Shown in pieces: positions 1-64,000 of a DNA stretch of 64,000 nucleotides. The stretch's first letter is position 1; every line of letters begins with the position of its first letter. The stretch lies in contig NZ_KB907245.1 of assembly GCF_000381905.1 (NCBI RefSeq), forward strand, positions 64,951 to 128,950, given 5' to 3'. Both the position numbers and the translations under genes were made by a program. Under the pieces are notes generated by a model. It did no database searches. It was given only the letters and a program-made list of their open reading frames with translations, and was not told where the DNA came from. This DNA comes from Paenibacillus fonticola DSM 21315. GTDB lineage: Bacteria; Bacillota; Bacilli; Paenibacillales; Paenibacillaceae.

Positions 1-51
1 GAGTCATGAAGCTGACTTTCAGGGCAACCTTATTTTTATTTAATGACAAAA

Positions 52-1251
52 TTATTCATATCTCAAAGCCTCGATAGGATGCAGCTTGGATGCCTTATTG
101 GCTGGATATAATCCGAAGAAAATGCCCACCGCGGCCGAAAACCCGAATGCGAGCAGGATCGCCCACGTAGACACGACAAACGGCCAGCCTGAAATGAATG
201 AAAATAAATAAGCCGCTCCCAATCCAAATAACGCTCCCAAACTACCCCCTATAAAGCAAAGAACGACTGCTTCAATCATAAACTGCAGCATAATAGTGCC
301 TGGTGTAGCTCCAATCGCTTTACGAATGCCGATTTCACGAGTTCGCTCTGTTACCGAAACAAGCATAATATTCATGACGCCAATCCCGCCAACGAGCAAT
401 GAAATCCCGGCAATCGAGCCGATAATCGTCTGTAAAATAGAAAACGTGCTTGAAACCATTTGCTCCGCTTCTTTTCCCGTTTGCGAAGCATAGGCATTTT
501 GGTCGACATTATTTAAATCGGCAAGCCATTTTTTGACGACCTTCACAGTTTCATCCGTATTTTCCGGGTTAGAAGCCACCGCCTCCAACGCTTGAAACCG
601 TTCATTTTCCCCATTTTTCCCGGCAGGCATCGCAGTTATTGGCGCAAAGGCAGTGTAGGACTGACCCTCAAATCCGCTCAAAATGGATTCCTGTGGCTTA
701 AAGACACCGATAATGCGGAAAGTTCCTTCCGAGAGCACCAGCTTTCGTCCAATCGCTCCCCGGTCCGAGCCATACACCTTCTCGGCAAATTTACTTTCAA
801 CGACGATAACCTTCTGTCTTGCGCGCTCTTCTTGCGAAGTAAAGAAACGCCCTTCCACCATATCAATTTTTTGCATTTTGCTCGATTCAGACGTAGTGGC
901 AGTAATGGAGGTGCGTAATGTCTCCTTCTTATGCTTCATCGTCATGGAATAAGGCAGGGAAGAGGATGCGTAACGCACTCCAGGCAATTTTCTCACTTCC
1001 ATTAAATCGCGCATCCGGAAATCCGTATCCGCATTTCCACCGTTCTCCATCTGGTTCTTATAAATTACGAAGTATCCATCCTCGTAAACGGAAACGATCG
1101 ATATGATCGAGCTTTGCCCAGCTTGGCCAATCGAGACGACGGTAACGACCGCAGCTACACCGAACACAATGCCGATCATCGTCAAAAACGACCGCAGTTT
1201 GTTCAGCCGCAAATTATCCAGCGCGACCCAGATACTCTCCCATATGCTCAT
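52..1251 (-). CDS. yknZ: MacB/YknZ-like ABC transporter permease
   Basis: This is the membrane subunit of a MacB-type ABC system that expels peptides or relieves envelope stress. The first transmembrane helix is near residues 20-42. An extracytoplasmic MacB core domain follows to about residue 245, and three more helices make up the FtsX domain (about 275-395), with the typical TREIGIRKA motif after helix 2. It is 399 residues long, normal for the family. Its ATG overlaps the end of the ATPase gene by 4 bp. Together with the Yip1, adaptor and ATPase genes upstream it reproduces the gene order of Bacillus subtilis yknWXYZ, which protects against the SdpC toxin. The subunit assignment is firm; the substrate is inferred from gene order only. 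Confidence 0.88.
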   Translation of the reverse strand: MSIWESIWVALDNLRLNKLRSFLTMIGIVFGVAAVVTVVSIGQAGQSSIISIVSVYEDGYFVIYKNQMENGGNADTDFRMRDLMEVRKLPGVRYASSSLPYSMTMKHKKETLRTSITATTSESSKMQKIDMVEGRFFTSQEERARQKVIVVESKFAEKVYGSDRGAIGRKLVLSEGTFRIIGVFKPQESILSGFEGQSYTAFAPITAMPAGKNGENERFQALEAVASNPENTDETVKVVKKWLADLNNVDQNAYASQTGKEAEQMVSSTFSILQTIIGSIAGISLLVGGIGVMNIMLVSVTERTREIGIRKAIGATPGTIMLQFMIEAVVLCFIGGSLGALFGLGAAYLFSFISGWPFVVSTWAILLAFGFSAAVGIFFGLYPANKASKLHPIEALRYE

Positions 1252-1937
1252 GTTCCCACCCTTTCTTTGCGCGTATCCTTAAGCATCTGCCCATCTCCGA
1301 ACAGTAAAATCCGGTCGGCATGCTCCGCGATATCAGGCTCGTGGGTAACAAGCACAATCGTTGTTCCTTCCTGATGAATCTCTTTGAACAGCTGCATAAT
1401 TTCATGCGATGATTTCGTATCCAGGTTTCCAGTCGGCTCATCTGCAAGCAGGATCGGGGCATTCATCGTCAAGGCTCTGGCGATCGCCACGCGCTGCCTT
1501 TGTCCGCCCGACAACTCTGTCGGCCGGTGCTTGACCCGCGTATCGAGGCCCACCTTCTTCAGCAGCTCATGGGCCCGCTCATTGCGCTTATCGCGCGGAA
1601 TTCCTGCATACATCATCGGAAGGGTTACATTTTGCAGCACTGTCTGACGACCCAGCAGATTGAAGCTTTGAAAGACGAAGCCGATCTTGCGGTTGCGTAC
1701 CCGGGCCAAGTCGTCCTCATCCAGCGTATGAACCTCTTCCCCATCCAACACATAACTGCCGGAGGTTGGCACGTCCAGACACCCGATAATATTCATCAGC
1801 GTAGACTTGCCTGAGCCGGATGAACCCATAATCGCTACGAACTCCCCTTGCTCAACCTTCAAGTTAAGCGGCTGCAGCGCCTGAACTTCAAGCTCGCCGT
1901 TCTTATATACTTTTGAAATGTCAGTTAAGGTAATCAT
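1248..1937 (-). CDS. yknY: ABC transporter ATP-binding protein, YknY/LolD-like
   Basis: This is the nucleotide-binding subunit that powers the MacB-like permease encoded next to it. Walker A (GSSGSGKS) is at residues 38-45, the LSGGQ signature at 143-147, Walker B with the catalytic Glu at about 163-168, and the switch histidine in LVTHEP near 200. At 229 residues it has the usual size of LolD/MacB-type ATPases. The ATG overlaps the adaptor stop codon (ATGA) and the 3' end overlaps the permease start, so the three genes are translationally coupled. An AAAAGGTG ribosome site precedes the start. Confidence 0.93.
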   Translation of the reverse strand: MITLTDISKVYKNGELEVQALQPLNLKVEQGEFVAIMGSSGSGKSTLMNIIGCLDVPTSGSYVLDGEEVHTLDEDDLARVRNRKIGFVFQSFNLLGRQTVLQNVTLPMMYAGIPRDKRNERAHELLKKVGLDTRVKHRPTELSGGQRQRVAIARALTMNAPILLADEPTGNLDTKSSHEIMQLFKEIHQEGTTIVLVTHEPDIAEHADRILLFGDGQMLKDTRKERVGT

Positions 1938-2995
1938 TGCAGCTTCACCTTTTCACCGTCTCTTAGCAGCCTGGCCCCTTCCGTAACAACACTTTCCCCT
2001 TTAACGGCACCTGATACGATTTCAATAAATTCTTCGTTCTCCTTGCCGGTCGTCACCTCAGTTTTCACGGCTGTCTCGTCCTGTATTTTGAACACATAGG
2101 CCTTGTCGCCTTCATATTGAACAGCCTCCAACGGCACGAGAAGCCGCTCCTTATCCGGTATTTCCAATTCAACCGTGACGTTGTAGCCAGGACGAAGCTC
2201 AGGGGAGACTCGATTCAGCTTAACCGTCATTTCAACGGATGCATCTTTTGAGGACTGATCCGCGAGCACAGCTATGGGAGACATATACGTCACTTCTCCG
2301 TCATAAATCTCTGCAATGGATTCACCGCTAACTACCGCTGCCATTCCCTCAAACACTTTCCCCGCATCCAGCTCGTTAAGATTGGATTTTACTTTATAGG
2401 AAGATAAATCTACAACAGTAGCGATCGGACTGCCCTCGGCAATCATCTGTCCCGGATCGACGAGAACCTGGGTCAATACTCCCTCCTCGGCCGCAGTAAC
2501 CACGCGGTTGTTCAGCCTTTTCTCCAATGACGCAATCGTTAACTGGCTGCTCTGAATCCTAAGATCATAAGCGGTCAAATCAAGCTCCTCTACCTCAGCA
2601 GCAGGGTCGTCGACAATCAACTGTTTAAATTTTTCAAAGTGCTGCTTCTTCGCGGCTAATCGCTCCGCCTCTACCATTTCGATATTCAGCCGCTCCTTAG
2701 CAATCTGCTCGTTCACATCATTAATACTAAAGGTAACCATGACTTGCCCCTTCTTGACCGCATCCCCCTGCTTTACACTGACAGACTCCACAACTCCACT
2801 GACCGGCGAATACAAATCCGTACTCTTTCCCGGCTCCAGCTTGCCGCTCGTATAAATCTGTTCCGTAATTAATCCTTCAATTACTTCGGTCGTAGACACG
2901 GTAATTTTTTTGTTCATATTCGTCATATTAGCTAAGGCTAAACCAATAATCGCCAACCCGAGTACGGCTCCCCAAAACCATTTTTTCTTAAACAA
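1934..2995 (-). CDS. yknX: Membrane-fusion (HlyD/RND-type) adaptor, YknX-like
   Basis: This is the periplasmic-adaptor-type subunit of the tripartite-like exporter, anchored by one N-terminal helix and facing the outside of the membrane. After the anchor come a first lipoyl half (the PVSGVVESVSVKQGDAV region), a short coiled-coil hairpin, a second lipoyl half (EEGVLTQVLVDPGQMI) and beta-barrel domains. I chose a TTG at 2995 because AGGGTG lies 6 bases upstream; a GTG at 3004 in the same frame would add three residues but has poorer spacing. It is second in the operon after the Yip1 gene. The yknX name rests on gene order and architecture. Confidence 0.87.
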   Translation of the reverse strand: MFKKKWFWGAVLGLAIIGLALANMTNMNKKITVSTTEVIEGLITEQIYTSGKLEPGKSTDLYSPVSGVVESVSVKQGDAVKKGQVMVTFSINDVNEQIAKERLNIEMVEAERLAAKKQHFEKFKQLIVDDPAAEVEELDLTAYDLRIQSSQLTIASLEKRLNNRVVTAAEEGVLTQVLVDPGQMIAEGSPIATVVDLSSYKVKSNLNELDAGKVFEGMAAVVSGESIAEIYDGEVTYMSPIAVLADQSSKDASVEMTVKLNRVSPELRPGYNVTVELEIPDKERLLVPLEAVQYEGDKAYVFKIQDETAVKTEVTTGKENEEFIEIVSGAVKGESVVTEGARLLRDGEKVKLQ

Positions 2996-3010
2996 ATTAA
3001 TCACCCTATC

Positions 3011-3664
3011 TTATGTAGTTATTCTGCTGGCAGAATATAAGACCGAAATCAGCGTGAAGACGACCCAGGTGGCAACAATCCATATCGCTACCTTCTTACG
3101 AGGGCGCTTCATCATAATGGCCACGCCTATGATTTGCAGGCACAAGCCCCAAATTGCAAACGGACTGATTTGAGAAAGCAAGAGATACGGCAGGCTTGGC
3201 CTGTCTGCTACCAATGCTCCAAGACTAAGTGTAACATCCGATATGGACTTTGCATCAAATAACACCAGCAAAATGGAGGTCAATATCGTTCCAATCGCGG
3301 CCGGTAAACCAGCAAAGGCTACTACGTTTACCAACTGCATATACCTTCCTTCCCCGCGCAAAATCAAATTCAGCAGTATAAGCAGCAGCGCGGTAAAGAA
3401 GAGCGAGACGACCAGCATAAAAACTATGCCTATATAGGACCATAAAGGCGTCGAATTGAGGGTCTGCTCAATAAAAGCTGCATCAAGTCCCTGCTTCTGC
3501 AGCATCAATCTTGTTTCATTAATAATGAACGGCATTTGTAACATCGTAGCAACTACGGATAGTATCGTCGTTAATATTAATGGTAAAATCCAGGCCGTCT
3601 TACTGTCCCTAATCCTTTCAAATGTCTCCCCAGGTGAGAAGAATATCGTCAGTAAATTTTTCAA
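3011..3664 (-). CDS. yknW: Yip1-family membrane protein, YknW-like
   Basis: A 217-residue protein with five hydrophobic segments and the Yip1-family N-terminal signature (FFSPGETFERIRDSKTAWIL). In B. subtilis the Yip1 protein YknW helps assemble the YknXYZ exporter, and here it also stands directly before the adaptor gene, with six bases between them. The start is TTG, preceded by AAAGGAGAGG. A candidate ECF-type promoter lies about 75 bases upstream. It is the first gene of the four-gene operon. The role in assembly is transferred from the B. subtilis system, not visible in the sequence. Confidence 0.85.
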   Translation of the reverse strand: MKNLLTIFFSPGETFERIRDSKTAWILPLILTTILSVVATMLQMPFIINETRLMLQKQGLDAAFIEQTLNSTPLWSYIGIVFMLVVSLFFTALLLILLNLILRGEGRYMQLVNVVAFAGLPAAIGTILTSILLVLFDAKSISDVTLSLGALVADRPSLPYLLLSQISPFAIWGLCLQIIGVAIMMKRPRKKVAIWIVATWVVFTLISVLYSASRITT

Positions 3665-3739
3665 TACAGTTCCTCTCCTTTTTGCTTAACAATAAATTTT
3701 ATTAAAATATACAATGAAAATAGTTTAATCTCTAGGTTA

Positions 3740-3767
3740 TATACGTGAAAATAGAATAGAAGATTCA
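3740..3767 (-). promoter_or_regulatory. Candidate ECF sigma (SigW-type) promoter of yknWXYZ
   Basis: On the minus strand TGAATC (3762-3767) and CGTATA (3740-3745) are separated by exactly 16 bases. This fits the SigW pattern TGAAAC-N16-CGTA with one mismatch. The B. subtilis yknWXYZ operon is known to be SigW-dependent, which makes the match more credible. No good SigA promoter is visible in the same gap. Confidence 0.5.
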
Positions 3768-3795
3768 TTAAACTTGCATATGAATATAAACATGG

Positions 3796-3831
3796 AAAAA
3801 AAGCCCCATATCCCTTGTTGGAAATAGAGCC
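3796..3831 (-). terminator. Terminator after nadE
   Basis: Read on the minus strand, GCTCTATTTCC and GGGATATGGGGC form a stem with ten of eleven positions paired (including G-T pairs), closed by a short AACAA loop and followed by seven T. It lies nine bases beyond the nadE stop codon. Confidence 0.75.
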
Positions 3832-3839
3832 ATTAATAT

Positions 3840-4649
3840 TTATATGCCTGGTATCGGACTGCGCTTAGGTTTTGTTTTCGTATAATACGACTCCAGACGC
3901 TTTTGGACGGCGGGTTCCACCTGTTTGCCTTCTAAATAATCGCTAATATCCTCATAGCTGATGCCCAGCTCTTGTTCATCTTTCTGCCCCGCCCACAGGC
4001 CGGCGCTTGGCGCCTTATTCAGAACACTGTCCGGAACAGCTAAGGCAGCGGCAATTTGCCGAATTTGGCGTTTGTTCAAAGAGCTTAGCGGCATAATATC
4101 GGCTGCGCCATCTCCCCATTTTGTAAAAAAACCGGTAATGGATTCCGATGCATGACCGGTTCCTGCTACCAATAAATTCAGCTCGGACGCTAATGCATAC
4201 TGCATGATCATCCGGGTTCGGGCTTGCACATTCCCTTTGCCGGGTATGCTCAGATGTCTGTACTGGCCTATATTTTTCATGCCATGTTCTACTTCCAGAG
4301 CAATTTCGTCAACCGTATCCTCTATGTTCGTTTCTACGGTATGGATGAGCCCTAACGCTTTCGCTGTCTCGTAGCTGTGCCCGATATCCTCTTGGTCGCC
4401 GTACGGCTGAAAAACTCCCAGTGTTATGTAATCGCTGCCGGTCTCCTGCGCAAGCTCATCTGTGGCCCGCTTACATAGCCCGGCCACAGCTGCACTGTCC
4501 AATCCTCCACTGATGGCGATCAGCAGCCCGGAAGCTCTGGAGCTCTGTACATGCTCCTTCAGGAAATCGACGCGTCTCCGTATTTCTTCATCGGCATCAA
4601 TACTCGGCTTTACGCCAAGAAGCCGGATAATTTCCGCCTGCAGGCTCAT
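3840..4649 (-). CDS. nadE: NAD+ synthetase, ammonia-dependent
   Basis: This enzyme makes NAD from deamido-NAD, ATP and ammonia in the last step of NAD biosynthesis. The ATP-pyrophosphatase loop SGGLDSAA is at residues 47-54 and the conserved GTGHASESITGFFTKWGDGA segment follows in the second half. At 269 residues it is the short, ammonia-using form without a glutaminase domain. The ATG is preceded by AGGGAGAGG. It is transcribed alone, since terminators lie on both sides. Confidence 0.96.
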   Translation of the reverse strand: MSLQAEIIRLLGVKPSIDADEEIRRRVDFLKEHVQSSRASGLLIAISGGLDSAAVAGLCKRATDELAQETGSDYITLGVFQPYGDQEDIGHSYETAKALGLIHTVETNIEDTVDEIALEVEHGMKNIGQYRHLSIPGKGNVQARTRMIMQYALASELNLLVAGTGHASESITGFFTKWGDGAADIMPLSSLNKRQIRQIAAALAVPDSVLNKAPSAGLWAGQKDEQELGISYEDISDYLEGKQVEPAVQKRLESYYTKTKPKRSPIPGI

Positions 4650-4675
4650 AGCTTCATCCCTCTCCCTTGTCCTGA

Positions 4676-4723
4676 TAAGAAAAACGCCCCGCCAATACCG
4701 GTTATCCGATATGCAGGGCGCTT
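4676..4723 (-). terminator. Terminator after the bacilliredoxin gene
   Basis: On the minus strand the arms AAGCGCCC (4716-4723) and GGGCGTT (4683-4689) enclose a loop of about 26 bases and are followed by TTTTCTT. It lies 17 bases past the bacilliredoxin stop. Confidence 0.7.
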
Positions 4724-4739
4724 CATTCGATAGCTCGCC

Positions 4740-5174
4740 TTATCGGCAGAAACGGTCGAAAGCACTCGTTAATTCAGCTGCAATGTCTTCTGCTGAACGA
4801 TCCTCGATTTGGTGACGTTCAATAAAATGAACTAGCTCGCCATCCTTTAGAAGAGCAATCGAAGGCGATGAAGGCGGGTATGGCGCAAAATATTCACGGG
4901 CCTTGGCCGTAGCTTCCTTATCCTGTCCAGCGAAAACGGTGTAAAGGTGATCCGGTGTTAAATCGTTCTGCAGCGCTTTGGCGACGCCTGGGCGGCATTG
5001 TCCGGCTGCGCAGCCGCATACCGAGTTTACTACGACAAGAGCCGTGCCTTTGGCAGCAGGAAGCTTGGCTTCAACATCTTCAGGCGTACGAAGCTCCTTG
5101 ATGCCAAGCACCGTCAATTCATCTCTCATTGGTTGAACCATATCGCGCATATATTGGTCAAATGACATGGACAT
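4740..5174 (-). CDS. BrxA/BrxB-family bacilliredoxin
   Basis: A cytosolic 144-residue thiol protein that removes bacillithiol from S-bacillithiolated proteins after oxidative stress. The family's CGC active site is at residues 53-55 inside VVVNSVCGCAAG. The typical FAGQDKEATAKAREYF and PPSSPS segments follow. An extra Cys60 and Cys143 near the C-terminus are present. The sequence is about equally similar to BrxA and BrxB as I know them, so I give no symbol. The ATG is nine bases after GGAG. Confidence 0.93.
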   Translation of the reverse strand: MSMSFDQYMRDMVQPMRDELTVLGIKELRTPEDVEAKLPAAKGTALVVVNSVCGCAAGQCRPGVAKALQNDLTPDHLYTVFAGQDKEATAKAREYFAPYPPSSPSIALLKDGELVHFIERHQIEDRSAEDIAAELTSAFDRFCR

Positions 5175-5368
5175 GTACTTTCACTCCTTATAACCAACTG
5201 ATTAACACAGTAATGTGATCTTTATCTCACCTGTGTCGGGCTATATTTTATTATACATCCATCAAGGAGGAAAGCAACTTTAAGTGCGCAGTTTCCGCTG
5301 CATGATCATTGCGTCATCGCCTTGGTTCCTCCCCTTCCGCATCTTACTGGATTTATTCAGGCCGCAGC

Positions 5369-7201
5369 TTACGATGAGCTGCCATTCAACGGAAAAACGG
5401 CAATAAACGTCGTACCGGTCCCTTCCTCGGAATGAACCGTTATTTTCCCGCCATGACGCTCCATAATACTAAGGCATAGCGGCAGGCCAAGCCCTGTCCC
5501 CTTCATTTTCGTCGTATAGAACGGTGCAAACAGCTTTTCCCGCTGCATTGCTGAAATTCCGGAACCCGTATCACTAACGAACAGCTGAACCCCTTCCGAT
5601 TCCAGTTTGGTGTTCAGCATCAGAAGGCCTTTATCCCCCATCGCCTCCATCCCGTTACGCGCCAAATTGAGAATTAATTGCTTCACTTCCTTAGCATTTA
5701 AATACAATAAGGGAACACGTTCATCCATAATTATCTCTATGCTCTGTCCGCGCAAATTCGCATCGGCCCAAAGCAGTGGCGTGAGTTCCTCAATAATGCG
5801 GTGCAAGCTGCAAAGCTCCTTCGTAACAATCCGATTTTGCGCCAACGCCAGAAAATCATTAATGATGCTATTAGCACGGTCAAGCTCTTCCATAACAATG
5901 CGGTAGTAATGATCCAGGTCGTTTGGACTTTTTTCGCGCATCAGCTGCAGAAATCCTCTCACCACAGCCATCGGATTACGGATTTCATGCGTAATTCCCG
6001 CCGCCATTTGGCCGACAAGGCTAAGCCGCTCCACATGATTCAGCTCCATCCTTAGCGTCTCCAGTTCGGTAATGTCCTGCACAATTATGACGACGCCGCA
6101 TACTTCCTCCGTGCCGTTTGTTGTAATCGGGGAGGTGCTCGTAAAAAATACTTTATCCTGAAATTGCAGCAGTTCGGTCGACTTCTCGTTATGCTCTATC
6201 GTCCTCTTTACCCGCGAGGCAATGACATCTATATTAAATCCGCCGCATTCTCCGCTCAGCCGTATGCCGATCAGATCATCTCTGGTCGCGGAAGGCACCT
6301 CATTTCGATATAATTGAAGAAACGTGTCATTTACGGAAACGATACTGCCTTGATGGTCGATGATAATGATGTTCAGCGGCGCGGCATCCATAATTTGCTG
6401 CAGCTTTCCTGCTTCTCTGGCACATTCATGCGATAATCGCGTAATTTGCTCAGTCAGCCGGACCCTTTCAATCGTCTTCTCTACAAAGTAGACGTACATG
6501 CTGCTAAGCAGAGCCGCAGCGGTTATAATAAGCACTGCAGCGCCTATAACGCTGGGAACGTGATCCCCGTCCATATTTCCAGGCTGCAGCGCCGACGTTA
6601 GCGTGATGATTTGTCCGGCTGCAAACAATGCCGTCATCATCCTAATTTTGTTCCGGCGGTTTAGCTTAATAAAGCGGCCGGATAGTCCAATGATTAATGG
6701 ATAGATCAGTACCCCTGTATCCGTAAGCCATCCTGTAAAAGTGAGATTATCTGTATATAAAGGAAACAATGACACATGAATAACGCCCAGAATGAGGCCG
6801 CCCCATAGTCTGCCGTACAGCATCAGTGCAATTAAGGGCATATTGCCAAGTTCCAGCGGAATGCCATGCCAGGGCTTACCGGAGAACAACACACAGAGCA
6901 GCATGCTTAGGGCGCAAGCAGCCGTAAACCCAGCCCCGTATGATGAACTTAAGCCGGCGCTTTCTGTGTTTTCGGTGTTCACGGTGCTTCCTATGCTTCC
7001 GATACTGCCTGTGTTTCCGATGCTACCTATGCTTCCGATGCTTCCGATGCTTCCTGTGCTTCCGATGCTTCCTGTGCTTCCGATGCTTCCTGTGCTCCCC
7101 GTTCTCCGGATCAAGCTGTATTTCTCATATATTAATGGAAACAAAAAGGCCGGCAGCCCTGCTATCAATGCCTGCAACACCATCTCTTTTACAGCATCCA
7201 A
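5369..7201 (-). CDS. Membrane sensor histidine kinase, KinB-like, with Gly-X-X repeat insert
   Basis: An ATP-dependent histidine kinase, probably feeding a phosphorelay such as sporulation. Helix 1 spans about residues 6-24. An unusual low-complexity insert of Gly-Ser-Ile/Thr triplets fills 35-75. Further helices from 90 to 240 form a 5TMR-LYT sensor (motif LMLYGRLWGG), as in KinB. A PAS domain lies at about 265-385. The HisKA phospho-acceptor is His405 in GITHEIRNP, and the ATPase domain carries DTGSGI and GTGLGL. The start is TTG after GAGGAGGGAG. No response regulator gene is adjacent, which suits orphan sporulation-type kinases. The ligand is unknown. Confidence 0.9.
   Translation of the reverse strand: MDAVKEMVLQALIAGLPAFLFPLIYEKYSLIRRTGSTGSIGSTGSIGSTGSIGSIGSIGSIGNTGSIGSIGSTVNTENTESAGLSSSYGAGFTAACALSMLLCVLFSGKPWHGIPLELGNMPLIALMLYGRLWGGLILGVIHVSLFPLYTDNLTFTGWLTDTGVLIYPLIIGLSGRFIKLNRRNKIRMMTALFAAGQIITLTSALQPGNMDGDHVPSVIGAAVLIITAAALLSSMYVYFVEKTIERVRLTEQITRLSHECAREAGKLQQIMDAAPLNIIIIDHQGSIVSVNDTFLQLYRNEVPSATRDDLIGIRLSGECGGFNIDVIASRVKRTIEHNEKSTELLQFQDKVFFTSTSPITTNGTEEVCGVVIIVQDITELETLRMELNHVERLSLVGQMAAGITHEIRNPMAVVRGFLQLMREKSPNDLDHYYRIVMEELDRANSIINDFLALAQNRIVTKELCSLHRIIEELTPLLWADANLRGQSIEIIMDERVPLLYLNAKEVKQLILNLARNGMEAMGDKGLLMLNTKLESEGVQLFVSDTGSGISAMQREKLFAPFYTTKMKGTGLGLPLCLSIMERHGGKITVHSEEGTGTTFIAVFPLNGSSS
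6987..7094 (+). repeat. Twelve 9-bp units inside the kinase gene
   Basis: Twelve consecutive 9-bp units of the type CTTCCGATG / CTTCCTGTG, often alternating to give an 18-bp higher-order unit. On the coding (minus) strand they encode the Gly-Ser-Ile and Gly-Ser-Thr triplets of the kinase. The reading frame is kept, so copy-number change would only lengthen or shorten the loop between helices 1 and 2. Confidence 0.9.
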
Positions 7202-7345
7202 GTTCTCCCTCCTCAGGGAAGAATACTATCTAATTTCGATTAAAACATAGCCGACAAAGTTTTACAATATTTCATGTTTAAAGAAATATATTGTTCATAC
7301 ATGGTTGATCGCTGTTCAGAATTTGTAAATGAAAGGATTAGAACT

Positions 7346-8608
7346 ATGAAAAAATATGATGTTGTAGTTATCGGGGGCGGGCCTTCGGGCTTGATGGCCT
7401 CGATTGCCGCGGCCCAGCAAGGAGCGACCGTCGCCCTGCTCGACAAAGGGGACAAGCTCGGACGCAAGCTCGGCATCTCTGGAGGCGGACGCTGTAACGT
7501 TACGAATGCTAAGGAAATCGACGAGCTCATTACTTACATACCGGGAGGCGGAAGGTTTCTGCACAGCGCTTTTGCCTTGTTCAGCAACCGCGATATTATC
7601 GCTTTTTTCGAAGGGCTTGGCATCGCGCTGAAAGAGGAGGATAACGGGAGAATGTTTCCCGTCTCAGACAAAGCCAAAACCGTCGTTGATGCTTTAATCG
7701 GCAAAGCCAAGTCGCTTGGTGTCGCACTGCTTGTGCATCACCCGGTTCAGGAGGTTATTTACAAGGAGGGCCGGACCTATGGCGTCAAGTTGATTTCCGG
7801 GGAAATCGTCCGCGCAGACGCCGTCGTTGTAGCTACGGGCGGTAAATCGGTGCCCCATACCGGGTCCACCGGGGATGGATATCCTTGGGCCGAAGCAGCG
7901 GGCCACACGATCACAGAGCTTTATCCAACGGAAACGCCGATTGTCTCCAAGGAGCCCTTTATTGCGAACCGGGAGCTTCAGGGTCTGTCCCTGCGAAATG
8001 TTAAGCTTTCTCTGCTTGATCCGAAAGGAAAAACCGTCGTAGCCCACCAAGGGGATATGATTTTCACGCACTTTGGCTTGTCAGGACCGATCGCCCTGCG
8101 CTGCAGCGGATTTATCCGCGGAGTTAAGAAGAAGCACAACGTATCCCAAGTTACGATGTCCATCGATTTATTCCCGGAGCAGAAGCCGGGGGCATTAGAG
8201 AATCATTTGCGCCAGCTGGCCGCAGCCGAACCGAAAAAGGCGCTCAAAAATGTGTTCAAAGGCACGATCCCCGAAAGGCTGCTGCCCTTGCTGTTTAAGC
8301 GCGCTAATCTGCCGGAGGATATCACTTACGAGCACTTGCCCAAAACGCCTTGGCAGGACTGGATTCAAGCGCTCAAAAATTTCACGCTGCAGGTTACCGG
8401 AACGCGGTCCTTTGAGGAGGCTTTTGTTACGGGGGGCGGCGTGCATTTGAAGGAAATCGATCCGAAAACGATGGGCTCCAAGCTCATGCCGGGACTGTAT
8501 TTTTGCGGAGAAATATTGGATGTGCACGGGTATACCGGCGGCTACAACATTACGGCTGCTTTTACGACCGGCTACACTGCGGGTCATCATGCCGGGAAAA
8601 GGGAGTGA
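7346..8608 (+). CDS. HI0933/BaiN-family flavoprotein oxidoreductase
   Basis: A soluble FAD-binding protein of 420 residues. The dinucleotide-binding GGGPSG is at residues 9-14. The family signatures SGGGRCNVTN (about 47-56) and CGEILDVHGYTGGYN near the C-terminus are both present. Members are annotated as aminoacetone oxidase-like or BaiN-like, but the physiological reaction of most is unknown. I chose the ATG at 7346 because GAAAGGA lies just upstream and the FAD motif follows at once; an upstream ATG at 7274 would add 24 residues without family similarity. It is transcribed alone towards ecsB. Confidence 0.9.
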   Translation: MKKYDVVVIGGGPSGLMASIAAAQQGATVALLDKGDKLGRKLGISGGGRCNVTNAKEIDELITYIPGGGRFLHSAFALFSNRDIIAFFEGLGIALKEEDNGRMFPVSDKAKTVVDALIGKAKSLGVALLVHHPVQEVIYKEGRTYGVKLISGEIVRADAVVVATGGKSVPHTGSTGDGYPWAEAAGHTITELYPTETPIVSKEPFIANRELQGLSLRNVKLSLLDPKGKTVVAHQGDMIFTHFGLSGPIALRCSGFIRGVKKKHNVSQVTMSIDLFPEQKPGALENHLRQLAAAEPKKALKNVFKGTIPERLLPLLFKRANLPEDITYEHLPKTPWQDWIQALKNFTLQVTGTRSFEEAFVTGGGVHLKEIDPKTMGSKLMPGLYFCGEILDVHGYTGGYNITAAFTTGYTAGHHAGKRE

Positions 8609-8631
8609 AGCGAAGGCTCACTCCCTTTTTT
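8597..8631. terminator. Bidirectional terminator between flavoprotein gene and ecsB
   Basis: The arms AAAAGGGAGTGA (8597-8608) and TCACTCCCTTTT (8618-8629) are perfect complements, with a 9-base loop. T runs follow on both strands. The stem includes the last codons of both convergent genes, so their stop codons are part of the hairpin. Confidence 0.85.
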
Positions 8632-9874
8632 CACGTCCGCGCATCCTCCCTAACCAAAAGAGCAATCCCATGAACACCCCAGCCGGAACTGCCAGGACTA
8701 TGCCCCAACCCCCGCGAAATAGGGAGACACCCAGGCCAGCGCTAATAAAAATGACGCCTGGCAGCATTAAAAGCCAATTGCCAAGCAGGGATGAACGAAG
8801 CTTCAGCTCTGGTTTTAATGGCAGTATGGCCATAAGCTCCCTTCCCATAAAAAATTTCCGGTACCCGTTCATCCAGTAATATAGCAGTCCAATCAGCAAT
8901 GTGAATACCACGGCATTCGCCGGGAACGGCGGAACAATCACCGACACAATGCCAAGAACCGTAAACTGGGTATACAACACAAGCTCTCTTCCGCGAAAAA
9001 ACGATTTCATAGTCGCCACGGCAACCTTGTCTTCGGGATGGCGGGATTGAAGCACCGGGTTGGAACGGCGGAATAGCCACGGCCGGGCTCTAACCTTTTC
9101 GGGGCGGCTCACGGCTCCGGATAGCACCATCCCCGTCAGCCTCGTCTTCTCAAATTCCTCCATCCGAATCTCCGCCTCAAATTTCCCTTTGATCCGCATT
9201 CTGATAAGGACCAGCCAGGCAGCTATAACCAAGAAGGCCAGGCTTAGAATTAAAGCTGCCAGCGAGTTCTGTCTCAACATGAACGCCCCGGTGATAAACA
9301 CGGCTCCCAATCCAGCCACAACTAGCAATCCGAGCAGCGCCCTTCTCCAACCCGCAGTTAAAATGCCTATAATATTGCTGCCTAGCATGGCAACCGCCTT
9401 AACAGCCGCCCCCATGAAAAATAAGAGCATAATTTCGATTCCATCAAGTGAATAAACGCGAAGCAGCACGGGCAAAAGAACAAGGACGGCCAGCCCCAAA
9501 ATCAGCCATTGTGTCAAAAGGCTTGTCAAAATACCCCGGTAGATGATGCCCCTCCTCCACTTCCTGCTTTGCCTTAGGAACATGACGTCTGCGGCCTCCT
9601 GATAAGTCATTAAACCGCCCCCGGTATAAATAACGATGAATAACAACACCGGGATAACCGCATACGGCAGTTGAACGAGCCATCCTGGCAGTTCCTCCTG
9701 CCACAAGCTATAGCTGCCCCGTCCAAAGATCAGCAGAGCCGGAATGACGATATAGAGCAGAACTGCCAAATCGACTACGGAACGAACGACGCCATACTGA
9801 TCGCGCAGATGATCTTTCCAGCGCCCCATGAAGTGGCTGTGGATTGAGATTCGGTGCCTATCTCTACCAGACAT
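8618..9874 (-). CDS. ecsB: ABC transporter permease, EcsB family
   Basis: Membrane subunit of the EcsAB exporter, a transporter tied in B. subtilis to secretion, competence and intramembrane proteolysis. About ten hydrophobic helices are seen, with a charged cytoplasmic loop (RMRIKGKFEAEIRMEEFEK) in the middle. I set the ATG at 9874 because GGGAGGGGGGAG stands four bases upstream; longer in-frame starts exist but would overlap the ecsA coding region by up to about 90 bp. The predicted protein has 418 residues, close to known EcsB. It follows ecsA directly, so the two are co-transcribed. Confidence 0.85.
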   Translation of the reverse strand: MSGRDRHRISIHSHFMGRWKDHLRDQYGVVRSVVDLAVLLYIVIPALLIFGRGSYSLWQEELPGWLVQLPYAVIPVLLFIVIYTGGGLMTYQEAADVMFLRQSRKWRRGIIYRGILTSLLTQWLILGLAVLVLLPVLLRVYSLDGIEIMLLFFMGAAVKAVAMLGSNIIGILTAGWRRALLGLLVVAGLGAVFITGAFMLRQNSLAALILSLAFLVIAAWLVLIRMRIKGKFEAEIRMEEFEKTRLTGMVLSGAVSRPEKVRARPWLFRRSNPVLQSRHPEDKVAVATMKSFFRGRELVLYTQFTVLGIVSVIVPPFPANAVVFTLLIGLLYYWMNGYRKFFMGRELMAILPLKPELKLRSSLLGNWLLMLPGVIFISAGLGVSLFRGGWGIVLAVPAGVFMGLLFWLGRMRGREKRE

Positions 9875-9896
9875 ATTGCTCCCCCCTCCCTGCATA

Positions 9897-10601
9897 TTAT
9901 TCAGCCAAGACATCAAAGCAATCAAATAACGAAGCCTTTGGGCGGCTGGCTGCAGAACGAATTTCATCGAGCGTTCCCCGGGCAGCAATCCTTCCCTGTG
10001 AGATCATGATAAAATCATCGCAGATCCGCTCCGCCGTATCGAGCACATGCGTCGACATGAGAATCCCTGCCCCTCGCTGCCGCTCTTCCTCCAGCAGCCC
10101 CAGAAAATCCTTCATCGCTCTCGGATCGAGACCGATGAACGGCTCGTCCACAATATAAATATTAGGACGGTTCAAAAAGCCGATCATCAGCATCATCTTT
10201 TGTCTCATTCCTTTGGAGAAGCCTCCCGGCAAATGATGCCGCACATCAGCCATCCTGAATTTCTGCAGCAGCCGCTCGCCTTCCGTCTCCAGGTCATCCT
10301 GCTTCAGCCCGTAAACGGCGGCAGCCAAGTCGAGATGCTCCCATAAGGTTAGATTTTCATAAAATACCGGGTGCTCCGGAATATATGCGTATTGACCGCT
10401 GCCAGACATGAACCGGACAGAGGCCTCCGCATAAGGAATTATCCCCAGTATCGTTTTTAGTATCGTGCTCTTGCCTGCCCCGTTCGCTCCGATTAATCCC
10501 GTCAGCTTACCGGGACAGACCGCCAGGGATATGTCATGAATTTTCGGATCCCCAAGCTCATAACCCGCTTCGTTGATATCGGCCTCAAGCAATGTCTCCA
10601 T
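9897..10601 (-). CDS. ecsA: ABC transporter ATP-binding protein EcsA
   Basis: ATPase of the EcsAB transporter, 234 residues. Walker A GANGAGKST is at residues 38-46. The signature is the variant FSKGM, usual in ABC-2/Ecs-type ATPases, and Walker B reads IYIVDEPFIGLD. The conserved GANGAGKSTILKTILG start of the domain matches EcsA closely. The ATG follows GGGATGGGG. The gene opens the ecsAB pair, and an ecsC gene is not present here. Confidence 0.88.
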   Translation of the reverse strand: METLLEADINEAGYELGDPKIHDISLAVCPGKLTGLIGANGAGKSTILKTILGIIPYAEASVRFMSGSGQYAYIPEHPVFYENLTLWEHLDLAAAVYGLKQDDLETEGERLLQKFRMADVRHHLPGGFSKGMRQKMMLMIGFLNRPNIYIVDEPFIGLDPRAMKDFLGLLEEERQRGAGILMSTHVLDTAERICDDFIMISQGRIAARGTLDEIRSAASRPKASLFDCFDVLAE

Positions 10602-10859
10602 TAAACCCCATCCCTTTCCGAATCTATTTATTTACAAATATATACGAACAAGGACACCTTGCGTCCCAAGTTTTGGACAAACGATGAACTTTTCAATTTT
10701 AATTCATGTTTTAAATATGAATACCGCAAATTGTGATAAATTATATTTTTAAAAAATCGGTAATCCCCTAACATCATAACTGTGGAGCAATAATTGTGTA
10801 CCAGAATGCACTGCAGGATTCTACTTGTATGGCCTCAACCAAATATAGATTAAGGCGGG

Positions 10860-11333
10860 ATGATGATGTTGAAGACCGAGGAACGCGGAACCGATTTATC
10901 ACTGCACTTATACCGGGTATTTGCCAAATCTTTCAAAAGTGTCAATGAGCATGCCGTTACGGGAAGCAAAATTCAAGGCTTCAACCCGACAGCCTTTGCT
11001 GTTATGGAAGTGCTCTACTACAAGGGGCCCCAGCCTATTCAGCAAATCGGGGCCAAGCTGCTGCTGCAAAGCGGCAATGTCACTTATGTCATCGACAAGC
11101 TGGAGGCGGCAGGCTTTCTGCAGCGTCAGCCTTGTCCAAGGGATCGGCGGGTCATTTTTGCTGAACTGACTCCGAAGGGCAAGGAGCTTATGAATAAGCT
11201 CTATCCGGAATTCTCCGAGAGAATTGACTATGCTCTCAGCGGGCTGGATAGTGAAGAGAAACAGCTGATGATTACTTTGTTAAAAAAAATGGGGCGTGAA
11301 GCTGAAAAGCTTGCACCGCTCGTCCGTAAATAA
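10860..11333 (+). CDS. MarR-family transcriptional regulator
   Basis: A 157-residue winged-helix dimeric repressor. The DNA-binding core runs from about residue 40 to 110, and the wing carries the family motif DRRVIFAELTPKGKEL. Three ATG codons stand in a row; AAGGCGGG before the first makes 10860 or 10863 the likely start. It is divergent from ecsAB and has its own terminator. Its closest relatives in my memory are OhrR/YkoM-like proteins, but I cannot assign a ligand. A nearby exporter gene (the MFS protein at 11979) is a possible target. Confidence 0.9.
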   Translation: MMMLKTEERGTDLSLHLYRVFAKSFKSVNEHAVTGSKIQGFNPTAFAVMEVLYYKGPQPIQQIGAKLLLQSGNVTYVIDKLEAAGFLQRQPCPRDRRVIFAELTPKGKELMNKLYPEFSERIDYALSGLDSEEKQLMITLLKKMGREAEKLAPLVRK

Positions 11334-11357
11334 CATGCATATGCAGTATTAGACGCT

Positions 11358-11406
11358 AAACAGGCTGCCCTTTCCCAAGTTGGGATGGAGCAGCCTGTTT
11401 TTTGTA
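11358..11406. terminator. Bidirectional terminator after the MarR gene
   Basis: AAACAGGCTGC (11358-11368) pairs with GCAGCCTGTTT (11390-11400) around a 21-base loop and is followed by TTTTTTG on the plus strand. It separates the MarR gene from the convergent small gene downstream. Confidence 0.85.
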
Positions 11407-11440
11407 AGTTTTTTTGTAATAGATGCATGGCAGCCGGAGC

Positions 11441-11785
11441 TTAAGTCGGATTTGTGATGCGGTGCAGCGCTTGAGCGCATTCATGAATATGCCGCACATA
11501 ATCCTCGGCAAGATTTTGCACTTGCTCTGAGCGTTCGTTGACGGTTTGCCCTTCCCGCTCCACATCGACCAGGTTAACCTGCACTTCCCGCCGATCCATA
11601 TAAGAACATTGGAAGTCAAATGAATAATCCTGGCGCCCCTCCACATCGATATGTACCCGCAGACTGTGGGGGTTAGCAAGATCAGCCCGGACTACGGCCG
11701 TGTCCCCCGGATTAAGATACTCCGGGAGCTCCGTTTGCCAAGCGTTCACCAGAGCATCCTGGCTCACATTCCATGTTTCATTCAT
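11441..11785 (-). CDS. Conserved hypothetical protein (about 114 aa)
   Basis: I do not recognise this soluble, acidic protein. It is predicted to be mostly beta-strands followed by a C-terminal helix (SEQVQNLAEDYVRHIHECAQALHRI). The ATG at 11785 has GGAAGGTG six bases before it; an upstream in-frame ATG adds 11 residues but lacks a ribosome site. No signal peptide or membrane segment is visible. It stands alone between two terminated regions. The good ribosome site and normal amino-acid composition argue that it is a real gene. Confidence 0.7.
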   Translation of the reverse strand: MNETWNVSQDALVNAWQTELPEYLNPGDTAVVRADLANPHSLRVHIDVEGRQDYSFDFQCSYMDRREVQVNLVDVEREGQTVNERSEQVQNLAEDYVRHIHECAQALHRITNPT

Positions 11786-11978
11786 TGTAACACCTTCCTT
11801 TTCTTTAAGGTGCGCCAATTGGTGTTACTTTTATACATTGTTGTTTTCCTCTAATTGTTATATGCCTTCAATTGCTATTTATCCTTAATCACCGCTTTTA
11901 TCCTTATATGCCATTTTTAAATTTAATCACCATTTACCCAAAATGTTCATTTTTTGCGACCTCTAATTACGGGTACTG

Positions 11979-13490
11979 CTAATTACTGATGCCGCTAGTC
12001 TTCCCTTCTTCTTCAGCTTCCGGAGCGCGATTCCGCAGACCTAGCACAGAAACAACTCCGATCACCGCCAGTACAGCCATCACGATAAACAGGGCATGCA
12101 GACTATTCTGCAGTACGTGCCTCAGCTCGTTCCACAGCTCTGTAGGCAGCAGGTGGACTTTCTCTGGAGAAAGCAAATTGTTAATGTCATCTTGCGATAC
12201 CTGCAGACCGGAGGTTGTTCCGGAAGCTGTCTGCGCGACAATCCGCAAATTTATTAAAGTGCCGAATACGGCAACGCCGATCGTCTGGCCAATCGATTTG
12301 GTAAATGTGTTCAGTGCGGTCGAGGCCCCGCGCAAGCTGAAGCCTACGGAGGATTGGGCGATGATCGTGAACACCGTGAAGGAGAGCCCGAAGCCCACCC
12401 CGTAGATGGCGTTTGAAAGCAGCATCATATACACTGGTGTCTCCTCCGTCACAAAGCCGATTCCTGCTGCGCCAATAGCAATGAACACCATGCCGATCAG
12501 GGATGTATAGCGGGATCCTTTACTAATAATCCAGCGCGCACCATAAACGGAGCCGAATAACCAGCCTATGGACATGGGCGCAAGGATAAGGCCGGACATC
12601 GTTGCATTTTTGCCAAGTACCCCTTGAATCCATAGCGGTAAATAAGAAGTAAGACCAATCAGCAATGCGCTTGCAAGCAAGCTGGCAACGTTCGAGTATG
12701 CGATATCCCTGATGCGGAACAGCTTGAGAGGCACGAGGGGCTCCTCAGCCCGATTCTCCACGATTAGGAACAGAATTAGCGAAATGACGGCAACGGCTAA
12801 AATACCTATTAGCCATGGGGATGTCCAGGCGAATTGCTGCCCGCCCGTAGCGAGCCCGAAGAGAAGTGCTGTTACACCTATTGTAAAAGTTATCGCGCCG
12901 CTAATATCAACCTTCACATTACGTTTTTCAATTTTTTCCTGCAGATACTTTATGATGAACCACAAAGACAACAAACCAAAGGGTACATTAAAACCAAAAA
13001 TCCAGCGCCAATTGAATGTATCTACGACATAGCCGCCAAGCAGCGGTCCTACGAGGGAGGATATGCCCCACACCGAGCTCATTAAAGCCTGAACCCTGGC
13101 CCGCTCCTCGATGGAATAAATATCGCCGATGATAGTAAAGGTAACCGGAATCAGCGCTCCGGCTCCGATCCCCTGCAGCGCACGGAACACAATAAGCTGT
13201 TCCATGCTCTGCGAGAGTCCGGATAGCAGTGATCCTGCTAAAAATAATAAAGACCCGATAATAAATACGGGCTTTCTACCGTACAAGTCGCTCATTTTTC
13301 CAAAAATCGGCGTAGAAACGGCCATAGTTAGCAAATATGCAGTAAATACCCAGCTGAGTAAAGCCACTCCGCCTAAATCTCCAACAATCCGCGGACCAGC
13401 CGGGCCGATCACCGTGCCTTCAATTGCGGCAAGGAAAGTGGACAGAAGCAAGCCAGCTAGAATGTAATTGCGTTTCAAATCTGTCTTCAA
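11979..13490 (-). CDS. MFS drug exporter, DHA2 (EmrB/QacA) family, 14 helices
   Basis: A proton-driven exporter of 503 residues with 14 predicted helices. Motif A appears as GKMSDLYGRKPVF after helix 2, and motif C-like GPLLGGYVVDTFNWRWIFGFNVP spans the helix 5-6 region, as in the DHA2 subfamily. The substrate cannot be read from sequence. The start is TTG with AAAGGAAG upstream. It is monocistronic. The MarR-type regulator 1 kb away is a plausible but unproven controller. Confidence 0.92.
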   Translation of the reverse strand: MKTDLKRNYILAGLLLSTFLAAIEGTVIGPAGPRIVGDLGGVALLSWVFTAYLLTMAVSTPIFGKMSDLYGRKPVFIIGSLLFLAGSLLSGLSQSMEQLIVFRALQGIGAGALIPVTFTIIGDIYSIEERARVQALMSSVWGISSLVGPLLGGYVVDTFNWRWIFGFNVPFGLLSLWFIIKYLQEKIEKRNVKVDISGAITFTIGVTALLFGLATGGQQFAWTSPWLIGILAVAVISLILFLIVENRAEEPLVPLKLFRIRDIAYSNVASLLASALLIGLTSYLPLWIQGVLGKNATMSGLILAPMSIGWLFGSVYGARWIISKGSRYTSLIGMVFIAIGAAGIGFVTEETPVYMMLLSNAIYGVGFGLSFTVFTIIAQSSVGFSLRGASTALNTFTKSIGQTIGVAVFGTLINLRIVAQTASGTTSGLQVSQDDINNLLSPEKVHLLPTELWNELRHVLQNSLHALFIVMAVLAVIGVVSVLGLRNRAPEAEEEGKTSGISN

Positions 13491-13611
13491 GAAGATGACT
13501 TCCTTTCGTATAACTTACTCGCACGCGTTCTTGACCCATGGGAAGTTTCCTAGAACATGCTTTCTTATTCTATGAAAATGAACGCCTGTAAGCTAATAGT
13601 ATAAGGGAAGC

Positions 13612-13648
13612 CACTATAAAAAGGAAGCAGACTACATATGCAGTCTGC
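13612..13648 (-). terminator. Terminator at the end of ykoD
   Basis: On the minus strand GCAGACT (as read from 13648-13642) pairs with AGTCTGC (13633-13627), followed by TTCCTTTTTATAG. The 5' arm lies within the last codons of ykoD. Confidence 0.65.
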
Positions 13649-15395
13649 CCTGTTTCATCGTCCAAACCGATAAATCCTCACCTATAAAGCATTCAGGCTC
13701 ATGGGTAACAATTATGACCGCAGCGCCATCCGCAACCGCGCGCCTACACAAAGCCGCAAGAGCATTAGCTCCCTTATAATCAGCTCCCGCTGTAGGTTCG
13801 TCAAGAATGTAGAGCTTTTTCGGCAGCATCATCGCTGCAGCCGCACTAAGCAGCCGCTTCTCTCCACCGCTAAGCAGGTAAGGCGAATCCTGCTCCCGCC
13901 CATCCAGCCCGATGCATTGCAGCATCTCTTGCGCCCGCCTGTCGATATGCTCTGGCACCGGCTTCCCCGGGGCCAAACGCAGCGTAAAGCGCGAGCCGTA
14001 CAGCAGTTCCTCGATTACAGTAGCGGCGACGAATTGATGCTCCGGCTGCTGGAAGACATACCCAATATCTTCTGCAAGGTCATACAGCTTCATGGTGGCG
14101 GCATCCTTTCCCCGCCACCATATTGTGCCGTGCGGAGGAGACAGCAGCCCCATCAGCAAACGTGATAACGTCGTCTTGCCAGAGCCGTTCTCACCACAGA
14201 GCAGCCGCCACTCGCCTGCTGCCAAAGTTGCATTCACATCACTCAAAATGGTGGGGCCAGTCTTGCTGTAGGCGAAGGTCAGTCCGGAAATTTGTAATAG
14301 CGGCTGGGCCGCTGATGCCTTTGCATCCTGATGAGATGCCGATGCTTTGGCATCCTGCCGGGCTGCCGGAGGACCTGCGTTTGCAGTCATTGCGGCCCCG
14401 GCAGCTCCGCTTGCCATGCAGGTGCCCTCGTGCGGTGCGGCGGGGGCACTCGCCTGCGGCAATGCGCGGGCGTCCGCTGCCGGTGCGGCGTAGGCACCCG
14501 CCTGCGGCAATGCGCAGGCGTCCGCTTGCAGTGCGGCGTAGGCACTCGCCTGCGGCAATGCGCGGGCGTTCGCTGCCGGTGCGGCGGGGCCCCCCACCTG
14601 CTGCAATGCGCAGGCGTTCGCTTGCAGCGAGGTGTCCTGCGGCTCCACCACAGCCGGGAGAACGCCCAGCTCGATCAGCCGCGCGCGCTTGGCGCCGGTG
14701 AGTTCAGCCGCGGGGCCGTCCATGGCCACCTTGCCGCCGTCCATCACGATGAGCCGCGGGGCCGCCGACGCCAGCATATCCAGCCGGCCGGACACCGTAA
14801 TAAGCGTCCGCCCCTCGCTATGCAGCTGGCGCAGCAGCGCAAGGAACCGCCGCCGGGACCTTGCGTCCAGACTGGCCACCGGCTCGTCGAACACCAGCAC
14901 CGGCGGCTCCAGCGCCAGCACTGCCGCGATTGCCGTTCGCTGCCGCTGGCCGCCTGACAGCGTATGGACGCTGTCAAACCGCCGCTCAGCGAGATCAACC
15001 GCGGCAAGAGCATCCGTTACCCGCCGCTCGATCGCGGGCACGTCAATTCGCAAGTTCTCGGGGCCGAAGGCTGCCTCGTCCTCAACCCGCCCCTGAACCA
15101 GCTGGGCATCAGGGTCCTGAAACACGATGCCGATACGCCGAACGACTTCCGCGATATCGGACTCAGCCGGATCGTACCCGTCCACAAGCACGGCTCCTTG
15201 GCGTTCACCGCCGCCAGAGCGGGGCAAGTAGCCGTTAAGGAGCTGGACCAATGTAGACTTGCCGCTTCCGCTGGAGCCTGTAATTGCAAGCCATTCACCA
15301 GATTGCACAGTGATCGATACATCCTCAACTGCCGCAGCGTCCTCCGGCTCGTACCTATACGTGACATTTTGCAGTTCAATAGCCGGTCCTTTCAT
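13632..15395 (-). CDS. ykoD: ECF transporter duplicated ATPase, YkoD-like
   Basis: Two ABC ATPase domains fused in one 587-residue chain, the energy module of an energy-coupling-factor vitamin transporter. Domain 1 (about 1-235) has GSSGSGKS at 40-47 and LSGGQRQR near 145; domain 2 (about 365-587) has GENGSGKT near 400 and LSGGEKR near 500. Fused twin ATPases next to a YkoE protein are typical of the thiamine/hydroxymethylpyrimidine transporter YkoEDC. Residues 235-365 are an unusually long Ala/Gln/Pro-rich linker made from 16-residue repeats and are far more GC-rich than the flanks. It starts 7 bp after ykoE ends. Confidence 0.9.
   Translation of the reverse strand: MKGPAIELQNVTYRYEPEDAAAVEDVSITVQSGEWLAITGSSGSGKSTLVQLLNGYLPRSGGGERQGAVLVDGYDPAESDIAEVVRRIGIVFQDPDAQLVQGRVEDEAAFGPENLRIDVPAIERRVTDALAAVDLAERRFDSVHTLSGGQRQRTAIAAVLALEPPVLVFDEPVASLDARSRRRFLALLRQLHSEGRTLITVSGRLDMLASAAPRLIVMDGGKVAMDGPAAELTGAKRARLIELGVLPAVVEPQDTSLQANACALQQVGGPAAPAANARALPQASAYAALQADACALPQAGAYAAPAADARALPQASAPAAPHEGTCMASGAAGAAMTANAGPPAARQDAKASASHQDAKASAAQPLLQISGLTFAYSKTGPTILSDVNATLAAGEWRLLCGENGSGKTTLSRLLMGLLSPPHGTIWWRGKDAATMKLYDLAEDIGYVFQQPEHQFVAATVIEELLYGSRFTLRLAPGKPVPEHIDRRAQEMLQCIGLDGREQDSPYLLSGGEKRLLSAAAAMMLPKKLYILDEPTAGADYKGANALAALCRRAVADGAAVIIVTHEPECFIGEDLSVWTMKQGRLHM
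14451..14642 (+). repeat. Four 48-bp in-frame tandem repeats in the ykoD linker
   Basis: Three nearly identical 48-bp units (starts 14451, 14499, 14547) and one diverged unit (from 14595) begin with CGCCTGCGGCAATGCGC. On the coding strand each encodes 16 residues around ALPQA and AYAA. The copies hardly differ, which suggests recent duplication. Confidence 0.9.
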
Positions 15396-15402
15396 TCAGC
15401 CA

Positions 15403-15993
15403 TCAGCTCCTGGCGCTGACGGCGAAGCGGCGAAGCAAACCGCTGCGCGCCAGGCCGTCGCCCAGCAGCTTCGTCAACAAGCCGCATAATACGACGCCGC
15501 TGATCGTGCGTACGACGAGGGCGATAAGCAAAATATCCATTCCCCACACCGTATAGCCAAACATTTGAGCCGCCACAAAAAACCAAATAGGCACCATCGC
15601 TCCACCCGCGAGAAGCAGCACGGACCATCCCCAATTCCGGTATTTGAATATAGCAAAAATAATTTCAGCGATAACCATATAGCATGCTGCAGCGGCAAAA
15701 CATGCCGGAAGGCCGTATGCCGTTCCCATAAAGGATTGGACAACCGCACCGATGCTGTATGTAATGACCGCTGTCCCCGGCTTGCGAATAATATAATAAG
15801 CAAGCAGTCCGTAAACCATATAGAGACCGGTAATTGTCGAGGTGGCAATCGGCCCCCCGACACTGTTCAGCGCCTGATTGACGGGGGACATATATACCGT
15901 CATCACAGCATTTGCGGCAGCAAGCATCGCCATCAGCACGATATCCATCGTCGTGAAAGCAGCAAATGCCTTTCTCTTTGTATTGTTTTTCAT
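15403..15993 (-). CDS. ykoE: ECF transporter substrate-binding subunit, YkoE family
   Basis: A 196-residue membrane protein with about five or six helices. It carries the YkoE-type segment YYIIRKPGTAVITYSIGAVV, and the C-terminal VVRTISGVVLCGLL region also matches. Characterised YkoE binds thiamine or its pyrimidine moiety. The ATG at 15993 has AGGAAG upstream; a TTG one codon earlier is possible. Unlike typical ykoE genes it has no TPP riboswitch. Its promoter is instead overlaid by a BirA-like operator, so the substrate here may differ (biotin or a precursor). Family assignment is firm, substrate is open. Confidence 0.85.
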   Translation of the reverse strand: MKNNTKRKAFAAFTTMDIVLMAMLAAANAVMTVYMSPVNQALNSVGGPIATSTITGLYMVYGLLAYYIIRKPGTAVITYSIGAVVQSFMGTAYGLPACFAAAACYMVIAEIIFAIFKYRNWGWSVLLLAGGAMVPIWFFVAAQMFGYTVWGMDILLIALVVRTISGVVLCGLLTKLLGDGLARSGLLRRFAVSARS

Positions 15994-16020
15994 CAATGTA
16001 ATCTTCCTCTCACTCGCATA

Positions 16021-16053
16021 TTGTTAACCACTTAGATTAATTTAGGTTAACAA
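16021..16053. promoter_or_regulatory. BirA-like operator over the ykoE promoter
   Basis: TTGTTAACC (16021-16029) and GGTTAACAA (16045-16053) form a perfect 9-bp inverted repeat with a 15-base spacer. This has the sequence and spacing class of the biotin repressor (BirA) operator of Gram-positive bacteria. It covers the -10 box of the ykoE promoter and ends 28 bases before the ykoE ATG, so binding should block transcription. Confidence 0.75.
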
Positions 16054-16067
16054 TTAAAATACGTCAA
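16039..16067 (-). promoter_or_regulatory. SigA-type promoter of ykoE-ykoD
   Basis: On the minus strand TTGACG (16062-16067) and TAAATT (16039-16044) are 17 bases apart. The -10 box lies entirely inside the spacer of the BirA-like inverted repeat. Confidence 0.6.
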
Positions 16068-16099
16068 GACTTTTTTGCAAAAACCAGTTGATAATACTC

Positions 16100-16858
16100 T
16101 TACAAGAGCAGCAAAATTACGAGAACCATGACGCTGAAGCCGGAAATCGCATATCCGCCTGGATGAATCCGTACTTCACGAAGATACGTGCGCTCCGGGT
16201 ATGCCCCGAACCCCTTTGAATCCATCGCTCCGGCCGTTTGCTGAACGCGCCGGATCGCCCCGGCAAAGATCGCAAACATTTGGCCGCGCCACATCTGAAT
16301 CCGCTCGGCCATACCTCGCGGAGCTCGTCCAGCCCGAATTTTCCGGGCAGCTCCGGAAACTTTTGCTTCTGCCTCCAGCAGCGGCAGAAACGTCAGCGCG
16401 ATAGACACCCCAAATAAAAAGCGATAAGGCAATTTCAGCCGCTGCGCCATAATGACTACGAAGTCCTTAGCATCTGTAGATTCGATATAAATGAGTGAGG
16501 AAAGAAACAATACGACCATGCGCAGCGCAACCCCCGCTCCATGGATCAGCCCCCCCGCCGTTACAGTAAGCGGCCCAAGAGACAAATAGGACTCGCCAGC
16601 GGCGGCGGATAAAGCGGTGAGCACAAACAACGGCAATGCAAAGCCGGTAATAAACAGCGTTCGTTTGTACAGCCGCCCCCCGCTCATCCCAGCTCCCCAT
16701 CTTGCCGCAGTCATGACCAACAGCAGCATTATCGCCAGGTGAAGCGGATTATCCGATTCCATCGCCAATATCGCTAGACAGAGCAGCACAATAAGCTTGC
16801 TGAGAGGGTCTAGCCGTTCCAGCGGAAATCGTCTATCTTGCCGTGCCTGAGTTACCAT
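16100..16858 (-). CDS. ykoC: ECF transporter transmembrane (T) component, YkoC/CbiQ family
   Basis: The scaffold subunit that couples the ATPases to the substrate subunit in ECF transporters. It is 252 residues with about five helices. The coupling-helix signatures are present: AARKIRAGRAPRG near residues 170-182 and AMDSKGFGAYPERTYLRE near 208-225. The ATG follows GGGGGGAAGG and overlaps the end of the upstream acetyltransferase gene by 7 bp. It lies upstream of the BirA-like operator, so it belongs to a different primary transcript from ykoE-ykoD, unless read-through occurs. Confidence 0.88.
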   Translation of the reverse strand: MVTQARQDRRFPLERLDPLSKLIVLLCLAILAMESDNPLHLAIMLLLVMTAARWGAGMSGGRLYKRTLFITGFALPLFVLTALSAAAGESYLSLGPLTVTAGGLIHGAGVALRMVVLFLSSLIYIESTDAKDFVVIMAQRLKLPYRFLFGVSIALTFLPLLEAEAKVSGAARKIRAGRAPRGMAERIQMWRGQMFAIFAGAIRRVQQTAGAMDSKGFGAYPERTYLREVRIHPGGYAISGFSVMVLVILLLL

Positions 16859-17427
16859 GCCTTCCCCCCTGAGTAATATTCTTGTCTTAACAGCGAAAAC
16901 ATCAGCAAATCGACAAATCCGTCCTCCGTCTTCTGATACTGGCGAAGCAGCCCTTCCTCTGTGAAATCAAACGCTTGTAAAAGTCCCTTGGAAGCCTTGT
17001 TGTCAGGATGAACGAGCGCCTCAATCCGATTTAAGCCGATCGTCTGATAGCCGTAGGACAGCACGATGCGCAGCGCTTCCGACATATATCCGCAACCCCA
17101 ATATTCCTGGCCCAGATCGTACCCAATTTCCCCGCGGTAAGCCCCCGACAGCTCCCAGACATTGAAACCGCAGCTGCCGATCAATCGCCCTTCTTCTTTA
17201 AGCTCGATTCCCCAGCGGAGCGCGTCTTCACTTTCCGAAAGACCATTAAGCAAATGGATCATTTCCAGCGTATCCTCCACCGAGGCAAACGGCGGAATGT
17301 TCATATACCTGACCACTTCCGGATCGCTCCAAAATTGAAACATCCGCTCTGCGTCCGAAGACTCCATTTTCCTTAGCCGAAGTCTCTCGCTTTCGATCAC
17401 CGGTATGTATCCCCCGCATCTGTACAC
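16852..17427 (-). CDS. GNAT acetyltransferase, RimJ/RimL type
   Basis: A 191-residue acetyl-CoA-dependent N-acetyltransferase. The N-terminal ERLRLRKMESSDAERMFQFW and the acetyl-CoA-binding loop QEYWGCGYMSEAL are typical of the RimJ/RimL subgroup that acts on protein N-termini or small amines. The start is GTG with AGGAGGG upstream. Its last bases overlap ykoC, so the two genes are co-transcribed, although no functional tie to a vitamin transporter is known. The substrate cannot be assigned. Confidence 0.85.
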   Translation of the reverse strand: MYRCGGYIPVIESERLRLRKMESSDAERMFQFWSDPEVVRYMNIPPFASVEDTLEMIHLLNGLSESEDALRWGIELKEEGRLIGSCGFNVWELSGAYRGEIGYDLGQEYWGCGYMSEALRIVLSYGYQTIGLNRIEALVHPDNKASKGLLQAFDFTEEGLLRQYQKTEDGFVDLLMFSLLRQEYYSGGKAW

Positions 17428-17671
17428 TTATAGCCCTCCTTTCTCCCCAGCCTTCAGGGGAATGAACAGCTCGCAATGCGATATTCATGATTGTTGTTGA
17501 TCCGTATATAGCTAATCATAAACAAGGAGGGCGAGTCAAAGAAAAAATAACTGACATATTTTTAAATCATGGTTCAAAAAATGAAAATCCTTCGATTTTC
17601 TTGTCCTCTTTTCGGTGATACTATAGTGACATAGAGAATATTTGGAAGGAAAATTAGGAGGTTACCTGCTG

Positions 17672-18616
17672 ATGATTTTCACCATTTTGCTTATTGTCAT
17701 ATTGGTTGTGCTGCTGGGCGCCAGCCTTGTGGCACGCTTCGCTTTTCGCCAAATGACTCAAATGAAGCTGCAGACATACGAAAGTATTTTTGGCTACCTG
17801 GAGAAAAGCGGTATATATTCCCGTGAGCGCTTTGAATTGCTTGATAAAAAAGAGGTTAAGGTTACTTCCAGGGATGGCCTTACATTATGCGGTTACATCC
17901 TGCACACGAGACCTGACTCGAAACAGTGGATGATCATCGTTCACGGATACACCGTATCGCTGCATGTATCTGCCCAATATGTGGACATGTTCCAGGAGGA
18001 GGGATTTAACATCCTGCTCATCGATCAGCGCCGGCATGGGAACAGTGAAGGTAAATACACGACCTATGGCTACCATGAAAAATACGATGTGCAGACCTGG
18101 GTGACATGGCTGCTTGAAAATTACGGGAGCGAGATTACGATCGGTCTGCATGGCCAGTCCTTTGGGGGCGGAACCGTATTGGAGTACCTCAGCATCGCTC
18201 ACCCTAATGTTAAATTTGTAATCGCAGATTGCCCTTATTCCGATTTGACCGAGCTTATGTCATATCAATTAAGGGTGCTAAATAAATTGCCCGCATTTCC
18301 GCTCCTTCCCCTGATCGACAGGCAGATGGAACGAAAAGCGGGCTTCAGGCTAAGACAGGTAAGTCCGCTTAAAGCGGTCGAACAAAGCTCCTTGCCTGTT
18401 CTATTTGTTCACGGCACAGATGATCGCTACGTACCTACTCACATGAGCAAAGACCTTTATGAACATAAGCCAGAGCCAAAAAGACTGCTGCTTGTAGACG
18501 GAGCCGAGCATGCGAATGCCTATAGCGTCGATCCAAAGCGGTATTCAGAAGAAGTACATTCCTTCATACATGATGCACTTGCAGCTCCTGCTGTAAAATC
18601 TTTGCCCAGCATTTGA
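17672..18616 (+). CDS. Membrane-anchored alpha/beta hydrolase
   Basis: A serine hydrolase of 314 residues, held in the membrane by one helix at residues 2-22. The nucleophile is Ser163 in GQSFGG, the acid is in HGTDDRYVP, and the histidine is in GAEHANA. The oxyanion motif HGYTV follows strand 3. It resembles the YfhR/BAAT-like group; the substrate is unknown. I start at the ATG 17672, ten bases after AGGAGG. The last 97 bp lie antisense to the 3' end of the spo0E-like gene. No terminator is seen until 18917, beyond that gene, so its mRNA may cover all of it. Confidence 0.85.
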   Translation: MIFTILLIVILVVLLGASLVARFAFRQMTQMKLQTYESIFGYLEKSGIYSRERFELLDKKEVKVTSRDGLTLCGYILHTRPDSKQWMIIVHGYTVSLHVSAQYVDMFQEEGFNILLIDQRRHGNSEGKYTTYGYHEKYDVQTWVTWLLENYGSEITIGLHGQSFGGGTVLEYLSIAHPNVKFVIADCPYSDLTELMSYQLRVLNKLPAFPLLPLIDRQMERKAGFRLRQVSPLKAVEQSSLPVLFVHGTDDRYVPTHMSKDLYEHKPEPKRLLLVDGAEHANAYSVDPKRYSEEVHSFIHDALAAPAVKSLPSI

Positions 18617-18804
18617 TTCTGCGCAAGCACAATATATTTATCGAGACGCTGACTTAGCTCCAACACCGTCTCACTACTAAAGCTGCTATTTCCCGCGGCA
18701 TTCATTAACTCTGATCGAAGGTTCTCGATAATGTCCATCAGTTCCCCGCTTACCTTGGGGCGATTGGTGCGCCGGCCCATTTCCTTTAGTGCATTGAAAG
18801 CCAT
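18520..18804 (-). CDS. Spo0E-family aspartyl-phosphate phosphatase
   Basis: A 94-residue protein whose central part matches the Spo0E family: a helix with LMDIIENLRSELMNAA and the signature SQRLDKYIVLAQN at about residues 50-62. Such proteins dephosphorylate Spo0A-P and delay sporulation. The C-terminal 30 residues (from GKDFTAG on) lie over the antisense hydrolase gene and have no family match, so the gene may have been lengthened by loss of its original stop. The start region has GAGAGAAGGTG just upstream. Confidence 0.82.
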   Translation of the reverse strand: MAFNALKEMGRRTNRPKVSGELMDIIENLRSELMNAAGNSSFSSETVLELSQRLDKYIVLAQNQMLGKDFTAGAASASCMKECTSSEYRFGSTL

Positions 18805-19170
18805 ATGTTCACCTTCTCTCTACTGTTCAACACTATCATAACCTATGATGCCAAAAAACATATTTTTCAAAAAAGCAAAATATTAACATTATTTGTCGAT
18901 CTTTAGGAGTCTGTAAAAGGAGGAGCCCCGGGACAAATCCCAGGCTCCTCCTTCGTTTTCCGTACGGTATCAAATTTATCCCTTTGCGATTATCAGGCGC
19001 GATTTAACTGCCTTTACGCCCTTTAGTCAATAAATAGCTAACATTTACGTAATTTTCATCTCACCGTAATATAAGGTATTATATTAAAGTATTTATATAG
19101 TTGTGTAAATGGAGTGTAAGCCGGACATTAATCTGCGCTCGAGCTATATTTTTGAAAGGAAGGGAATAGA
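18805..19170. other. Intergenic region between divergent spo0E-like and LTA synthase genes
   Basis: These 366 bases hold no ORF that I can support. The only structure is the hairpin at 18917-18953. The DNA from 19020 to 19120 is AT-rich and probably contains the promoter of the LTA synthase gene, but I see no convincing -35/-10 pair. Confidence 0.6.
18917..18961 (+). terminator. Hairpin, possible distal terminator of the hydrolase transcript
   Basis: AAGGAGGAGCC (18917-18927) and GGCTCCTCCTT (18943-18953) form a perfect 11-bp stem, strengthened by an inner GGG/CCC pair, followed by CGTTTTCC. No plus-strand gene ends closer than 18616, so the likely user is the hydrolase mRNA. The T run is weak. 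Confidence 0.55.
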
Positions 19171-21039
19171 GTGTCCTTGATTACTCGTATCCGATTATCC
19201 AATACAAAACCGTTTGTCTTTTTTTCCATAGTTATGATTCTTAAAATTTATATCGCCTGGTTCGCTATTTTCGACGGCGCACAGCCATGGGGCCCTCTGC
19301 TGAAGGAAATCCCTTTTATTTGGGCCGCCTTCTCTTTGATTGAATGGTTCTCATCTAAGCGGAAAATCGGCATTTATCTCGTCGTCAACTTTATTATCAC
19401 AGCAGTTCTATTCGCTGCCATTATGTATTATAAATATTACGGCGTCTTTGTTACTTATCACGCCCTTCAGCAGGTCAATCAGGTTACAGCGGTTAAGAAC
19501 AGCGTATTTTCACTGCTCAGCCCGCACTACCTGTTAATATTTCTGGATATCGTCGTGCTCGGCTTCTGGCTGATGCGCAAAAAACGGGCCCACAAGCTAA
19601 AAAGCTTGTTCAACTTAAACCGTATTCGCGGGAGTGTGGCGGCGGTGATCTTCGCGGTTTCGGTTGCTCTCTGTATTTTTAATATTTGGCCGAACCGGGC
19701 TACTATGAATGAAATCAAACAGGCGGAGCAAATGGGCATTCTCAATTATGAAACCTACGCCATATTCAAAAGCAAGGACGAGGATCTGACGAACAAGAAA
19801 GAAATTACGCAGGCAAAAATAAATAAAATCAAAGGCACTGCCCCTGTTGCGGAACCTGCATATTTCGGGGCAGACCAAGGCAAAAATGTCATTATAATTC
19901 AAATGGAGTCGTTCCAGAACTTCCTGATTGATTTTAAAGTTGGCGGCAAGGAAGTGACGCCGACGATGAACAAACTTGCCCGGGAAAACACTTATTTTAA
20001 GCATTTTTATCAAATGGTCGGTCAGGGGAATACTTCGGATGCCGAATTCGTTGTCAATACGTCGTTTTATATTCCATATAACGAAGCGGCAACGCAAAAC
20101 TACGCATCGAAGCAGCTGCCGAGTTTGCCGAAGCTGTTGAAGGCTCATGGCTATGATACCGCCACTTTCCATACTAATGTCGTTGATTTCTGGAACCGAC
20201 GTGCGTTATATGACGCCCTCGGATTTGACCGGTTCTATGATAAAACGTTTTTTGGCAGTGACGATACTGTATTCTTTGGTCCTTCTGACGAGGTGCTCTA
20301 TAAGAAAACAATCGAAGAAATTCAAAAAATGCATGATGCCGATCGGCCATTTTATGCTCATGTGCTTTCGATGACAGCGCACCATCCATTTACTCTGCCG
20401 GATGATAAACGATCGTTACCCTTACCGGAGCGGTATCAGGACAATATGGTCGGAGATTATATCCAGTCGCAAAATTACGCAGACCACGCTTTGGGTGAAT
20501 TTATCGAAGACCTGAAGCAAAGAGGCATTTGGGACGAGAGCATTATAATGATCTACGGCGACCATCTCGGCCTGCCCATGTACTCCCTGGACAAACAAGG
20601 CCTGGAGCTTATGAAGGAAATCTACGGCAAAGAGTACAGCTATATCGATATGATCAACATTCCGCTGATCGTTTCAGCGCCAAATATATCCGAACCAGCC
20701 GTAATGGATACGGTCGGCGGGCAGGTGGATATTTTACCTACGCTGACTAATTTGCTGGGTATCTCCCTCGATAACCAGCTCCATTTCGGTCAGGACTTGT
20801 TCAATCAGTCCTATAATTTGCTGCCGCAGCGGTACTATTTGCCTTCAGGATCATTCCTGAATGACAAAGCCTTGTTCATTCCTGGCGTTGAGTACGGCGA
20901 CGGAAATCATTATCCATTTACCCCAGACAGTAACGAACGGATGCTGACAACGGAAAATGAATATACCCGTGCACTGGATCTATTGCATTTGTCCGACAGC
21001 TATGTACGCCAGCTTCCGGATATACCTGAGAGCTACTAG
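19171..21039 (+). CDS. LTA synthase family phosphoglycerol transferase
   Basis: A 622-residue enzyme of the LtaS family, which adds glycerol-phosphate from phosphatidylglycerol to lipoteichoic acid or primes that chain. Five N-terminal helices (about 15-185) precede the extracellular sulfatase-fold domain. Metal and catalytic residues are recognisable: Glu246 in IQMESF, the nucleophile Thr288 in GQGNTSDAEF, and GDHLG late in the domain. The start is GTG after GAAAGGAAGGG. Species of this group often carry several paralogues, so I do not give the symbol ltaS. It is monocistronic, ending at a hairpin at 21161. Confidence 0.93.
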   Translation: MSLITRIRLSNTKPFVFFSIVMILKIYIAWFAIFDGAQPWGPLLKEIPFIWAAFSLIEWFSSKRKIGIYLVVNFIITAVLFAAIMYYKYYGVFVTYHALQQVNQVTAVKNSVFSLLSPHYLLIFLDIVVLGFWLMRKKRAHKLKSLFNLNRIRGSVAAVIFAVSVALCIFNIWPNRATMNEIKQAEQMGILNYETYAIFKSKDEDLTNKKEITQAKINKIKGTAPVAEPAYFGADQGKNVIIIQMESFQNFLIDFKVGGKEVTPTMNKLARENTYFKHFYQMVGQGNTSDAEFVVNTSFYIPYNEAATQNYASKQLPSLPKLLKAHGYDTATFHTNVVDFWNRRALYDALGFDRFYDKTFFGSDDTVFFGPSDEVLYKKTIEEIQKMHDADRPFYAHVLSMTAHHPFTLPDDKRSLPLPERYQDNMVGDYIQSQNYADHALGEFIEDLKQRGIWDESIIMIYGDHLGLPMYSLDKQGLELMKEIYGKEYSYIDMINIPLIVSAPNISEPAVMDTVGGQVDILPTLTNLLGISLDNQLHFGQDLFNQSYNLLPQRYYLPSGSFLNDKALFIPGVEYGDGNHYPFTPDSNERMLTTENEYTRALDLLHLSDSYVRQLPDIPESY

Positions 21040-21436
21040 TCCTGTACTTATCCTTGCCACTAGTCTTGTTAGTAGCTTGTTATATAATAGCCTTGCATTT
21101 ATCCTGCGGCTAGCCTGGCTTTGGCTTCGGGCAAGCTGCAAGATCATACGCATATCCTTTACGGCCTTAATCCTGAATGTCATGGGGGTAAGGCCGTTTT
21201 ACTTTCCCCGTAGCCTTAGCCATTCGTAATTGTAAGCCATAGGTACCGGAGATAACCGGAGATCGACCCCGATATTGTCCTTGCCTTTTTCAAAGGTACT
21301 ATTTTTACGCCAATAATATTTTTCATGTTTCGCATCAAACTCTCATTCAGCAGGTTCCTAAGCAACTGCAACATCAGTAGAAGTTTGCACGTTGATAAAT
21401 TGGGAGGTGTTTACCTTGAATCAATTGGAGGTGTTC
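21040..21436 (+). other. Intergenic region after the LTA synthase gene
   Basis: It holds a terminator at 21161-21200. After that it is AT-rich DNA leading to the lipoprotein gene. Just before that gene the motif TTGGGAGGTG / TTGGAGGTG is duplicated about 20 bases apart, giving two ribosome sites in series. No other gene is seen. Confidence 0.6.
21161..21200 (+). terminator. Terminator downstream of the LTA synthase gene
   Basis: ACGGCCTTA (21161-21169) pairs with TAAGGCCGT (21189-21197), followed by TTTTAC. It lies 120 bases past the stop codon. Confidence 0.65.
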
Positions 21437-21973
21437 ATGTTGAATAAAATGTGGGTTGCTGTGATGGTGACTCTCTTTAGTTTGTTTGGTTGTCATTCTC
21501 CGGAAGTGGATGTTCAGCCGAAGGGAAATATAATATCAGACTCGCCGATGGAGAGCAGCGTAGATAACAATCGCTTTTCAGTCAGCAGCTCAATCCCCCA
21601 GCAAGTTGAGATGAACGAAGAGTTTACAATTTCGGCTTTCTTGCAAAATGAGACCGAACAAGATTTCACCATCGAAAGCAGACAGCGAATTTTTTATTTT
21701 ACAGTTAAGGATAGTACAGGTAAAAATATTAATACTATCGTCTTGCCGGATATGGGCATTCGTCAGACTTTTCCGGAAAGCGCAAAGATTACAGAGCAAT
21801 TTACATACAGAATTAAAACACCAGGAGTATATAGCATTACTGCAGTGGCTGAATTTACAGTGAACGAAGGGGATAGCAGCACAGTTTATAAAATGGAAAC
21901 GGAGGCCAGTAAGCTGGAGGTTATAGGAGAAGCGGCTACCGATGTATTTTCTAGGAAGGCAGACCGCCATTAG
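21437..21973 (+). CDS. Putative lipoprotein with one beta-sandwich (BsuPI-like) domain
   Basis: A small exported protein. A signal peptide ends in the lipobox LFGC, about residue 19 from the ATG at 21437. The rest (about 45-165) alternates beta strands, with phrases such as EFTISAFLQNETEQDF and TYRIKTPGVYSITAVAEF. This is reminiscent of the BsuPI/immunoglobulin-like fold found in secreted Bacillus proteins. The match is by pattern only. GGAGGTG stands three bases before the ATG; a TTG at 21416 has its own GGGAGGTG and would lengthen the signal peptide. Function is unknown. Confidence 0.65.
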   Translation: MLNKMWVAVMVTLFSLFGCHSPEVDVQPKGNIISDSPMESSVDNNRFSVSSSIPQQVEMNEEFTISAFLQNETEQDFTIESRQRIFYFTVKDSTGKNINTIVLPDMGIRQTFPESAKITEQFTYRIKTPGVYSITAVAEFTVNEGDSSTVYKMETEASKLEVIGEAATDVFSRKADRH

Positions 21974-22073
21974 CGGTAGTTTTTCTTGCGAATATACAAT
22001 TGTTCAGATCTGCTTAAAACTTACAAATTATCCAATATTAAGAAAACGGACAACATAATGTTCCAAACCTACT

Positions 22074-22116
22074 AAGAGCCTTGCCCCATTCGCTTTGCGG
22101 ACGGGGAGGCTCTTTA
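22074..22116. terminator. Hairpin between lipoprotein gene and MATE gene
   Basis: AAGAGCC (22074-22080) pairs with GGCTCTT (22108-22114), with an inner GCCCC/GGGG(A) extension. It lies between two convergent genes and can serve both. T runs are short on either side. Confidence 0.6.
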
Positions 22117-22171
22117 GGTTATGGCTTTTTCTAAACGTTTATGGCTTAAATCGCTTTAATCGAAAATTCAA

Positions 22172-23581
22172 TTAGGCTTCTACATAAGCGGATTCCTTCC
22201 GGAATGCTCCTCCGGTAGTCTGACTTCCTTGCAGTTCCGCCTCTTTCATCCGCAAAAACTTCCGGTTTCGCCAGCGGACGTAGCAGAAGATGCTGCGGAT
22301 ATATTCATCCGCGATCATACAGCCGTATATGGCAACAATCCCCCAACCTACGGAAATCCCCAGGACATAGGAGCAGCCGGTAGCCACGATCCACATGACC
22401 GTCAGCGATACGAACATCGTATATCTCGTATCCCCTACAGCATTCAACGCGTTCCCCAGCGTCATATTCAGGACTTTAGCAGGCTGCAGCGCCAGATTCA
22501 TCCAGAGCAGTGATCCGCAGATTAGCAATATCCCTTCGTCCTGCGTAAACAAACCTAATATATGTTTGCCGAACAGAACAAGGAGCCAGGTGTTGATAAT
22601 GACCAGCGGCAGCCCTGCTGACAACGAGCGGTATACCGCCTTGTAAGCCTCCTTCGTCCGGCCTGCACCGTATAGATGGGCAATTTGTATCTGTACGGCG
22701 AGAGCGAGGGAGAAGCCGAGCAGGAAGCAGAAGGTTTCCAAAGTACTCATGTACGTCCTCGCCGCCAGCTCCATGGAGCCAAGCGTCGCTATGAAAGAGT
22801 AAATAACGAGCTGCGAGAACACCCAGCTGCCCGAGTTGACCCCGAGCGGCCAGCCGATGACGAGCACTTCCTTGAACAGCTTGCGGTCGAACAGGGAGAT
22901 GTCGCGAACGCCGATTCTGCGTTCAAAGGCGACCAGGAACATAAGAAGCAGCATAATTGTCGCGAGCAAACGGCTCGTCACTGTGGAAATCGCCACCCCG
23001 GTCAGGCCGAGCTGCGGAAATCCAAGCTCTCCGAAAATAAAGCCATAGTTCATTACAATATGGATGATGTTCATCGCTACGGCAATGTACATCGGTCCCT
23101 TCGTATTGCCGGTGTTGCGAATCGCAGTGCTGAGCGCAGACATAAGCGCGGTCAGGATCATTCCTCCACCGACAATTGAGATGTACGGCATGGCCAGCGG
23201 CATCAGCTCCTCAGGCAGCTGCAGCATTCTCGCAATAGGGCCGGGAAGAGCCACGAGCATCAGGCTTAGGCCGAGGCCGATCAATGCCGTCACTTTTACC
23301 GAAATGACGGCGACAGTTCTGGCGTCCTCCTCGCGCCTCGAGCCAAGTTTCTGAGCAATGACGATTCCAGCTCCGCTCGCGACGGTAGCAAACAACGTCG
23401 TCAACGCATTGAAGAGCTGATTGGAGAAGCCGACAACCGCTACGGCATCATCCGAGATGCGGCTCACCATCAGCGTATCGACGGCGCCCAGCAGGAATTG
23501 CAGGAACATTTCAATGAAGATTGGCCAGGTCAGGACCCAAAGGCCGAATTTATCTTTCTCTCTACTCCGTATTTTTTTCAT
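22172..23581 (-). CDS. MATE-family multidrug/cation antiporter
   Basis: A 12-helix exporter of 469 residues in two homologous six-helix halves. The N-terminal half holds FIEMFLQFLLGAVDTLMVSR, typical of the NorM-like MATE branch, and the second half repeats the pattern at about residue 240 (VIGWPLGVNSGSWVFSQL). I chose the ATG at 23581 since GGAGG stands eight bases upstream; 13 more codons are open but unlikely. The gene is divergent from the AraC regulator, which is therefore a candidate controller. The substrate is unknown. Confidence 0.92.
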   Translation of the reverse strand: MKKIRSREKDKFGLWVLTWPIFIEMFLQFLLGAVDTLMVSRISDDAVAVVGFSNQLFNALTTLFATVASGAGIVIAQKLGSRREEDARTVAVISVKVTALIGLGLSLMLVALPGPIARMLQLPEELMPLAMPYISIVGGGMILTALMSALSTAIRNTGNTKGPMYIAVAMNIIHIVMNYGFIFGELGFPQLGLTGVAISTVTSRLLATIMLLLMFLVAFERRIGVRDISLFDRKLFKEVLVIGWPLGVNSGSWVFSQLVIYSFIATLGSMELAARTYMSTLETFCFLLGFSLALAVQIQIAHLYGAGRTKEAYKAVYRSLSAGLPLVIINTWLLVLFGKHILGLFTQDEGILLICGSLLWMNLALQPAKVLNMTLGNALNAVGDTRYTMFVSLTVMWIVATGCSYVLGISVGWGIVAIYGCMIADEYIRSIFCYVRWRNRKFLRMKEAELQGSQTTGGAFRKESAYVEA

Positions 23582-23887
23582 TATTACAACCTCCAGTATG
23601 GCGGAGAAGATATCAACCATCCGTAATATAACTTGTAAAAGCCGCTATAAAAGTCCCATTTCGCTTTTAGGCGGGAATTCGCTTTAAGCTGGTGCAGCCT
23701 TCCAGCCGCAGCGCTCCTCCGTTCCTTCAAAAGCAATCCAGGATGCAGATGCCTGACAATCATACTTTTTAACTAACTTTTAGCATGAGACACATTATAG
23801 ATGTTATATTGGAATGGATGTATCACTCAACCAACTGAATCTTTAAATATTCAAACCTGAATGCAATTGTACTAGGAGGTTGTTCGC

Positions 23888-24781
23888 ATGTCTGTCATTC
23901 AATTTACAGTTCCTCCCCTTCCCCACTATATCGCTAGCGGCTTGTCCCTGCTGAGTGCAGGGCAAAAGCATCCCAGCCGTCAAAATATCGATGTGTTCGA
24001 TCTTCTGCTCGTCGACAAAGGCTGCCTCTACATGGGCGAGGAAGGACGCAGCTATGAGGTCAGCGAAGGGCATGCGCTCATTTTGCGGCCAGACAGCTAC
24101 CACTATGCGGTAGCCGACTGCAAGGAGGATACGCTTTATCATTGGCTTCATTTTCATACAAGCTCCAGTTGGACCGTCGAGACGGAGAGATGCGGCGAGC
24201 ATTTCTGCACGGGCGATGATCGTCCGGGGTATATGCCGGCATCGGCTTTTTCCACATGGACGTTCAGTGTGCCGGTCCCCCAATTTACGAAGGTCGTGCA
24301 GCCGCAGAAGCTGAGCGATACCATTACGGAGTTGACCGATTTGAACCGGAGCCTGCATATCTCCGGTGCCAAGCTGCGCCAGCAAACGCTGTTTCAGGAA
24401 GTGATCTCCCTCTTGTCCGCCTCCCTCGGCATGAACGGACCGTCCCCGCAATCGATTTGCGCGGAGCGGGCCGCCTCGTATCTAAGGGAGCATTACAAGG
24501 AACAGTTCTCGGCCAAGCGGCTCGGCGAGAGCATCAACTTTCATCCCGTCTATATCGCCCGCTGCATGCAGAAGGTCTTCGGCTGCTCGCCTGCGGCCTA
24601 CCTGCAGCGTTACCGGATCGAGCAGTCCAAGCTGCTGCTTCTGCAGAGCAATTATACGGTGGAGCGGATCGCCGAGGAGGTCGGGTTCAACCACCCCGCC
24701 TATTTTACCGCCAGCTTTACCAAAATTGAGGGCCTGTCCCCCCGCAAGTATCGTCAGCGTTTTGCGTGGATTAATCAATAG
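23888..24781 (+). CDS. AraC-family transcriptional regulator
   Basis: A 297-residue regulator. The N-terminal half is a cupin-like sensing domain (HALILRPDSYHYAV). The C-terminal 100 residues carry two helix-turn-helix motifs with SINFHPVYIARCMQKVFG and the family signature VERIAEEVGFNHPAYFTASFTKIEGLSPRKYRQ. This fold fits regulators of carbohydrate or siderophore genes, but the effector is unknown. AGGAGG precedes the ATG. It is divergent from the MATE exporter gene with a 306-base gap, a classic regulator-target arrangement. Confidence 0.9.
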   Translation: MSVIQFTVPPLPHYIASGLSLLSAGQKHPSRQNIDVFDLLLVDKGCLYMGEEGRSYEVSEGHALILRPDSYHYAVADCKEDTLYHWLHFHTSSSWTVETERCGEHFCTGDDRPGYMPASAFSTWTFSVPVPQFTKVVQPQKLSDTITELTDLNRSLHISGAKLRQQTLFQEVISLLSASLGMNGPSPQSICAERAASYLREHYKEQFSAKRLGESINFHPVYIARCMQKVFGCSPAAYLQRYRIEQSKLLLLQSNYTVERIAEEVGFNHPAYFTASFTKIEGLSPRKYRQRFAWINQ

Positions 24782-24903
24782 TGGCTTCTTATACGATAAA
24801 ATGTGACACGATCCTTTGCTATAGCAGATCAACTCTACTATAATTCAAGTAGGTCTCTGCTATTATTTCATTATGACCAAAACCTATTACTGGGGGAAAT
24901 GCG

Positions 24904-25764
24904 TTGACACAAGTTAAAATATTCGCGGACAGTATTTCTGACGTACCGGGCTCTTGGATCGAACAGCATGATATCGGTATCGTTCCGCTATATGTCGTGT
25001 TCGGTGAAACAGCTTATAAGGACAAGCTTGAAATCACCACAACCGACATTTACCGCAGGGTGGATGAAGGTGGAGAACTGCCCGGGACGGCGGCGCCTTC
25101 GCCAGCTGATTTCGTCGCTGCCTTCGCGCCCTGCATTGAGCAAGGACAGGACATCGTATTTATCAGCATGTCCTCGAAGCTCTCTTCCACCTACCAGAAC
25201 GCGCTCATTGCAGCGGAGGAGTTTCCAGCTGGGTGTGTGCGGGTCGTCGACTCGATGCACGTATCCGGCGGCGTTGCGCTCCTCGTACTCAAAGCCGCTT
25301 TGGCGGCAAAGGACGGTGCTAGCCCGCAGCGGATCGTCGAGCTTGTTGAGGAATGGCGCGAGCGCGTCGAGATGGAAGTGCTTGTGGACAGCCTGGATTA
25401 TTTGCATAGGGGCGGCCGTGTCTCCAGCGTTCAGCACATGATCGGCAGCCTGCTCAAAATTCGCCCCGTGCTGCGAATCAAGGACGGCTTCGTCATTTCC
25501 GCCGATAAATATAGAGGCAAAACGGAGAAGGCTGTTCAGCGGATGCTGCAGAATCTCCTCGACAATTTTCAGAAGATTGATCGTGATTTAATCATCGTGG
25601 CCCAGACGCTTGCCGAGAAAGCTGCGGATTATATCCGGACAACGCTGCTGGAGCAGACGGATGCGAAAGAAGTAGCCATTATCGAAGGCGGCTGCGCGAT
25701 TTCCTGCCATTGCGGCCCTCGTACCGTTGCCATTATGTATATGCGCAAAGCTGCCCAGGCCTAG
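24904..25764 (+). CDS. DegV/FakB-family fatty-acid-binding protein
   Basis: A soluble 286-residue protein that binds a fatty acid and presents it to fatty-acid kinase FakA for phosphorylation. The family begins with the ADSISDVP motif at residues 8-15. The SMSSKLSSTYQNA loop (about 89-101), which holds the carboxylate, and the LDYLHRGGRVS motif are both present. The start is TTG, eight bases after GGGGGA. It stands alone; no fakA gene is in the window. It is one of several paralogues that such genomes usually carry. Confidence 0.9.
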   Translation: MTQVKIFADSISDVPGSWIEQHDIGIVPLYVVFGETAYKDKLEITTTDIYRRVDEGGELPGTAAPSPADFVAAFAPCIEQGQDIVFISMSSKLSSTYQNALIAAEEFPAGCVRVVDSMHVSGGVALLVLKAALAAKDGASPQRIVELVEEWRERVEMEVLVDSLDYLHRGGRVSSVQHMIGSLLKIRPVLRIKDGFVISADKYRGKTEKAVQRMLQNLLDNFQKIDRDLIIVAQTLAEKAADYIRTTLLEQTDAKEVAIIEGGCAISCHCGPRTVAIMYMRKAAQA

Positions 25765-26155
25765 TATTCGCTTGGCGAATTTGTGGAACTTTGCAGGATT
25801 GTGGCGCTTTAATGCAACTCGTGTGATGCTTGGATCGTACTTGTATTGCACTTGGTTCGTGCTTAGTTCGTACTTGGTTCGTACTTGGTTCGTACTTGGT
25901 TCGTACCTGGTTCGTACCTGGTTCGTACCTTGTTGTACTTGGATTGTGCTTTGCTGGCGCTCAATGGCCTTGTTTGACCGCTCTTTTCCCCGGATGGGCT
26001 GTATGCCCCGGTAAAAAGCGGTCTTTTTGCTATAATAGTACTCGAAGTGCAACTGCTTCGACATTGCATATGGAAACTTTTCGAGCAAATACTACGTAAT
26101 ATCTCATAATGAGGAACTCCTATTTTGAACGGATGACACCGGAGGTGAATAGAGA
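25765..26155. other. Intergenic region with an 11-bp repeat array
   Basis: Apart from the array described separately, the 391 bases hold no supported gene. An open frame on the minus strand crosses both the array and the end of the DegV gene, but it has no ribosome site and its translation is just the repeat. A ribosome site and start for the coiled-coil protein close the region. Confidence 0.6.
25829..25948 (+). repeat. Array of eleven 11-bp units
   Basis: The unit is CTTGGTTCGTA. Eleven units run head to tail, ten of 11 bp and one of 10 bp. Three adjacent units in the middle are identical and the outer ones are degenerate, as expected for an array that grows in its centre. It lies in the space between the DegV gene and the coiled-coil membrane protein gene. 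Confidence 0.9.
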
Positions 26156-26563
26156 ATGAAGCAAGGTTTAGTGCGCATCGTCTCAGTCGTATTGGCGACT
26201 GTATTTTTCGCCGGATTAACAAATGCATCCCGCGCCGAGGCGGGATATTTCGACGATTTTTTCAAAGGTGTTAAGGTGCTGTCCGAGCTTCCTAATGATA
26301 TTAATGAAATTAAGGAAAACTATCAGGTCACCTTGGACAGGCTGGAGGAAGCGCAGGGGACATTGGAAGCCTATCGTCAGCAGAACGAAGAGCTCATGGC
26401 CAGCAACAAGGAGTTGGCCGCAACGGTATCCGCTTTGACCGAAGCCCAGGAAGTCCGCGATGCCAAAGCCCGCAAAACGCGGATTATGTTGATTACGGGC
26501 GCCGCTCTGCTTGCAGGATATTTCATTCTCCTTCGTGTGATCCGCGTTGTGCTGCGGAGGTAG
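26156..26563 (+). CDS. Exported coiled-coil protein with C-terminal membrane helix
   Basis: I do not recognise a named family. The 135-residue protein has a signal peptide (about 1-29, ending NASRAEA), a predicted coiled coil (about 45-105, EIKENYQVTLDRLEEAQ... to ALTEAQEVRDAKA), then one membrane helix (about 112-130) and a basic tail. It is therefore anchored at the C-terminus with the coil outside. GGAGGTG precedes the ATG. It is four bases from the next gene, which encodes an AIM24 protein, so the two are co-translated and probably act together. Confidence 0.75.
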   Translation: MKQGLVRIVSVVLATVFFAGLTNASRAEAGYFDDFFKGVKVLSELPNDINEIKENYQVTLDRLEEAQGTLEAYRQQNEELMASNKELAATVSALTEAQEVRDAKARKTRIMLITGAALLAGYFILLRVIRVVLRR

Positions 26564-26593
26564 TTCTTGAGAGGGGAGGAAGGGGGTAAAAGG

Positions 26594-27301
26594 TTGAACA
26601 TTGAGTATAATAACGAATCCGCTCTGCTGGGCGGGCAGGCGGTTACCTTTCATTTGCAAGACGGGGAGATTGCTCATGTGCTGCATCCGGGGCAAATTAT
26701 CGCCTTTCGGGGAGAGAGCAGCCTGCGGAGCGATAAGCTGATGAACATGAAAGGAATGTACCGGAAACGCAAGCTAATCCGTGCGGATATCCATGGCCCT
26801 TGCCAATTTGTAGCTTCCCTCCCCCCTTCTATTACGATGAAGCCGATTACGCTTACAACGGGGAGCGATCTGCTGTACGATTTCAAGCATTTGTTCTTTT
26901 ATACCGAAGGTGTGCAGATGGAAACCCGGGTTCTCAGTATGAAAAACATGATGATTACCCGCGATGCGATCAAGATGAAGTTCTCGGGGGAGGGCCTTAT
27001 CGGAATCCTGACGCAAGGCCAGGTGTTGGAACTGCCGCTTGATCCCGAGGAGCCGATCTATGTGGAGGCAGGCAGCGTCATCGCTTACCCCGAGAACGCC
27101 AAGCTGGAGCTATCCGTCTACGGTAATCATCTCGCCAGCCAGCATATGCGCTACCAGTGGAAGATGACTGGACGCGGCCATGTCCTTATCCAAGCCGGAT
27201 CTGGCAATCGCGAGCTGGAACACGATTTGCAAAACGAAGATGGCATCGTGAAACGCTTCTTGCGCGAGGCCATTCCCTTCGGCAGCGTCTTCATCAAGTA
27301 A
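26594..27301 (+). CDS. AIM24-family (TRAP-like beta-barrel) protein
   Basis: A 235-residue soluble protein of the AIM24 family, a beta-rich fold related to the TRAP RNA-binding protein but of unknown role in bacteria. Family features are GQIIAFRGES, MKNMMITRDAIKMKFSGEGLIGILTQGQ near 115-145, and the YVEAGSVIAYPENAKLE segment. In mitochondria AIM24 helps inner-membrane organisation. The TTG at 26594 is seven bases after GGGGG; an earlier TTG at 26567 would translate the ribosome site itself. It follows the coiled-coil membrane protein gene in an operon. Confidence 0.85.
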   Translation: MNIEYNNESALLGGQAVTFHLQDGEIAHVLHPGQIIAFRGESSLRSDKLMNMKGMYRKRKLIRADIHGPCQFVASLPPSITMKPITLTTGSDLLYDFKHLFFYTEGVQMETRVLSMKNMMITRDAIKMKFSGEGLIGILTQGQVLELPLDPEEPIYVEAGSVIAYPENAKLELSVYGNHLASQHMRYQWKMTGRGHVLIQAGSGNRELEHDLQNEDGIVKRFLREAIPFGSVFIK

Positions 27302-27518
27302 GAGGCTCAGACGGGCGGGTGAGCCACCCTAACAAGCTCTGGTCACGCCGGTCAATAGCTGTACACTACCATCGATTTTTGCATTGGGGCACTAGTTTCA
27401 GAGAGTTGTTCGTAAGCACTGAAGACGGAGTAAGAACCGTGAACAAAGACTGGTGAAAAGATATTGGGCAGGCTGGACGTGAGTAAATTTAGTAACGTTC
27501 CCCCGCCCCTTCGTACTT

Positions 27519-27644
27519 GAGTAACTGAGCATCGTGAACGTGGTTTGTGTAGCTGAAGTTGAAGTTGCTGAGCATCGTAAACGTGGTTTGAGTAGCTGGA
27601 GTAACTGAGCATCGTGAACGTGGTTTGAGTAGCTGGAGTAACTG
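27519..27644 (+). repeat. Tandem array of roughly 40-bp units
   Basis: Three units share CTGAGCATCGTGAACG followed by TGGTTTGAGTAGCTG. They start at about 27519, 27568 and 27598, and a truncated fourth (GAGTAACTG) follows at 27635. Spacing varies from 30 to 49 bases because of a GAAGTTGAAGTTG insertion. Confidence 0.8.
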
Positions 27645-27701
27645 TTGCAGATGTAGCTATAATGGGAACGGCCTCTAGGTTACAGATGAGCTTGGCGAAT
27701 G

Positions 27702-27887
27702 CTAACGGACATGAGATCCGCTATTCGTGAGGATATACCCGTTTGACATAGCCTAACGGACAGAGAGGCACCTATTTGCCACAAACCTCCTCATTTCCAT
27801 TCCATTTTAGCGATATAGCGGAACCTGTGTCCGTTGACCTTAGTTTTTTCTGCTTTTTCGCCGAATAGCGGAACTACGGTCCGTTAG
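27702..27887. repeat. Four copies of a short dispersed element in opposing orientation
   Basis: The element reads CGAATAGCGGA, six to seven variable bases, then GTCCGTTAG. Two copies in reverse orientation (27702-27727 and 27753-27778) are followed by two in forward orientation (27811-27837 and 27862-27887). Copies of opposite orientation can pair with each other. I recall similar words scattered in other Paenibacillus genomes, which I cannot check here. Confidence 0.8.
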
Positions 27888-28043
27888 CCATCACGGACAG
27901 TTGGTTGACCCAACCTAGCCGCTTTCGTTAGCCATCTCAATGATTAGCTCAATGATTAGCACTAGCTGCATTAGCCATCCGCAGCCGCTAGCATTGCCAT
28001 TTAGAGAGGGATTGCGACAGCTCCAATGGTGAGGAGCCGGTAA

Positions 28044-28138
28044 GCCATAGCATGCTGATGCAGCCATAGCATGCTAATACAGCCATAGCTTGCTGGTGCA
28101 GCCATAGCTTGCTGGTGCAGCCATAGCGTGCTGGTGTT
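28044..28138 (+). repeat. Five 19-bp tandem units
   Basis: Units starting at 28044, 28063, 28082, 28101 and 28120 read GCCATAGC(A/T/G)TGCTGGTGCA with few changes. Units 3 and 4 are identical. Each contains a GCATGC- or GCTTGC-type half palindrome. Confidence 0.9.
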
Positions 28139-28164
28139 GCTGGCTCTCTGGATCCATTATCACC

Positions 28165-28211
28165 AGCAAAAACAAGGCTAGGGAAGTCCCTGATCCGGGA
28201 AATCCCTAGCC
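28165..28211 (-). terminator. Terminator of the cstR-rhodanese operon
   Basis: The arms GGCTAGGGA (28176-28184 on plus) and TCCCTAGCC (28203-28211) are perfect complements. On the minus strand they are followed by TTGTTTTTGC. It lies 23 bases past the last rhodanese gene. Confidence 0.85.
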
Positions 28212-28233
28212 CTCATCACTGCCACGCCGGCAT

Positions 28234-28620
28234 CTACTTCGTGATCTTGCCTCTCCAGGCGCTAATTCCCCCGGCGAGGTGGGACAGCGTGCTGAAGCCG
28301 TTTTTGCTAAGGATTCGAGCCGCGTTCTTGCTGCGCATCCCGCTCTGGCAGTAGAGCAAGAGATCCTTATCGTGCGGAATTTCGCCAAGCCGCCTTTGCA
28401 GCTGAGAGAGCGGAATGTTCTTAGCGCCAGGTATATGCCCTCTCATATATTCGCCCGTTTCCCGGACGTCGATAACTACCCGGCCTTCAGAGCTCAGCAT
28501 TTCATTTCTGAATTGCTCCTCGCGAAGTGTCTTCAAGCCGGGGGCAGGCCGGAAACGGGTGTATGCGAACCAAACAACGAATAGAATGAACAAAATATTG
28601 ATTATTGTGCCTGTCTCCAT
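28234..28620 (-). CDS. Membrane-anchored single-domain rhodanese
   Basis: A sulfurtransferase of 128 residues, anchored by an N-terminal helix (about 5-22). The rhodanese domain fills 30-126, with the catalytic Cys in LLLYCQSGMRSKNAARIL and the substrate-side motif VIDVRE. It probably moves sulfane sulfur from thiosulfate or persulfides at the membrane. It is the last gene of the operon that starts with cstR, 27 bases after the cysteine-less homologue, and is followed by a strong terminator. Confidence 0.88.
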   Translation of the reverse strand: METGTIINILFILFVVWFAYTRFRPAPGLKTLREEQFRNEMLSSEGRVVIDVRETGEYMRGHIPGAKNIPLSQLQRRLGEIPHDKDLLLYCQSGMRSKNAARILSKNGFSTLSHLAGGISAWRGKITK

Positions 28621-28647
28621 GATAGTTAACCACGCTTTCGCTGCTTA

Positions 28648-29010
28648 TTACGCACAGAAGTGCCCACGGACAGCGTATATTTGCCGGAAGCCCCGACTTT
28701 TTAATAGGCGCGCTGCCCGCTTGCTCTTGATGTTGCTGTCTGAGAGAATCAGAATCGGCTCATTCGGGGACAGTTCGTTGCTCCAAACGAAAGGAAGACG
28801 ACCGATCGAAATGTTAATCGCCCCTTGCACGTGGCATTCCCGGTAGAACACCTCGTCCCGGACATCGAGCATCCTCGTCTCTTCCGGCAGCTCTGAATCG
28901 TTATGCAGAATGCTCGCGTCGACATAGGCCAGCCCTTTTACAGGCAGCAAATTGCGAAGCAGCACGTATGCCAGACCGGCTATGATTAAAACAATGAACC
29001 ACATGAGCAT
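28648..29010 (-). CDS. Membrane-anchored rhodanese homologue without the active-site Cys
   Basis: The 120-residue protein has the same plan as its downstream neighbour: one N-terminal helix (about 3-20) and a rhodanese domain (MLDVRDEVFYRECHVQGAIN). Aligning the active loops, LILSDSNIKSKRAARLL has Ser where the neighbour has the catalytic Cys (LLLYCQSGMRSKNAARIL). It therefore cannot form the usual persulfide there. Two other Cys residues (in RECHV and in the last HFCA) remain. The ATG follows GGGAGG. It may be a scaffold or a sensor partner of the active rhodaneses. Confidence 0.82.
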   Translation of the reverse strand: MLMWFIVLIIAGLAYVLLRNLLPVKGLAYVDASILHNDSELPEETRMLDVRDEVFYRECHVQGAINISIGRLPFVWSNELSPNEPILILSDSNIKSKRAARLLKSRGFRQIYAVRGHFCA

Positions 29011-29118
29011 TTCTTCCTCCCAAACTCTATAACTCTAATAACTAACTTCATATCCAAGGTTTAAAGCGGTGTCAGCTAACCTAACCCACTATCCTTCACT
29101 CGCCTAAAAACATATGGC

Positions 29119-29430
29119 TTAGACCAACTCGTCTTCCCAAGCCAGCAGCCCGCCGGTCATGTTGACGACATTGAAGCCCTTCTCCTCCAGCAGCTCGCAA
29201 GCTAATCCGCTGCGGTTGCCGCTGCGGCAAATCACGATAAGCTCTTCGTCCGCATCCAGTTCACGCAGTCTCTCCAGGATTTGTCCAAGCGGAATATGCT
29301 TTGCTCCCTCTATATGGCCTGCCGCCCATTCTTCCGGTTCACGGACGTCCAGCATCTTGACCGCCTCGCCCTTCTTCAAACGTGCGGATAGCTCTTGCGG
29401 CGAAATTTCCTTGCTTACTCGTCCTGCCAT
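29119..29430 (-). CDS. Single-domain rhodanese
   Basis: A soluble 103-residue rhodanese with MLDVREPEEWAAGHIEGAKHIPLGQ and the catalytic loop VICRSGNRS. It is the smallest form of the family, equal to PspE/GlpE-like sulfurtransferases, and accepts sulfane sulfur for transfer to thiols or to TusA-like carriers. It stands 40 bases after the CstR-type regulator gene and belongs to its operon. The reaction partner is inferred from context. Confidence 0.9.
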   Translation of the reverse strand: MAGRVSKEISPQELSARLKKGEAVKMLDVREPEEWAAGHIEGAKHIPLGQILERLRELDADEELIVICRSGNRSGLACELLEEKGFNVVNMTGGLLAWEDELV

Positions 29431-29470
29431 CGTAATCTCTCCTCTGTCTATTTTAAAAAACTCTGAAATA

Positions 29471-29737
29471 CTACCGGCTTTTGACCAGCAGCTCGATCGC
29501 CTCCTGCACGACTTTATCCGTGTTCCCGCCTGCCGCTTGCTCCTCTAAAATGCACTGCTGCAAATTTTCGGCTACGATTTGAGCGATAGCCCGGTCCGAA
29601 GCATTGCGGACAGCAGATAGCTGGCTTACTACTTCCTTACAGGATTTTCCTTCATCCATCAAACGCAGAACTCCCCGAACTTGTCCTTCTATTCTTCTCA
29701 GGCGTCTTTTTAAATCTTCGTTATAATTGTATTCCAT
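29471..29737 (-). CDS. cstR: CsoR-family persulfide sensor, CstR type
   Basis: An 88-residue four-helix repressor. Copper-sensing CsoR proteins bind Cu(I) with Cys-His-Cys. Here the two cysteines remain (in GKSCKEVV and NLQQCILEE), but Asn takes the place of the histidine in VAENLQQC. That is the pattern of CstR, which forms a di- or trisulfide link between the two Cys and leaves DNA. The location among rhodaneses, TauE, TusA and a persulfide dioxygenase fits. I start at the ATG 29737, eight bases after GGAG; a GTG three codons earlier overlaps the ribosome site. A matching operator covers its own promoter. Confidence 0.85.
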   Translation of the reverse strand: MEYNYNEDLKRRLRRIEGQVRGVLRLMDEGKSCKEVVSQLSAVRNASDRAIAQIVAENLQQCILEEQAAGGNTDKVVQEAIELLVKSR

Positions 29738-29766
29738 AGGATTCACTCCATTTCATTCACTTAACC

Positions 29767-29784
29767 TATACACCTAAGGGTATA
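29767..29784. promoter_or_regulatory. CstR-type operator before cstR
   Basis: An 18-bp near-palindrome: TATACACC, then TAA-centre, then GGGTATA (29767-29784). It has the same form as the site at 33647 and is typical of CsoR/CstR operators (A/T flanks around CCCC..GGGG). It overlaps the -10 box of the cstR promoter. Confidence 0.7.
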
Positions 29785-29810
29785 TTATTCGAAAATAACA
29801 GCTGGTGCAA
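29782..29810 (-). promoter_or_regulatory. Promoter of the cstR-rhodanese operon
   Basis: On the minus strand TTGCAC (29805-29810) and TAATAT (29782-29787) are separated by 17 bases. The operator starts within the -10 box, so CstR should repress by occlusion. Confidence 0.6.
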
Positions 29811-29913
29811 TGGCAACCGCAACCCAGCAAAGGAAATACCCCCATAAACCACTCAGCAAATGAAATAATGCGAATAAAAGCCATGCCTACGGCATTGGGA
29901 TACAATGTTGACA

Positions 29914-30708
29914 TTACAATATCGACATCCACACCTTAACAGCTGTCAGTGCAATTAAAACAATAAGCCCGTACCGTAAATATTTGACGTTCATTTTCGC
30001 GCTGAGCCAAGAACCAAGCGGCGCGCCAAGCAGGCTGCCGATGACGGTGAACAGCGTAGCCTCCCAGGGGATAGCCGCTGTGGTCAATTTGCCGGCTACA
30101 CCGCCGATCGCTGATATGAACACGATGGCCAAGGAAGAAGCAATTGTAATACGGGTCGGAATCTTCATGACCGTCAGCATGACAGGGATTAGAATAAATG
30201 CGCCGCCAGCGCCAACGATTCCCGAGACGATGCCGACCAGAAACGATATAATAACAGCGAACGCCCGATTAAATACGATAGGCTGGCCAGCCGCTTCCCC
30301 TTCTTTGCCTTTGCTTGGGATCAGCATCAGGATAACCGCAATGATGGCCAGAACCCCGTAAATGATGTTGATGATCCTTCCGTCCAGGTATCCGGAGACA
30401 AGCCCTCCGGCGAGGCTCCCGAATAAAATCCCGGCGCCCATATATATAATAAGGCCTTTATGAATGACAGCCGCTTGATTTTTACTGTTTTTAAGATACG
30501 TCAGTACGCCGGCAAGTGAGGCAAAGAACACCTGGAACATGCTGATCGAAGAGACTTCCTGCCCCGTAAAATTCGCAACGCCAAGCGCTGAGGGAACGAA
30601 AAGTAATAACGGAAACGACACGATCGCTCCGCCTATTCCCAGCAGGCCTGAAAAGAAGGAACCAATTAAACCAAGCAGCAGCATGACGATGAATAACAGA
30701 AAGTCCAT
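29914..30708 (-). CDS. TauE/SafE-family sulfite or sulfur-compound exporter
   Basis: A membrane protein of 264 residues with seven to eight helices and the two TauE repeats (LGIGGAIVSFPLLL at 24-37 and VGAGGAFILIPVML at 165-178). Members export sulfite, thiosulfate or sulfoacetate; in the staphylococcal cst locus TauE removes sulfite made by persulfide dioxygenase. That role fits here. AAAGGAGGG precedes the ATG. It has its own promoter, and cstR follows 177 bases downstream. Confidence 0.88.
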   Translation of the reverse strand: MDFLLFIVMLLLGLIGSFFSGLLGIGGAIVSFPLLLFVPSALGVANFTGQEVSSISMFQVFFASLAGVLTYLKNSKNQAAVIHKGLIIYMGAGILFGSLAGGLVSGYLDGRIINIIYGVLAIIAVILMLIPSKGKEGEAAGQPIVFNRAFAVIISFLVGIVSGIVGAGGAFILIPVMLTVMKIPTRITIASSLAIVFISAIGGVAGKLTTAAIPWEATLFTVIGSLLGAPLGSWLSAKMNVKYLRYGLIVLIALTAVKVWMSIL

Positions 30709-30775
30709 AGCTCCCTCCTTTCCGATTGCTTTACCGAAGGCGGTCTCCCAACATTTATGGCTGTACGAATTGAAA

Positions 30776-30804
30776 ATAATAAGTTATACTCAAAACCAAG
30801 TAAA
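30776..30804 (-). promoter_or_regulatory. Possible promoter of the tauE-like gene
   Basis: TTTACT (30799-30804) and TATTAT (30776-30781) on the minus strand are 17 bases apart. No CstR-like palindrome lies nearby, so this gene may be regulated differently from its neighbours. Confidence 0.4.
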
Positions 30805-30828
30805 CTTATATGAAAAAGGTGAAGTCAT

Positions 30829-30996
30829 ATGCTAAAAGCGCTTCGCGCCCTCTTCGCCAATCGCTGTCCTCAATGCCAGCGGACTATGCAATCCCGGCAG
30901 GATAGCCTGCACGTGCTAAAGTACTGTCCACAAGGCCACTATAAAGAAGAAACTTATGCCACCCTCGGCGTGCGCATCGTCTACGATTCGAAATAA
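30829..30996 (+). CDS. Small zinc-ribbon protein (55 aa)
   Basis: A tiny basic protein with a CPQC knuckle (residues 13-16) and a second half, CPQGH (33-37), so it probably binds one zinc through three Cys and His37 or through a partner. AAGGTG stands seven bases before the ATG, and a good terminator follows the stop. It runs opposite to all neighbours. The codon pattern is gene-like. Function is unknown. Similar small ribbons are often nucleic-acid-binding or sulfur-carrier proteins; nothing here proves either. Confidence 0.7.
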   Translation: MLKALRALFANRCPQCQRTMQSRQDSLHVLKYCPQGHYKEETYATLGVRIVYDSK

Positions 30997-30998
30997 GC

Positions 30999-31040
30999 AA
31001 TCAGCGGACGAAGCCGTGTTCGCTGATTTTATTCATTTTT
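30999..31040 (+). terminator. Terminator after the zinc-ribbon gene
   Basis: AATCAGCG (30999-31006) and CGCTGATT (31021-31028) form an 8-bp stem, followed by TTATTCATTTTTTTT on the plus strand. The T run contains the end of the convergent tusA gene. Confidence 0.8.
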
Positions 31041-31259
31041 TTTCACCAGAAAAGTGTAGACGCCGTCCTTCTCTGAATGCTTAAGCAGCTCATGGTTCGT
31101 TTGCTTAACCCAAGCCTGAAAATCATTCAGGGAGCCCTTGTCCGTAGAAATGACTTCCATAATTTCGCCGGGATTCAGCTCATCTAACGCTTTCTTTGCC
31201 TTTACGATCGGCATAGGACACATCAATCCTGTTGTATCAACTTTTTTGTTGCTTTCCAC
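31029..31259 (-). CDS. TusA-family sulfur carrier protein
   Basis: A 76-residue sulfur-carrier with the hallmark CPMPIVKAKKAL at the start of helix 1. The Cys accepts a persulfide from a rhodanese or the persulfide dioxygenase system and passes it on. The best start is GTG at 31259, nine bases after AGGAGG; longer reading from 31283 would begin before that ribosome site. It is the last gene of the operon that begins with the TusA-rhodanese fusion, 81 bases after the dioxygenase-like gene. Confidence 0.9.
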   Translation of the reverse strand: MESNKKVDTTGLMCPMPIVKAKKALDELNPGEIMEVISTDKGSLNDFQAWVKQTNHELLKHSEKDGVYTFLVKKNE

Positions 31260-31340
31260 TGGTTCATACCTCCTAATGATCAATGAAATGAATGTATTGC
31301 GTAGTTACTGGGTCATCGCGGTTCTCCGCAGGTTCGCGGA

Positions 31341-32492
31341 TTATTTATCATGCACGGCACAGCGGTTCGGACCGCTCTCCATTTCACGCTGCTGCTCTTC
31401 ATCCGGATGTATTTTTCCCATATTTGTCTGGCGGATTTCCTGATAGGAGTTAGGGTGCTGCGGTAAATTTTCGGTAACCATCCTTCTGAAATCGGCTTCG
31501 GCAGTAATTTGCAAGCCAGGATTGCGCTCATAGAGATCCCCGAGCCGCGCGGAGACAGCCCCGTCTTCTCCCAGCTCCGTTATCTTGCCAAAATGGGCAG
31601 GAAGTACGATCAATTCATCCGGTAACGATTTATAGCGTTCATGCAAGGTAGTATACAGATCACCCACCCAATCCTCTGCTTTGCCAGCCAGATCCGGGCG
31701 TCCAATAGACTCGACGAACAGAATATCGCCGGTCAGCAAATACCGGTTATCTATGATGAAGGAAGTACTGCCGATTGTGTGTCCCGGAGAATACACCGGC
31801 TGAATTTCGATTTTAATATTTCCCACGTTGACGACTTTTCCTTCCTCCAGCTGCTCATAATCAAATGTTACTTCTTCCGCATCCTTTGGAGGAAGCCAGT
31901 ACGTTCCTCCCGTCTGCTCCGCCAGTTTACGGCCTCCAGAGATATGGTCTGCATGCAGGTGCGTGTCCAGCGCGTACTTGATCGCAGCACCTTGCTCTGC
32001 GGCAAAGGCCGAGTATACGTCAGTCATTCTTGCCGCATCAATCACCGCGGCTTCCCCCTCGGAAACGACCATGTAGGACAGACAGCCTTTGCCGATTCGC
32101 ACAAATTGGTACAGCGATCCGCCATCCTGCAGCTTGCCGATCAGCACGGGCTCCAAATGCTCACTCCATGCCTTCATCCCGCCTTCCAAATAATACACGC
32201 GGCTTCTACCCGCTTCCAAGAGCTGCTCGGCCACAAACTTGGAGGAGCCTTCCTTGGCACAAACGACGAGTACGTCCTTGTCCTCCGGCAGCTGTTCCAG
32301 AGCAGCGTCCACGCCTTCCAGCAAATCAAAATAAGGAATGTTAATCAGCTCAATGCTCTCCCCTTCGATTTGCCAATCGGCTGCGTCGCTATCGTTGCGG
32401 ACATCGAGAATGAATAATGGCTCCTTGTTCAGAACCCGCCGGGTCAACTCGCCGGCCGTCATTTTTTGCAATAGTGAAGTTGTTGCTGACAT
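31341..32492 (-). CDS. Rhodanese-metallo-beta-lactamase fusion, CstB/persulfide dioxygenase-like
   Basis: A 383-residue enzyme. Residues 12-112 are a rhodanese domain with the active Cys78 in VVCAKEGSS. Residues 120-340 are a metallo-beta-lactamase fold with the metal ligands of ETHE1-type persulfide dioxygenases: His178 and His180 (THLHADH), His238 (PGHT), Asp256 (TGD) and His300 (PAHF). The coupling would oxidise a persulfide to sulfite or thiosulfate. In staphylococcal CstB the dioxygenase domain comes first and the rhodaneses last, so the domain order here is reversed. It ends with a ~40-residue hydrophilic tail. Confidence 0.85.
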
Positions 32493-32526
32493 TCGAGTTA
32501 TCCCCTTTCGATAAATGGATCGTTAA

Positions 32527-32922
32527 TTAAAAGGACAAGGACACATTAGCATCCTTCGCAAAATCTAAAAACGTTACAGCCCCTCCGACTTCAATGCCGT
32601 CGACGAAATCTTCTTTAGCCAGGTTCATGACATCCATCGTCATCTGGCAGGCGATCAATTTCACGCCAAGTTCCTGAGCCATGCTTACTAATTCCGGAAT
32701 AGATGGAACGTTGGCATTCTTGAAGCCTTCCGCAAAATGTTCTTTCCCGGCTGGAAGCGGCAATTGCTGGTGACCCTGCTTGTGGATCAGATTCAGCCCT
32801 TCAAATGTGAAAAAGATAGCTACCTCAGCCTCCGTGGCTGCCGATGCCGTGGCGATATTGAATACTTTGTACGCGTCGAATAATCCGCCGTTACTTGCAA
32901 TGATTGCTACTTTTGTTGTCAT
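32527..32922 (-). CDS. DsrE-family protein (DsrE2-like)
   Basis: A 131-residue protein of the DsrE/DsrF superfamily, which carries sulfane sulfur in sulfur-oxidation and tRNA-thiolation systems. The conserved Cys in LIACQMTMDVM (about 92-102) and the GGAVTFLDFA end mark the DsrE2 type. It is often annotated as a peroxiredoxin-like protein. I start at the second ATG (32922) because GGAGG stands seven bases upstream. It lies between the TusA-rhodanese fusion and the dioxygenase gene, and probably hands sulfur between them. Confidence 0.87.
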   Translation of the reverse strand: MTTKVAIIASNGGLFDAYKVFNIATASAATEAEVAIFFTFEGLNLIHKQGHQQLPLPAGKEHFAEGFKNANVPSIPELVSMAQELGVKLIACQMTMDVMNLAKEDFVDGIEVGGAVTFLDFAKDANVSLSF

Positions 32923-32970
32923 CATAATACCTCCATGAATTAGTTGATTTAATTTTAAAAATGGTGCGGG

Positions 32971-33570
32971 TTACTTCTCAACTGCCTGTTCCATAGGCCC
33001 TTTCCAATCTGTCATCCCCTGTGTTACATTCTTCACCTGCTTGAAGCCTTTATTGGCAAGCAGTTGGCAAGCCAGGTCGCTGCGGCTGCCGGTCCGGCAC
33101 ACTACGTAGATTTCCTCGTCCGGATTCAGTTCGTCCGCACGCTGCTCCAGCTCACCCAGTGGAATAGACCTCGCACCGGGAATGTGGCCGAAGGCATATT
33201 CCGCTGGCTCGCGCACATCCAAAATCGTAATCGCATCCTTCGCTGCGATTTTGACTTGCAAGTCCTCATTAGAAGCGACATAGGGGTACTTCTGCTCCGC
33301 TTTGACCTCATCGGGCCGCGACTTGCGAAGATAATGCCTGAGAACGCTATTCTCTTCAATCGTGCCTAAATATTGGTGGCCGGTATTTTTGGCCCAGCCT
33401 TGAATATCCGCCAGCGAACCGCGGTCCGTGGCCTGAACTTCGATCACTTGGCCAGGATTCAACTCATCCATGGCCTTCTTGGTTTTTACTATGGGCATCG
33501 GACACGAAAGTCCTTTACAGTCCAGAGTTTTATCGACTTGCAGCGTCTGTACTTCTTGTGGCTCAGACAA
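32971..33570 (-). CDS. TusA-rhodanese fusion, CstA-like
   Basis: A two-domain sulfur relay protein. The TusA domain (about 10-80) holds the active Cys in CKGLSCPMPIV, and the rhodanese domain (about 95-195) holds VVCRTGSRS. In Staphylococcus aureus the analogous CstA is a multidomain sulfurtransferase of the same locus, also with TusA and rhodanese domains. A TTG at 33570 is the likely start, six bases after AAGGGAGA; the ATG pair upstream has no ribosome site. First gene of the operon, and its promoter is covered by a CstR-type operator. Confidence 0.85.
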   Translation of the reverse strand: MSEPQEVQTLQVDKTLDCKGLSCPMPIVKTKKAMDELNPGQVIEVQATDRGSLADIQGWAKNTGHQYLGTIEENSVLRHYLRKSRPDEVKAEQKYPYVASNEDLQVKIAAKDAITILDVREPAEYAFGHIPGARSIPLGELEQRADELNPDEEIYVVCRTGSRSDLACQLLANKGFKQVKNVTQGMTDWKGPMEQAVEK

Positions 33571-33646
33571 TTCGATTCTCCCTTTCATCATGATTTAATA
33601 ACTTTCCAAACGAGCCTAATTTTGATTCATCGTGATATATAATACA

Positions 33647-33664
33647 TATACCCCTATGGGTATA
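33647..33664. promoter_or_regulatory. CstR-type operator before the cstA-like operon
   Basis: An 18-bp near-perfect palindrome TATACCCC TA TGGGTATA (33647-33664). It lies directly downstream of the -10 box, over the transcription start. Its match with the site upstream of cstR indicates a shared regulator. Confidence 0.78.
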
Positions 33665-33665
33665 A

Positions 33666-33694
33666 ATCTTAGAACATAACCTTTACTTTGTCAA
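33666..33694 (-). promoter_or_regulatory. Promoter of the cstA-dsrE-cstB-tusA operon
   Basis: Consensus TTGACA (33689-33694) and TAAGAT (33666-33671) on the minus strand with a 17-base spacer. The operator follows two bases after the -10 box. Confidence 0.72.
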
Positions 33695-33732
33695 CAAAGA
33701 TTGTCGAAAGCTTGAGGCGGTAATAATAGCCA

Positions 33733-33783
33733 AGACAAAAAACCTCTTCTTGCGAAAGACGATGCCGCCCACAAGAAGAGGTT
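33733..33783 (-). terminator. Terminator of the thi operon
   Basis: AACCTCTTCTTG (33741-33752) and CAAGAAGAGGTT (33772-33783) are perfect complements. On the minus strand TTTTTTGTCTTG follows. It lies 45 bases beyond thiO. Confidence 0.88.
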
Positions 33784-33827
33784 GTTCTGTTCACTTGCGA
33801 TTGCTTCCGATTTTCTAATTGCTGCGT

Positions 33828-35081
33828 TTACCGCATCATCATATGATTGAATCTTTCCGGTGCGAACGCTGGATAATAGCTGGGTAATTCCAGGCCGTCG
33901 ATGACATCCGCGACGATTTTGGCCGTAATCGGGCTGAGCAAAATCCCGTTGCGATAGTGGCCAGCCGCAAAAACAATCTGCTCCGCAGCTTCAAGCCCCC
34001 CTAACAAAGGACGGCCATCCTGCGTCGAAGGGCGCAGGCCCGCCCATTTATGAAAGGGGACTTCTCCTCCCAGAGAAGGAAACAACCGTTTATTCCATTT
34101 GCGCAGCCGCTCTATGCCCTTCTCCGTAACCGTAGTATCGAATCCGGCGATATCCTCGGATGCGCCGCATACAACGGTGCCGTTACCTTTGGCGACTACG
34201 TAACCTTGATTGTTGAACACCATACCCCTCACCGTATGCCGAGCGTTATCGTAAGCGCATATTTGCCCGCGAATCGGATAGATCGGAAGGGGAAGCTCAA
34301 TCGTCCCGGAAAGCTCCTGAGCCCAAGCGCCGGAGCATACAACTAAGCGATCTGCCGGGAATTTCCGGCCATCCTTGGACTTCACTACGATCTCGCGGCG
34401 CAGAGTCTGCGGCTGCTCTTGCAGCAGACCAAGCAGTTGCCCTGGCCCTGTTGTCAGTGGTGCTTGCGCTTGCGCCCGTAATGGCAAGTGCATTTGTGCC
34501 CGCTCCGGCATTTTCGCCAGTTCTGCCTGCCAATCGTCAATGTCCACACTCTCCAAATGCTCGAAAATACGCACGCCCATGTCTCGGCAAACCTGCTCTA
34601 ACGCCTGCACATAATACGGCGAATAAATGTGGCTCTCCTCCGGCGTATATAGCGCCGCCTTGACTTCGCCGGAGATCCCCGGCTCGATTCGCCGGAGCTC
34701 CTCCCCCTCGACAATCCGGCCGGAGGAACCGAAATCCCTCTGCCAGAGCAGCCTGCCCTCCAAGGCCAAAATATCCGCCTCATGGTATACCGCATAAAGG
34801 CTGCCAGAGTTGGCATATTCAAAGGCTTGCCCCGACATCTGCCTGATCTCCGCCTGCCATGCCGGATACAACCGCAGGCTGTCCAGGCACAATCGGAAAA
34901 ATTCGTCCGGCTCCTCCAGGTTTTCGGAGTAAGGCGCCAGCATACCGGCAGCAGCTCCCGAGGCTTGCCCGCCGCATTTGCCGATCTCCAGCAGAGTTAC
35001 GTTATGCCCCCGCTTCCGCAATTCAAAGGCGCAGGACAATCCGATAACGCCGCCGCCCATAATTACTATATTCTGCATCAT
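33828..35081 (-). CDS. thiO: Glycine oxidase ThiO
   Basis: An FAD enzyme that oxidises glycine to iminoacetate (glyoxylate imine) for the thiazole ring of thiamine. The FAD-binding GGGVIGLSCAFELRKRG is near residues 9-25, and the C-terminal GHYRNGILLSPITAKIVAD completes the flavin site. About 25-30 residues around the middle (MHLPLRAQAQAPLTTGPGQ) are an Ala/Gln-rich insert compared with typical ThiO proteins. I start at the ATG 35081 after GGGAG. It is the last gene of the operon and begins 33 bases beyond thiG. Confidence 0.92.
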   Translation of the reverse strand: MMQNIVIMGGGVIGLSCAFELRKRGHNVTLLEIGKCGGQASGAAAGMLAPYSENLEEPDEFFRLCLDSLRLYPAWQAEIRQMSGQAFEYANSGSLYAVYHEADILALEGRLLWQRDFGSSGRIVEGEELRRIEPGISGEVKAALYTPEESHIYSPYYVQALEQVCRDMGVRIFEHLESVDIDDWQAELAKMPERAQMHLPLRAQAQAPLTTGPGQLLGLLQEQPQTLRREIVVKSKDGRKFPADRLVVCSGAWAQELSGTIELPLPIYPIRGQICAYDNARHTVRGMVFNNQGYVVAKGNGTVVCGASEDIAGFDTTVTEKGIERLRKWNKRLFPSLGGEVPFHKWAGLRPSTQDGRPLLGGLEAAEQIVFAAGHYRNGILLSPITAKIVADVIDGLELPSYYPAFAPERFNHMMMR

Positions 35082-35113
35082 GCTATCGCTCCCAGGCGCC
35101 ATTTTTCATAGGG

Positions 35114-35893
35114 CTATTTCAAAATGAATTGTTCCAGACCACTGCTCGCGGAAGCATACTTCTTCCGGGCAATTCGTCCGGATAAATAAGCTAGCCTTCC
35201 TGCCTCTATCGCGTGCTTCATGGCGGCCGCCATCATGACCGGGTCCTTCGCCTTAGCTACCGGAGTATTCATAAGCACCCCGTCCACACCCAGCTCCATC
35301 GCTTTCGTTACGTCACTCGCCGTTCCAAGCCCCGCATCCACGATAACGGGCACGCCCGCTTCCTCTACAATCAGGCCTAAATTGTAAGGATTCAATATGC
35401 CGAGCCCCGTGCCGATCGGCGCTGCTCCCGGCATAATTGCAGCAGCCCCGGCTTCTTCCAGCCGGCGGCAGATGACCGGATCGTCCGAAATATAAGGAAG
35501 CACCGTAAATCCTTCTTTGACCAGCATTTCCGTCGCCCTAAGCGTCTCAATCGGGTCGGGCAGCAGTGTCTTCGCGTCCGCGCTGATCTCAACCTTGATC
35601 CAGTCGCTGAGGCCGGAGGCTCTAGCAAGCCGCGCAATCCGGACCGCTTCCTCGGCCGTGCTTGCGCCTGATGTGTTCGGCAAATATTGAAAAGCGTCAT
35701 CCTCGATATGCTGCAATATGGAATCATCCTCTACCGCGTCGAGATTAATGCGCCGAATAGCAAACGTAAGCACTTCCGCTCCGGAAGCTTTGATCGCTTC
35801 CTTCTGCACGAACGGGTTGGGAAACAGCCCTGTGCCAATAAAAAACCGCGACGACAGCGAGCGGCCGCCGATACGCAATGCATCATCCCGCAT
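35114..35893 (-). CDS. thiG: Thiazole synthase ThiG
   Basis: This enzyme forms the thiazole phosphate of thiamine from deoxyxylulose 5-phosphate, dehydroglycine and the thiocarboxylate of ThiS. The catalytic lysine lies in WIKVEISAD near residue 94 and the phosphate loops GLGTASDV and MNTPVA are present. At 259 residues it has the normal size. The ATG at 35893 is six bases after GGAGGGGGTT; the gene starts just after the thiS stop. It is the third gene of the riboswitch-controlled operon. Confidence 0.96.
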
Positions 35894-35897
35894 CCGT

Positions 35898-36113
35898 TTA
35901 ACCCCCTCCCACAAAATGAACCAGCTCGATGACCATCCCTGAAGACACCGTTGTATCCGCCCACTGCTCGGGGGTCAAAATCACACCGTCCGCTTCTACG
36001 ATAACCGGCTTGCCCGTCAAGCCGAAATGGGCGATTACATCCTGAACGGTTCCCGCCTGCAAGCTCTGCATAACACCATTCACCTTCAGCTTAACGCTGT
36101 GCGTATTTCCCAT
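35898..36113 (-). CDS. thiS: Sulfur carrier protein ThiS
   Basis: A ubiquitin-like 71-residue protein that carries sulfur as a C-terminal thiocarboxylate to thiazole synthase. The required C-terminal Gly-Gly is present (FVGGG). The ATG has GGGGGAACGG upstream and overlaps thiE by 23 bp. The thiF-type adenylating enzyme that would activate it is not encoded in the window. Confidence 0.93.
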
Positions 36114-36738
36114 GAGCCGTTCCCCCTTGCTCTAATTTGCGAATAAAAGCCTCGCATGTCCCTCTTACGTCCGGATTGCCTACAATTTCGGTCACCGCGC
36201 AGATTCGCGTTGCCCCGGCAGCGATCACTTCATCCGCATTGTACAGCTTGATGCCGCCGATCGCCACCCACGGAATGCGAATTTTCGCCGCTACCTCGCG
36301 AACATAAGCAAGCGTCACCGGCGCTGCATCCGCCTTCGTGGCCGTCGGGTATACGGGACCAACGCCGATATAGTCCGCTCCCTGCTGCTCGGCCAGCAGC
36401 GCTTCCTCGATCGCATGCGTGGAAATACCGATGATCTTGCCGCCAGCCAGCTTCCTGGCCGTAGAAAGCGGCGTGTCGCCCTGTCCCAGATGAATGCCGT
36501 CCGCATCCACCTCAAGCGCAATATCGATATAATCGTTGACGATAAAAGGGACATCATACCTTCGTGTCAATTCGCGAAGCCGCTTCGCCTTCTCCAGCAC
36601 GGCCGCCCGATCGCTGTGCTTATCCCGAAGCTGCACGATATCAGCGCCGCCAAGAATAGCCTCCTCCATCACTTCGGCAAGCTCTTTGCCCGGATGGCTT
36701 CTTTCATCGGTAATAGCGTACAAACGAAAATCTCTCAT
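36091..36738 (-). CDS. thiE: Thiamine phosphate synthase ThiE
   Basis: Joins the pyrimidine diphosphate and thiazole phosphate moieties into thiamine phosphate. The TIM-barrel family motifs are QLRDKHSD (near 36-43), NDYIDIALEVDADGIHLGQGD, the GVGPVYPTATK loop and VAIGGI. At 215 residues it has the usual size. It is the first gene of thiESGO, directly behind the TPP riboswitch. GGAGGT is 11 bases before the ATG. Confidence 0.95.
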   Translation of the reverse strand: MRDFRLYAITDERSHPGKELAEVMEEAILGGADIVQLRDKHSDRAAVLEKAKRLRELTRRYDVPFIVNDYIDIALEVDADGIHLGQGDTPLSTARKLAGGKIIGISTHAIEEALLAEQQGADYIGVGPVYPTATKADAAPVTLAYVREVAAKIRIPWVAIGGIKLYNADEVIAAGATRICAVTEIVGNPDVRGTCEAFIRKLEQGGTAHGKYAQR

Positions 36739-36782
36739 CTGCTAACTCTACCTCCGTTTTGTATTTACCGGCCCATACCACG

Positions 36783-36816
36783 CAAAAAAGCCATCCGAGA
36801 ATACACGAATGGCTTT
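36783..36816 (-). terminator. Riboswitch-controlled terminator before thiE
   Basis: On the minus strand AAAGCCAT (36816-36809) pairs with ATGGCTTT (36794-36787), followed by TTTGCG. It is placed between the TPP aptamer and thiE and is therefore the expression platform that stops transcription when TPP is bound. Confidence 0.85.
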
Positions 36817-36821
36817 AAATT

Positions 36822-36920
36822 CGATATGTTCTCTACGCCAGCATTACCTGGATCAGATTAACGGTCCGGAACATCAGGTTCCAATCTCAGCCGGACTTCA
36901 TCCAGCACCCGCACTCGATA
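36822..36920 (-). promoter_or_regulatory. TPP riboswitch (THI element)
   Basis: On the minus strand the conserved aptamer words are in order: GGGTGCT (36910-36904), CCGGCTGAGAT, CTGATCCAGGTAATGCTGGCG, and GTAGAGAAC (36836-36828). They match the THI box core (GGGTGC, CTGAGA, CTGATCTGGATAATGCCAGC, GTAGGGAA). The P3 region has a variable insert around CCGGACC. Confidence 0.93.
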
Positions 36921-36933
36921 TTCAGTTACTCTC

Positions 36934-36962
36934 ACTATAACTTACCTTAGTAGCCTTGGCAA
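36934..36962 (-). promoter_or_regulatory. Promoter of thiESGO
   Basis: TTGCCA (36957-36962) and TATAGT (36934-36939) on the minus strand, spaced by 17 bases, are placed directly before the TPP aptamer. Confidence 0.65.
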
Positions 36963-36976
36963 GATTATCCGAACCC

Positions 36977-38182
36977 TCATTTGCGAACGACGGAATAGCC
37001 TTTATCTTGCAACAACTGAACGATGCCGTCTTTGCCGGCGAAATGCGCGGCGCCAACCACAATGAAATATTCCGCTTTCTTGTCGCTTTTCAGGTATCCA
37101 TCGATTTTATCGGCCATAACGATATTCCGGTCGGTCAGCATCGCTTTGTAATACTCCGGATCCTCGATCATGCTCTCGGTGAACTCAAGCAGTTTCTGAT
37201 CATCCCCTGATTTCCACATATCGGCCATATCGTCCACAAGTTCAGCCGAAACATCGAAGTTGTCCAAGGCGGTATTTAGGTTTTTCTCCTGTAATTCGCT
37301 GGAGAACCCGTCGAGCATGCTCAGCTGGGACTCGTAGGTTTCCAGTTCCAACACCGGCAGCTTGCGTTCTATGGCTTTCTGGATGAAATACAGGTCGATT
37401 CCGGCAGAGGCTTCATAACCTGATTGCATCGATTTAAGCGTGCTGATGGTACTCTCGACGACCCATGGCTTGAAGACATCAAAGGCATTTGGCTCCAGGC
37501 CGTTCTGCTGCAAAATATCCTGAAGCTTTGCATATGTCTCCTTGGACACATGATCCTTCAAAGTCGTACCGTCCTGATACATCCCCACATCCAGGATCAG
37601 CTTCTGATTGGCTTCATCAGCAGCCTTGCTAAGGTCAATTTCTACCCCCAAATAATCCGCTTCGGCAAAAGCATCCTCGAATTCCGAACGCAGCGGATAA
37701 AAGCTGTCGTCCGCAATATGCATCGATCCTACTAGATAGACCGTATTGCCGCCATGTTTGACTTCCCACATGAAGCCGCGGGCACCTTCTCCCGTAGCTT
37801 CGGAGAAAAGAAACACTGTGCGGGATTGCTGATCCCAATGCACCTTATAGCCTGCCGCTTCGCCGACGATTCTAATCGGCGCGTACGTCTCGCCGTTAAT
37901 CAGCTCTGTCTTGCTGTTCAGCACAATCTCCTTGCCGTCCATCACGACATGAATCGTACTATCCTGTACATCGCTTAATTGAACATTCATTGCTTGAAGC
38001 GTTGATCTCAGCGGCACCATCGTAGTTCCTTGATCAACAATAGGCGCATTTGTTGCGAATTCAACGTTTTCGTTGTTGATCTTGAGCGAAGCTGGCTGTG
38101 GAGCAGCCATAGCCGGGGCCGCCGCAGCAAGCAAGCCTACAGAAATAAAGAGGGATAAGAGCGATTTTCTCCAATTTTTCAT
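36977..38182 (-). CDS. Secreted TraB/GumN-like protein with N-terminal copper-amine-oxidase-like domain
   Basis: The signal peptide spans residues 1-27, ending AAPAMAA. A copper-amine-oxidase N-terminal-type domain (about 30-128, with TTMVPLRSTLQAM and TYAPIRIVGEAAGYKVHWDQQSRTV) binds the cell wall or other surface in related proteins. A TraB/GumN domain follows (about 140-400), with the conserved His motifs GSMHIADDS and GAAHFAGKDG, thought to form a metal site; its catalytic role is unknown. I chose the ATG at 38182, eight bases after AAGGAG. It is monocistronic. Confidence 0.9.
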   Translation of the reverse strand: MKNWRKSLLSLFISVGLLAAAAPAMAAPQPASLKINNENVEFATNAPIVDQGTTMVPLRSTLQAMNVQLSDVQDSTIHVVMDGKEIVLNSKTELINGETYAPIRIVGEAAGYKVHWDQQSRTVFLFSEATGEGARGFMWEVKHGGNTVYLVGSMHIADDSFYPLRSEFEDAFAEADYLGVEIDLSKAADEANQKLILDVGMYQDGTTLKDHVSKETYAKLQDILQQNGLEPNAFDVFKPWVVESTISTLKSMQSGYEASAGIDLYFIQKAIERKLPVLELETYESQLSMLDGFSSELQEKNLNTALDNFDVSAELVDDMADMWKSGDDQKLLEFTESMIEDPEYYKAMLTDRNIVMADKIDGYLKSDKKAEYFIVVGAAHFAGKDGIVQLLQDKGYSVVRK

Positions 38183-38365
38183 GTTCAATTCTCCTTAAAA
38201 TATATTGCTTAAAATAACAGCTGTGTGGTTTCATAAATAATGAGAAAATTTCAACAGATTTTCGCAAGTACACTGTACCCGCACGCGGAACAAAATCCTG
38301 GAAGGAAATTGCTAAGAATTGAGCCCGTTAATCAACTGAATTGAAACGTGCCACAGGACCTATTC

Positions 38366-38560
38366 TCATTGGCTGCGCTTGTTATATCTACCAAAGATTA
38401 CGATGGTTAGCACCGCACCTACAATGCCCACACCAGTTAGAGTCCCTTGTGCGAAATCCATCAAATTACTCCCGTTAGAATGAATAATTTGACTCAATGT
38501 TAGCGAGAAAATAGAGATTGTAAAGAGTATTCCTACATTTTGTTTTTGTTTTTTATTCAT
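38366..38560 (-). CDS. Small two-helix membrane protein
   Basis: I do not recognise it. A basic N-terminus (MNKKQKQN) is followed by a helix (about 9-26), a short loop (HSNGSNLMDF) and a second helix (about 35-57), then a basic tail. The ATG at 38560 is eight bases after GAGGAG. The gene lies 69 bases downstream of the NatB-like permease gene and could be the last member of that operon. It may also be independent. Confidence 0.65.
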   Translation of the reverse strand: MNKKQKQNVGILFTISIFSLTLSQIIHSNGSNLMDFAQGTLTGVGIVGAVLTIVIFGRYNKRSQ

Positions 38561-38629
38561 TATTTCCACTCCTCAATATTGGTTTGACTCCGGACAGTCT
38601 CAACTATAAAGGTTACTCATAATATATGT

Positions 38630-39931
38630 TTAGATCTTATAAGCCTTCATCGCTTTGCGCAGTTCCTTCAGCGTCGGACGCTTGCCGTACAGCAAGACGC
38701 CTGTGCGGTAAATTTTAGCGGCCAGCCAGCTGAAGAATACAATGGCGATAAGAAGAATAATCAGAGACAACCCGACCTCCAGGAGCGTTGCGTCCCCAAC
38801 GCCAAACCGAAGCAGAGCTGTTACCGGAGATACAAACGGGATGTAAGAGCATACCTTGAGCAGCATGGAGTTCGGCGAAGACAAGCTGAACATTGCGATA
38901 TAGAACGCCGCCAAGGACAGCATCGTGATCGGCATGACCGCCTGGCCGAGATCCTCCGTGCGGCTGACAATGGAGCCTACCGCGGCATACAAAGTGGCAT
39001 ACAGGAAGTAGCCCAAGATATAGAACAGGAGCCCCACGATAACAATTTGCAAATTAATTTGCGATAAATCCAAATTCAGTTCGGCCAAGGAAGCCTGATT
39101 GTACGGTAAGGCAAGATTGGCGGCAACGACAGCAATAAAGATGGCAATCTGCAGCAATCCGATCAGGAACATGCCTAGAATTTTGCCGAACATTTGCGTC
39201 AGCGGCGAGACACTCGTCACCAGAATCTCCATAATCCGCGAGCTTTTCTCCGAAGTAACCTCTGCAGCAATCATGTTGCCCGTCATCGTATTGGTCATGA
39301 AGAACAACACGATAAGCCCGTATACAATAACGTAATTGACCACCGCCGGCTTAGGATCTTCCTTTGTATCGGCAGCGCTGCCCGTCCCGGCGGTCCGCTC
39401 GGTCTTCTGTTCTTCGATGACGACTGGCGCGCTTATCGCTGCGATTTGCTCATCGGTTAGGGAGCTTCCACGAGTGACGTACTGCATTTTCACGTTCTCC
39501 AGAGCAGGCTGGAGTACCGACTGAAGGGTCAAATCCATGCCTTCCTTCTTCGAGGTGTAAGTGACCTTCGGAAATTGCAGTCCAACAGACTCTCCGAACT
39601 CCAGATAACCCTTGATCGTTCCGTTCTCGAAATCATGAGTAAGCGCCTGTTCATTCGCTTGCTCGTATTTCACGAACTTGATTTTTCCATCCGGCTGCTT
39701 GGCGATCATCGCTTCCAGCGATTCCGCAATCTCAGGTTGGCTGCCATAAACAAGGCCGATCCGCGATTCAGTGGACTCGTTACCAGTGAATAATTGGATG
39801 ATGTACGGCAGATGAATACCGACAGATAACAATACGGCGAAAATAATCGTGGTGACAACGAAGGACTTCGTTTTAAGCTTGTTGCTAAACGTAAAATTAA
39901 TGACCGGCAGCAGCTTATTCATGCGATTCAC
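38630..39931 (-). CDS. ABC transporter permease, NatB/YhaP-like
   Basis: ABC-2-type permease of 433 residues. Helix 1 (about 25-46) is followed by a large extracellular domain, and five or six helices cluster from residue 200 on. The second half includes the family's AAEVTSEKSSRIMEILVTSVSP motif, as in sodium-exporting NatB and YhaP. The start overlaps the upstream ATPase gene by 17 bp. Together with it, it forms a NatAB-type exporter, embedded in an operon headed by a Ytr-like module. The substrate is not known. Confidence 0.88.
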   Translation of the reverse strand: MNRMNKLLPVINFTFSNKLKTKSFVVTTIIFAVLLSVGIHLPYIIQLFTGNESTESRIGLVYGSQPEIAESLEAMIAKQPDGKIKFVKYEQANEQALTHDFENGTIKGYLEFGESVGLQFPKVTYTSKKEGMDLTLQSVLQPALENVKMQYVTRGSSLTDEQIAAISAPVVIEEQKTERTAGTGSAADTKEDPKPAVVNYVIVYGLIVLFFMTNTMTGNMIAAEVTSEKSSRIMEILVTSVSPLTQMFGKILGMFLIGLLQIAIFIAVVAANLALPYNQASLAELNLDLSQINLQIVIVGLLFYILGYFLYATLYAAVGSIVSRTEDLGQAVMPITMLSLAAFYIAMFSLSSPNSMLLKVCSYIPFVSPVTALLRFGVGDATLLEVGLSLIILLIAIVFFSWLAAKIYRTGVLLYGKRPTLKELRKAMKAYKI

Positions 39932-40820
39932 CTACCTCTTTAATAAAGATTTGATTCAATGTCGGTTCCTTGATTTCGAAATGCTCAACCGTGCTCTCTT
40001 CCATCGCCCGGCGCAAAATCTCCTGCGCGGCCGCTACATCGGAAATCCGCAGGGAATACCCTCTTTCACGGCGTTCGACCCGCTCTACGCCCGAAATATC
40101 TTCCAGGCCGGTGACCGTTCCGGTCGTATGAAGCAGAACTTCCTCACGCGGATAGCGCTTCTTGATGTCTTGAATCTTCCCTTGCAGTACCGTATTGGAA
40201 CGCTGCAAAATCGTAATGTTGCTGCACAGCTCCTCTACGTGCTCCATACGGTGGGTTGAGAACAGAATGCTCGTTCCTTCATCCCGCAGCTCCTTCACCG
40301 TGGCTTTGAGCAGTTCGACATTGACCGGATCGAGTCCGCTAAAGGCTTCATCCAGGATGAGGATTTTAGGCTTATGGACGACAGCTGCGATAAAGCCCAT
40401 TTTTTGCTGATTTCCTTTGGAGAGCTCTTCGATCTTCTTGTTGTAATAATCCGGCACCTCGAAGCGCTCCAGCCAGTAACGTAGGCTTTTATCCGCCTCC
40501 TTAGCCGACATCCCCTTCAGCCGCGCTAAATATATGATTTGATCGCTGACCTTTATTTTCGGATATAAACCGCGTTCTTCCGGCAAGTAGCCCATCTTGT
40601 GCTGCAATTCGCTACTGTACTCTTGCCCATGGTAGAGAATTCGCCCATCGTCGGGATAGATTAGCCCGAGCACCATCCGCATTGTCGTTGTTTTACCGGC
40701 CCCATTGCCGCCAAGCAGCCCGTATATTTCCCCCTCCTCCACTTGAAGGGATACGTCGTTTACGGCCGTTTTTTCTCCAAACTGCTTCGTTACCTGTTCC
40801 AGTACCAATGGTTTTGCCAT
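39915..40820 (-). CDS. ABC transporter ATP-binding protein, NatA/YhaQ-like
   Basis: A 301-residue ATPase. Walker A GGNGAGKTTTMRM is at about residues 36-48, the signature is LSKGNQQK near 138, and Walker B is ILILDEAFSGLDP. The C-terminal 80 residues extend beyond the ATPase core, as is usual for NatA/YhaQ relatives. It is paired with the overlapping permease. The start has GGAGG upstream of its ATG. Confidence 0.9.
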   Translation of the reverse strand: MAKPLVLEQVTKQFGEKTAVNDVSLQVEEGEIYGLLGGNGAGKTTTMRMVLGLIYPDDGRILYHGQEYSSELQHKMGYLPEERGLYPKIKVSDQIIYLARLKGMSAKEADKSLRYWLERFEVPDYYNKKIEELSKGNQQKMGFIAAVVHKPKILILDEAFSGLDPVNVELLKATVKELRDEGTSILFSTHRMEHVEELCSNITILQRSNTVLQGKIQDIKKRYPREEVLLHTTGTVTGLEDISGVERVERRERGYSLRISDVAAAQEILRRAMEESTVEHFEIKEPTLNQIFIKEVGESHE

Positions 40821-40875
40821 CGTGTCAGCCTCCTTTTACCATGCTTGTATTTCAGTATCAATAAATCAATAAACA

Positions 40876-41775
40876 TCACTTATACTCCGGAGCGTACCCT
40901 TGGATCCATAGCTCAAGCACCTCTTCCAGTTCAAGAGCCCGGGTACGCTTTACTTGAAGATCCTTGGATTGCTGCAGTTCGCTAATGAAAGCTTCGTTTC
41001 GAACGATCAATTTATGCATCGACGGTCCATCCTCATCGCACCGAATCAGCTCAGGTCTTCCCTTCCATTCGCCTAAATCGCCGGCCACCCAAGCTTCATA
41101 GCAGCTTCCGTAAAGCAGGTCTTTCTCCACCATGCCCAGCACTTTGCCTTGATGCACCAATACGATGTAATCGGCAAGCCGCTTTACTTCCTCCACGATA
41201 TGGGTGGCCATAATAATGGTAACATCCTCCCCCATCATGCTCTCCTGAAGCTCTTCGAGCATATCCTTCCAGACAAAAGGATCAAGCCCGGACGATAGTT
41301 CATCGAGAATAAGCAGCTTAGGGCTTGTGGCCAGGGCAGCAGCAACCTCGAATTTGCGGCGCTCCCCCTTGGACATACGGCTCAGCCGTTCATTCCGCGG
41401 CACCTCAAAGTGTGTCATCAATCGCTCAAATTTCTTTTGATCCCAGGATGGATACCAGTGAGCCCGGAAGCTCGCGGCCTGCTCCGCGGTCTGGTAGTTT
41501 TCCTCTGCAACCGGATTCTCTGACACATAAGCCATCTTGCTTCTGATTTCCTGCGGCAAATCGCCGGCACTCTTTTCCCCAAACCACTTAATTTCCCCTT
41601 CATCCGGAATAAGGCTCCGAGTCAGCATATGGAGAATCGTACTTTTACCTGAGCCGTTGGTGCCGACCAGCGCGACGATGTATCCCTGGGGAATTTGGAG
41701 ATTGATGGGCCCAATCGTTTTCCGCCGGCGTTTCTTTACGATATCTTTAAGCTCTAGCGCCAATGCTTCGTTCAT
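40876..41775 (-). CDS. ABC transporter ATP-binding protein, YtrB-like
   Basis: A 299-residue ATPase with GTNGSGKSTILHML at about residues 37-50, the signature MSKGERRKFE, and Walker B LLILDELSSGLDP. Together with the GntR regulator before it this matches the YtrA-YtrB pair of B. subtilis, a transporter set induced by cell-wall antibiotics. The partner permease is probably the membrane protein at 42234. It starts three bases after the GntR gene ends. Confidence 0.85.
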   Translation of the reverse strand: MNEALALELKDIVKKRRRKTIGPINLQIPQGYIVALVGTNGSGKSTILHMLTRSLIPDEGEIKWFGEKSAGDLPQEIRSKMAYVSENPVAEENYQTAEQAASFRAHWYPSWDQKKFERLMTHFEVPRNERLSRMSKGERRKFEVAAALATSPKLLILDELSSGLDPFVWKDMLEELQESMMGEDVTIIMATHIVEEVKRLADYIVLVHQGKVLGMVEKDLLYGSCYEAWVAGDLGEWKGRPELIRCDEDGPSMHKLIVRNEAFISELQQSKDLQVKRTRALELEEVLELWIQGYAPEYK

Positions 41776-41777
41776 TC

Positions 41778-42185
41778 CTAGCTCCCCTCCCCCGCTTGCG
41801 AACGGTATTTGTTTTTAATGATTTCCAGAAAAAGAGCCTTGAGCTCTTCCTCGCTATATTGAACGGATAAGCCCGCATCGACTGCGGCTTCTACGGCTTC
41901 CTGCACGACCATCCTGCGGTATTCACTCCTCTCGCTATGTCCAACCCGAGCGACAAAGGTGCCCGTACCTTGTTTAGTCAGCAGCAGCCCTTCGTTCTCC
42001 AAATCCTGATATACCCTGCGAACCGTAATTACACTGCATTTTAAACTGCTTGCAAATTCCCGGATAGAAGGAAGTAGTGTCCCTTCCTCAATCTGTCCGC
42101 TGACAATTAAAGAACGCAACTGTGTCTCTATTTGAAAATATAAGGGTTCTGCGCTATTCTCATTGATCTGAATGGGAATCCACAC
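41778..42185 (-). CDS. GntR-family repressor, YtrA type
   Basis: A 135-residue short GntR regulator: winged helix (about 1-75, with LPSIREFASSLKCSVITVRRVYQDLENEGLLLTKQGTGTFVA) and a short helical dimerisation tail without a ligand-binding domain. This is the YtrA subfamily. The start is GTG. It stands second in the operon, after a membrane protein gene, and a 24-bp palindrome over the operon promoter is its probable operator, so it would repress its own genes. Confidence 0.9.
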   Translation of the reverse strand: MWIPIQINENSAEPLYFQIETQLRSLIVSGQIEEGTLLPSIREFASSLKCSVITVRRVYQDLENEGLLLTKQGTGTFVARVGHSERSEYRRMVVQEAVEAAVDAGLSVQYSEEELKALFLEIIKNKYRSQAGEGS

Positions 42186-42233
42186 CTTTCTATCTCACCT
42201 CCGGGTTATCCCTGTCGGAAATTATTTCCGCGA

Positions 42234-42965
42234 TCATATCAAATCCCTCTTTCCCAATTTGCTTAACGTCATTTTGCAAAATAGAGCCAAGGATGATCCT
42301 CCAAGGATCAACATTCCCCACATTAAAGGCGATAAAAGCGAATACCGCTTGGACTGCTCTAGTGTGTATACGAGCATATTCCCGTCGAACCAGTGAATCA
42401 AAAATGCCAGCATGCCTACCGCGAGCGCGGAAAGAGCACTAACCCAGAAGTACCCGCGTCCTCTGCTGAGAAATTCAAAGTAAATATATATTCCGTTAAC
42501 GAATAGCAGGTATCCGGTCCATGTCAATGCGAAGGTGAGCATCCTTCCCACATCGCTAAGCCAGTCACTGGTGAACCCCGTAATCAGATAATAAGTCGGA
42601 TAAAATATAAGGCCATTAAACAGCGTCGCCGTAAGCAACTGAATGATCCGTCCCCTCATCACCGTAATCGCAGGGATGGGCAGTGTCCGGTAATATTGCA
42701 GCATGCGGGTGTACGAATCTTCCTTAAGGTAGTTAAAAGACCGCCTAGAGAAGTAAAAGCCAGTAATGGGGATTATTACGAACAGCATGAAATCCTGCAA
42801 TGGATTCAAGTATTCTCCCGAGTTGTTCGATGAAGTCGCCCATGCCATAATCGCAATCCCAGCACCCACATATATCATGCTGATCACGTTCCAAATCAGA
42901 TACAGCCGATCCAGCACTAAATCCCTTTTAAAAATAACCCATGCGTCTTTCCAGGTATTGTTCAA
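42234..42965 (-). CDS. ABC-2-like membrane protein, first gene of the Ytr-like operon
   Basis: A membrane protein of about 244 residues with six hydrophobic segments. It looks like an ABC-2-type permease (FKRDLVLDRLYLIWNVISMI at the N-terminus, LPIPAITVMRGRIIQLL in the middle), but similarity is by pattern only. I choose the TTG at 42965, nine bases after GGAAGG; another TTG at 42974 directly abuts the ribosome site. It is the first gene after the palindrome-controlled promoter and the likely partner of the YtrB-like ATPase. Confidence 0.78.
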   Translation of the reverse strand: MNNTWKDAWVIFKRDLVLDRLYLIWNVISMIYVGAGIAIMAWATSSNNSGEYLNPLQDFMLFVIIPITGFYFSRRSFNYLKEDSYTRMLQYYRTLPIPAITVMRGRIIQLLTATLFNGLIFYPTYYLITGFTSDWLSDVGRMLTFALTWTGYLLFVNGIYIYFEFLSRGRGYFWVSALSALAVGMLAFLIHWFDGNMLVYTLEQSKRYSLLSPLMWGMLILGGSSLALFCKMTLSKLGKRDLI

Positions 42966-43047
42966 GCCGATCAACCTTCCTTCGCCAATTAGAATTGCAT
43001 TTCGATCATGACGATCCTTAATGTTCAGTGTGTATTTATGTGTGCTT

Positions 43048-43071
43048 ACTGTATATATCTTTATACACAGT
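43048..43071. promoter_or_regulatory. Palindromic operator of the Ytr-like operon
   Basis: ACTGTATATA (43048-43057) and TATACACAGT (43062-43071) form an inverted repeat with nine of ten positions matching around TCTT. It overlaps the -10 box and the start of transcription. The GntR protein of the operon is the likely ligand. Confidence 0.72.
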
Positions 43072-43097
43072 ATATACGGGTCGTTTTAAGACGTCAA
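43069..43097 (-). promoter_or_regulatory. Promoter of the Ytr-like operon
   Basis: TTGACG (43092-43097) and TATACT (43069-43074) on the minus strand are separated by 17 bases. The -10 box begins inside the palindromic operator. Confidence 0.72.
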
Positions 43098-43173
43098 TCC
43101 CCTTTTTGGAAAAAAATAAAGACCCCGTTCTCAAGCGTACACCGCTCAAGATCGAGGTCTTGCCGTTTATTCC

Positions 43174-43638
43174 TTATGTGCCAAGCAGAATATCCCATAC
43201 CGGCTTCGTATGCCCGCCCGGATACAGTACGTACAACAATACATACACAGCTACCCCGGTGATGGCCGTGAAAAACCAAATGATCGACGTAACTTTGCCC
43301 CATTTGCGATGCTTTGCATACTTCTCCTTGAAGCCAAGCGTCAAGGTCGTGATACCGAACACGGCAGCCACTGTCGCCAGAACAATGTGGAAAATAAGAA
43401 ACGTCTGATAGTAAGGCTTAAGCCCAACCGGACCGCCCCAAGCGGTGTTGCCGATAAAAGCGGTGCGCGACGTATAGATGATAAAGAAAATGATTGCCGC
43501 GATCGCCGCTGCGATCATCGTTTTCTTATGGGCCTCTCTTTTGCCCTTAATGATCTGTCCCCAGCCGATGGCCACCAATACTGCGCTGATGACGATAAAT
43601 GATGTGCTGAGCGTGGGGAAAAGCGTAAATAAATCCAT
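43174..43638 (-). CDS. DUF420 membrane protein, YozB/CtaM-like
   Basis: A 154-residue membrane protein with four to five helices and conserved histidines in KREAHKKTM, LIFHIVLATV and KHRKWGKVT. This is the DUF420 family. Its member CtaM in Staphylococcus aureus is needed to assemble a heme-copper oxidase. The ATG at 43638 lies six bases after AGGAGG. It follows ctaG closely and the ctaCDEF operon, which agrees with a role in oxidase maturation. Confidence 0.88.
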   Translation of the reverse strand: MDLFTLFPTLSTSFIVISAVLVAIGWGQIIKGKREAHKKTMIAAAIAAIIFFIIYTSRTAFIGNTAWGGPVGLKPYYQTFLIFHIVLATVAAVFGITTLTLGFKEKYAKHRKWGKVTSIIWFFTAITGVAVYVLLYVLYPGGHTKPVWDILLGT

Positions 43639-43706
43639 TTCCATCCTCCTGCCCTACAATGTCTTATTTAGAGACAATTCTATAAGTCAAATCTTGCGTA
43701 AGTTCC

Positions 43707-44633
43707 TTAACCCTGATTCAGTTCGCCTGGAGGCACATCCGCAATCAGACTATCTTCTGCATCCTCTTTATTCTCCTGTTTATACCAACGGAAAAATACA
43801 TAAGCCAACATCGACGCGAAAATAAGTTCCTGCGTATATTTCATCAGGATTCCGCCGACTTGCTGATCCACACGGGGCTCCAGGAAGCCGAAAAACTCAG
43901 GCCCGCCGAATTGACTCAGCAGGGCCGCCGGGTCACTGTTAGGTACACAATACCCCATCGCTTTGGCCCATATATTGGGATCGCTGTAGGTGGCGTAAAG
44001 CGGCTCGCTGGCAAAGATGATCAAGCCGCAGGCCGGCGTCAACAGCACCATGTTCAAAAAAATGAAGCCGAGCTTCTTCAAGCCCTGTGGAGTCGCGCGT
44101 TCCGGGATCGGATTGACGAACGTCCACCACATCAGTATGGCTGCTATGAACAGGACTATATAATACAGGCGGTGAATTCCAAAGTTAAGCATAACATAAT
44201 CAAGCACCACAGGGAGGTGATAGATTGAGAACAATCCGTTAAATAAGATGGCAGCGACAACAGGATGAACTAAAAACTTCAGTTTTTTTACCGGACTTTG
44301 TTCCAAAACCTTTACGACATAACGCCAGATCCACGGCGGAATTCCCAACATGATCAGCGGCGGAGCAACGATATAAGACAACGCCATAGACAGCATATGA
44401 AAGCTGAACATCGTATGGCCTAGCAAATTGACGGGGCCGCCTTGGGCCAAGTGCAATAAGAACATCCCCGTAACGAACATCACTCTTCGGCCAAAAGAAG
44501 TCGGCTCACTGTGGGCAAATCGCTCACTAAGCGGGCCAACCAGCAAAAAATAGCCGGCTGTGACAAACAGCATAAATGACAAAAGTACGGGACTCCAAAC
44601 ATCTTTAAAGCTAAAATATTGTAATCCCAGCAA
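43707..44633 (-). CDS. ctaG: Cytochrome c oxidase assembly factor CtaG (caa3 type)
   Basis: A membrane protein of 308 residues with seven helices, required for copper insertion or assembly of caa3 oxidase in B. subtilis. Recognisable features are the GPVNLLGHTMFSFHMLSMAL motif with histidines in helix 3, and FNGLFSIYHLPVVLD. The start is TTG, seven bases after GAGGGAG. It is separated from ctaF by a terminator, so it probably has its own promoter or receives read-through. Confidence 0.93.
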   Translation of the reverse strand: MLGLQYFSFKDVWSPVLLSFMLFVTAGYFLLVGPLSERFAHSEPTSFGRRVMFVTGMFLLHLAQGGPVNLLGHTMFSFHMLSMALSYIVAPPLIMLGIPPWIWRYVVKVLEQSPVKKLKFLVHPVVAAILFNGLFSIYHLPVVLDYVMLNFGIHRLYYIVLFIAAILMWWTFVNPIPERATPQGLKKLGFIFLNMVLLTPACGLIIFASEPLYATYSDPNIWAKAMGYCVPNSDPAALLSQFGGPEFFGFLEPRVDQQVGGILMKYTQELIFASMLAYVFFRWYKQENKEDAEDSLIADVPPGELNQG

Positions 44634-44696
44634 TGTAAAAACTCCCTCCGCCGCTTTTGAAATCTGTCCAAATTGTGAACTGACCCCTTAATATAC

Positions 44697-44730
44697 AAAA
44701 GAGGGGGCTTTAAGCAAGCCCGCCTCTTTT
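44697..44730. terminator. Terminator of the ctaCDEF operon
   Basis: AAAAGAGG (44697-44704) with GGGCTT, and AAGCCCGCCTCTTTT (44716-44730), pair almost completely around TAAGC. TTTTG follows on the minus strand, directly past ctaF. Confidence 0.82.
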
Positions 44731-44734
44731 GATT

Positions 44735-45052
44735 CTACCACCACATCCAGTAGAGCGCCGCAATGATACACAGTCCAGCGACGAAAAATCCTCCAGCCAT
44801 AAACACAATCGGAATCATATGGCCCTTATCTTTCAAATGCATCCAGTAACCTAGCTGAACAAGGACTTGCAGAACAGCCATGACTAGTAACAGAATTACT
44901 GTAAAGGCCGTATTCACGCCTCCCGCAGCTACTGTAGCAAAAGCGATCGCTGTCAGGACAATGGAAAATATAAAAGCTATGACATGCTTTCGTGGCCCTT
45001 CATGGCGGTGCCGGTGCCTTACAACAGAACCGTCATTGTGATGATCTGTCAT
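44735..45052 (-). CDS. ctaF: Cytochrome c oxidase subunit IV
   Basis: A 105-residue subunit with three helices, belonging to the caa3-4 / COX4-prokaryotic family (motif LVQLGYWMHLKDKGH). It helps stabilise the oxidase core. It lies three bases after ctaE and ends the operon before a strong terminator. The N-terminus is unusually His-rich (DHHNDGSVVRHRHRHEG). Confidence 0.92.
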   Translation of the reverse strand: MTDHHNDGSVVRHRHRHEGPRKHVIAFIFSIVLTAIAFATVAAGGVNTAFTVILLLVMAVLQVLVQLGYWMHLKDKGHMIPIVFMAGGFFVAGLCIIAALYWMWW

Positions 45053-45055
45053 CGC

Positions 45056-45685
45056 TTAACCTACCACCTTTCCAAGCAGGTAAACTACCGTAAACACGAA
45101 CACCCATACAACGTCAACAAAGTGCCAATACATCGCGGACACGTACACCTTCGGGGCTGTAACGACGGTCAATCCCTTTTTGGCTACTTGGCCGATAATG
45201 ATTGAAATCCAGCAAATTCCGAAAATGACGTGCGCACCATGGAAGCCTACCAGCGTATAGAATGAAGAACTGAAAGCACTGGTCGTCATCCCATATCCAT
45301 AATGGGTCACATACTCATAAAACTCATAGATTTCCAAGCATAGAAATCCAAAGCCAAGCAGTACCGTAACCGTCAGCCAAGTCAAGAGCGATTTCACATT
45401 GCCCCGATGCATGGCCTGAATCGAGAATACGCTCGTCAAGCTGCTCACTAATAGGATCAGTGTCGCAACTGCGGTAATCGGCAAGCTGAACAGCTCGGAG
45501 GCCGACGGACCGTCAGCCACCTGGTTCCGAAGTGTCAGGAACGTCGCGAATAAAGTACCGAACAGAACAGCCTCTCCGGCAAGGAAAAGCCAAAAGCCCA
45601 GTATTTTATTGCGTCCCTCCAGCGTTGCCTTCTCCGGTTCGTGGGGTAACGTGTTCGTAGCCTTCTGTGCATGAAGAGTACTCAT
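45056..45685 (-). CDS. ctaE: Cytochrome c oxidase subunit III
   Basis: A 209-residue membrane subunit with five helices, the short bacterial form of subunit III. Landmarks are FLAGEAVLFGTLFATFLTLRNQ, the His-containing LVGFHGAHVIFGICWI, and the C-terminal YWHFVDVVWVFVFTVVYL. The ATG overlaps the ctaD stop by 4 bp. It follows GGAAGGGGG. Confidence 0.95.
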   Translation of the reverse strand: MSTLHAQKATNTLPHEPEKATLEGRNKILGFWLFLAGEAVLFGTLFATFLTLRNQVADGPSASELFSLPITAVATLILLVSSLTSVFSIQAMHRGNVKSLLTWLTVTVLLGFGFLCLEIYEFYEYVTHYGYGMTTSAFSSSFYTLVGFHGAHVIFGICWISIIIGQVAKKGLTVVTAPKVYVSAMYWHFVDVVWVFVFTVVYLLGKVVG

Positions 45686-47571
45686 GCTTCTACCCCCTTC
45701 CCGTCGATTTCTTCCGGTTCAATATGCCATCCTTCATCATCATTGATGGAATGAACGATCATCGAGCCGAAGGTAATTCCCAAGCCGAGAATAACAACAA
45801 TATAATTGTTGAAAATAAAGTTAAGCGCACTGTTGCCGAAATCCTCCGTTGTAAACATGAAGCCAAGTCCCGCAATGAACAGTCCTACGGACATTACAAA
45901 CGGAATGATCGTTGGTGAAGGCATATGAATCGGCCCCACCGGCTCCGCTGGCGTCATTTCAGTGTTACCGGCCATCTTCTCTTTCCAGTAAGCGTCAAGG
46001 CCGCGTACAAGCGGAAGCTGTTTGAAGTTATACTCCGGCGGAGGAGATGGAATAGCCCACTCCAGCGTCCGGCCGTCGCCCCAGGGATCGTTCTCTACTC
46101 CTGAAGGCTTTCTAGCCGTAATGGCAATATTGATCAGGAATATAATGACCCCTACACCCATCAAGAACGCGCCGATCGTACTAAGTACGTTCATCATATC
46201 AAAGCCCTGATTCGGCAGATATGTATATACGCGGCGCTGCATTCCGATCAAACCAAGGAAATGCTGCAGGAAGAAAGTCAGGTGGAAACCGATAATAAAC
46301 GTCCAGAACTCGATTTTACCAAGCGTTTCGTTCAATACACGGCCGAACATTTTCGGCCACCAGTAGTGCAGTCCGGAGAACAAACCAAGCACCAGCCCAC
46401 CGACGATAACATAGTGGAAATGCGCAACTACGAAATACGTATCATGGAACTGGTAATCCGCTGGCGCAGCACCAAGCATAACGCCTGTTACCCCGCCCAT
46501 AACGAACGTAGGAATAAATCCGGCTGCGAATAAGTTAGCGGTATTAAACGTAATTTGTCCGCCCCACATCGTAAACAACCAGTTAAAGATTTTAATCCCT
46601 GTCGGTACGGCAATCAACATCGTGGCAATAGCGAAGAGCGCATTCGCTACAGGTCCCATTCCTGTTGTGAACATATGGTGCGCCCAAACCATGAAGCCCA
46701 AGAAGGCGATCAGGATCGTTGCGAACACCATCGAGCTGTATCCGAACAAGCGCTTACGCGAGAACGTACTTACAACTTCGGAAATAATTCCGAAAGCAGG
46801 CAGAATCAGAATGTAAACTTCAGGGTGCCCGAAGATCCAAAATATATGCTGCCACAAAACCGGGTTTCCGCCCAGCTCTACGTTAAAGAAGTTTGCCCCC
46901 AAAATCCGGTCAAAGCTAAGGAGCACCAATCCTACCGTAATCGCAGGGAATGCAAACAGGATCATAGCCGATGTAACGAAAGTCGTCCATGTAAACATCG
47001 GCATCCGCATGAAGGACATGCCCGGCGCCCGCATCGTAATAATTGTCGCCAGGAAGTTAATCCCCCCGATCAGCGTACCCAAACCGGCGATCTGCAAGCC
47101 GATCGTATAAAAGTCGACCCCATGCGTCGTACTGTATGTCGTTGAGGACAACGGTGCATAAGCAGTCCAGCCGCCGTCCGGCGCTCCGCCCATAAACCAG
47201 CTCAGGTTAAGCAGCAAGCCCCCAAACAGAAACGTCCAGAAGCCGAGCGAGTTCAAGAACGGAAACGCAACGTCGCGCGCCCCGATTTGCAGCGGAATAA
47301 CCGCATTCATAATCGCAAAAATAATAGGCATAACCCCGAGGAATATCATTGTAGTACCATGCATTGTAATTAATTCATTAAATTGCTGAGCCGTTACAAA
47401 CGTGCTCATTGGCTTCCATAGCTGAACGCGGATCAAGAGCGCCTCAATTCCGCCTATGCCAAAGAAGAAGCCGCCTGCAACCAAATACAGTATGGCTATT
47501 TTCTTATGGTCAACTGTCGTCAACCAGTCCATCAAACCCTTGTGTCGCTTGACACTGTGAGCGTGAGCCAA
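45682..47571 (-). CDS. ctaD: Cytochrome c oxidase subunit I
   Basis: The catalytic heme-copper subunit, which reduces oxygen and pumps protons. At 629 residues it carries the usual twelve helices and a C-terminal extension of two more, as in caa3 oxidases. The heme a ligand His in ITMHGTTMIF, the copper-B ligand HPEVYILILPAFG with its His-Tyr crosslink, the HH pair in WAHHMFTTG, and the heme a/a3 pair in DTYFVVAHFHYV are present. The TTG at 47571 is eight bases after AAGGGGG and gives the better N-terminus. It is second in ctaCDEF. Confidence 0.96.
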   Translation of the reverse strand: MAHAHSVKRHKGLMDWLTTVDHKKIAILYLVAGGFFFGIGGIEALLIRVQLWKPMSTFVTAQQFNELITMHGTTMIFLGVMPIIFAIMNAVIPLQIGARDVAFPFLNSLGFWTFLFGGLLLNLSWFMGGAPDGGWTAYAPLSSTTYSTTHGVDFYTIGLQIAGLGTLIGGINFLATIITMRAPGMSFMRMPMFTWTTFVTSAMILFAFPAITVGLVLLSFDRILGANFFNVELGGNPVLWQHIFWIFGHPEVYILILPAFGIISEVVSTFSRKRLFGYSSMVFATILIAFLGFMVWAHHMFTTGMGPVANALFAIATMLIAVPTGIKIFNWLFTMWGGQITFNTANLFAAGFIPTFVMGGVTGVMLGAAPADYQFHDTYFVVAHFHYVIVGGLVLGLFSGLHYWWPKMFGRVLNETLGKIEFWTFIIGFHLTFFLQHFLGLIGMQRRVYTYLPNQGFDMMNVLSTIGAFLMGVGVIIFLINIAITARKPSGVENDPWGDGRTLEWAIPSPPPEYNFKQLPLVRGLDAYWKEKMAGNTEMTPAEPVGPIHMPSPTIIPFVMSVGLFIAGLGFMFTTEDFGNSALNFIFNNYIVVILGLGITFGSMIVHSINDDEGWHIEPEEIDGKGVEA

Positions 47572-47625
47572 GGTTTGTACCCCCTTTAAATTCCTGTGCA
47601 TCAGTGCTGTCTGACAAGCGGACTA

Positions 47626-48684
47626 TTAATAGTCCAGCTTAATGTTAGCCAAATACTCGGCGATTCCTTCAATTTCTTCGTCCGTCAATCCCAAATCTTC
47701 CTTCGGAGAAGGCATATGGTTGCCCGGTTTAACCGCATTCGGATCCTGCAGCCACTCGATCAAATTGTCTTTGACCGGTTTGCCTGGAAACGGCTTGTTC
47801 GAGCCTTCCTCGTTGATCAGAATGCCGGCGACGGTCTCCCGATTGCCGATTCCCGTCAAGTTTGGTCCCAGAGGTCCGCCCTGATCCCCTACAGCATGAC
47901 AGCTTAGGCACTGTGTTTTGAATACTTCAGCCAGCGCAGGGTCCTGGATCGGCTCAACCGGTTGCTTAAATGCCTCAATCCAATTATCAAACGCTTCCTG
48001 ACTCACTGCCTTCACCTTAAATTCCATCAAAGCGTGGGACGGTCCGCACAGCTCCGCGCATTTACCCAGATAAACGCCTTCTTTCTCCGCTTCTAGCCAC
48101 ATCGAGTTAACCGTTCCTTCAGTGTTCGTATCCGTCTTTCCGGCAAGCGATGGCACCCAGAAAGAGTGAAGCACGTCCGCTGTCCTTAATTCGAAAGCGA
48201 TTTTCTTATTTGTAGGAATAATTAAATCCTGAGCCGTCGTAATATCATAATCCGGATAAGTGAATTCCCACCAGAAAAGATGCGAGGTTACTTTAACCCT
48301 GATGGCATCCTTGTCATCCCAGTAGTTCTCCCCGTACGCGAACACCTTCTGAACGGTCGCGATAGCAAGAATCAGAACGAGGATCAATGGAATTCCCGTC
48401 CAGATTACTTCCAACATATGGTTTCCTTCCACTTGCTTAGGATACTCCGTATCCCCCGGCTTGCGGCGGAATCTAATCCACACATAGGCCGCAATACCGA
48501 ACACGATCACGAGTACAGATAACATGATCGTAATTGAAAGCTTCATCAAATCAAACTGCCCTTGAGCTACCGGGCCTTGTGGTCTTAACGCAGACAAATC
48601 TTCGCGACCGCAAGCGGACAGCAAGAGCGAGATTCCTACGAACAAAGGAACAAGCCTCTTCCCAGCCTTCCACCGTTTCATCAT
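47626..48684 (-). CDS. ctaC: Cytochrome c oxidase subunit II with fused cytochrome c (caa3)
   Basis: The subunit that takes electrons from the outside into the oxidase. The signal has a lipobox ending at Cys25 (LLSACG), followed by two helices (about 45-70 and 92-115). The CuA ligands are His173, Cys209, Cys213, His217 and Met220. A cytochrome c domain (about 245-352) with Cys259, Cys262 and His263 (CLSCH) defines the caa3 form, with the axial Met in NHMPSP. ctaA and ctaB, for heme A, are not in the window. First gene of the operon. Confidence 0.96.
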   Translation of the reverse strand: MMKRWKAGKRLVPLFVGISLLLSACGREDLSALRPQGPVAQGQFDLMKLSITIMLSVLVIVFGIAAYVWIRFRRKPGDTEYPKQVEGNHMLEVIWTGIPLILVLILAIATVQKVFAYGENYWDDKDAIRVKVTSHLFWWEFTYPDYDITTAQDLIIPTNKKIAFELRTADVLHSFWVPSLAGKTDTNTEGTVNSMWLEAEKEGVYLGKCAELCGPSHALMEFKVKAVSQEAFDNWIEAFKQPVEPIQDPALAEVFKTQCLSCHAVGDQGGPLGPNLTGIGNRETVAGILINEEGSNKPFPGKPVKDNLIEWLQDPNAVKPGNHMPSPKEDLGLTDEEIEGIAEYLANIKLDY

Positions 48685-48803
48685 TGATCTACCCCACTTT
48701 TACGTATTCTTCCGATGATTACAGGTTTTCTCCCTTCCTTTGAAAAACATACCTGCACTAGCACGGAAACTGCAATCCTGTCAATTAAAACAATCACCTA
48801 TTA

Positions 48804-48832
48804 AATATAAGAGCGAACCCCTCTTTTGTCAA
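48804..48832 (-). promoter_or_regulatory. Promoter of ctaCDEF
   Basis: Consensus TTGACA (48827-48832) and TATATT (48804-48809) on the minus strand with a 17-base spacer. It gives a leader of about 110 bases before ctaC. Confidence 0.65.
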
Positions 48833-49026
48833 TGAGATAGGGGGAGTTCACAAATTGTTCAAAAAGCCGAAAAAGCCCGTCAAATTAGGGTTTGCGAACG
48901 TTTTCACCTCTCTATTTAACCTGGGACCCTACACTTCGATCGCTAGACACAAACGTCTGGCCTCCCTGGTGAAATCACCCTAGATCGTTTGAAACATTTT
49001 CGACATTTCGGCAAACTTCTTGTCAC

Positions 49027-49055
49027 AATTGCAAAAAAACCTCGCCAACGACGAG
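49027..49055 (-). terminator. Terminator after the methionine aminopeptidase gene
   Basis: AACCTCG and CGAGGTT pair (49030-49056 region) around CCAACGA. On the minus strand TTTTTTTGC follows. It lies about 170 bases past the map stop codon, after a repeat array. Confidence 0.8.
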
Positions 49056-49066
49056 GTTCCTTTAAT

Positions 49067-49170
49067 GAAGATTACTAAAAGAGGTTACTTAAAGGAGTTA
49101 CATAAGAAGGTTGTATGTGAAGGTTACACGTGAAGGTTACACGTGAAGGCTACATATGAAGGTCACCTAA
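49067..49170 (+). repeat. Eight 12-14 bp tandem units behind map
   Basis: Units of the form GAAGGTTACACGT start at 49067, 49081, 49094, 49106, 49119, 49132, 49145 and 49158. The two central copies (49119 and 49132) are identical and the outer ones drift. The array lies in the 3' untranslated part of the map transcript. Confidence 0.85.
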
Positions 49171-49227
49171 GTTTACTTAAGGAGTTAATTGAAAGTAAAC
49201 CGGCAGGCTGCCTACAGCAGCAGCCCT

Positions 49228-49980
49228 TTACACCGTTGTCAGCACGAGCGGGCCGTCTTTCGTAATAGCCAGCGTGTGCTCGTAATGAGCGCCCAAGCTT
49301 CCATCGGCACTGCGGATCGTCCACCCGTCATCATCCCATAAGACCGCCCCCGTATCTCCAAATGTAAAAATCGGTTCAATCGTAATGACCATTCCTTCTC
49401 TTAAAAGCGGGCCGGTGTGAGCTCGGCCAAAGTTCGGAACATCAGGCGGCTCATGCATAGCACGGCCAATCCCATGCCCGATCAGCGGCTTGACGACACC
49501 GACACCCGCGGTTCGCGCCACTTTCTGGATCGCGCTGCTAATGTCGCCAACCCGGTTGCCCGGTACGGCCTGAGCGATTCCGGCTTCGAGCGCGCGCTGC
49601 GTTACGGTCAGCAGCATATCCGCTTCTTCACTCACCTTGCCAATCCGGTACGACCAGCCTGAATCCGCCAGCCAGCCATTTTTATTCACAACGATATCGA
49701 TCGTGACAATATCTCCGTTCTCCAGCGGACGATCATTCGGAAATCCATGACATACTACATCGTTGACCGATGCGCATGTCGCGAAAGGATATCCGCGATA
49801 TCCTTTCTGCTCAGGCGTAGCCTGCCTGCCTGCCAAATACGCTTCTACCCACCGGTCAATTTCCAAAGTGGTCATACCGGCTGATATATTACCTGCTAAT
49901 TCCTTATGGCATTCGGCAAGAATCATCCCGGCTTTGCGGATCATGGCTATCTCGCTCTGGGATTTCAAATTTATTTTCAA
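49228..49980 (-). CDS. map: Methionine aminopeptidase, type I
   Basis: Removes the initiator methionine from new proteins. All metal ligands can be placed: two Asp (in VTIDIVV and LADSG), His in GHGIGR, Glu in IEPIF and Glu in YEHTLA, together with the substrate His in VCHGFP. At 250 residues it lacks an N-terminal extension. It stands alone rather than in a ribosomal-protein operon, so it is probably a second paralogue. The first ligand loop (NKNGWLADSGWSYRIG) is a little unlike the housekeeping form. Confidence 0.95.
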   Translation of the reverse strand: MKINLKSQSEIAMIRKAGMILAECHKELAGNISAGMTTLEIDRWVEAYLAGRQATPEQKGYRGYPFATCASVNDVVCHGFPNDRPLENGDIVTIDIVVNKNGWLADSGWSYRIGKVSEEADMLLTVTQRALEAGIAQAVPGNRVGDISSAIQKVARTAGVGVVKPLIGHGIGRAMHEPPDVPNFGRAHTGPLLREGMVITIEPIFTFGDTGAVLWDDDGWTIRSADGSLGAHYEHTLAITKDGPLVLTTV

Positions 49981-50052
49981 AATCTCATTCTCCTCTCAGG
50001 GCTTAACACTACGTTAATAACGAGTTAATATAATATATGTAGGAATAAGCAG

Positions 50053-50086
50053 AAAAAAACCGTCCTATGGCATCTGCCCAAGACGG
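50053..50086 (-). terminator. Terminator of the 50140 gene
   Basis: CCGTC and GACGG (50060-50064, 50082-50086 on plus) with an inner GGCA/TGCC stem, followed by TTTTTTT on the minus strand. Confidence 0.8.
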
Positions 50087-50139
50087 ATATAAGATGTTTC
50101 CTAATGCGAACAGTTATGAAACAGCGCTTCGTTGAAGCG

Positions 50140-50337
50140 TCAAGATACAGACGAGTTCACTGAATTCAGCTTGCCCATTTCATGCTCGACTAAATCCGTT
50201 AACTCTTCTTCATAGCCACCCATAATACGGTATTTCCGGACGTATTCCTTAACGAATTTTTTCGGGTCTTTTGGCTTAAAGATTCGGGTCATTTCCCGCA
50301 GACTTTCCTTTACTTCATTATGACCTTTCGTTGCCAT
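50140..50337 (-). CDS. Small conserved hypothetical protein (65 aa)
   Basis: A small, charged helical protein (KPKDPKKFVKEYVRKYRIMGGYEEELTDLVEHEMGK). No membrane segment and no Cys. I do not recognise its family. GGGAGGGAA lies eight bases before the ATG and a strong terminator follows, so the gene is real. It has an unusually long upstream region with no other gene, and its mRNA leader may exceed 200 bases. Confidence 0.75.
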   Translation of the reverse strand: MATKGHNEVKESLREMTRIFKPKDPKKFVKEYVRKYRIMGGYEEELTDLVEHEMGKLNSVNSSVS

Positions 50338-50692
50338 ACAAATTCCCTCCCAGAACGCTTGTAATTAATGCTCCGATTTCGAGAACGCCGAAAAGTGATG
50401 TTGATTCATGAAGTTGCAGGCTGCATTACGCCTTCCCGGCAGGCACCTAAAACATACATACCCGCTGAAATTCCCGCTTAATCAAGCGTGCTAGCAAAGT
50501 GTTGTCCGTATGCTTAGGACAGTCGCAGACTTGATGGAATAACCTCCTGTCTTTTATATTGTAACATATTCAAGCCAACCTTACAGCTTTCTTCCAAACG
50601 GAGCCTTTTTTTTGCTGTAAATTATTAAATTTATTGTTAAGCCCGATTTCTGGTTACAATAGGAATATAATATTATTTTTGGAGGGAGCTTC
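50338..50692. other. Intergenic region between divergent small gene and hydrolase gene
   Basis: No gene found. On the minus strand the segment 50470-50560 contains a TGTCC/GGACA hairpin and other short stems that could be part of a structured leader of the small gene. Near 50666 TATAAT on the plus strand may be the -10 box for the hydrolase gene, but no -35 box matches. Confidence 0.5.
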
Positions 50693-51718
50693 ATGCAGCA
50701 AGCCAGCAATATACATCGTTCATCTGCCGCCTTAGCCGACGAGACTGCACCGCCTTCTTCTCCTGTATGGAACAAGGAATCGCACGAGCTGCTGCGTGCC
50801 GCGGACGAAGAGATTCAGCAGCATTATCCCAAAATGCATAGCTTTGTAGTTGCCCAGGGGGACCGTCTGCTGATAGAGCGATATTATAACGGTTACGATC
50901 CTTCGAAACTTCATGATTTAAGATCCGCCACAAAATCGATTTTATGTATTCTGTTAGGCATCGCGGATACCCGGAGGGAGCTGCCTCCATTGGATAAGCC
51001 CATACTGGAATTTGTCAAAAAATATGCAGTACAGCCTCCAGATCCTTTATGGCAGCAGCTGACGCTTCGCGATCTTCTCGCGATGACTTCCGGCTTCCAC
51101 TGGAAGACCGGCGCCAAAATGGGAGAAGCCTTCATTCATCGCTTTCACCAAAGCAGGAGCTGGGCCAAATACATTGTTCATCTCCCGATCGTGAAGCATA
51201 AAATCGGCGAATTTCAATACTGTAGTGTAGATAGTCATTTACTATCCATCCTCCTGACCGAATGGACCGGGCTAAGCGCAGAAGACTATGCTAAACAGCA
51301 TTTATTCGAGCCGCTCGGCATTGAGCAGACCGCTTGGAATACAAGCCCGGATGGCCATTCTACAGGCCATATTGGCCTTCATTTAACAGCGCGGGATATG
51401 GCTAAAATCGGCGTCCTTTGCCTGCAGGAAGGCCTTTGGGAGCGGCGGCGTATTTTGTCCGCGGATTGGCTGCTCCAATCGATGACTCCCAGATCTGCAG
51501 AGTGTCCCGGGTATGGCCGTTACGGCTACCATTGGTGGACAGCAAAGGCGAACGGCATCTCCTATGCTTATGCCCACGGTCATGGCGGACAGCAAATCAA
51601 CGTAATTCCTGCTTTGGATGCCGTCATAGTGTTCACGTCAGAAAGTGCATTAAACCGCTGGAAAAATCCCAAGCCGCTGCTGGAGAAGTATGTAATTCCC
51701 GCCTTGAAGCACGGCTAG
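50693..51718 (+). CDS. Serine beta-lactamase-like hydrolase (class C / esterase type)
   Basis: A soluble 341-residue enzyme of the beta-lactamase / penicillin-binding fold. The nucleophile motif SxxK is Ser78-Ala-Thr-Lys81. The YxN motif is changed to Tyr-Cys-Ser (FQYCSVDSH), and the third motif is the HxG-type HGHGG near residue 297. Without a signal peptide it is probably an intracellular esterase or peptidase, not a resistance enzyme. GGAGGGAG precedes the ATG. Substrate unknown. Confidence 0.88.
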   Translation: MQQASNIHRSSAALADETAPPSSPVWNKESHELLRAADEEIQQHYPKMHSFVVAQGDRLLIERYYNGYDPSKLHDLRSATKSILCILLGIADTRRELPPLDKPILEFVKKYAVQPPDPLWQQLTLRDLLAMTSGFHWKTGAKMGEAFIHRFHQSRSWAKYIVHLPIVKHKIGEFQYCSVDSHLLSILLTEWTGLSAEDYAKQHLFEPLGIEQTAWNTSPDGHSTGHIGLHLTARDMAKIGVLCLQEGLWERRRILSADWLLQSMTPRSAECPGYGRYGYHWWTAKANGISYAYAHGHGGQQINVIPALDAVIVFTSESALNRWKNPKPLLEKYVIPALKHG

Positions 51719-51753
51719 CCTAAATAACGCTCTTATAATGGAGGAATTTGTCA

Positions 51754-52902
51754 ATGAATTCTTATGCACCCAAAGTGTTGATAATGTACGCAAGTTACGG
51801 TGATGGACACTATCAAGCCTCTAAAGCCCTTGAAGCCGGTTTTCATAAATCAGGCGTGAGCGACGTAGTTTTGCTCGATTTAATGGCAGAAGCTCATCCT
51901 CTGTTGAATGAGATGACTAAATTTGTGTATATGCAGAGCTTTAAAACGATGCCGTTACTGTATGGCTGGGTTTATAACGCTACGAAAGACATGCCTCCTG
52001 ATACATCGTTGTTAAACGTCCTCAACTCCTTGGGCATGAGAAAAATGCAGCAAACTATTTTCAGTATGGAGCCGGATATTATAATTCATACCTTCCCTCA
52101 GCTCGCAATGCCTAAACTGCTCAAAAAAACAGGCTTAACCTTGCCGCTGATCAATATCGTAACCGATTTTGACCTTCACGCGCGCTGGGTTCATCCCGAC
52201 GTCAACCGGTATTATGTCGCTACCGAGGATTTGAAGAAAGAGGCGGAGAACCGCGGAATCCCGGCAGAAAAAGTGTTTGTTAGCGGAATTCCGTTGAAGC
52301 CTGATTTTGATTCCGATCCGCAGCCGTCAGCCTCTTTGCCCTGCGAGCTTGATCCTTCCAGAAAAACGATCCTCCTTATGGCCGGCGCATTCGGAGTAAT
52401 GCAGGGAATTCGCGGAATTTGCGCTGCATTGACCGACAGCAAAGAGCACCAGGTCATCGCCGTTTGCGGCAGAAATAAAGAGCTGTACCGCAAGCTCCAG
52501 GCCGCGCTTGGACATCGCCCGAATTTCCATCTGTTTGGTTATGTAAGCGAAATAGCCCAGCTCATGCAGTTGAGCAACTGTATTGTCACCAAGCCTGGCG
52601 GCATCACCTTGTCCGAATCGCTTGTCAGCAGGCTGCCTATATTTATATATCGCCCGGTACCAGGTCAAGAGCTTAACAATGCACTTTATTTAGAAAGTAA
52701 AGGCATCGCCAGTATTGCTTACGACGCGGATACGCTGATCACGCAGATCGGCGCACTGCTGTCTGACGAGGAACAGCTCGCCCAAATTCACAAAGAAATA
52801 GACCATCTTCGCAAACCGGGTGCTGCCGAGCTTATCGTAAGCGATATTATGGAGCAATGGTTTGCTCCCCAGCGTGATCCGGGCTGTCCTGTCGTCATGT
52901 AG
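51754..52902 (+). CDS. UgtP/MGDG-synthase-type glycosyltransferase
   Basis: A 382-residue GT28/GT-B enzyme that transfers a sugar to diacylglycerol, related to UgtP. The N-terminal GDGHYQASKAL motif and the C-terminal donor-binding motif KPGGITLSESLVSRLP with GQELNN are characteristic. Such enzymes make the glycolipid anchor of lipoteichoic acid, consistent with the LTA synthase paralogue 30 kb away, but they are not co-located. The ATG at 51754 is nine bases after GGAGG. It is monocistronic. Confidence 0.88.
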   Translation: MNSYAPKVLIMYASYGDGHYQASKALEAGFHKSGVSDVVLLDLMAEAHPLLNEMTKFVYMQSFKTMPLLYGWVYNATKDMPPDTSLLNVLNSLGMRKMQQTIFSMEPDIIIHTFPQLAMPKLLKKTGLTLPLINIVTDFDLHARWVHPDVNRYYVATEDLKKEAENRGIPAEKVFVSGIPLKPDFDSDPQPSASLPCELDPSRKTILLMAGAFGVMQGIRGICAALTDSKEHQVIAVCGRNKELYRKLQAALGHRPNFHLFGYVSEIAQLMQLSNCIVTKPGGITLSESLVSRLPIFIYRPVPGQELNNALYLESKGIASIAYDADTLITQIGALLSDEEQLAQIHKEIDHLRKPGAAELIVSDIMEQWFAPQRDPGCPVVM

Positions 52903-53027
52903 CGCAGGAATCCTCACGTTTTTAAGACAAGGCGTTCTGCACCATGAGGGCTCGTCATACAATTGAATAAGGCGCAGGGAGCAGTCTGATTCCCTTCAGT
53001 TTTCCTAAAGAAAGAAGGTAAATATCG

Positions 53028-53366
53028 ATGTCCCCTTTCAAATCCTCTACCGGTCTTTATGAAAATGTAGCGGCATTTCTGTGCTATTTATTCGCTTTTG
53101 TAGGCGGTGTCCTCTTTCTTGCTGTAGAAAAAAGAAGCCGTTTCGTCCTTTTCCATGCCCTTCAATCGGTCATGCTGTTCGCCGGACTCATGATTGCCCA
53201 TGCCGCCGCCGGCTTTCTTCCGCTGATCGGCGTTGTCGTCAGCCTGCTGCTCAGCCTGCTCGGCGTCTTCCTGTGGCTCCTTCTGATGCTGACCTGCTTG
53301 CAGGGCAAATGGTTAAAGCTGCCTTGGATCGGCGAGCTTGCCGAAAGACAACTGAACCGGATGTAG
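53028..53366 (+). CDS. DUF4870 membrane protein
   Basis: A 112-residue membrane protein with three helices, a member of the Tic20-like DUF4870 family. It begins with an N-terminal ENVAAFLCYLFAFVGGVLFLAVEK and has the conserved FVLFHALQSVML segment. Function is unknown. GAAGG precedes the ATG. A bidirectional terminator follows. Confidence 0.88.
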   Translation: MSPFKSSTGLYENVAAFLCYLFAFVGGVLFLAVEKRSRFVLFHALQSVMLFAGLMIAHAAAGFLPLIGVVVSLLLSLLGVFLWLLLMLTCLQGKWLKLPWIGELAERQLNRM

Positions 53367-53409
53367 CTGCAAAAGATGGTCATGCCACATCCCTTCCGCC
53401 TCAATGAAA

Positions 53410-53456
53410 AAAGAACGGCGATCAGCCCCTGGCCTTATGATCACCGTTCTTTAACT
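53410..53456. terminator. Bidirectional terminator between DUF4870 and pbuX
   Basis: AAAGAACGG plus GATCA (53410-53424) pairs with TGATC plus CCGTTCTTT (53438-53452), with one bulge. T runs follow on both strands. Confidence 0.85.
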
Positions 53457-53495
53457 ATATTTATGGCGAAATTATTGCGTAAACTTAGGACATAA

Positions 53496-54860
53496 TTATT
53501 GTGGAAACTGGTCCGCCGCAGCTGTGGTATCGGCGGCTTTCCCCTTGTGCCCCTTAAGGCCGTTAAACAGCAGGTTCATCACGATAGCCGTAAAGCTGCC
53601 GGCAACAATGCCATTGTCAACGAGAATGCGGAGCCAGCCCGGTACGCGCTGGAATATGTCCGGAACGACAGTTACGCCCAGTCCCATCCCGACCGCGCAG
53701 GCAATGATGAGCAGGTTCTCATGCCGGTTAAGGTCAACCTGATCCCCCAGCATGCGAATGCCCGAGGACAGCACAAGCCCGAACAGAGCGATCATCGCCC
53801 CGCCAAGCACCGATGGCGGAACAAGCTGCGTTAGAGCGGCAATTTTCGGTACGAAGCCAATGAGCACGAGCAGTCCTCCGGCTACGAAGATGACATCACG
53901 CGTTTTGACCCGGCTCATTTGAATCAGCCCGACATTCTGGGAATAAGTCGTATAAGGAAATGAATTGAATATGCCGCCGAGCATAATCGCCAATCCTTCG
54001 GCCCGATATCCCTTCGCCAAATCTTTGGATGAAATGTCCTTTTCCACAATTTTGCCGAGAGCCATAAATACTCCCGTTGACTCGGCGACGCTTACGATCG
54101 CCACCAGTATCATCGTCAAAATAGCGGAGGCATGAAAGGTCGGAGTACCAAAGTAGAACGGCTCCGGCATATGGACCCAGCTCGCTTCCATGAGCGGCTT
54201 CATATTCACTTTACCAACGAGACCGGCCACGATCGTACCCGCAATAAGGCCAAGGAGTACTGAAATGGAGCGAAGAAATCCTTTGGAAAAACGGTTCATC
54301 AATATGATGAACAGCAAAACACCGAAGCCGAGCGCCAAATTAAGAGGACTGCCAAAGTCGGGACTGCCCGGCTGGCCGCCTCCTAGATCCTCCAAGGCTA
54401 CAGGAACCAGCGTCACACCGATAATCGTCACAACCGAGCCCGTTACGACAGGCGGAAATAAGGCAATTAATTTTCCGAACAAGCCGGAGAATAGAAAGAC
54501 GAACAGCCCCGATGCAATAATGGCGCCGTAAATGGCCGTTATCCCCATACCGTCTGCCAAGCCGATCGCAATCATAGGCGATACGGCCTGAAAAGCACAG
54601 CCCAGCATAACCGGCAGGCCGATCCCGAAGAAACGGTTGCCCCATACCTGCAGCAGCGTAGCTACACCGCAGGCCAGAAGGTCTATCGCAATCAAATAAG
54701 TAATTTCCTCGTGACTCAATTGCAACTCCTGGCCGACGATCAATGGTACAATGATCGCGCCCGCATACATCGCTAATACGTGTTGTAATCCCAGCGATAA
54801 TGTTTGGAATGGATGTCTGTTTCTTTGAAAAATGGCTTCCCGCTTCACTTCGCGCTCCAT
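53496..54860 (-). CDS. pbuX: Xanthine permease (NCS2 family)
   Basis: A nucleobase:cation symporter of 454 residues with 12-14 helices. It carries the NCS2 signature QNVGLIQMSRVKTRDV and the binding-site segments AESTGVFMALG and SFPYTTYSQN. The pairing with xpt and a guanine riboswitch identifies it as a xanthine importer. It lies 107 bases behind xpt and probably shares its mRNA. The N-terminus EREVKREAIFQRNRHPFQTLSLGLQHVLAMYAG is typical. Confidence 0.92.
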   Translation of the reverse strand: MEREVKREAIFQRNRHPFQTLSLGLQHVLAMYAGAIIVPLIVGQELQLSHEEITYLIAIDLLACGVATLLQVWGNRFFGIGLPVMLGCAFQAVSPMIAIGLADGMGITAIYGAIIASGLFVFLFSGLFGKLIALFPPVVTGSVVTIIGVTLVPVALEDLGGGQPGSPDFGSPLNLALGFGVLLFIILMNRFSKGFLRSISVLLGLIAGTIVAGLVGKVNMKPLMEASWVHMPEPFYFGTPTFHASAILTMILVAIVSVAESTGVFMALGKIVEKDISSKDLAKGYRAEGLAIMLGGIFNSFPYTTYSQNVGLIQMSRVKTRDVIFVAGGLLVLIGFVPKIAALTQLVPPSVLGGAMIALFGLVLSSGIRMLGDQVDLNRHENLLIIACAVGMGLGVTVVPDIFQRVPGWLRILVDNGIVAGSFTAIVMNLLFNGLKGHKGKAADTTAAADQFPQ

Positions 54861-54967
54861 ATAAATCTAGTTCCTCCCCAGGTAAGTATCCCTATCACCG
54901 TATATTCAGGTAAGTATCTCTGTTATGGTCTTATGTTCTATATAGATGTTCTATCATTTATCATCCG

Positions 54968-55567
<600 letters not shown>

Positions 55568-55633
55568 TTATTAGGCATCTTCAACTTCAACTTCATCTTT
55601 CCCGATCATTTCATAAAGTAACATGCCACAATA

Positions 55634-55670
55634 AGAAAAAGTCCAGTTCCCACAACTGGGAAATGGACTT
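55634..55670 (-). terminator. Riboswitch-controlled terminator before xpt
   Basis: On the minus strand AAGTCCA (55670-55664), an inner TCCC/GGGA pair and TGGACTT (55645-55639) form a strong stem followed by TTTTCTTATT. It is the expression platform of the guanine riboswitch. Confidence 0.88.
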
Positions 55671-55749
55671 CATGGCAGAATTCACCCGTTCTCGGGCCCT
55701 GTCATGCCCGAATTAAAGCCGGCCAAGCAGCATGGTCCGACCGGTCAAA

Positions 55750-55823
55750 TTCCCCCGTAGTCCGATCATTTCCGGTGATCAGGTAGAAACATGCAGGCCA
55801 ATTCCTGCACATATACGAGAAAA
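55750..55823 (-). promoter_or_regulatory. Guanine-type purine riboswitch aptamer
   Basis: On the minus strand the conserved GTTTCTACC, ACCGGAAAT and GACTACG occur in order, with P2 (TGCAGG/CCTGCA), a P3 stem TGATC/GATCG, and a P1 helix between TTTTCTCGTA (55823-55814) and TACGGGGGAA (55759-55750). The C in GACTA is the position that selects guanine or xanthine rather than adenine. It lies before xpt-pbuX, as in B. subtilis. Confidence 0.93.
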
Positions 55824-55980
55824 GTATGAAGAAAATTGTCGAATGTTAATATGCAATGATTAGTAGTATAACGCAAACAATCCACAGAAATAAAGAGGTA
55901 TTTCGTGGATTAAGCAAATATTTTGTTAATTATCCTTTTCGGCCGCAGCTGCCTTTCAACCACAGCTTTTGCCGCCTGGA

Positions 55981-56286
55981 CTAGATCGGTCTGGTATCCT
56001 TCGGCAGCAAATTAGAAATAATCGATTTCAGATTTCCGTCTTCATGCAGGTTTTCTTCCCCGGTATCCAGGCGGCGGATACGAATTTTCCGATATTCCGC
56101 AGCGGGATCGACTGGTTTGAACACCAGATTATCCTGGTCCTCAAGCCGCAGCTTGTACCCCATATCTGCAAACATTGATAAAAAATCCTTCTCGGTCGGC
56201 GCCTTGCCTGGCTCCAAAAAAATCAGCCCTCGCAGTTCTTTTGTCCCCTGCTTGTTCTCCAATTCATAATGAACGATGCATTCCAT
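55981..56286 (-). CDS. Hypothetical protein (about 101 aa)
   Basis: A soluble, charged protein of unknown family (ECIVHYELENKQGTKELRGLIFLEPGKAPTEKDFLSMF...). The ATG at 56286 is preceded at 11 bases by GGGAG; earlier in-frame codons up to 56379 are open, but no ribosome site supports them. No membrane segment or motif is visible. It is monocistronic, on the strand of the neighbouring gene. Confidence 0.6.
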   Translation of the reverse strand: MECIVHYELENKQGTKELRGLIFLEPGKAPTEKDFLSMFADMGYKLRLEDQDNLVFKPVDPAAEYRKIRIRRLDTGEENLHEDGNLKSIISNLLPKDTRPI

Positions 56287-56556
56287 GTCTGTCCACACTC
56301 CCAAGTTATAAATAATGTCTCCATACGGTAAAAAGCGACCTTGCTGCCATTCATCATTCCCTGCTGCGTCTCTCTGCATGCAGCCAAACTAGATTAGGCA
56401 CGGCGGCACCGGATATTTCCTCCCGTTTACCGTCGTGCCAGCGAGAATGTTAACACCCTACTTGTTACTACGTATCAGCCCTCGGCAAGTAAGACGCTAT
56501 TTATAACAACTCGGTGAACTTTATCCATGTTCCTTCTATTTACGCCTAAATACGCG

Positions 56557-57276
56557 CTAAATTTGTTCGGAACCGCAGTGCGGGCACCATTTCGTCCCTT
56601 TGACCAGTTGCGCCGAACAAATTTGGCAGTTTGTCTCGTCCGCTGACAATGTCTCTGTCACCTCGGCATCATCAGCTGGCTTTACATTTTCTTTCCAGGT
56701 TCTTATCCGGCGGTCCAGCTCTTCCTGGCGCTTCCGTTCCCGTTCAAGCTCCCGCAGCAGCCGCGCTTCCTCTTCCGGACCAATCCGCTGAACGGGCTCC
56801 TCTTGAGGCGGTTCTTCCTGAGCTGGAGAAGCAAAAAGGACATTTTCCTCGGCCCAAGCCAGCGGCTCTTCATCTTCCCTTTGTTCTGGCGTTTCTGCTT
56901 TGACCGGAGCTGGTTTGCTTTCCTTCTCCAGCTTATGCCCGCAATACTGGCAAAATAACGCCTCGTCCGTGACTGCTTTGCCGCAGGAAACGCAAAGGCG
57001 CTCATTTTTGAGCTCCGCGATTTTAAGCCGGACTTCGTCCCGTTCCTCGGCGAGCAGATCGCAGGTTTTGGCCAAATCGATCATTTCCTTCTCCGCCTGA
57101 GACATATCTTTAACGCGGTATCCTTCATAAAATACTTCGCCCATTCTTTGAAAATATAAGTCCATCTCACGCTCGATATTATGAATTTGCGTATTCAATC
57201 TTCCAATCTCCACCGCATTTTGCGCCTTGTCGGTCACTTTGCCCGCACCGTCTTTAATCCGCTGCAAAAATTTCAT
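56557..57276 (-). CDS. Double zinc-ribbon protein with coiled coils
   Basis: A 239-residue protein. The N-terminal helical part (about 1-95, RLNTQIHNIEREMDLYFQRMGE) is predicted coiled coil. A first zinc ribbon (CVSCGKAVTDEALFCQYCG, about 95-115) is followed by a long Glu-rich linker with another coiled coil (LLRELERERKRQEELDRR), and a second ribbon (CQICSAQLVKGTKWCPHCG) closes the chain. No catalytic domain is seen. GGGAGGAG precedes the ATG at 57276. Function unknown; the fold suggests a scaffold. Confidence 0.78.
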   Translation of the reverse strand: MKFLQRIKDGAGKVTDKAQNAVEIGRLNTQIHNIEREMDLYFQRMGEVFYEGYRVKDMSQAEKEMIDLAKTCDLLAEERDEVRLKIAELKNERLCVSCGKAVTDEALFCQYCGHKLEKESKPAPVKAETPEQREDEEPLAWAEENVLFASPAQEEPPQEEPVQRIGPEEEARLLRELERERKRQEELDRRIRTWKENVKPADDAEVTETLSADETNCQICSAQLVKGTKWCPHCGSEQI

Positions 57277-57507
57277 GACATACTCCTCCCATGTTCTTAA
57301 GCTTCCTGATGTAATTGGATTTATATTGTCCCGCAAGCTGATATTTTACCTTGCCTTTACGAAATCCATATCCTTGCTGTCTATGAAATTGTAATTATCA
57401 TAACAGATTTGCCAGCGCAGTGAAAATTTCCTTTGATTCAGCCTAGCTGCGCCCGTTTATAAAGACAATATATATAAGCGAGTATTAAAAAATGGAGGGA
57501 ATTCCTT

Positions 57508-57882
57508 ATGAAACCACTGAAGAAGGCCTATTATGTTTCTGTCGGTCACCGGGTCATTCGAGAGGCGCCCCATCATCATTCCGCGGAATTCAAAGTATTT
57601 CTCGATGATGAGGACCTCGTAAAGCTGCGTGATAAGCTCACCGAGCTGTCCCGGGAGGATGATTTTACTTTTCAGCGTGCCCCTATACCTTATAAATCAG
57701 CGGATCACGATGAAGCAACCGAGCATTTCAACAAACGGCTCATTGAGTTGTACACATTACTGTATCAGTTTGGAGATGATCAAACCCGGCAGACGATCAT
57801 CAGCCTCGGCGTGCTCGGCAAGCTGCAAAATCCCGATTATCATCATCCCGGCTACGACGGTGCCGCACCGTTCAATAGTTGA
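57508..57882 (+). CDS. Conserved hypothetical protein (124 aa)
   Basis: A soluble protein, not in a family I can name. It has a His-rich start (GHRVIREAPHHHSAEF) and a His/Tyr-rich end (NPDYHHPGYDGAAP). Helices predominate between residues 60 and 105. GGAGGGAA is nine bases before the ATG. It lies before the (p)ppGpp synthetase gene on the same strand, 82 bases upstream of its likely start. Confidence 0.72.
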   Translation: MKPLKKAYYVSVGHRVIREAPHHHSAEFKVFLDDEDLVKLRDKLTELSREDDFTFQRAPIPYKSADHDEATEHFNKRLIELYTLLYQFGDDQTRQTIISLGVLGKLQNPDYHHPGYDGAAPFNS

Positions 57883-57964
57883 TGCTCTTCTTTGATTTTG
57901 CCATGCTATTCACGCTACAATAAGGGGGCTGAGGAACAATTTTATAAACTGGGAGTAGATTAAT

Positions 57965-58711
57965 CTGGACAAAGTAGACGAAAGCAGGAACAACCCTCTG
58001 TTGAATCAGTTGGACTTGCGAGAGTTATATCAATGGGAAATCGGAGACGATTCGCTCCGCAAGCTGGAGGAATGGAAAAAGCTTCCGACGCTATACCAGC
58101 TGGCGCTCGATGAATTGAAAAATAAGATCAAGCTGATCCAGACGGAATGGAAAATCCATAACGGATACAGCCCAATTGAACATATCAAGACGCGGATCAA
58201 GGAGCCGAAGAGCATTTTAGAAAAGCTGGAGCGCAAAGGGCTGGAGATGACGGTGGACAACATGGTAAACAAAATCCACGATATCGCCGGGATGCGTATC
58301 GTGTTTTCTTTCGTTAAAGATATTTACAGCTTGCTGGATCATCTGCGCCGCAGAGAGGACATAACGATTATCGAAATTAAAGATTATATCGCGAGTCCGA
58401 AGCCGAACGGATACCAAAGCCTCCACGTTATCGTAGCGGTACCGCTGACATTGTTCGAAGGACAGCGCTGGATGAAGGTGGAAATTCAAATGCGTACGCT
58501 GGCGATGGATTTCTGGGCCAGCATGGAGCATATTTTGTTCTATAAATACGACAAGCAGGTGCCCCCTCATGTGGTACACGAGCTGACGGAAGCGGCCCGA
58601 GCAGCCGATGCGCTGGATAAAAAAATGCACGGCCTGCGCAAGGAAATTATGGGCGCGGCCGAAACCGCTTTGCCCAAAGCCCATTGCAACGTTTCGTTAG
58701 ACGGTCAATAG
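57965..58711 (+). CDS. Small alarmone synthetase, RelP/YwaC type
   Basis: Synthesises (p)ppGpp from ATP and GDP/GTP under stress, without a hydrolase domain. The synthetase core contains HDIAGMRIVFSFVKDIYSLLDHLRRRED, the DYIASPKPNGYQSLHVIV loop with catalytic residues, and EIQMRTLAMDFWASMEH. These match YwaC/RelP more closely than YjbM/RelQ. The clear N-terminus is uncertain: a CTG at 57965 stands nine bases after GGGAG, while the first ordinary start (TTG 58001) has a weak AGGA. I give the longer form. Its last 7 bp overlap the convergent SWIM gene. Confidence 0.85.
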   Translation: MDKVDESRNNPLLNQLDLRELYQWEIGDDSLRKLEEWKKLPTLYQLALDELKNKIKLIQTEWKIHNGYSPIEHIKTRIKEPKSILEKLERKGLEMTVDNMVNKIHDIAGMRIVFSFVKDIYSLLDHLRRREDITIIEIKDYIASPKPNGYQSLHVIVAVPLTLFEGQRWMKVEIQMRTLAMDFWASMEHILFYKYDKQVPPHVVHELTEAARAADALDKKMHGLRKEIMGAAETALPKAHCNVSLDGQ

Positions 58712-59922
58712 CCGCTGCGCTCCTCTCTGCGCAGCTTTTTACGCAGCGGGCGGGCCTGCTCCTCCGCCTGCTGCATGACGGCCCCGGCCACCAGGCCGAG
58801 GCCTTTAGCCGCTCCCGGCACGCCCGGGAGCAGCCTGGCCCAGGCCACGGGGTCGGGGCCAGGCACGGCCGCGGGGCTGGCCGCAGATGTGCCCGCAGGC
58901 ACCGATTTGGATGCGGCGGATGCTGGTGGGACCATGGGAGTCCGACTGGATCCGGCAGGAACAGAGCGAGACGCAGCGGGTACGGGCGTGGCTGTAGGTG
59001 CTGGGCTAGATTCGGCGGGTGACGGTTCGACCGCGCGAGTCGAGCTGGATGCGGCAGGTGACGGTGTCACCGTGGGAGCCGGGCTGGATGCAGCGGTAGG
59101 CGGTTCGGCCGCGCGAGCCGGGCTGGTCGCAGCGGGCGTGGCCGCGGGGGCTGCGGCGGATTCCACGACGTCCAGATGAATCTGGACGTCGTGGAACCGC
59201 GGACCAGGGGCATGCATGCTGCCCTGGTCCGCCATCTCCGCGAGCCACTCGGCAAGGTTCGGCCCGCCGCCGCTCGGCCGAACCGCTTTCCCTCGAGGCC
59301 CCAGCGCTGCGCGCAGGGCCTCTTTCGCCTGGGCCGGGGCAGAGCCTCCGGCCCAGGCGGCCAGCGCGGCGGCGAGCAGCGCCTCGCGCGTCCACCCGAG
59401 CAGCTTCAGCCGCTGCTCGGGTGTGGCGGCGCGCCACAGCGCCGCGCCGCGGGATGCTGCCTGCGCCACATGGCCGCAGGCGCCCTCGGCAGCAGCGCAG
59501 CTGCAGCTGCCGCGCACTTGGCCTTCCGCCGTTTCCCACGGCGGAATTTGGGGCAGCAGGCCGGCGATGGCTGGCGCGCCGCCTTCCTGCAGCGCAGCCA
59601 GCTCCAGCGGCTGCTGCGCCAGGGCGTGAAGCAGACGCTGGCCAGCGCTGGGCGCCGTTGCGCCTGCTTCAAGCAGGAGCACAGAGCAGTCCGTCTGCTT
59701 TACGTCAGTGCCAGTGCCGGTGTTAGGGTCCATGTCCTTAACTCTGGAACTGGCTTTGGTTTTGGTTTTGGTTTCCTCTGTGCGCTTGTCTTTGCCCTTG
59801 TCCTTGACCTTGACCTTTTTTTTGTCAATGTCAGTGTCCCCAGCCGGCATGTCGATACGCCAGCCCCCGGGCACCGGCTCCATGTGGATTCCAACCGTAT
59901 TATGACCTGACAGCTCGCCCAT
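58705..59922 (-). CDS. SWIM zinc-finger protein with Ala/Pro/Ser-rich tail
   Basis: A 405-residue protein encoded just after the SNF2 helicase. The SWIM motif CxCx(n)CxH is Cys140, Cys142, Cys149, His151 (SCSCAAAEGACGH), with the following helix AALWRAATPEQRLKLLGW. An N-terminal Lys/Asp-rich stretch (32-55) precedes it. Residues 255-350 are low complexity, built partly from two 26-residue repeats. SWIM proteins commonly partner a neighbouring SNF2 ATPase in Firmicutes. GC content is much higher than in adjacent genes. 18 bases separate it from the helicase gene. Confidence 0.8.
   Translation of the reverse strand: MGELSGHNTVGIHMEPVPGGWRIDMPAGDTDIDKKKVKVKDKGKDKRTEETKTKTKASSRVKDMDPNTGTGTDVKQTDCSVLLLEAGATAPSAGQRLLHALAQQPLELAALQEGGAPAIAGLLPQIPPWETAEGQVRGSCSCAAAEGACGHVAQAASRGAALWRAATPEQRLKLLGWTREALLAAALAAWAGGSAPAQAKEALRAALGPRGKAVRPSGGGPNLAEWLAEMADQGSMHAPGPRFHDVQIHLDVVESAAAPAATPAATSPARAAEPPTAASSPAPTVTPSPAASSSTRAVEPSPAESSPAPTATPVPAASRSVPAGSSRTPMVPPASAASKSVPAGTSAASPAAVPGPDPVAWARLLPGVPGAAKGLGLVAGAVMQQAEEQARPLRKKLRREERSGY
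58950..59110 (+). repeat. Two imperfect 78-bp repeats in the SWIM gene
   Basis: On the coding strand two 26-residue units (residues about 269-294 and 295-320) share RAxEPxxAxSSPAPTxTPxPAAS. They are diverged at DNA level but in frame. Two shorter copies of SVPAGxS follow at 320 and 340. Coordinates are approximate. Confidence 0.7.
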
Positions 59923-59940
59923 TGTTCACCCTCACCTTCC

Positions 59941-62900
59941 TTAAGTTTCCGCGTGCAAAGAAATTAATTGCTGCAGTTCCTCGTTAGACATTTCAGTCAG
60001 CCACTGCTCTCCAGAACCGACAACCTGCTCCGATAATGCCCGCTTGCTTTCGATCAGCTCGTCTATCCGCTCCTCCAGCGTCCCTTGGCAGATCAGCTTG
60101 TGCACCTCTACATTTCTTTTCTGGCCGATCCGGAATACCCGGTCTGTCGCCTGATTTTCCACCGCTGGATTCCACCAGCGGTCATAATGAATCACATGGT
60201 TGGCCCGCGTCAAATTTAGGCCTACGCCCCCCGCTTTCAGTGACAGGACAAAGAATGGAGAGCCGTCACCCTCTTGAAAATCCGCCACCATACGATCGCG
60301 TTCGCTCTTGCTTACGCCCCCGTGCAAAAATGAAGGGACCACGCCATATTTCCGCTCCAGCGCGGAGCAGAGCAGCTCGCCCATCTGAACATATTGCGTA
60401 AAAATGAGCGCTGCTTCATTATTGTCGATGATGAGATCGAGCAGTTCGAACAGGCGATCCATTTTTCCGGAGCCTTCCCCCCGCAGCCTGGAGCCTTTCG
60501 CTCCTTTTACCAGCAACGGGTGATTACAAATTTGCTTCAGGCGGGTAAGTGAAGACAACACGATGCCTTTGCGGGCGATTCCCGTACTTTCGCTAATCCG
60601 GCTCATCAATTCCTCCGTCACTTCGCGATACATTTCCGCCTGTACGGGCATAAGCGCACAATAGGATTTCAGCTCGATTTTATCCGGCAAATCTTTGCGA
60701 ATGTCCGGATCGCTCTTCAACCGGCGCATTAAAAAAGGAGCCACCAGCTTGCGAAGCTTCGTCAGTTCAGCCGGCTGTTGCTCGCCGCCTCCCGTATAAC
60801 GCGCCTTAAATGAACTATGGGAACCAAGATAGCCCGGATTAAGAAACTGAAAAATAGACCAGAGCTCGCTTAGCCGATTTTCAACTGGGGTTCCGGTCAT
60901 CGCGATGCGATGTGGTGCTTTCAGCTTCATAACGCTTTGCGCCTGCTTTGTGCCATAATTTTTAATATACTGCGCTTCATCCAGCACAATAGAAGCCCAT
61001 TCAACAGACTGCAGCTCCTTCATATCCCGCCCGGCCAGCGGATAAGTGGTCAGTACCACATTTTTCCTGCCAGACTCCTTCCGGAATTCCTCCCCGTGAA
61101 GCCGGTGACTGCCATGATGCATATACAGCCTGAGCTCGGGAGCAAACCTCGACAACTCCCGCTGCCAATTACCTAACAATGAAGTGGGACAAATGATGAG
61201 TACCGTCCCGCTGTCTATTCCGTCCAGCAGCGCTGTAATGACTTGAATCGTTTTCCCAAGCCCCATATCGTCTGCAAGCAGTGCGCCGAATCCGTATTGC
61301 CGCATCATGGCCAGCCACTTGTAGCCCCGTTCCTGATACGGCCGAAGCGTTCCGTGCAGCGATGAGGGTATTGGCTTAAAACCCAGTTCCCACTCCGGAT
61401 GACCTTCCATTAACATTGCGAGCATTCCCGTAGTCTCTACCTGCTCTACCCGCAGACCGTCCCAACGGATGTCCCCCTCTTCCTCAGAAGCCAGATGCAT
61501 GAACTCACGGAAAGTGATTTGTCCTGTCCCATGCCGCTTCATGAACTTGAGCATTTGACGTATTTCCTTCATATCTATTTCAATCCATTCCCCGCGAAAA
61601 AAAACGAGCGGAGACCGGGAGGCCGCCAATTCATTCAGCTCTGCTTCGCTAATCACACTTCCGCTTAGCACGGCTTCCGCTTCATAGGCCACAAGCTGCT
61701 CCACGCCTAATTGCGGAGCCTCTTTCGACCTAAGCTTTGGGGCTGCAATTCCGCCTGCCGCCTTGATTCTGACTCCGGTGGTCCGGCGGCCTTCCTTCGT
61801 CAAACGCGAAGGCATTTGCACTGTTACGCCATACTTGCGGAGCTGGCTTACCTCTTTACTAAGAAAAGCATATACCTGCTCCGGCCTGAGCAGGACCCCC
61901 TCTGGACGCGGCTGCCTCATCCCCTCGCGCACGGCAGCGGACACTTTAGCCGCCTTGCTTAAACGGAGCAGTAAATTACCTGCGACATCGTGATACATCC
62001 TGCCAAAAATCTCAATTTCGCGCTCCGGATAGCTCCATAGAAGTCCGTACGAAAGCAGCACACTCGGGTCCTCAACGCCTTCCGCCAAAAATGACAGCCG
62101 CCAAAACGGAGCGGCGGGCCCGGGCTGTTCCGTTAGATGACTATGTTCCGGGCCATGACCGTATTCCAATACAGGACCGTTCTCCTGAACATGACCCTGC
62201 TCCTGGATTTGACTGCGCTCCTGGGGCGGCAAAGCCCAAAGCTCCACCGCACTCGGTTCAAGCCGGAGACAAAAGCGGAAGGTTCCGGCATTCAAGCCGG
62301 CGTCTTCGTTCTCTTCCTGTGGGGCCCTCGGCTGACCTCCTCCTGCGTTCCCGATATTTTCCCGAAGCTCCGCCAGTTCCTCCGCACTGCCCTGAATATC
62401 CGCAAGCGGCACTCCGGCAAGCAGACCATTCCACCACAATTCAGATAGCGGAGAACTGCCCCGGCGGTAATCCGCACGACTGGCATTCAGCTTCCTTCCG
62501 AGGCCGGTGATCGCTTTGCGGGCTTGATCATCGATCATCCTGCTCATAAAAGAGTGTAGAACTGACAACTGTCTGGACTCGATATCCTCCTCTTGTCCAA
62601 CACCGTACTGAACGGCAGAAAGACAAATCGGCGGCATGCTTCCCGCCAGCTGCCGGAACCGCTCTTCATCGTAAGGATCTTGCAGGTCGGGTCCCCAAAG
62701 CGCGCGGGCCGAAGCCAGGCCCTTCGGACGGCGATTTCCGGTCAAAGGCACCTCTATCATCCCAGGAACGATCCGTCCCCGCAGCATGAGTTCAAGTGAA
62801 AACCTGGCTGCCTTGCTCCAGTAATTTAATTCCATGCCGGGCTGAATATCCTGCTTCCTTATCTCTGTATCATCCCAGGAAAGGAGCAGAGGCCAGGCCT

Positions 62901-63162
62901 GTTGCACAGACAGGGCCAGCCCTTCCTGCGTTCGGCCGATCAGTGCTCTGCGCTCGCCTGCCTTGAAAGCGCTTCGCCCCGAAGCTGCCGGATAACGCAC
63001 TTCAGCCAAACGAAGGGCTGCGTGCTGAAATGGACGCTGTCCCCCAGTGAGCTCCAATCGCCTGAGTGCGGCTGCCCATGCATCCACCTTAGGTTCAGAT
63101 GTTTCCCCGGAAAAGCAAAACAATACCTCTCCAAGCCATATCGCATAAAGACGTTGATTCAT
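59941..63162 (-). CDS. SNF2-family DEAD/DEAH-box helicase
   Basis: A 1073-residue ATPase of the Snf2/RapA group. The first 550 residues include a helicase-associated domain with VLLRPEQVYAFLSKEVSQL and several insertions. Motif I LADDMGLGKT is near residue 632, motif II LDEAQY near 728, motif III TGTPVENRLSELWSIF, and the C-terminal RecA lobe ends with DRVFRIGQKRNVEVHKL near 1005. Such enzymes remodel DNA-protein complexes, but the job of this bacterial group is poorly known. It forms an operon with the SWIM protein gene. GGGAG precedes the ATG. Confidence 0.92.
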   Translation of the reverse strand: MNQRLYAIWLGEVLFCFSGETSEPKVDAWAAALRRLELTGGQRPFQHAALRLAEVRYPAASGRSAFKAGERRALIGRTQEGLALSVQQAWPLLLSWDDTEIRKQDIQPGMELNYWSKAARFSLELMLRGRIVPGMIEVPLTGNRRPKGLASARALWGPDLQDPYDEERFRQLAGSMPPICLSAVQYGVGQEEDIESRQLSVLHSFMSRMIDDQARKAITGLGRKLNASRADYRRGSSPLSELWWNGLLAGVPLADIQGSAEELAELRENIGNAGGGQPRAPQEENEDAGLNAGTFRFCLRLEPSAVELWALPPQERSQIQEQGHVQENGPVLEYGHGPEHSHLTEQPGPAAPFWRLSFLAEGVEDPSVLLSYGLLWSYPEREIEIFGRMYHDVAGNLLLRLSKAAKVSAAVREGMRQPRPEGVLLRPEQVYAFLSKEVSQLRKYGVTVQMPSRLTKEGRRTTGVRIKAAGGIAAPKLRSKEAPQLGVEQLVAYEAEAVLSGSVISEAELNELAASRSPLVFFRGEWIEIDMKEIRQMLKFMKRHGTGQITFREFMHLASEEEGDIRWDGLRVEQVETTGMLAMLMEGHPEWELGFKPIPSSLHGTLRPYQERGYKWLAMMRQYGFGALLADDMGLGKTIQVITALLDGIDSGTVLIICPTSLLGNWQRELSRFAPELRLYMHHGSHRLHGEEFRKESGRKNVVLTTYPLAGRDMKELQSVEWASIVLDEAQYIKNYGTKQAQSVMKLKAPHRIAMTGTPVENRLSELWSIFQFLNPGYLGSHSSFKARYTGGGEQQPAELTKLRKLVAPFLMRRLKSDPDIRKDLPDKIELKSYCALMPVQAEMYREVTEELMSRISESTGIARKGIVLSSLTRLKQICNHPLLVKGAKGSRLRGEGSGKMDRLFELLDLIIDNNEAALIFTQYVQMGELLCSALERKYGVVPSFLHGGVSKSERDRMVADFQEGDGSPFFVLSLKAGGVGLNLTRANHVIHYDRWWNPAVENQATDRVFRIGQKRNVEVHKLICQGTLEERIDELIESKRALSEQVVGSGEQWLTEMSNEELQQLISLHAET

Positions 63163-63503
63163 GATGATCTCCCGTCATTTCTGATTGTATCTCTAACTGA
63201 TTAAACTTCCACATACTTGACGAACCAGTCTTCTGAAGCTTGCATTCTCGCTACATCTTGCCCAGAAAACAGGGGCTTCCAAACGTTCCACGGGCATAGT
63301 ACGGCAATTTGTTCACCTGCTTACCATAAATATGATAACATATGCGCTCTTGGCCTGATATCATTCGCTTCAAATGGGTATATTCATATAATAAGTAACT
63401 CAACTAATAAGTCACTCAACCTTCGCAGACTGAGATCTGCAAATAAGCCAATGTATCTGGGCTGTAAAAAAATTAGTAAACGTGCGCTGTAGGAGGTTAT
63501 CAC
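63163..63503 (+). other. Intergenic region before the TspO-like gene
   Basis: No supported gene. Two adjacent 16-bp direct repeats (63389-63404 and 63405-63420) read TAATAAGT(A/C)ACTCAAC and could be a regulator-binding pair. The remainder shows nothing notable. An open frame of 91 codons here has no ribosome site and no family features. Confidence 0.5.
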
Positions 63504-64000
63504 ATGTTTCGGAACAATAAATATCGCTGGTGGAACGCGCTGTTCTTCCTCGCTGTTCTCATTGTTAATTTCCTGGCCATGTCCATTCCATTAGGCGGGA
63601 TGACTACGGGGCAATTATCGAATAAATATTACACGGCGATTACACCGCCAGGATACGCGTTTATGATCTGGTCCTTTATCTATCTTTCGCTTGCCTGCTA
63701 TATCATTTATCAGTTTCGCAGCATCACCGGTAAACGAAACTCCGTTCTGGCTATAAGCTATTGGTTCATCCTATCTTGTGTTTGTAATATAGCCTGGGTT
63801 GTCCTATGGCAGTATCAATATCTCGGATTGTCCATGGCGGCAATGACCGCCCTCCTCATATCTCTAGCTGTCATTTATGCCAAAACCCGCTTTATCTACT
63901 CTCCAACAATGGGTGAAACCTGGTTTATACGTTTGCCGTTCAGCATTTATTTCGGATGGATTTGCGTTGCTGCGCTAGTTAACCTTGCCGTCATCCTATA
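63504..64000 (+). CDS. TspO/MBR-like tryptophan-rich membrane protein, cut by window end
   Basis: At least 165 residues of a five-helix membrane protein of the tryptophan-rich sensory protein (TspO) family. Landmarks are the N-terminal YRWWNALFFL, the PPGYAFMIWSFIYLSLACYI segment after the first loop, and NIAWVVLWQ. TspO proteins bind porphyrins and influence stress responses. The ATG is seven bases after AGGAGG. The 3' end lies beyond position 64000, so the C-terminus is not visible. Confidence 0.8.
   Translation, partial: MFRNNKYRWWNALFFLAVLIVNFLAMSIPLGGMTTGQLSNKYYTAITPPGYAFMIWSFIYLSLACYIIYQFRSITGKRNSVLAISYWFILSCVCNIAWVVLWQYQYLGLSMAAMTALLISLAVIYAKTRFIYSPTMGETWFIRLPFSIYFGWICVAALVNLAVIL

What the first reader, a model, noticed from the sequence alone, without database searches (positions are those of the whole stretch)
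15993..16067. BirA-like operator controls a YkoE-type ECF transporter
A perfect TTGTTAACC-N15-GGTTAACAA dyad lies over the -10 box of the ykoE-ykoD promoter. This is the form of biotin-repressor operators. YkoE systems are otherwise described as thiamine or pyrimidine importers under TPP riboswitches, and no such riboswitch is present here, although a clear one stands before thiE in the same window. It suggests that this transporter moves biotin or a biotin precursor, or that biotin status controls a thiamine-related importer.
Basis: partly seen in the sequence, partly recalled or inferred. Interest (0 to 1): 0.75.

Follow-up and report, generated by a model that had tools for sequence, protein, structure and literature searches.

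The report
A thiamine-type importer remade for biotin
In many Paenibacillus bacteria a protein from a thiamine-uptake family has a different binding pocket, often sits behind the biotin-repressor switch, and mostly occurs in genomes that lack the usual biotin importer BioY, so it is very probably an overlooked biotin transporter.

Summary
The dyad is real: TTGTTAACC-N15-GGTTAACAA at 16021-16053, with the -10 box of the ykoE-ykoD promoter in its spacer. It is a BirA-type operator: in 118 family genomes 35 of 37 such dyads not at ykoE lie beside bioY, bioB or bioD, and the genome encodes BirA with a helix-turn-helix. The window's YkoE is not a thiamine YkoE under odd control. It belongs to a separate clade (support 100/100) in which thiamine-pocket residues Trp49, Glu77 and Gln95 are Tyr, Gln and Tyr in 28/28 and 76/76 proteins, with no TPP riboswitch in 88 loci searched. 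All 27 of 118 genomes lacking BioY carry it; all 90 without it have BioY; one has both. The window's genome lacks BioY and bioD but keeps bioB behind a similar operator. Best explanation: a group I ECF importer of biotin and/or dethiobiotin, repressed by BirA, that has replaced BioY. Limits: 9 of 48 further variant genomes also have BioY, 15 of 28 variant genes lack the operator directly upstream, and transport is untested.

The parts
16021..16053 (.). BirA-type operator, perfect dyad TTGTTAACC-N15-GGTTAACAA
   Evidence: similar site at bioB in this genome and at bioY/bioB/bioD in relatives
16039..16067 (-). promoter: -35 TTGACG 16067-16062, -10 TAAATT 16044-16039, overlapping the dyad
   Evidence: same layout in 37 of 46 relatives' sites printed
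15403..15993 (-). ykoE-like S component of the variant clade, 196 aa, PF09819
13632..15395 (-). ykoD-like fused double ECF ATPase (EcfA-EcfA), 587 aa, downstream of ykoE
16100..16858 (-). EcfT/CbiQ-type T component, 252 aa, just upstream of the dyad; a homologue is detected just before ykoE in 27 of 28 variant loci
16852..17427 (-). GNAT acetyltransferase overlapping the ecfT start; probably not part of the transporter
   Evidence: found in 10 of 28 variant loci

Best explanation
The locus encodes a group I ECF importer (S = YkoE variant, T = EcfT, A = fused EcfA-EcfA) for biotin and/or dethiobiotin. When biotin is plentiful, BirA loaded with biotinyl-AMP binds the dyad as a dimer and blocks the ykoE-ykoD promoter; when biotin is scarce, repression lifts and the importer is made. 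The S component comes from the thiamine-binding YkoE family, but its pocket residues have been replaced, and in Paenibacillus it stands in for BioY. Shown: operator, its recurrence at biotin genes, BirA with HTH, clade, residue replacement, absence of a TPP riboswitch, near-complementary distribution with BioY. Inferred: BirA binding here, direction of control, the substrate, and assembly with the neighbouring T and A units.
For: Operator: 47 of 49 dyads in 118 genomes lie at bioY (16), bioB (13), bioD (6, the dyad 1.4-1.6 kb before it) or variant ykoE (12). A near-perfect operator precedes 13 of 28 variant ykoE genes and 0 of 42 canonical ones (42 of the 52 canonical matches were examined), and 44 of 76 named variant loci have it with at most 3 mismatches versus 0 of the same 42 canonical loci. 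BirA including its N-terminal region in 28 of 28 variant genomes. BioY absent in 27 of 28 genomes with the variant and in 0 of 90 without (Fisher p 9e-26, not corrected for relatedness; both states occur within genus groups g1 and g8). 12 of 13 genomes with neither BioY nor bioD have the operator directly before ykoE. Pocket: Trp49, Glu77 and Gln95 replaced in 28 of 28 and 76 of 76 variants; Trp49 and Gln95 kept in 42 of 42 canonical. One clade, support 100/100. Fold as YkoE 5EDL, TM 0.87. P. polymyxa is described as a biotin auxotroph (PMC6932822) or as growing much later without biotin (PMC10385886) (passages); P. brasilensis and P. farraposensis, which I recall as its relatives, carry the variant and an operator and had no BioY match.
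Against: No transport or binding data. 15 of 28 variant genes in the 118-genome sample lack an operator directly before ykoE (one, G026, has one before ecfT) though those genomes have BirA with HTH, and 14 of those 15 have bioD. 9 of 48 further variant genomes, and G065, also have BioY. Canonical YkoE proteins themselves vary at Glu77 (Ser in 19 of 42) and Asp131 (8 of 42 not Asp), and in PMC5037267 single alanine changes at four of the five ligands weakened thiamine binding only 2- to 5-fold, so replacement alone does not prove loss of thiamine binding. No residue suited to biotin's carboxylate was identified. Other biotin importers (YigM type or unknown) were not looked for in this genome.
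Confidence: 0.85

Rival explanations
1. The transporter moves another compound of biotin metabolism or demand (pimelate, KAPA, DAPA, a fatty acid or lipoate) and biotin status only signals the need.
For: The dyad also stands at synthesis genes (bioB, bioD), so the operator alone does not name the substrate. 14 of the 28 variant genomes have bioD, where an earlier precursor could be used.
Against: 12 of the 13 genomes lacking both BioY and bioD carry the operator directly before ykoE; without bioD, compounds earlier than dethiobiotin should be of little use (inference). The complement is to BioY, a biotin S component.
Confidence: 0.08
2. It still imports thiamine or HMP and has merely come under biotin control.
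For: Same fold and family as thiamine-binding YkoE; some sources call close homologues HMP/thiamine permease YkoE; most single ligand-to-alanine changes in B. subtilis YkoE only weaken thiamine binding (PMC5037267, passages).
Against: All five thiamine ligands named in PMC5037267 are replaced in the window protein; a bulky Gln95Trp abolished binding there, and this position is Tyr in every variant checked. TPP riboswitch over gathering score in 0 of 88 variant loci searched (28 named; some genomes are in both sets) versus 24 of 32 canonical loci searched. The same genome has a canonical copy under a TPP riboswitch.
Confidence: 0.04
3. The dyad is the operator of a different regulator with a similar motif, and ykoE belongs to that regulon.
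For: No gel shift has been done in this organism; the reversed-pattern control also gave 29 hits in 28 of 118 genomes.
Against: 35 of 37 non-ykoE dyads adjoin bioY, bioB or bioD. The half-site GGTTAACAA is contained in a B. subtilis bioO primer of PMC4016012, where BirA gel shifts at bioO needed biotin and ATP (passages).
Confidence: 0.03

Closest known systems
YkoEDC, group I ECF thiamine/HMP importer (B. subtilis YkoE, PDB 5EDL)
   Same: PF09819 family, same fold (TM 0.87), T component and fused ATPase genes in one locus
   Different: 31% identity in the structural alignment; thiamine ligands replaced; no TPP riboswitch found; BirA-type operator; T gene upstream instead of downstream (B. subtilis order recalled)
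BioMNY / BioY, ECF biotin importers
   Same: BirA-type operator before the gene in 21 of 30 bioY loci examined; largely complementary distribution; ECF architecture
   Different: no detectable homology to BioY (hhalign probability 1.1%; no PF02632 match in the 25 variants scanned)
BirA regulon of B. subtilis (bioWAFDBI, yuiG, yhfUTS)
   Same: half-site contained in the bioO primer of PMC4016012 (passages); BirA with N-terminal HTH; synthesis and import genes as targets
   Different: a YkoE-family transporter is not among the three B. subtilis sites named there

Membership tests
YkoE family of ECF S components (PF09819) | profile match and S-component fold | tested here: met
   95 bits against cut-off 25.2; 25 of 25 variants scanned match; the only PDB fold hit with E up to 0.001 is 5EDL
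Thiamine/HMP YkoE subgroup | thiamine ligands Tyr46, Trp49, Glu77, Gln95, Asp131 | tested here: not met
   5 of 5 replaced in the window protein; Trp49, Glu77, Gln95 replaced in 28/28 and 76/76 variants
Thiamine/HMP YkoE subgroup | TPP riboswitch control | tested here: not met
   0 of 28 variant loci of the family sample, 0 of 60 named loci searched; canonical 24 of 32 searched
Group I ECF transporter | S, T and A components encoded together | tested here: met
   ecfT and ATPase homologues beside ykoE in 26 of 28 variant loci; EcfT not detected in L124, adjacent ATPase not detected in L115
BioY family | PF02632 profile or detectable homology | tested here: not met
BirA-regulated biotin regulon | operator dyad shared with bona fide biotin genes | tested here: met
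BirA-regulated biotin regulon | group II BirA (ligase plus N-terminal HTH) in the genome | tested here: met
   328-aa ORF; 28 of 28 variant genomes, HTH region aligned; HTH read from the sequence by recall
BirA-regulated biotin regulon | biotin-dependent BirA binding and repression | not testable with these tools
   needs gel shift and mRNA measurement
Biotin transporter | biotin binding and uptake | not testable with these tools
   needs ligand binding and uptake assays

The most novel reading that the evidence does not exclude
A clade of the thiamine S-component family YkoE has switched substrate to biotin vitamers (biotin and, in genomes that keep bioB but lack bioD, dethiobiotin), has been taken into the BirA regulon, and has displaced BioY several times in Paenibacillus. 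It would be a second ECF solution to biotin uptake and a case of substrate switching inside one S-component family.
Probability: 0.82. Interest if true: 0.82.

Novelty: new variant of a known kind. Interest (0 to 1): 0.77.

Why it matters
Some sources name close homologues as HMP/thiamine permease YkoE, so genome-based vitamin models could read these genomes as having a second thiamine importer and no biotin importer. If right, it gives a biotin uptake route for biotin-dependent Paenibacillus without BioY, adds a second ECF S-component family for biotin, and offers pairs of paralogues, in this case in one genome, in which the residues that set thiamine versus biotin specificity can be tested.

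Tried and rejected
A single-genome test with the perfect dyad was uninformative (one copy); the relaxed pattern across the family was needed. The idea of a thiamine importer under biotin control was put aside after the pocket and riboswitch results. Looking for an operator in the 15 genomes without one directly before ykoE: only G026 has a good site, before ecfT (named locus L211 is the same region); named loci L210 and L212 also have one before ecfT. Three-mismatch sites in L126/L127 and a shared four-mismatch site over the ykoE start in L128/L129 are unexplained. BirA with its HTH region is present in those genomes, so loss of BirA does not explain it. A plasmid search found only two distant, partial matches (33% identity). 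Literature: ten searches for YkoE with BirA and biotin, BirA operator in Paenibacillus, YkoE, BioY with Paenibacillus, ECF biotin alternatives, P. polymyxa biotin auxotrophy, YkoEDC, biotin uptake with S component, the half-site letters (20 of 98 listed) and BirA/ECF/regulon combinations. I recognised no paper in the lists as linking YkoE to biotin; passages of six papers were seen (PMC6593275, PMC5037267, PMC10385886, PMC10789242, PMC6932822, PMC4016012), the rest only as listings; subscription journals are missing and the RegPrecise database was not consulted. The one search count of operators before 30 bioY loci used a slipped strand list and is replaced (its rows L232-L240 and the Fisher tests were not affected). 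In one search the step for L249 and L250 gave nothing and was redone.

Full report
OBSERVATION. The dyad TTGTTAACC-N15-GGTTAACAA lies at 16021-16053 without mismatch; none occurred in 100 shuffles of the window. Read on the minus strand, -35 TTGACG, 17 nt, -10 TAAATT puts the -10 in the dyad's spacer next to the first half-site, and ykoE begins 27 nt after the dyad. The order on the minus strand is GNAT gene, ecfT, dyad, ykoE, ykoD (fused double ATPase). No Rfam family reaches its gathering score there; a TPP riboswitch stands at 36813-36922 before an ORF that I recognise as thiE.

IS IT A BIRA OPERATOR? The genome (6.3 Mb, 99.99% complete) has one BirA of 328 aa whose N-terminus I read as a helix-turn-helix, and a second PF03099 protein that I read as a lipoate ligase. 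bioB is preceded by TTGTAAACT-N14-GGTTAACAA. In 118 genomes of the family, TTGTWAAC-N14-17-GTTWACAA occurs 49 times in 38 genomes. By coordinates and tblastn, 16 lie before bioY, 13 before bioB, 6 lie 1.4-1.6 kb before bioD, 12 before the variant ykoE and 2 elsewhere. Leaving ykoE out, 35 of 37 adjoin biotin genes. The control (pattern read backwards) had 29 hits in 28 of 118 genomes, which I did not locate. The half-site GGTTAACAA is contained in a B. subtilis bioO primer of PMC4016012, whose passages report BirA gel shifts at bioO, yuiG and yhfU only with biotin and ATP.

TWO KINDS OF YKOE. The 80 PF09819 matches in the 118 genomes fall into two score classes: 52 at 105.1 bits and above, 28 at 97.2 bits and below. 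The low class, including the window's, is 48-100% identical to the window protein; the 42 canonical loci fetched are 33% or less. The tree puts 29 variant rows (28 plus L249 from another family) on one side of one branch with 100/100 support and a very long stem (3.71); 44 canonical rows lie on the other side. The window's genome holds both: the variant here and a canonical copy at C17 (L130) under a TPP riboswitch. A TPP riboswitch over the gathering score is found in 11 of 12 canonical loci L130-L141 and in 13 of 20 others (10 of the 42 not searched), but in 0 of 28 variant loci and 0 of 60 named variant loci (16 of 76 named loci were not searched; some named loci are the same genomes as the 28).

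POCKET. PMC5037267 (passages) names Trp49, Glu77, Gln95 (pyrimidine) and Tyr46, Asp131 (thiazole) as thiamine ligands. There Gln95Trp abolished binding, Trp49Ala gave no fluorescence response, and alanine at each of the other four positions weakened binding only 2- to 5-fold. In 28 of 28 variants Trp49 is Tyr, Glu77 is Gln and Gln95 is Tyr; Tyr46 is Thr (14) or Val (14); Asp131 is Ala (24) or Ser (4). In 42 canonical proteins Trp49 and Gln95 are kept in 42; Glu77 is Glu in 23 and Ser in 19; Asp131 is Asp in 34. The three replacements hold in 76 of 76 named loci. The predicted structure (pLDDT 83.7) has 5EDL as its only PDB match with E up to 0.001 (TM 0.87). I infer from the alignment, without coordinates, that Tyr58, Gln86, Tyr105 and perhaps Trp137 line the new pocket.

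BIOY. BioY (PF02632) is over cut-off in 91 of the 118 genomes; one further weak match (G007, 21.6 bits, below cut-off) is not counted. All 27 genomes without BioY have the variant; of 28 with the variant only G065 also has BioY; all 90 without the variant have BioY (Fisher p 9e-26, which ignores relatedness). Within the window's genus group g1, 8 have the variant only, 2 BioY only and 1 both; within g8, 4 variant only and 6 BioY only. I infer that the exchange occurred more than once; no species tree was made. So the exclusion is strong, not absolute. In G065, P. ihumii and P. woosongensis, close relatives at this protein that hold both, the operator stands at ykoE and no site is found near bioY; in the other 7 with both, bioY also has a site with at most 1 mismatch (rows L234-L240). 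Of 30 bioY loci of the family sample, 21 have the operator with at most 2 mismatches within 350 nt.

OPERATOR AT YKOE. With a matrix trained only on 16 bioY sites, 13 of 28 variant genes (genus groups g1 and g8) score 27.3-32.2 of 32.2, 15 (g6, g9, g19) score at or below -1.4, and 42 canonical loci reach at most 5.2. G026 has a site before ecfT instead. Of 76 named loci 44 have the site with at most 3 mismatches within 200 nt of ykoE (mean 0.1 per 100 shuffles; 0 of 42 canonical), and 3 more have it before ecfT. Of 13 genomes without BioY and without bioD over cut-off, 12 have the operator directly before ykoE. Of the 15 genomes without it there, 14 have bioD and all have BirA with HTH, so control there differs or uses a site I did not find.

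MECHANISM. Inferred: a BirA-biotinyl-AMP dimer occupies the dyad and blocks RNA polymerase at the overlapping -10; low biotin releases it; YkoE variant, EcfT and the double ATPase import biotin or dethiobiotin; bioB lets the cell finish dethiobiotin. The own genome has no bioD match; bioA, bioF and bioW were not searched. Whether ecfT is co-regulated here is open, because it lies upstream of the operator.

PHYSIOLOGY IN PRINT. P. polymyxa is described as a biotin auxotroph (PMC6932822) or as able to grow without biotin but much later (PMC10385886) (passages). I did not test P. polymyxa itself; P. brasilensis and P. farraposensis, which I recall as relatives, have the variant with an operator and no BioY match.

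DISTRIBUTION AND NAMES. The 76 named loci (a pattern-limited scan) are nearly all Paenibacillus, plus Fontibacillus phaseoli, Caldalkalibacillus mannanilyticus, a record labelled Neobacillus mesonae and one Paenibacillaceae MAG. In 398 genomes of the class, E up to 1e-20, 9 match: 7 in this family and G246 are variants; G305 has canonical residues. Sources call the homologues ECF transporter S component or putative HMP/thiamine permease YkoE. I recognised no paper listed in my ten searches as tying this clade to biotin.

Noticed in passing
window 14431-14627: A 48-bp (or 96-bp) tandem repeat lies in the linker between the two ATPase halves of ykoD and encodes an Ala-rich repeat; the frame stays open.
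   Followed up: partly
window 55738-55838 (-): Purine riboswitch, 77.9 bits.
   Followed up: no
window 11979-13490 (-): DHA2-type MFS efflux gene directly after ykoD; a homologue follows the transporter in 15 of 28 variant loci (loci cut at 7 kb or less); its link to biotin is unknown.
   Followed up: partly
L002 1501-1533 (G000:C10:157588): A two-mismatch match to the dyad, TTGTTAACC-N15-GGTTAACCC, of unknown role.
   Followed up: no
L128 3602-3635 and L129 3652-3685: A shared degenerate dyad, AGGTAAACC-N16-GGGTAACAT, at the ykoE start in two genomes without a standard operator; possibly an altered BirA site.
   Followed up: partly
L087 1384-2906 (G065): A bioY-ecfA cluster without a BirA-type site nearby in a genome that also carries the variant ykoE with operator.
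   Followed up: partly
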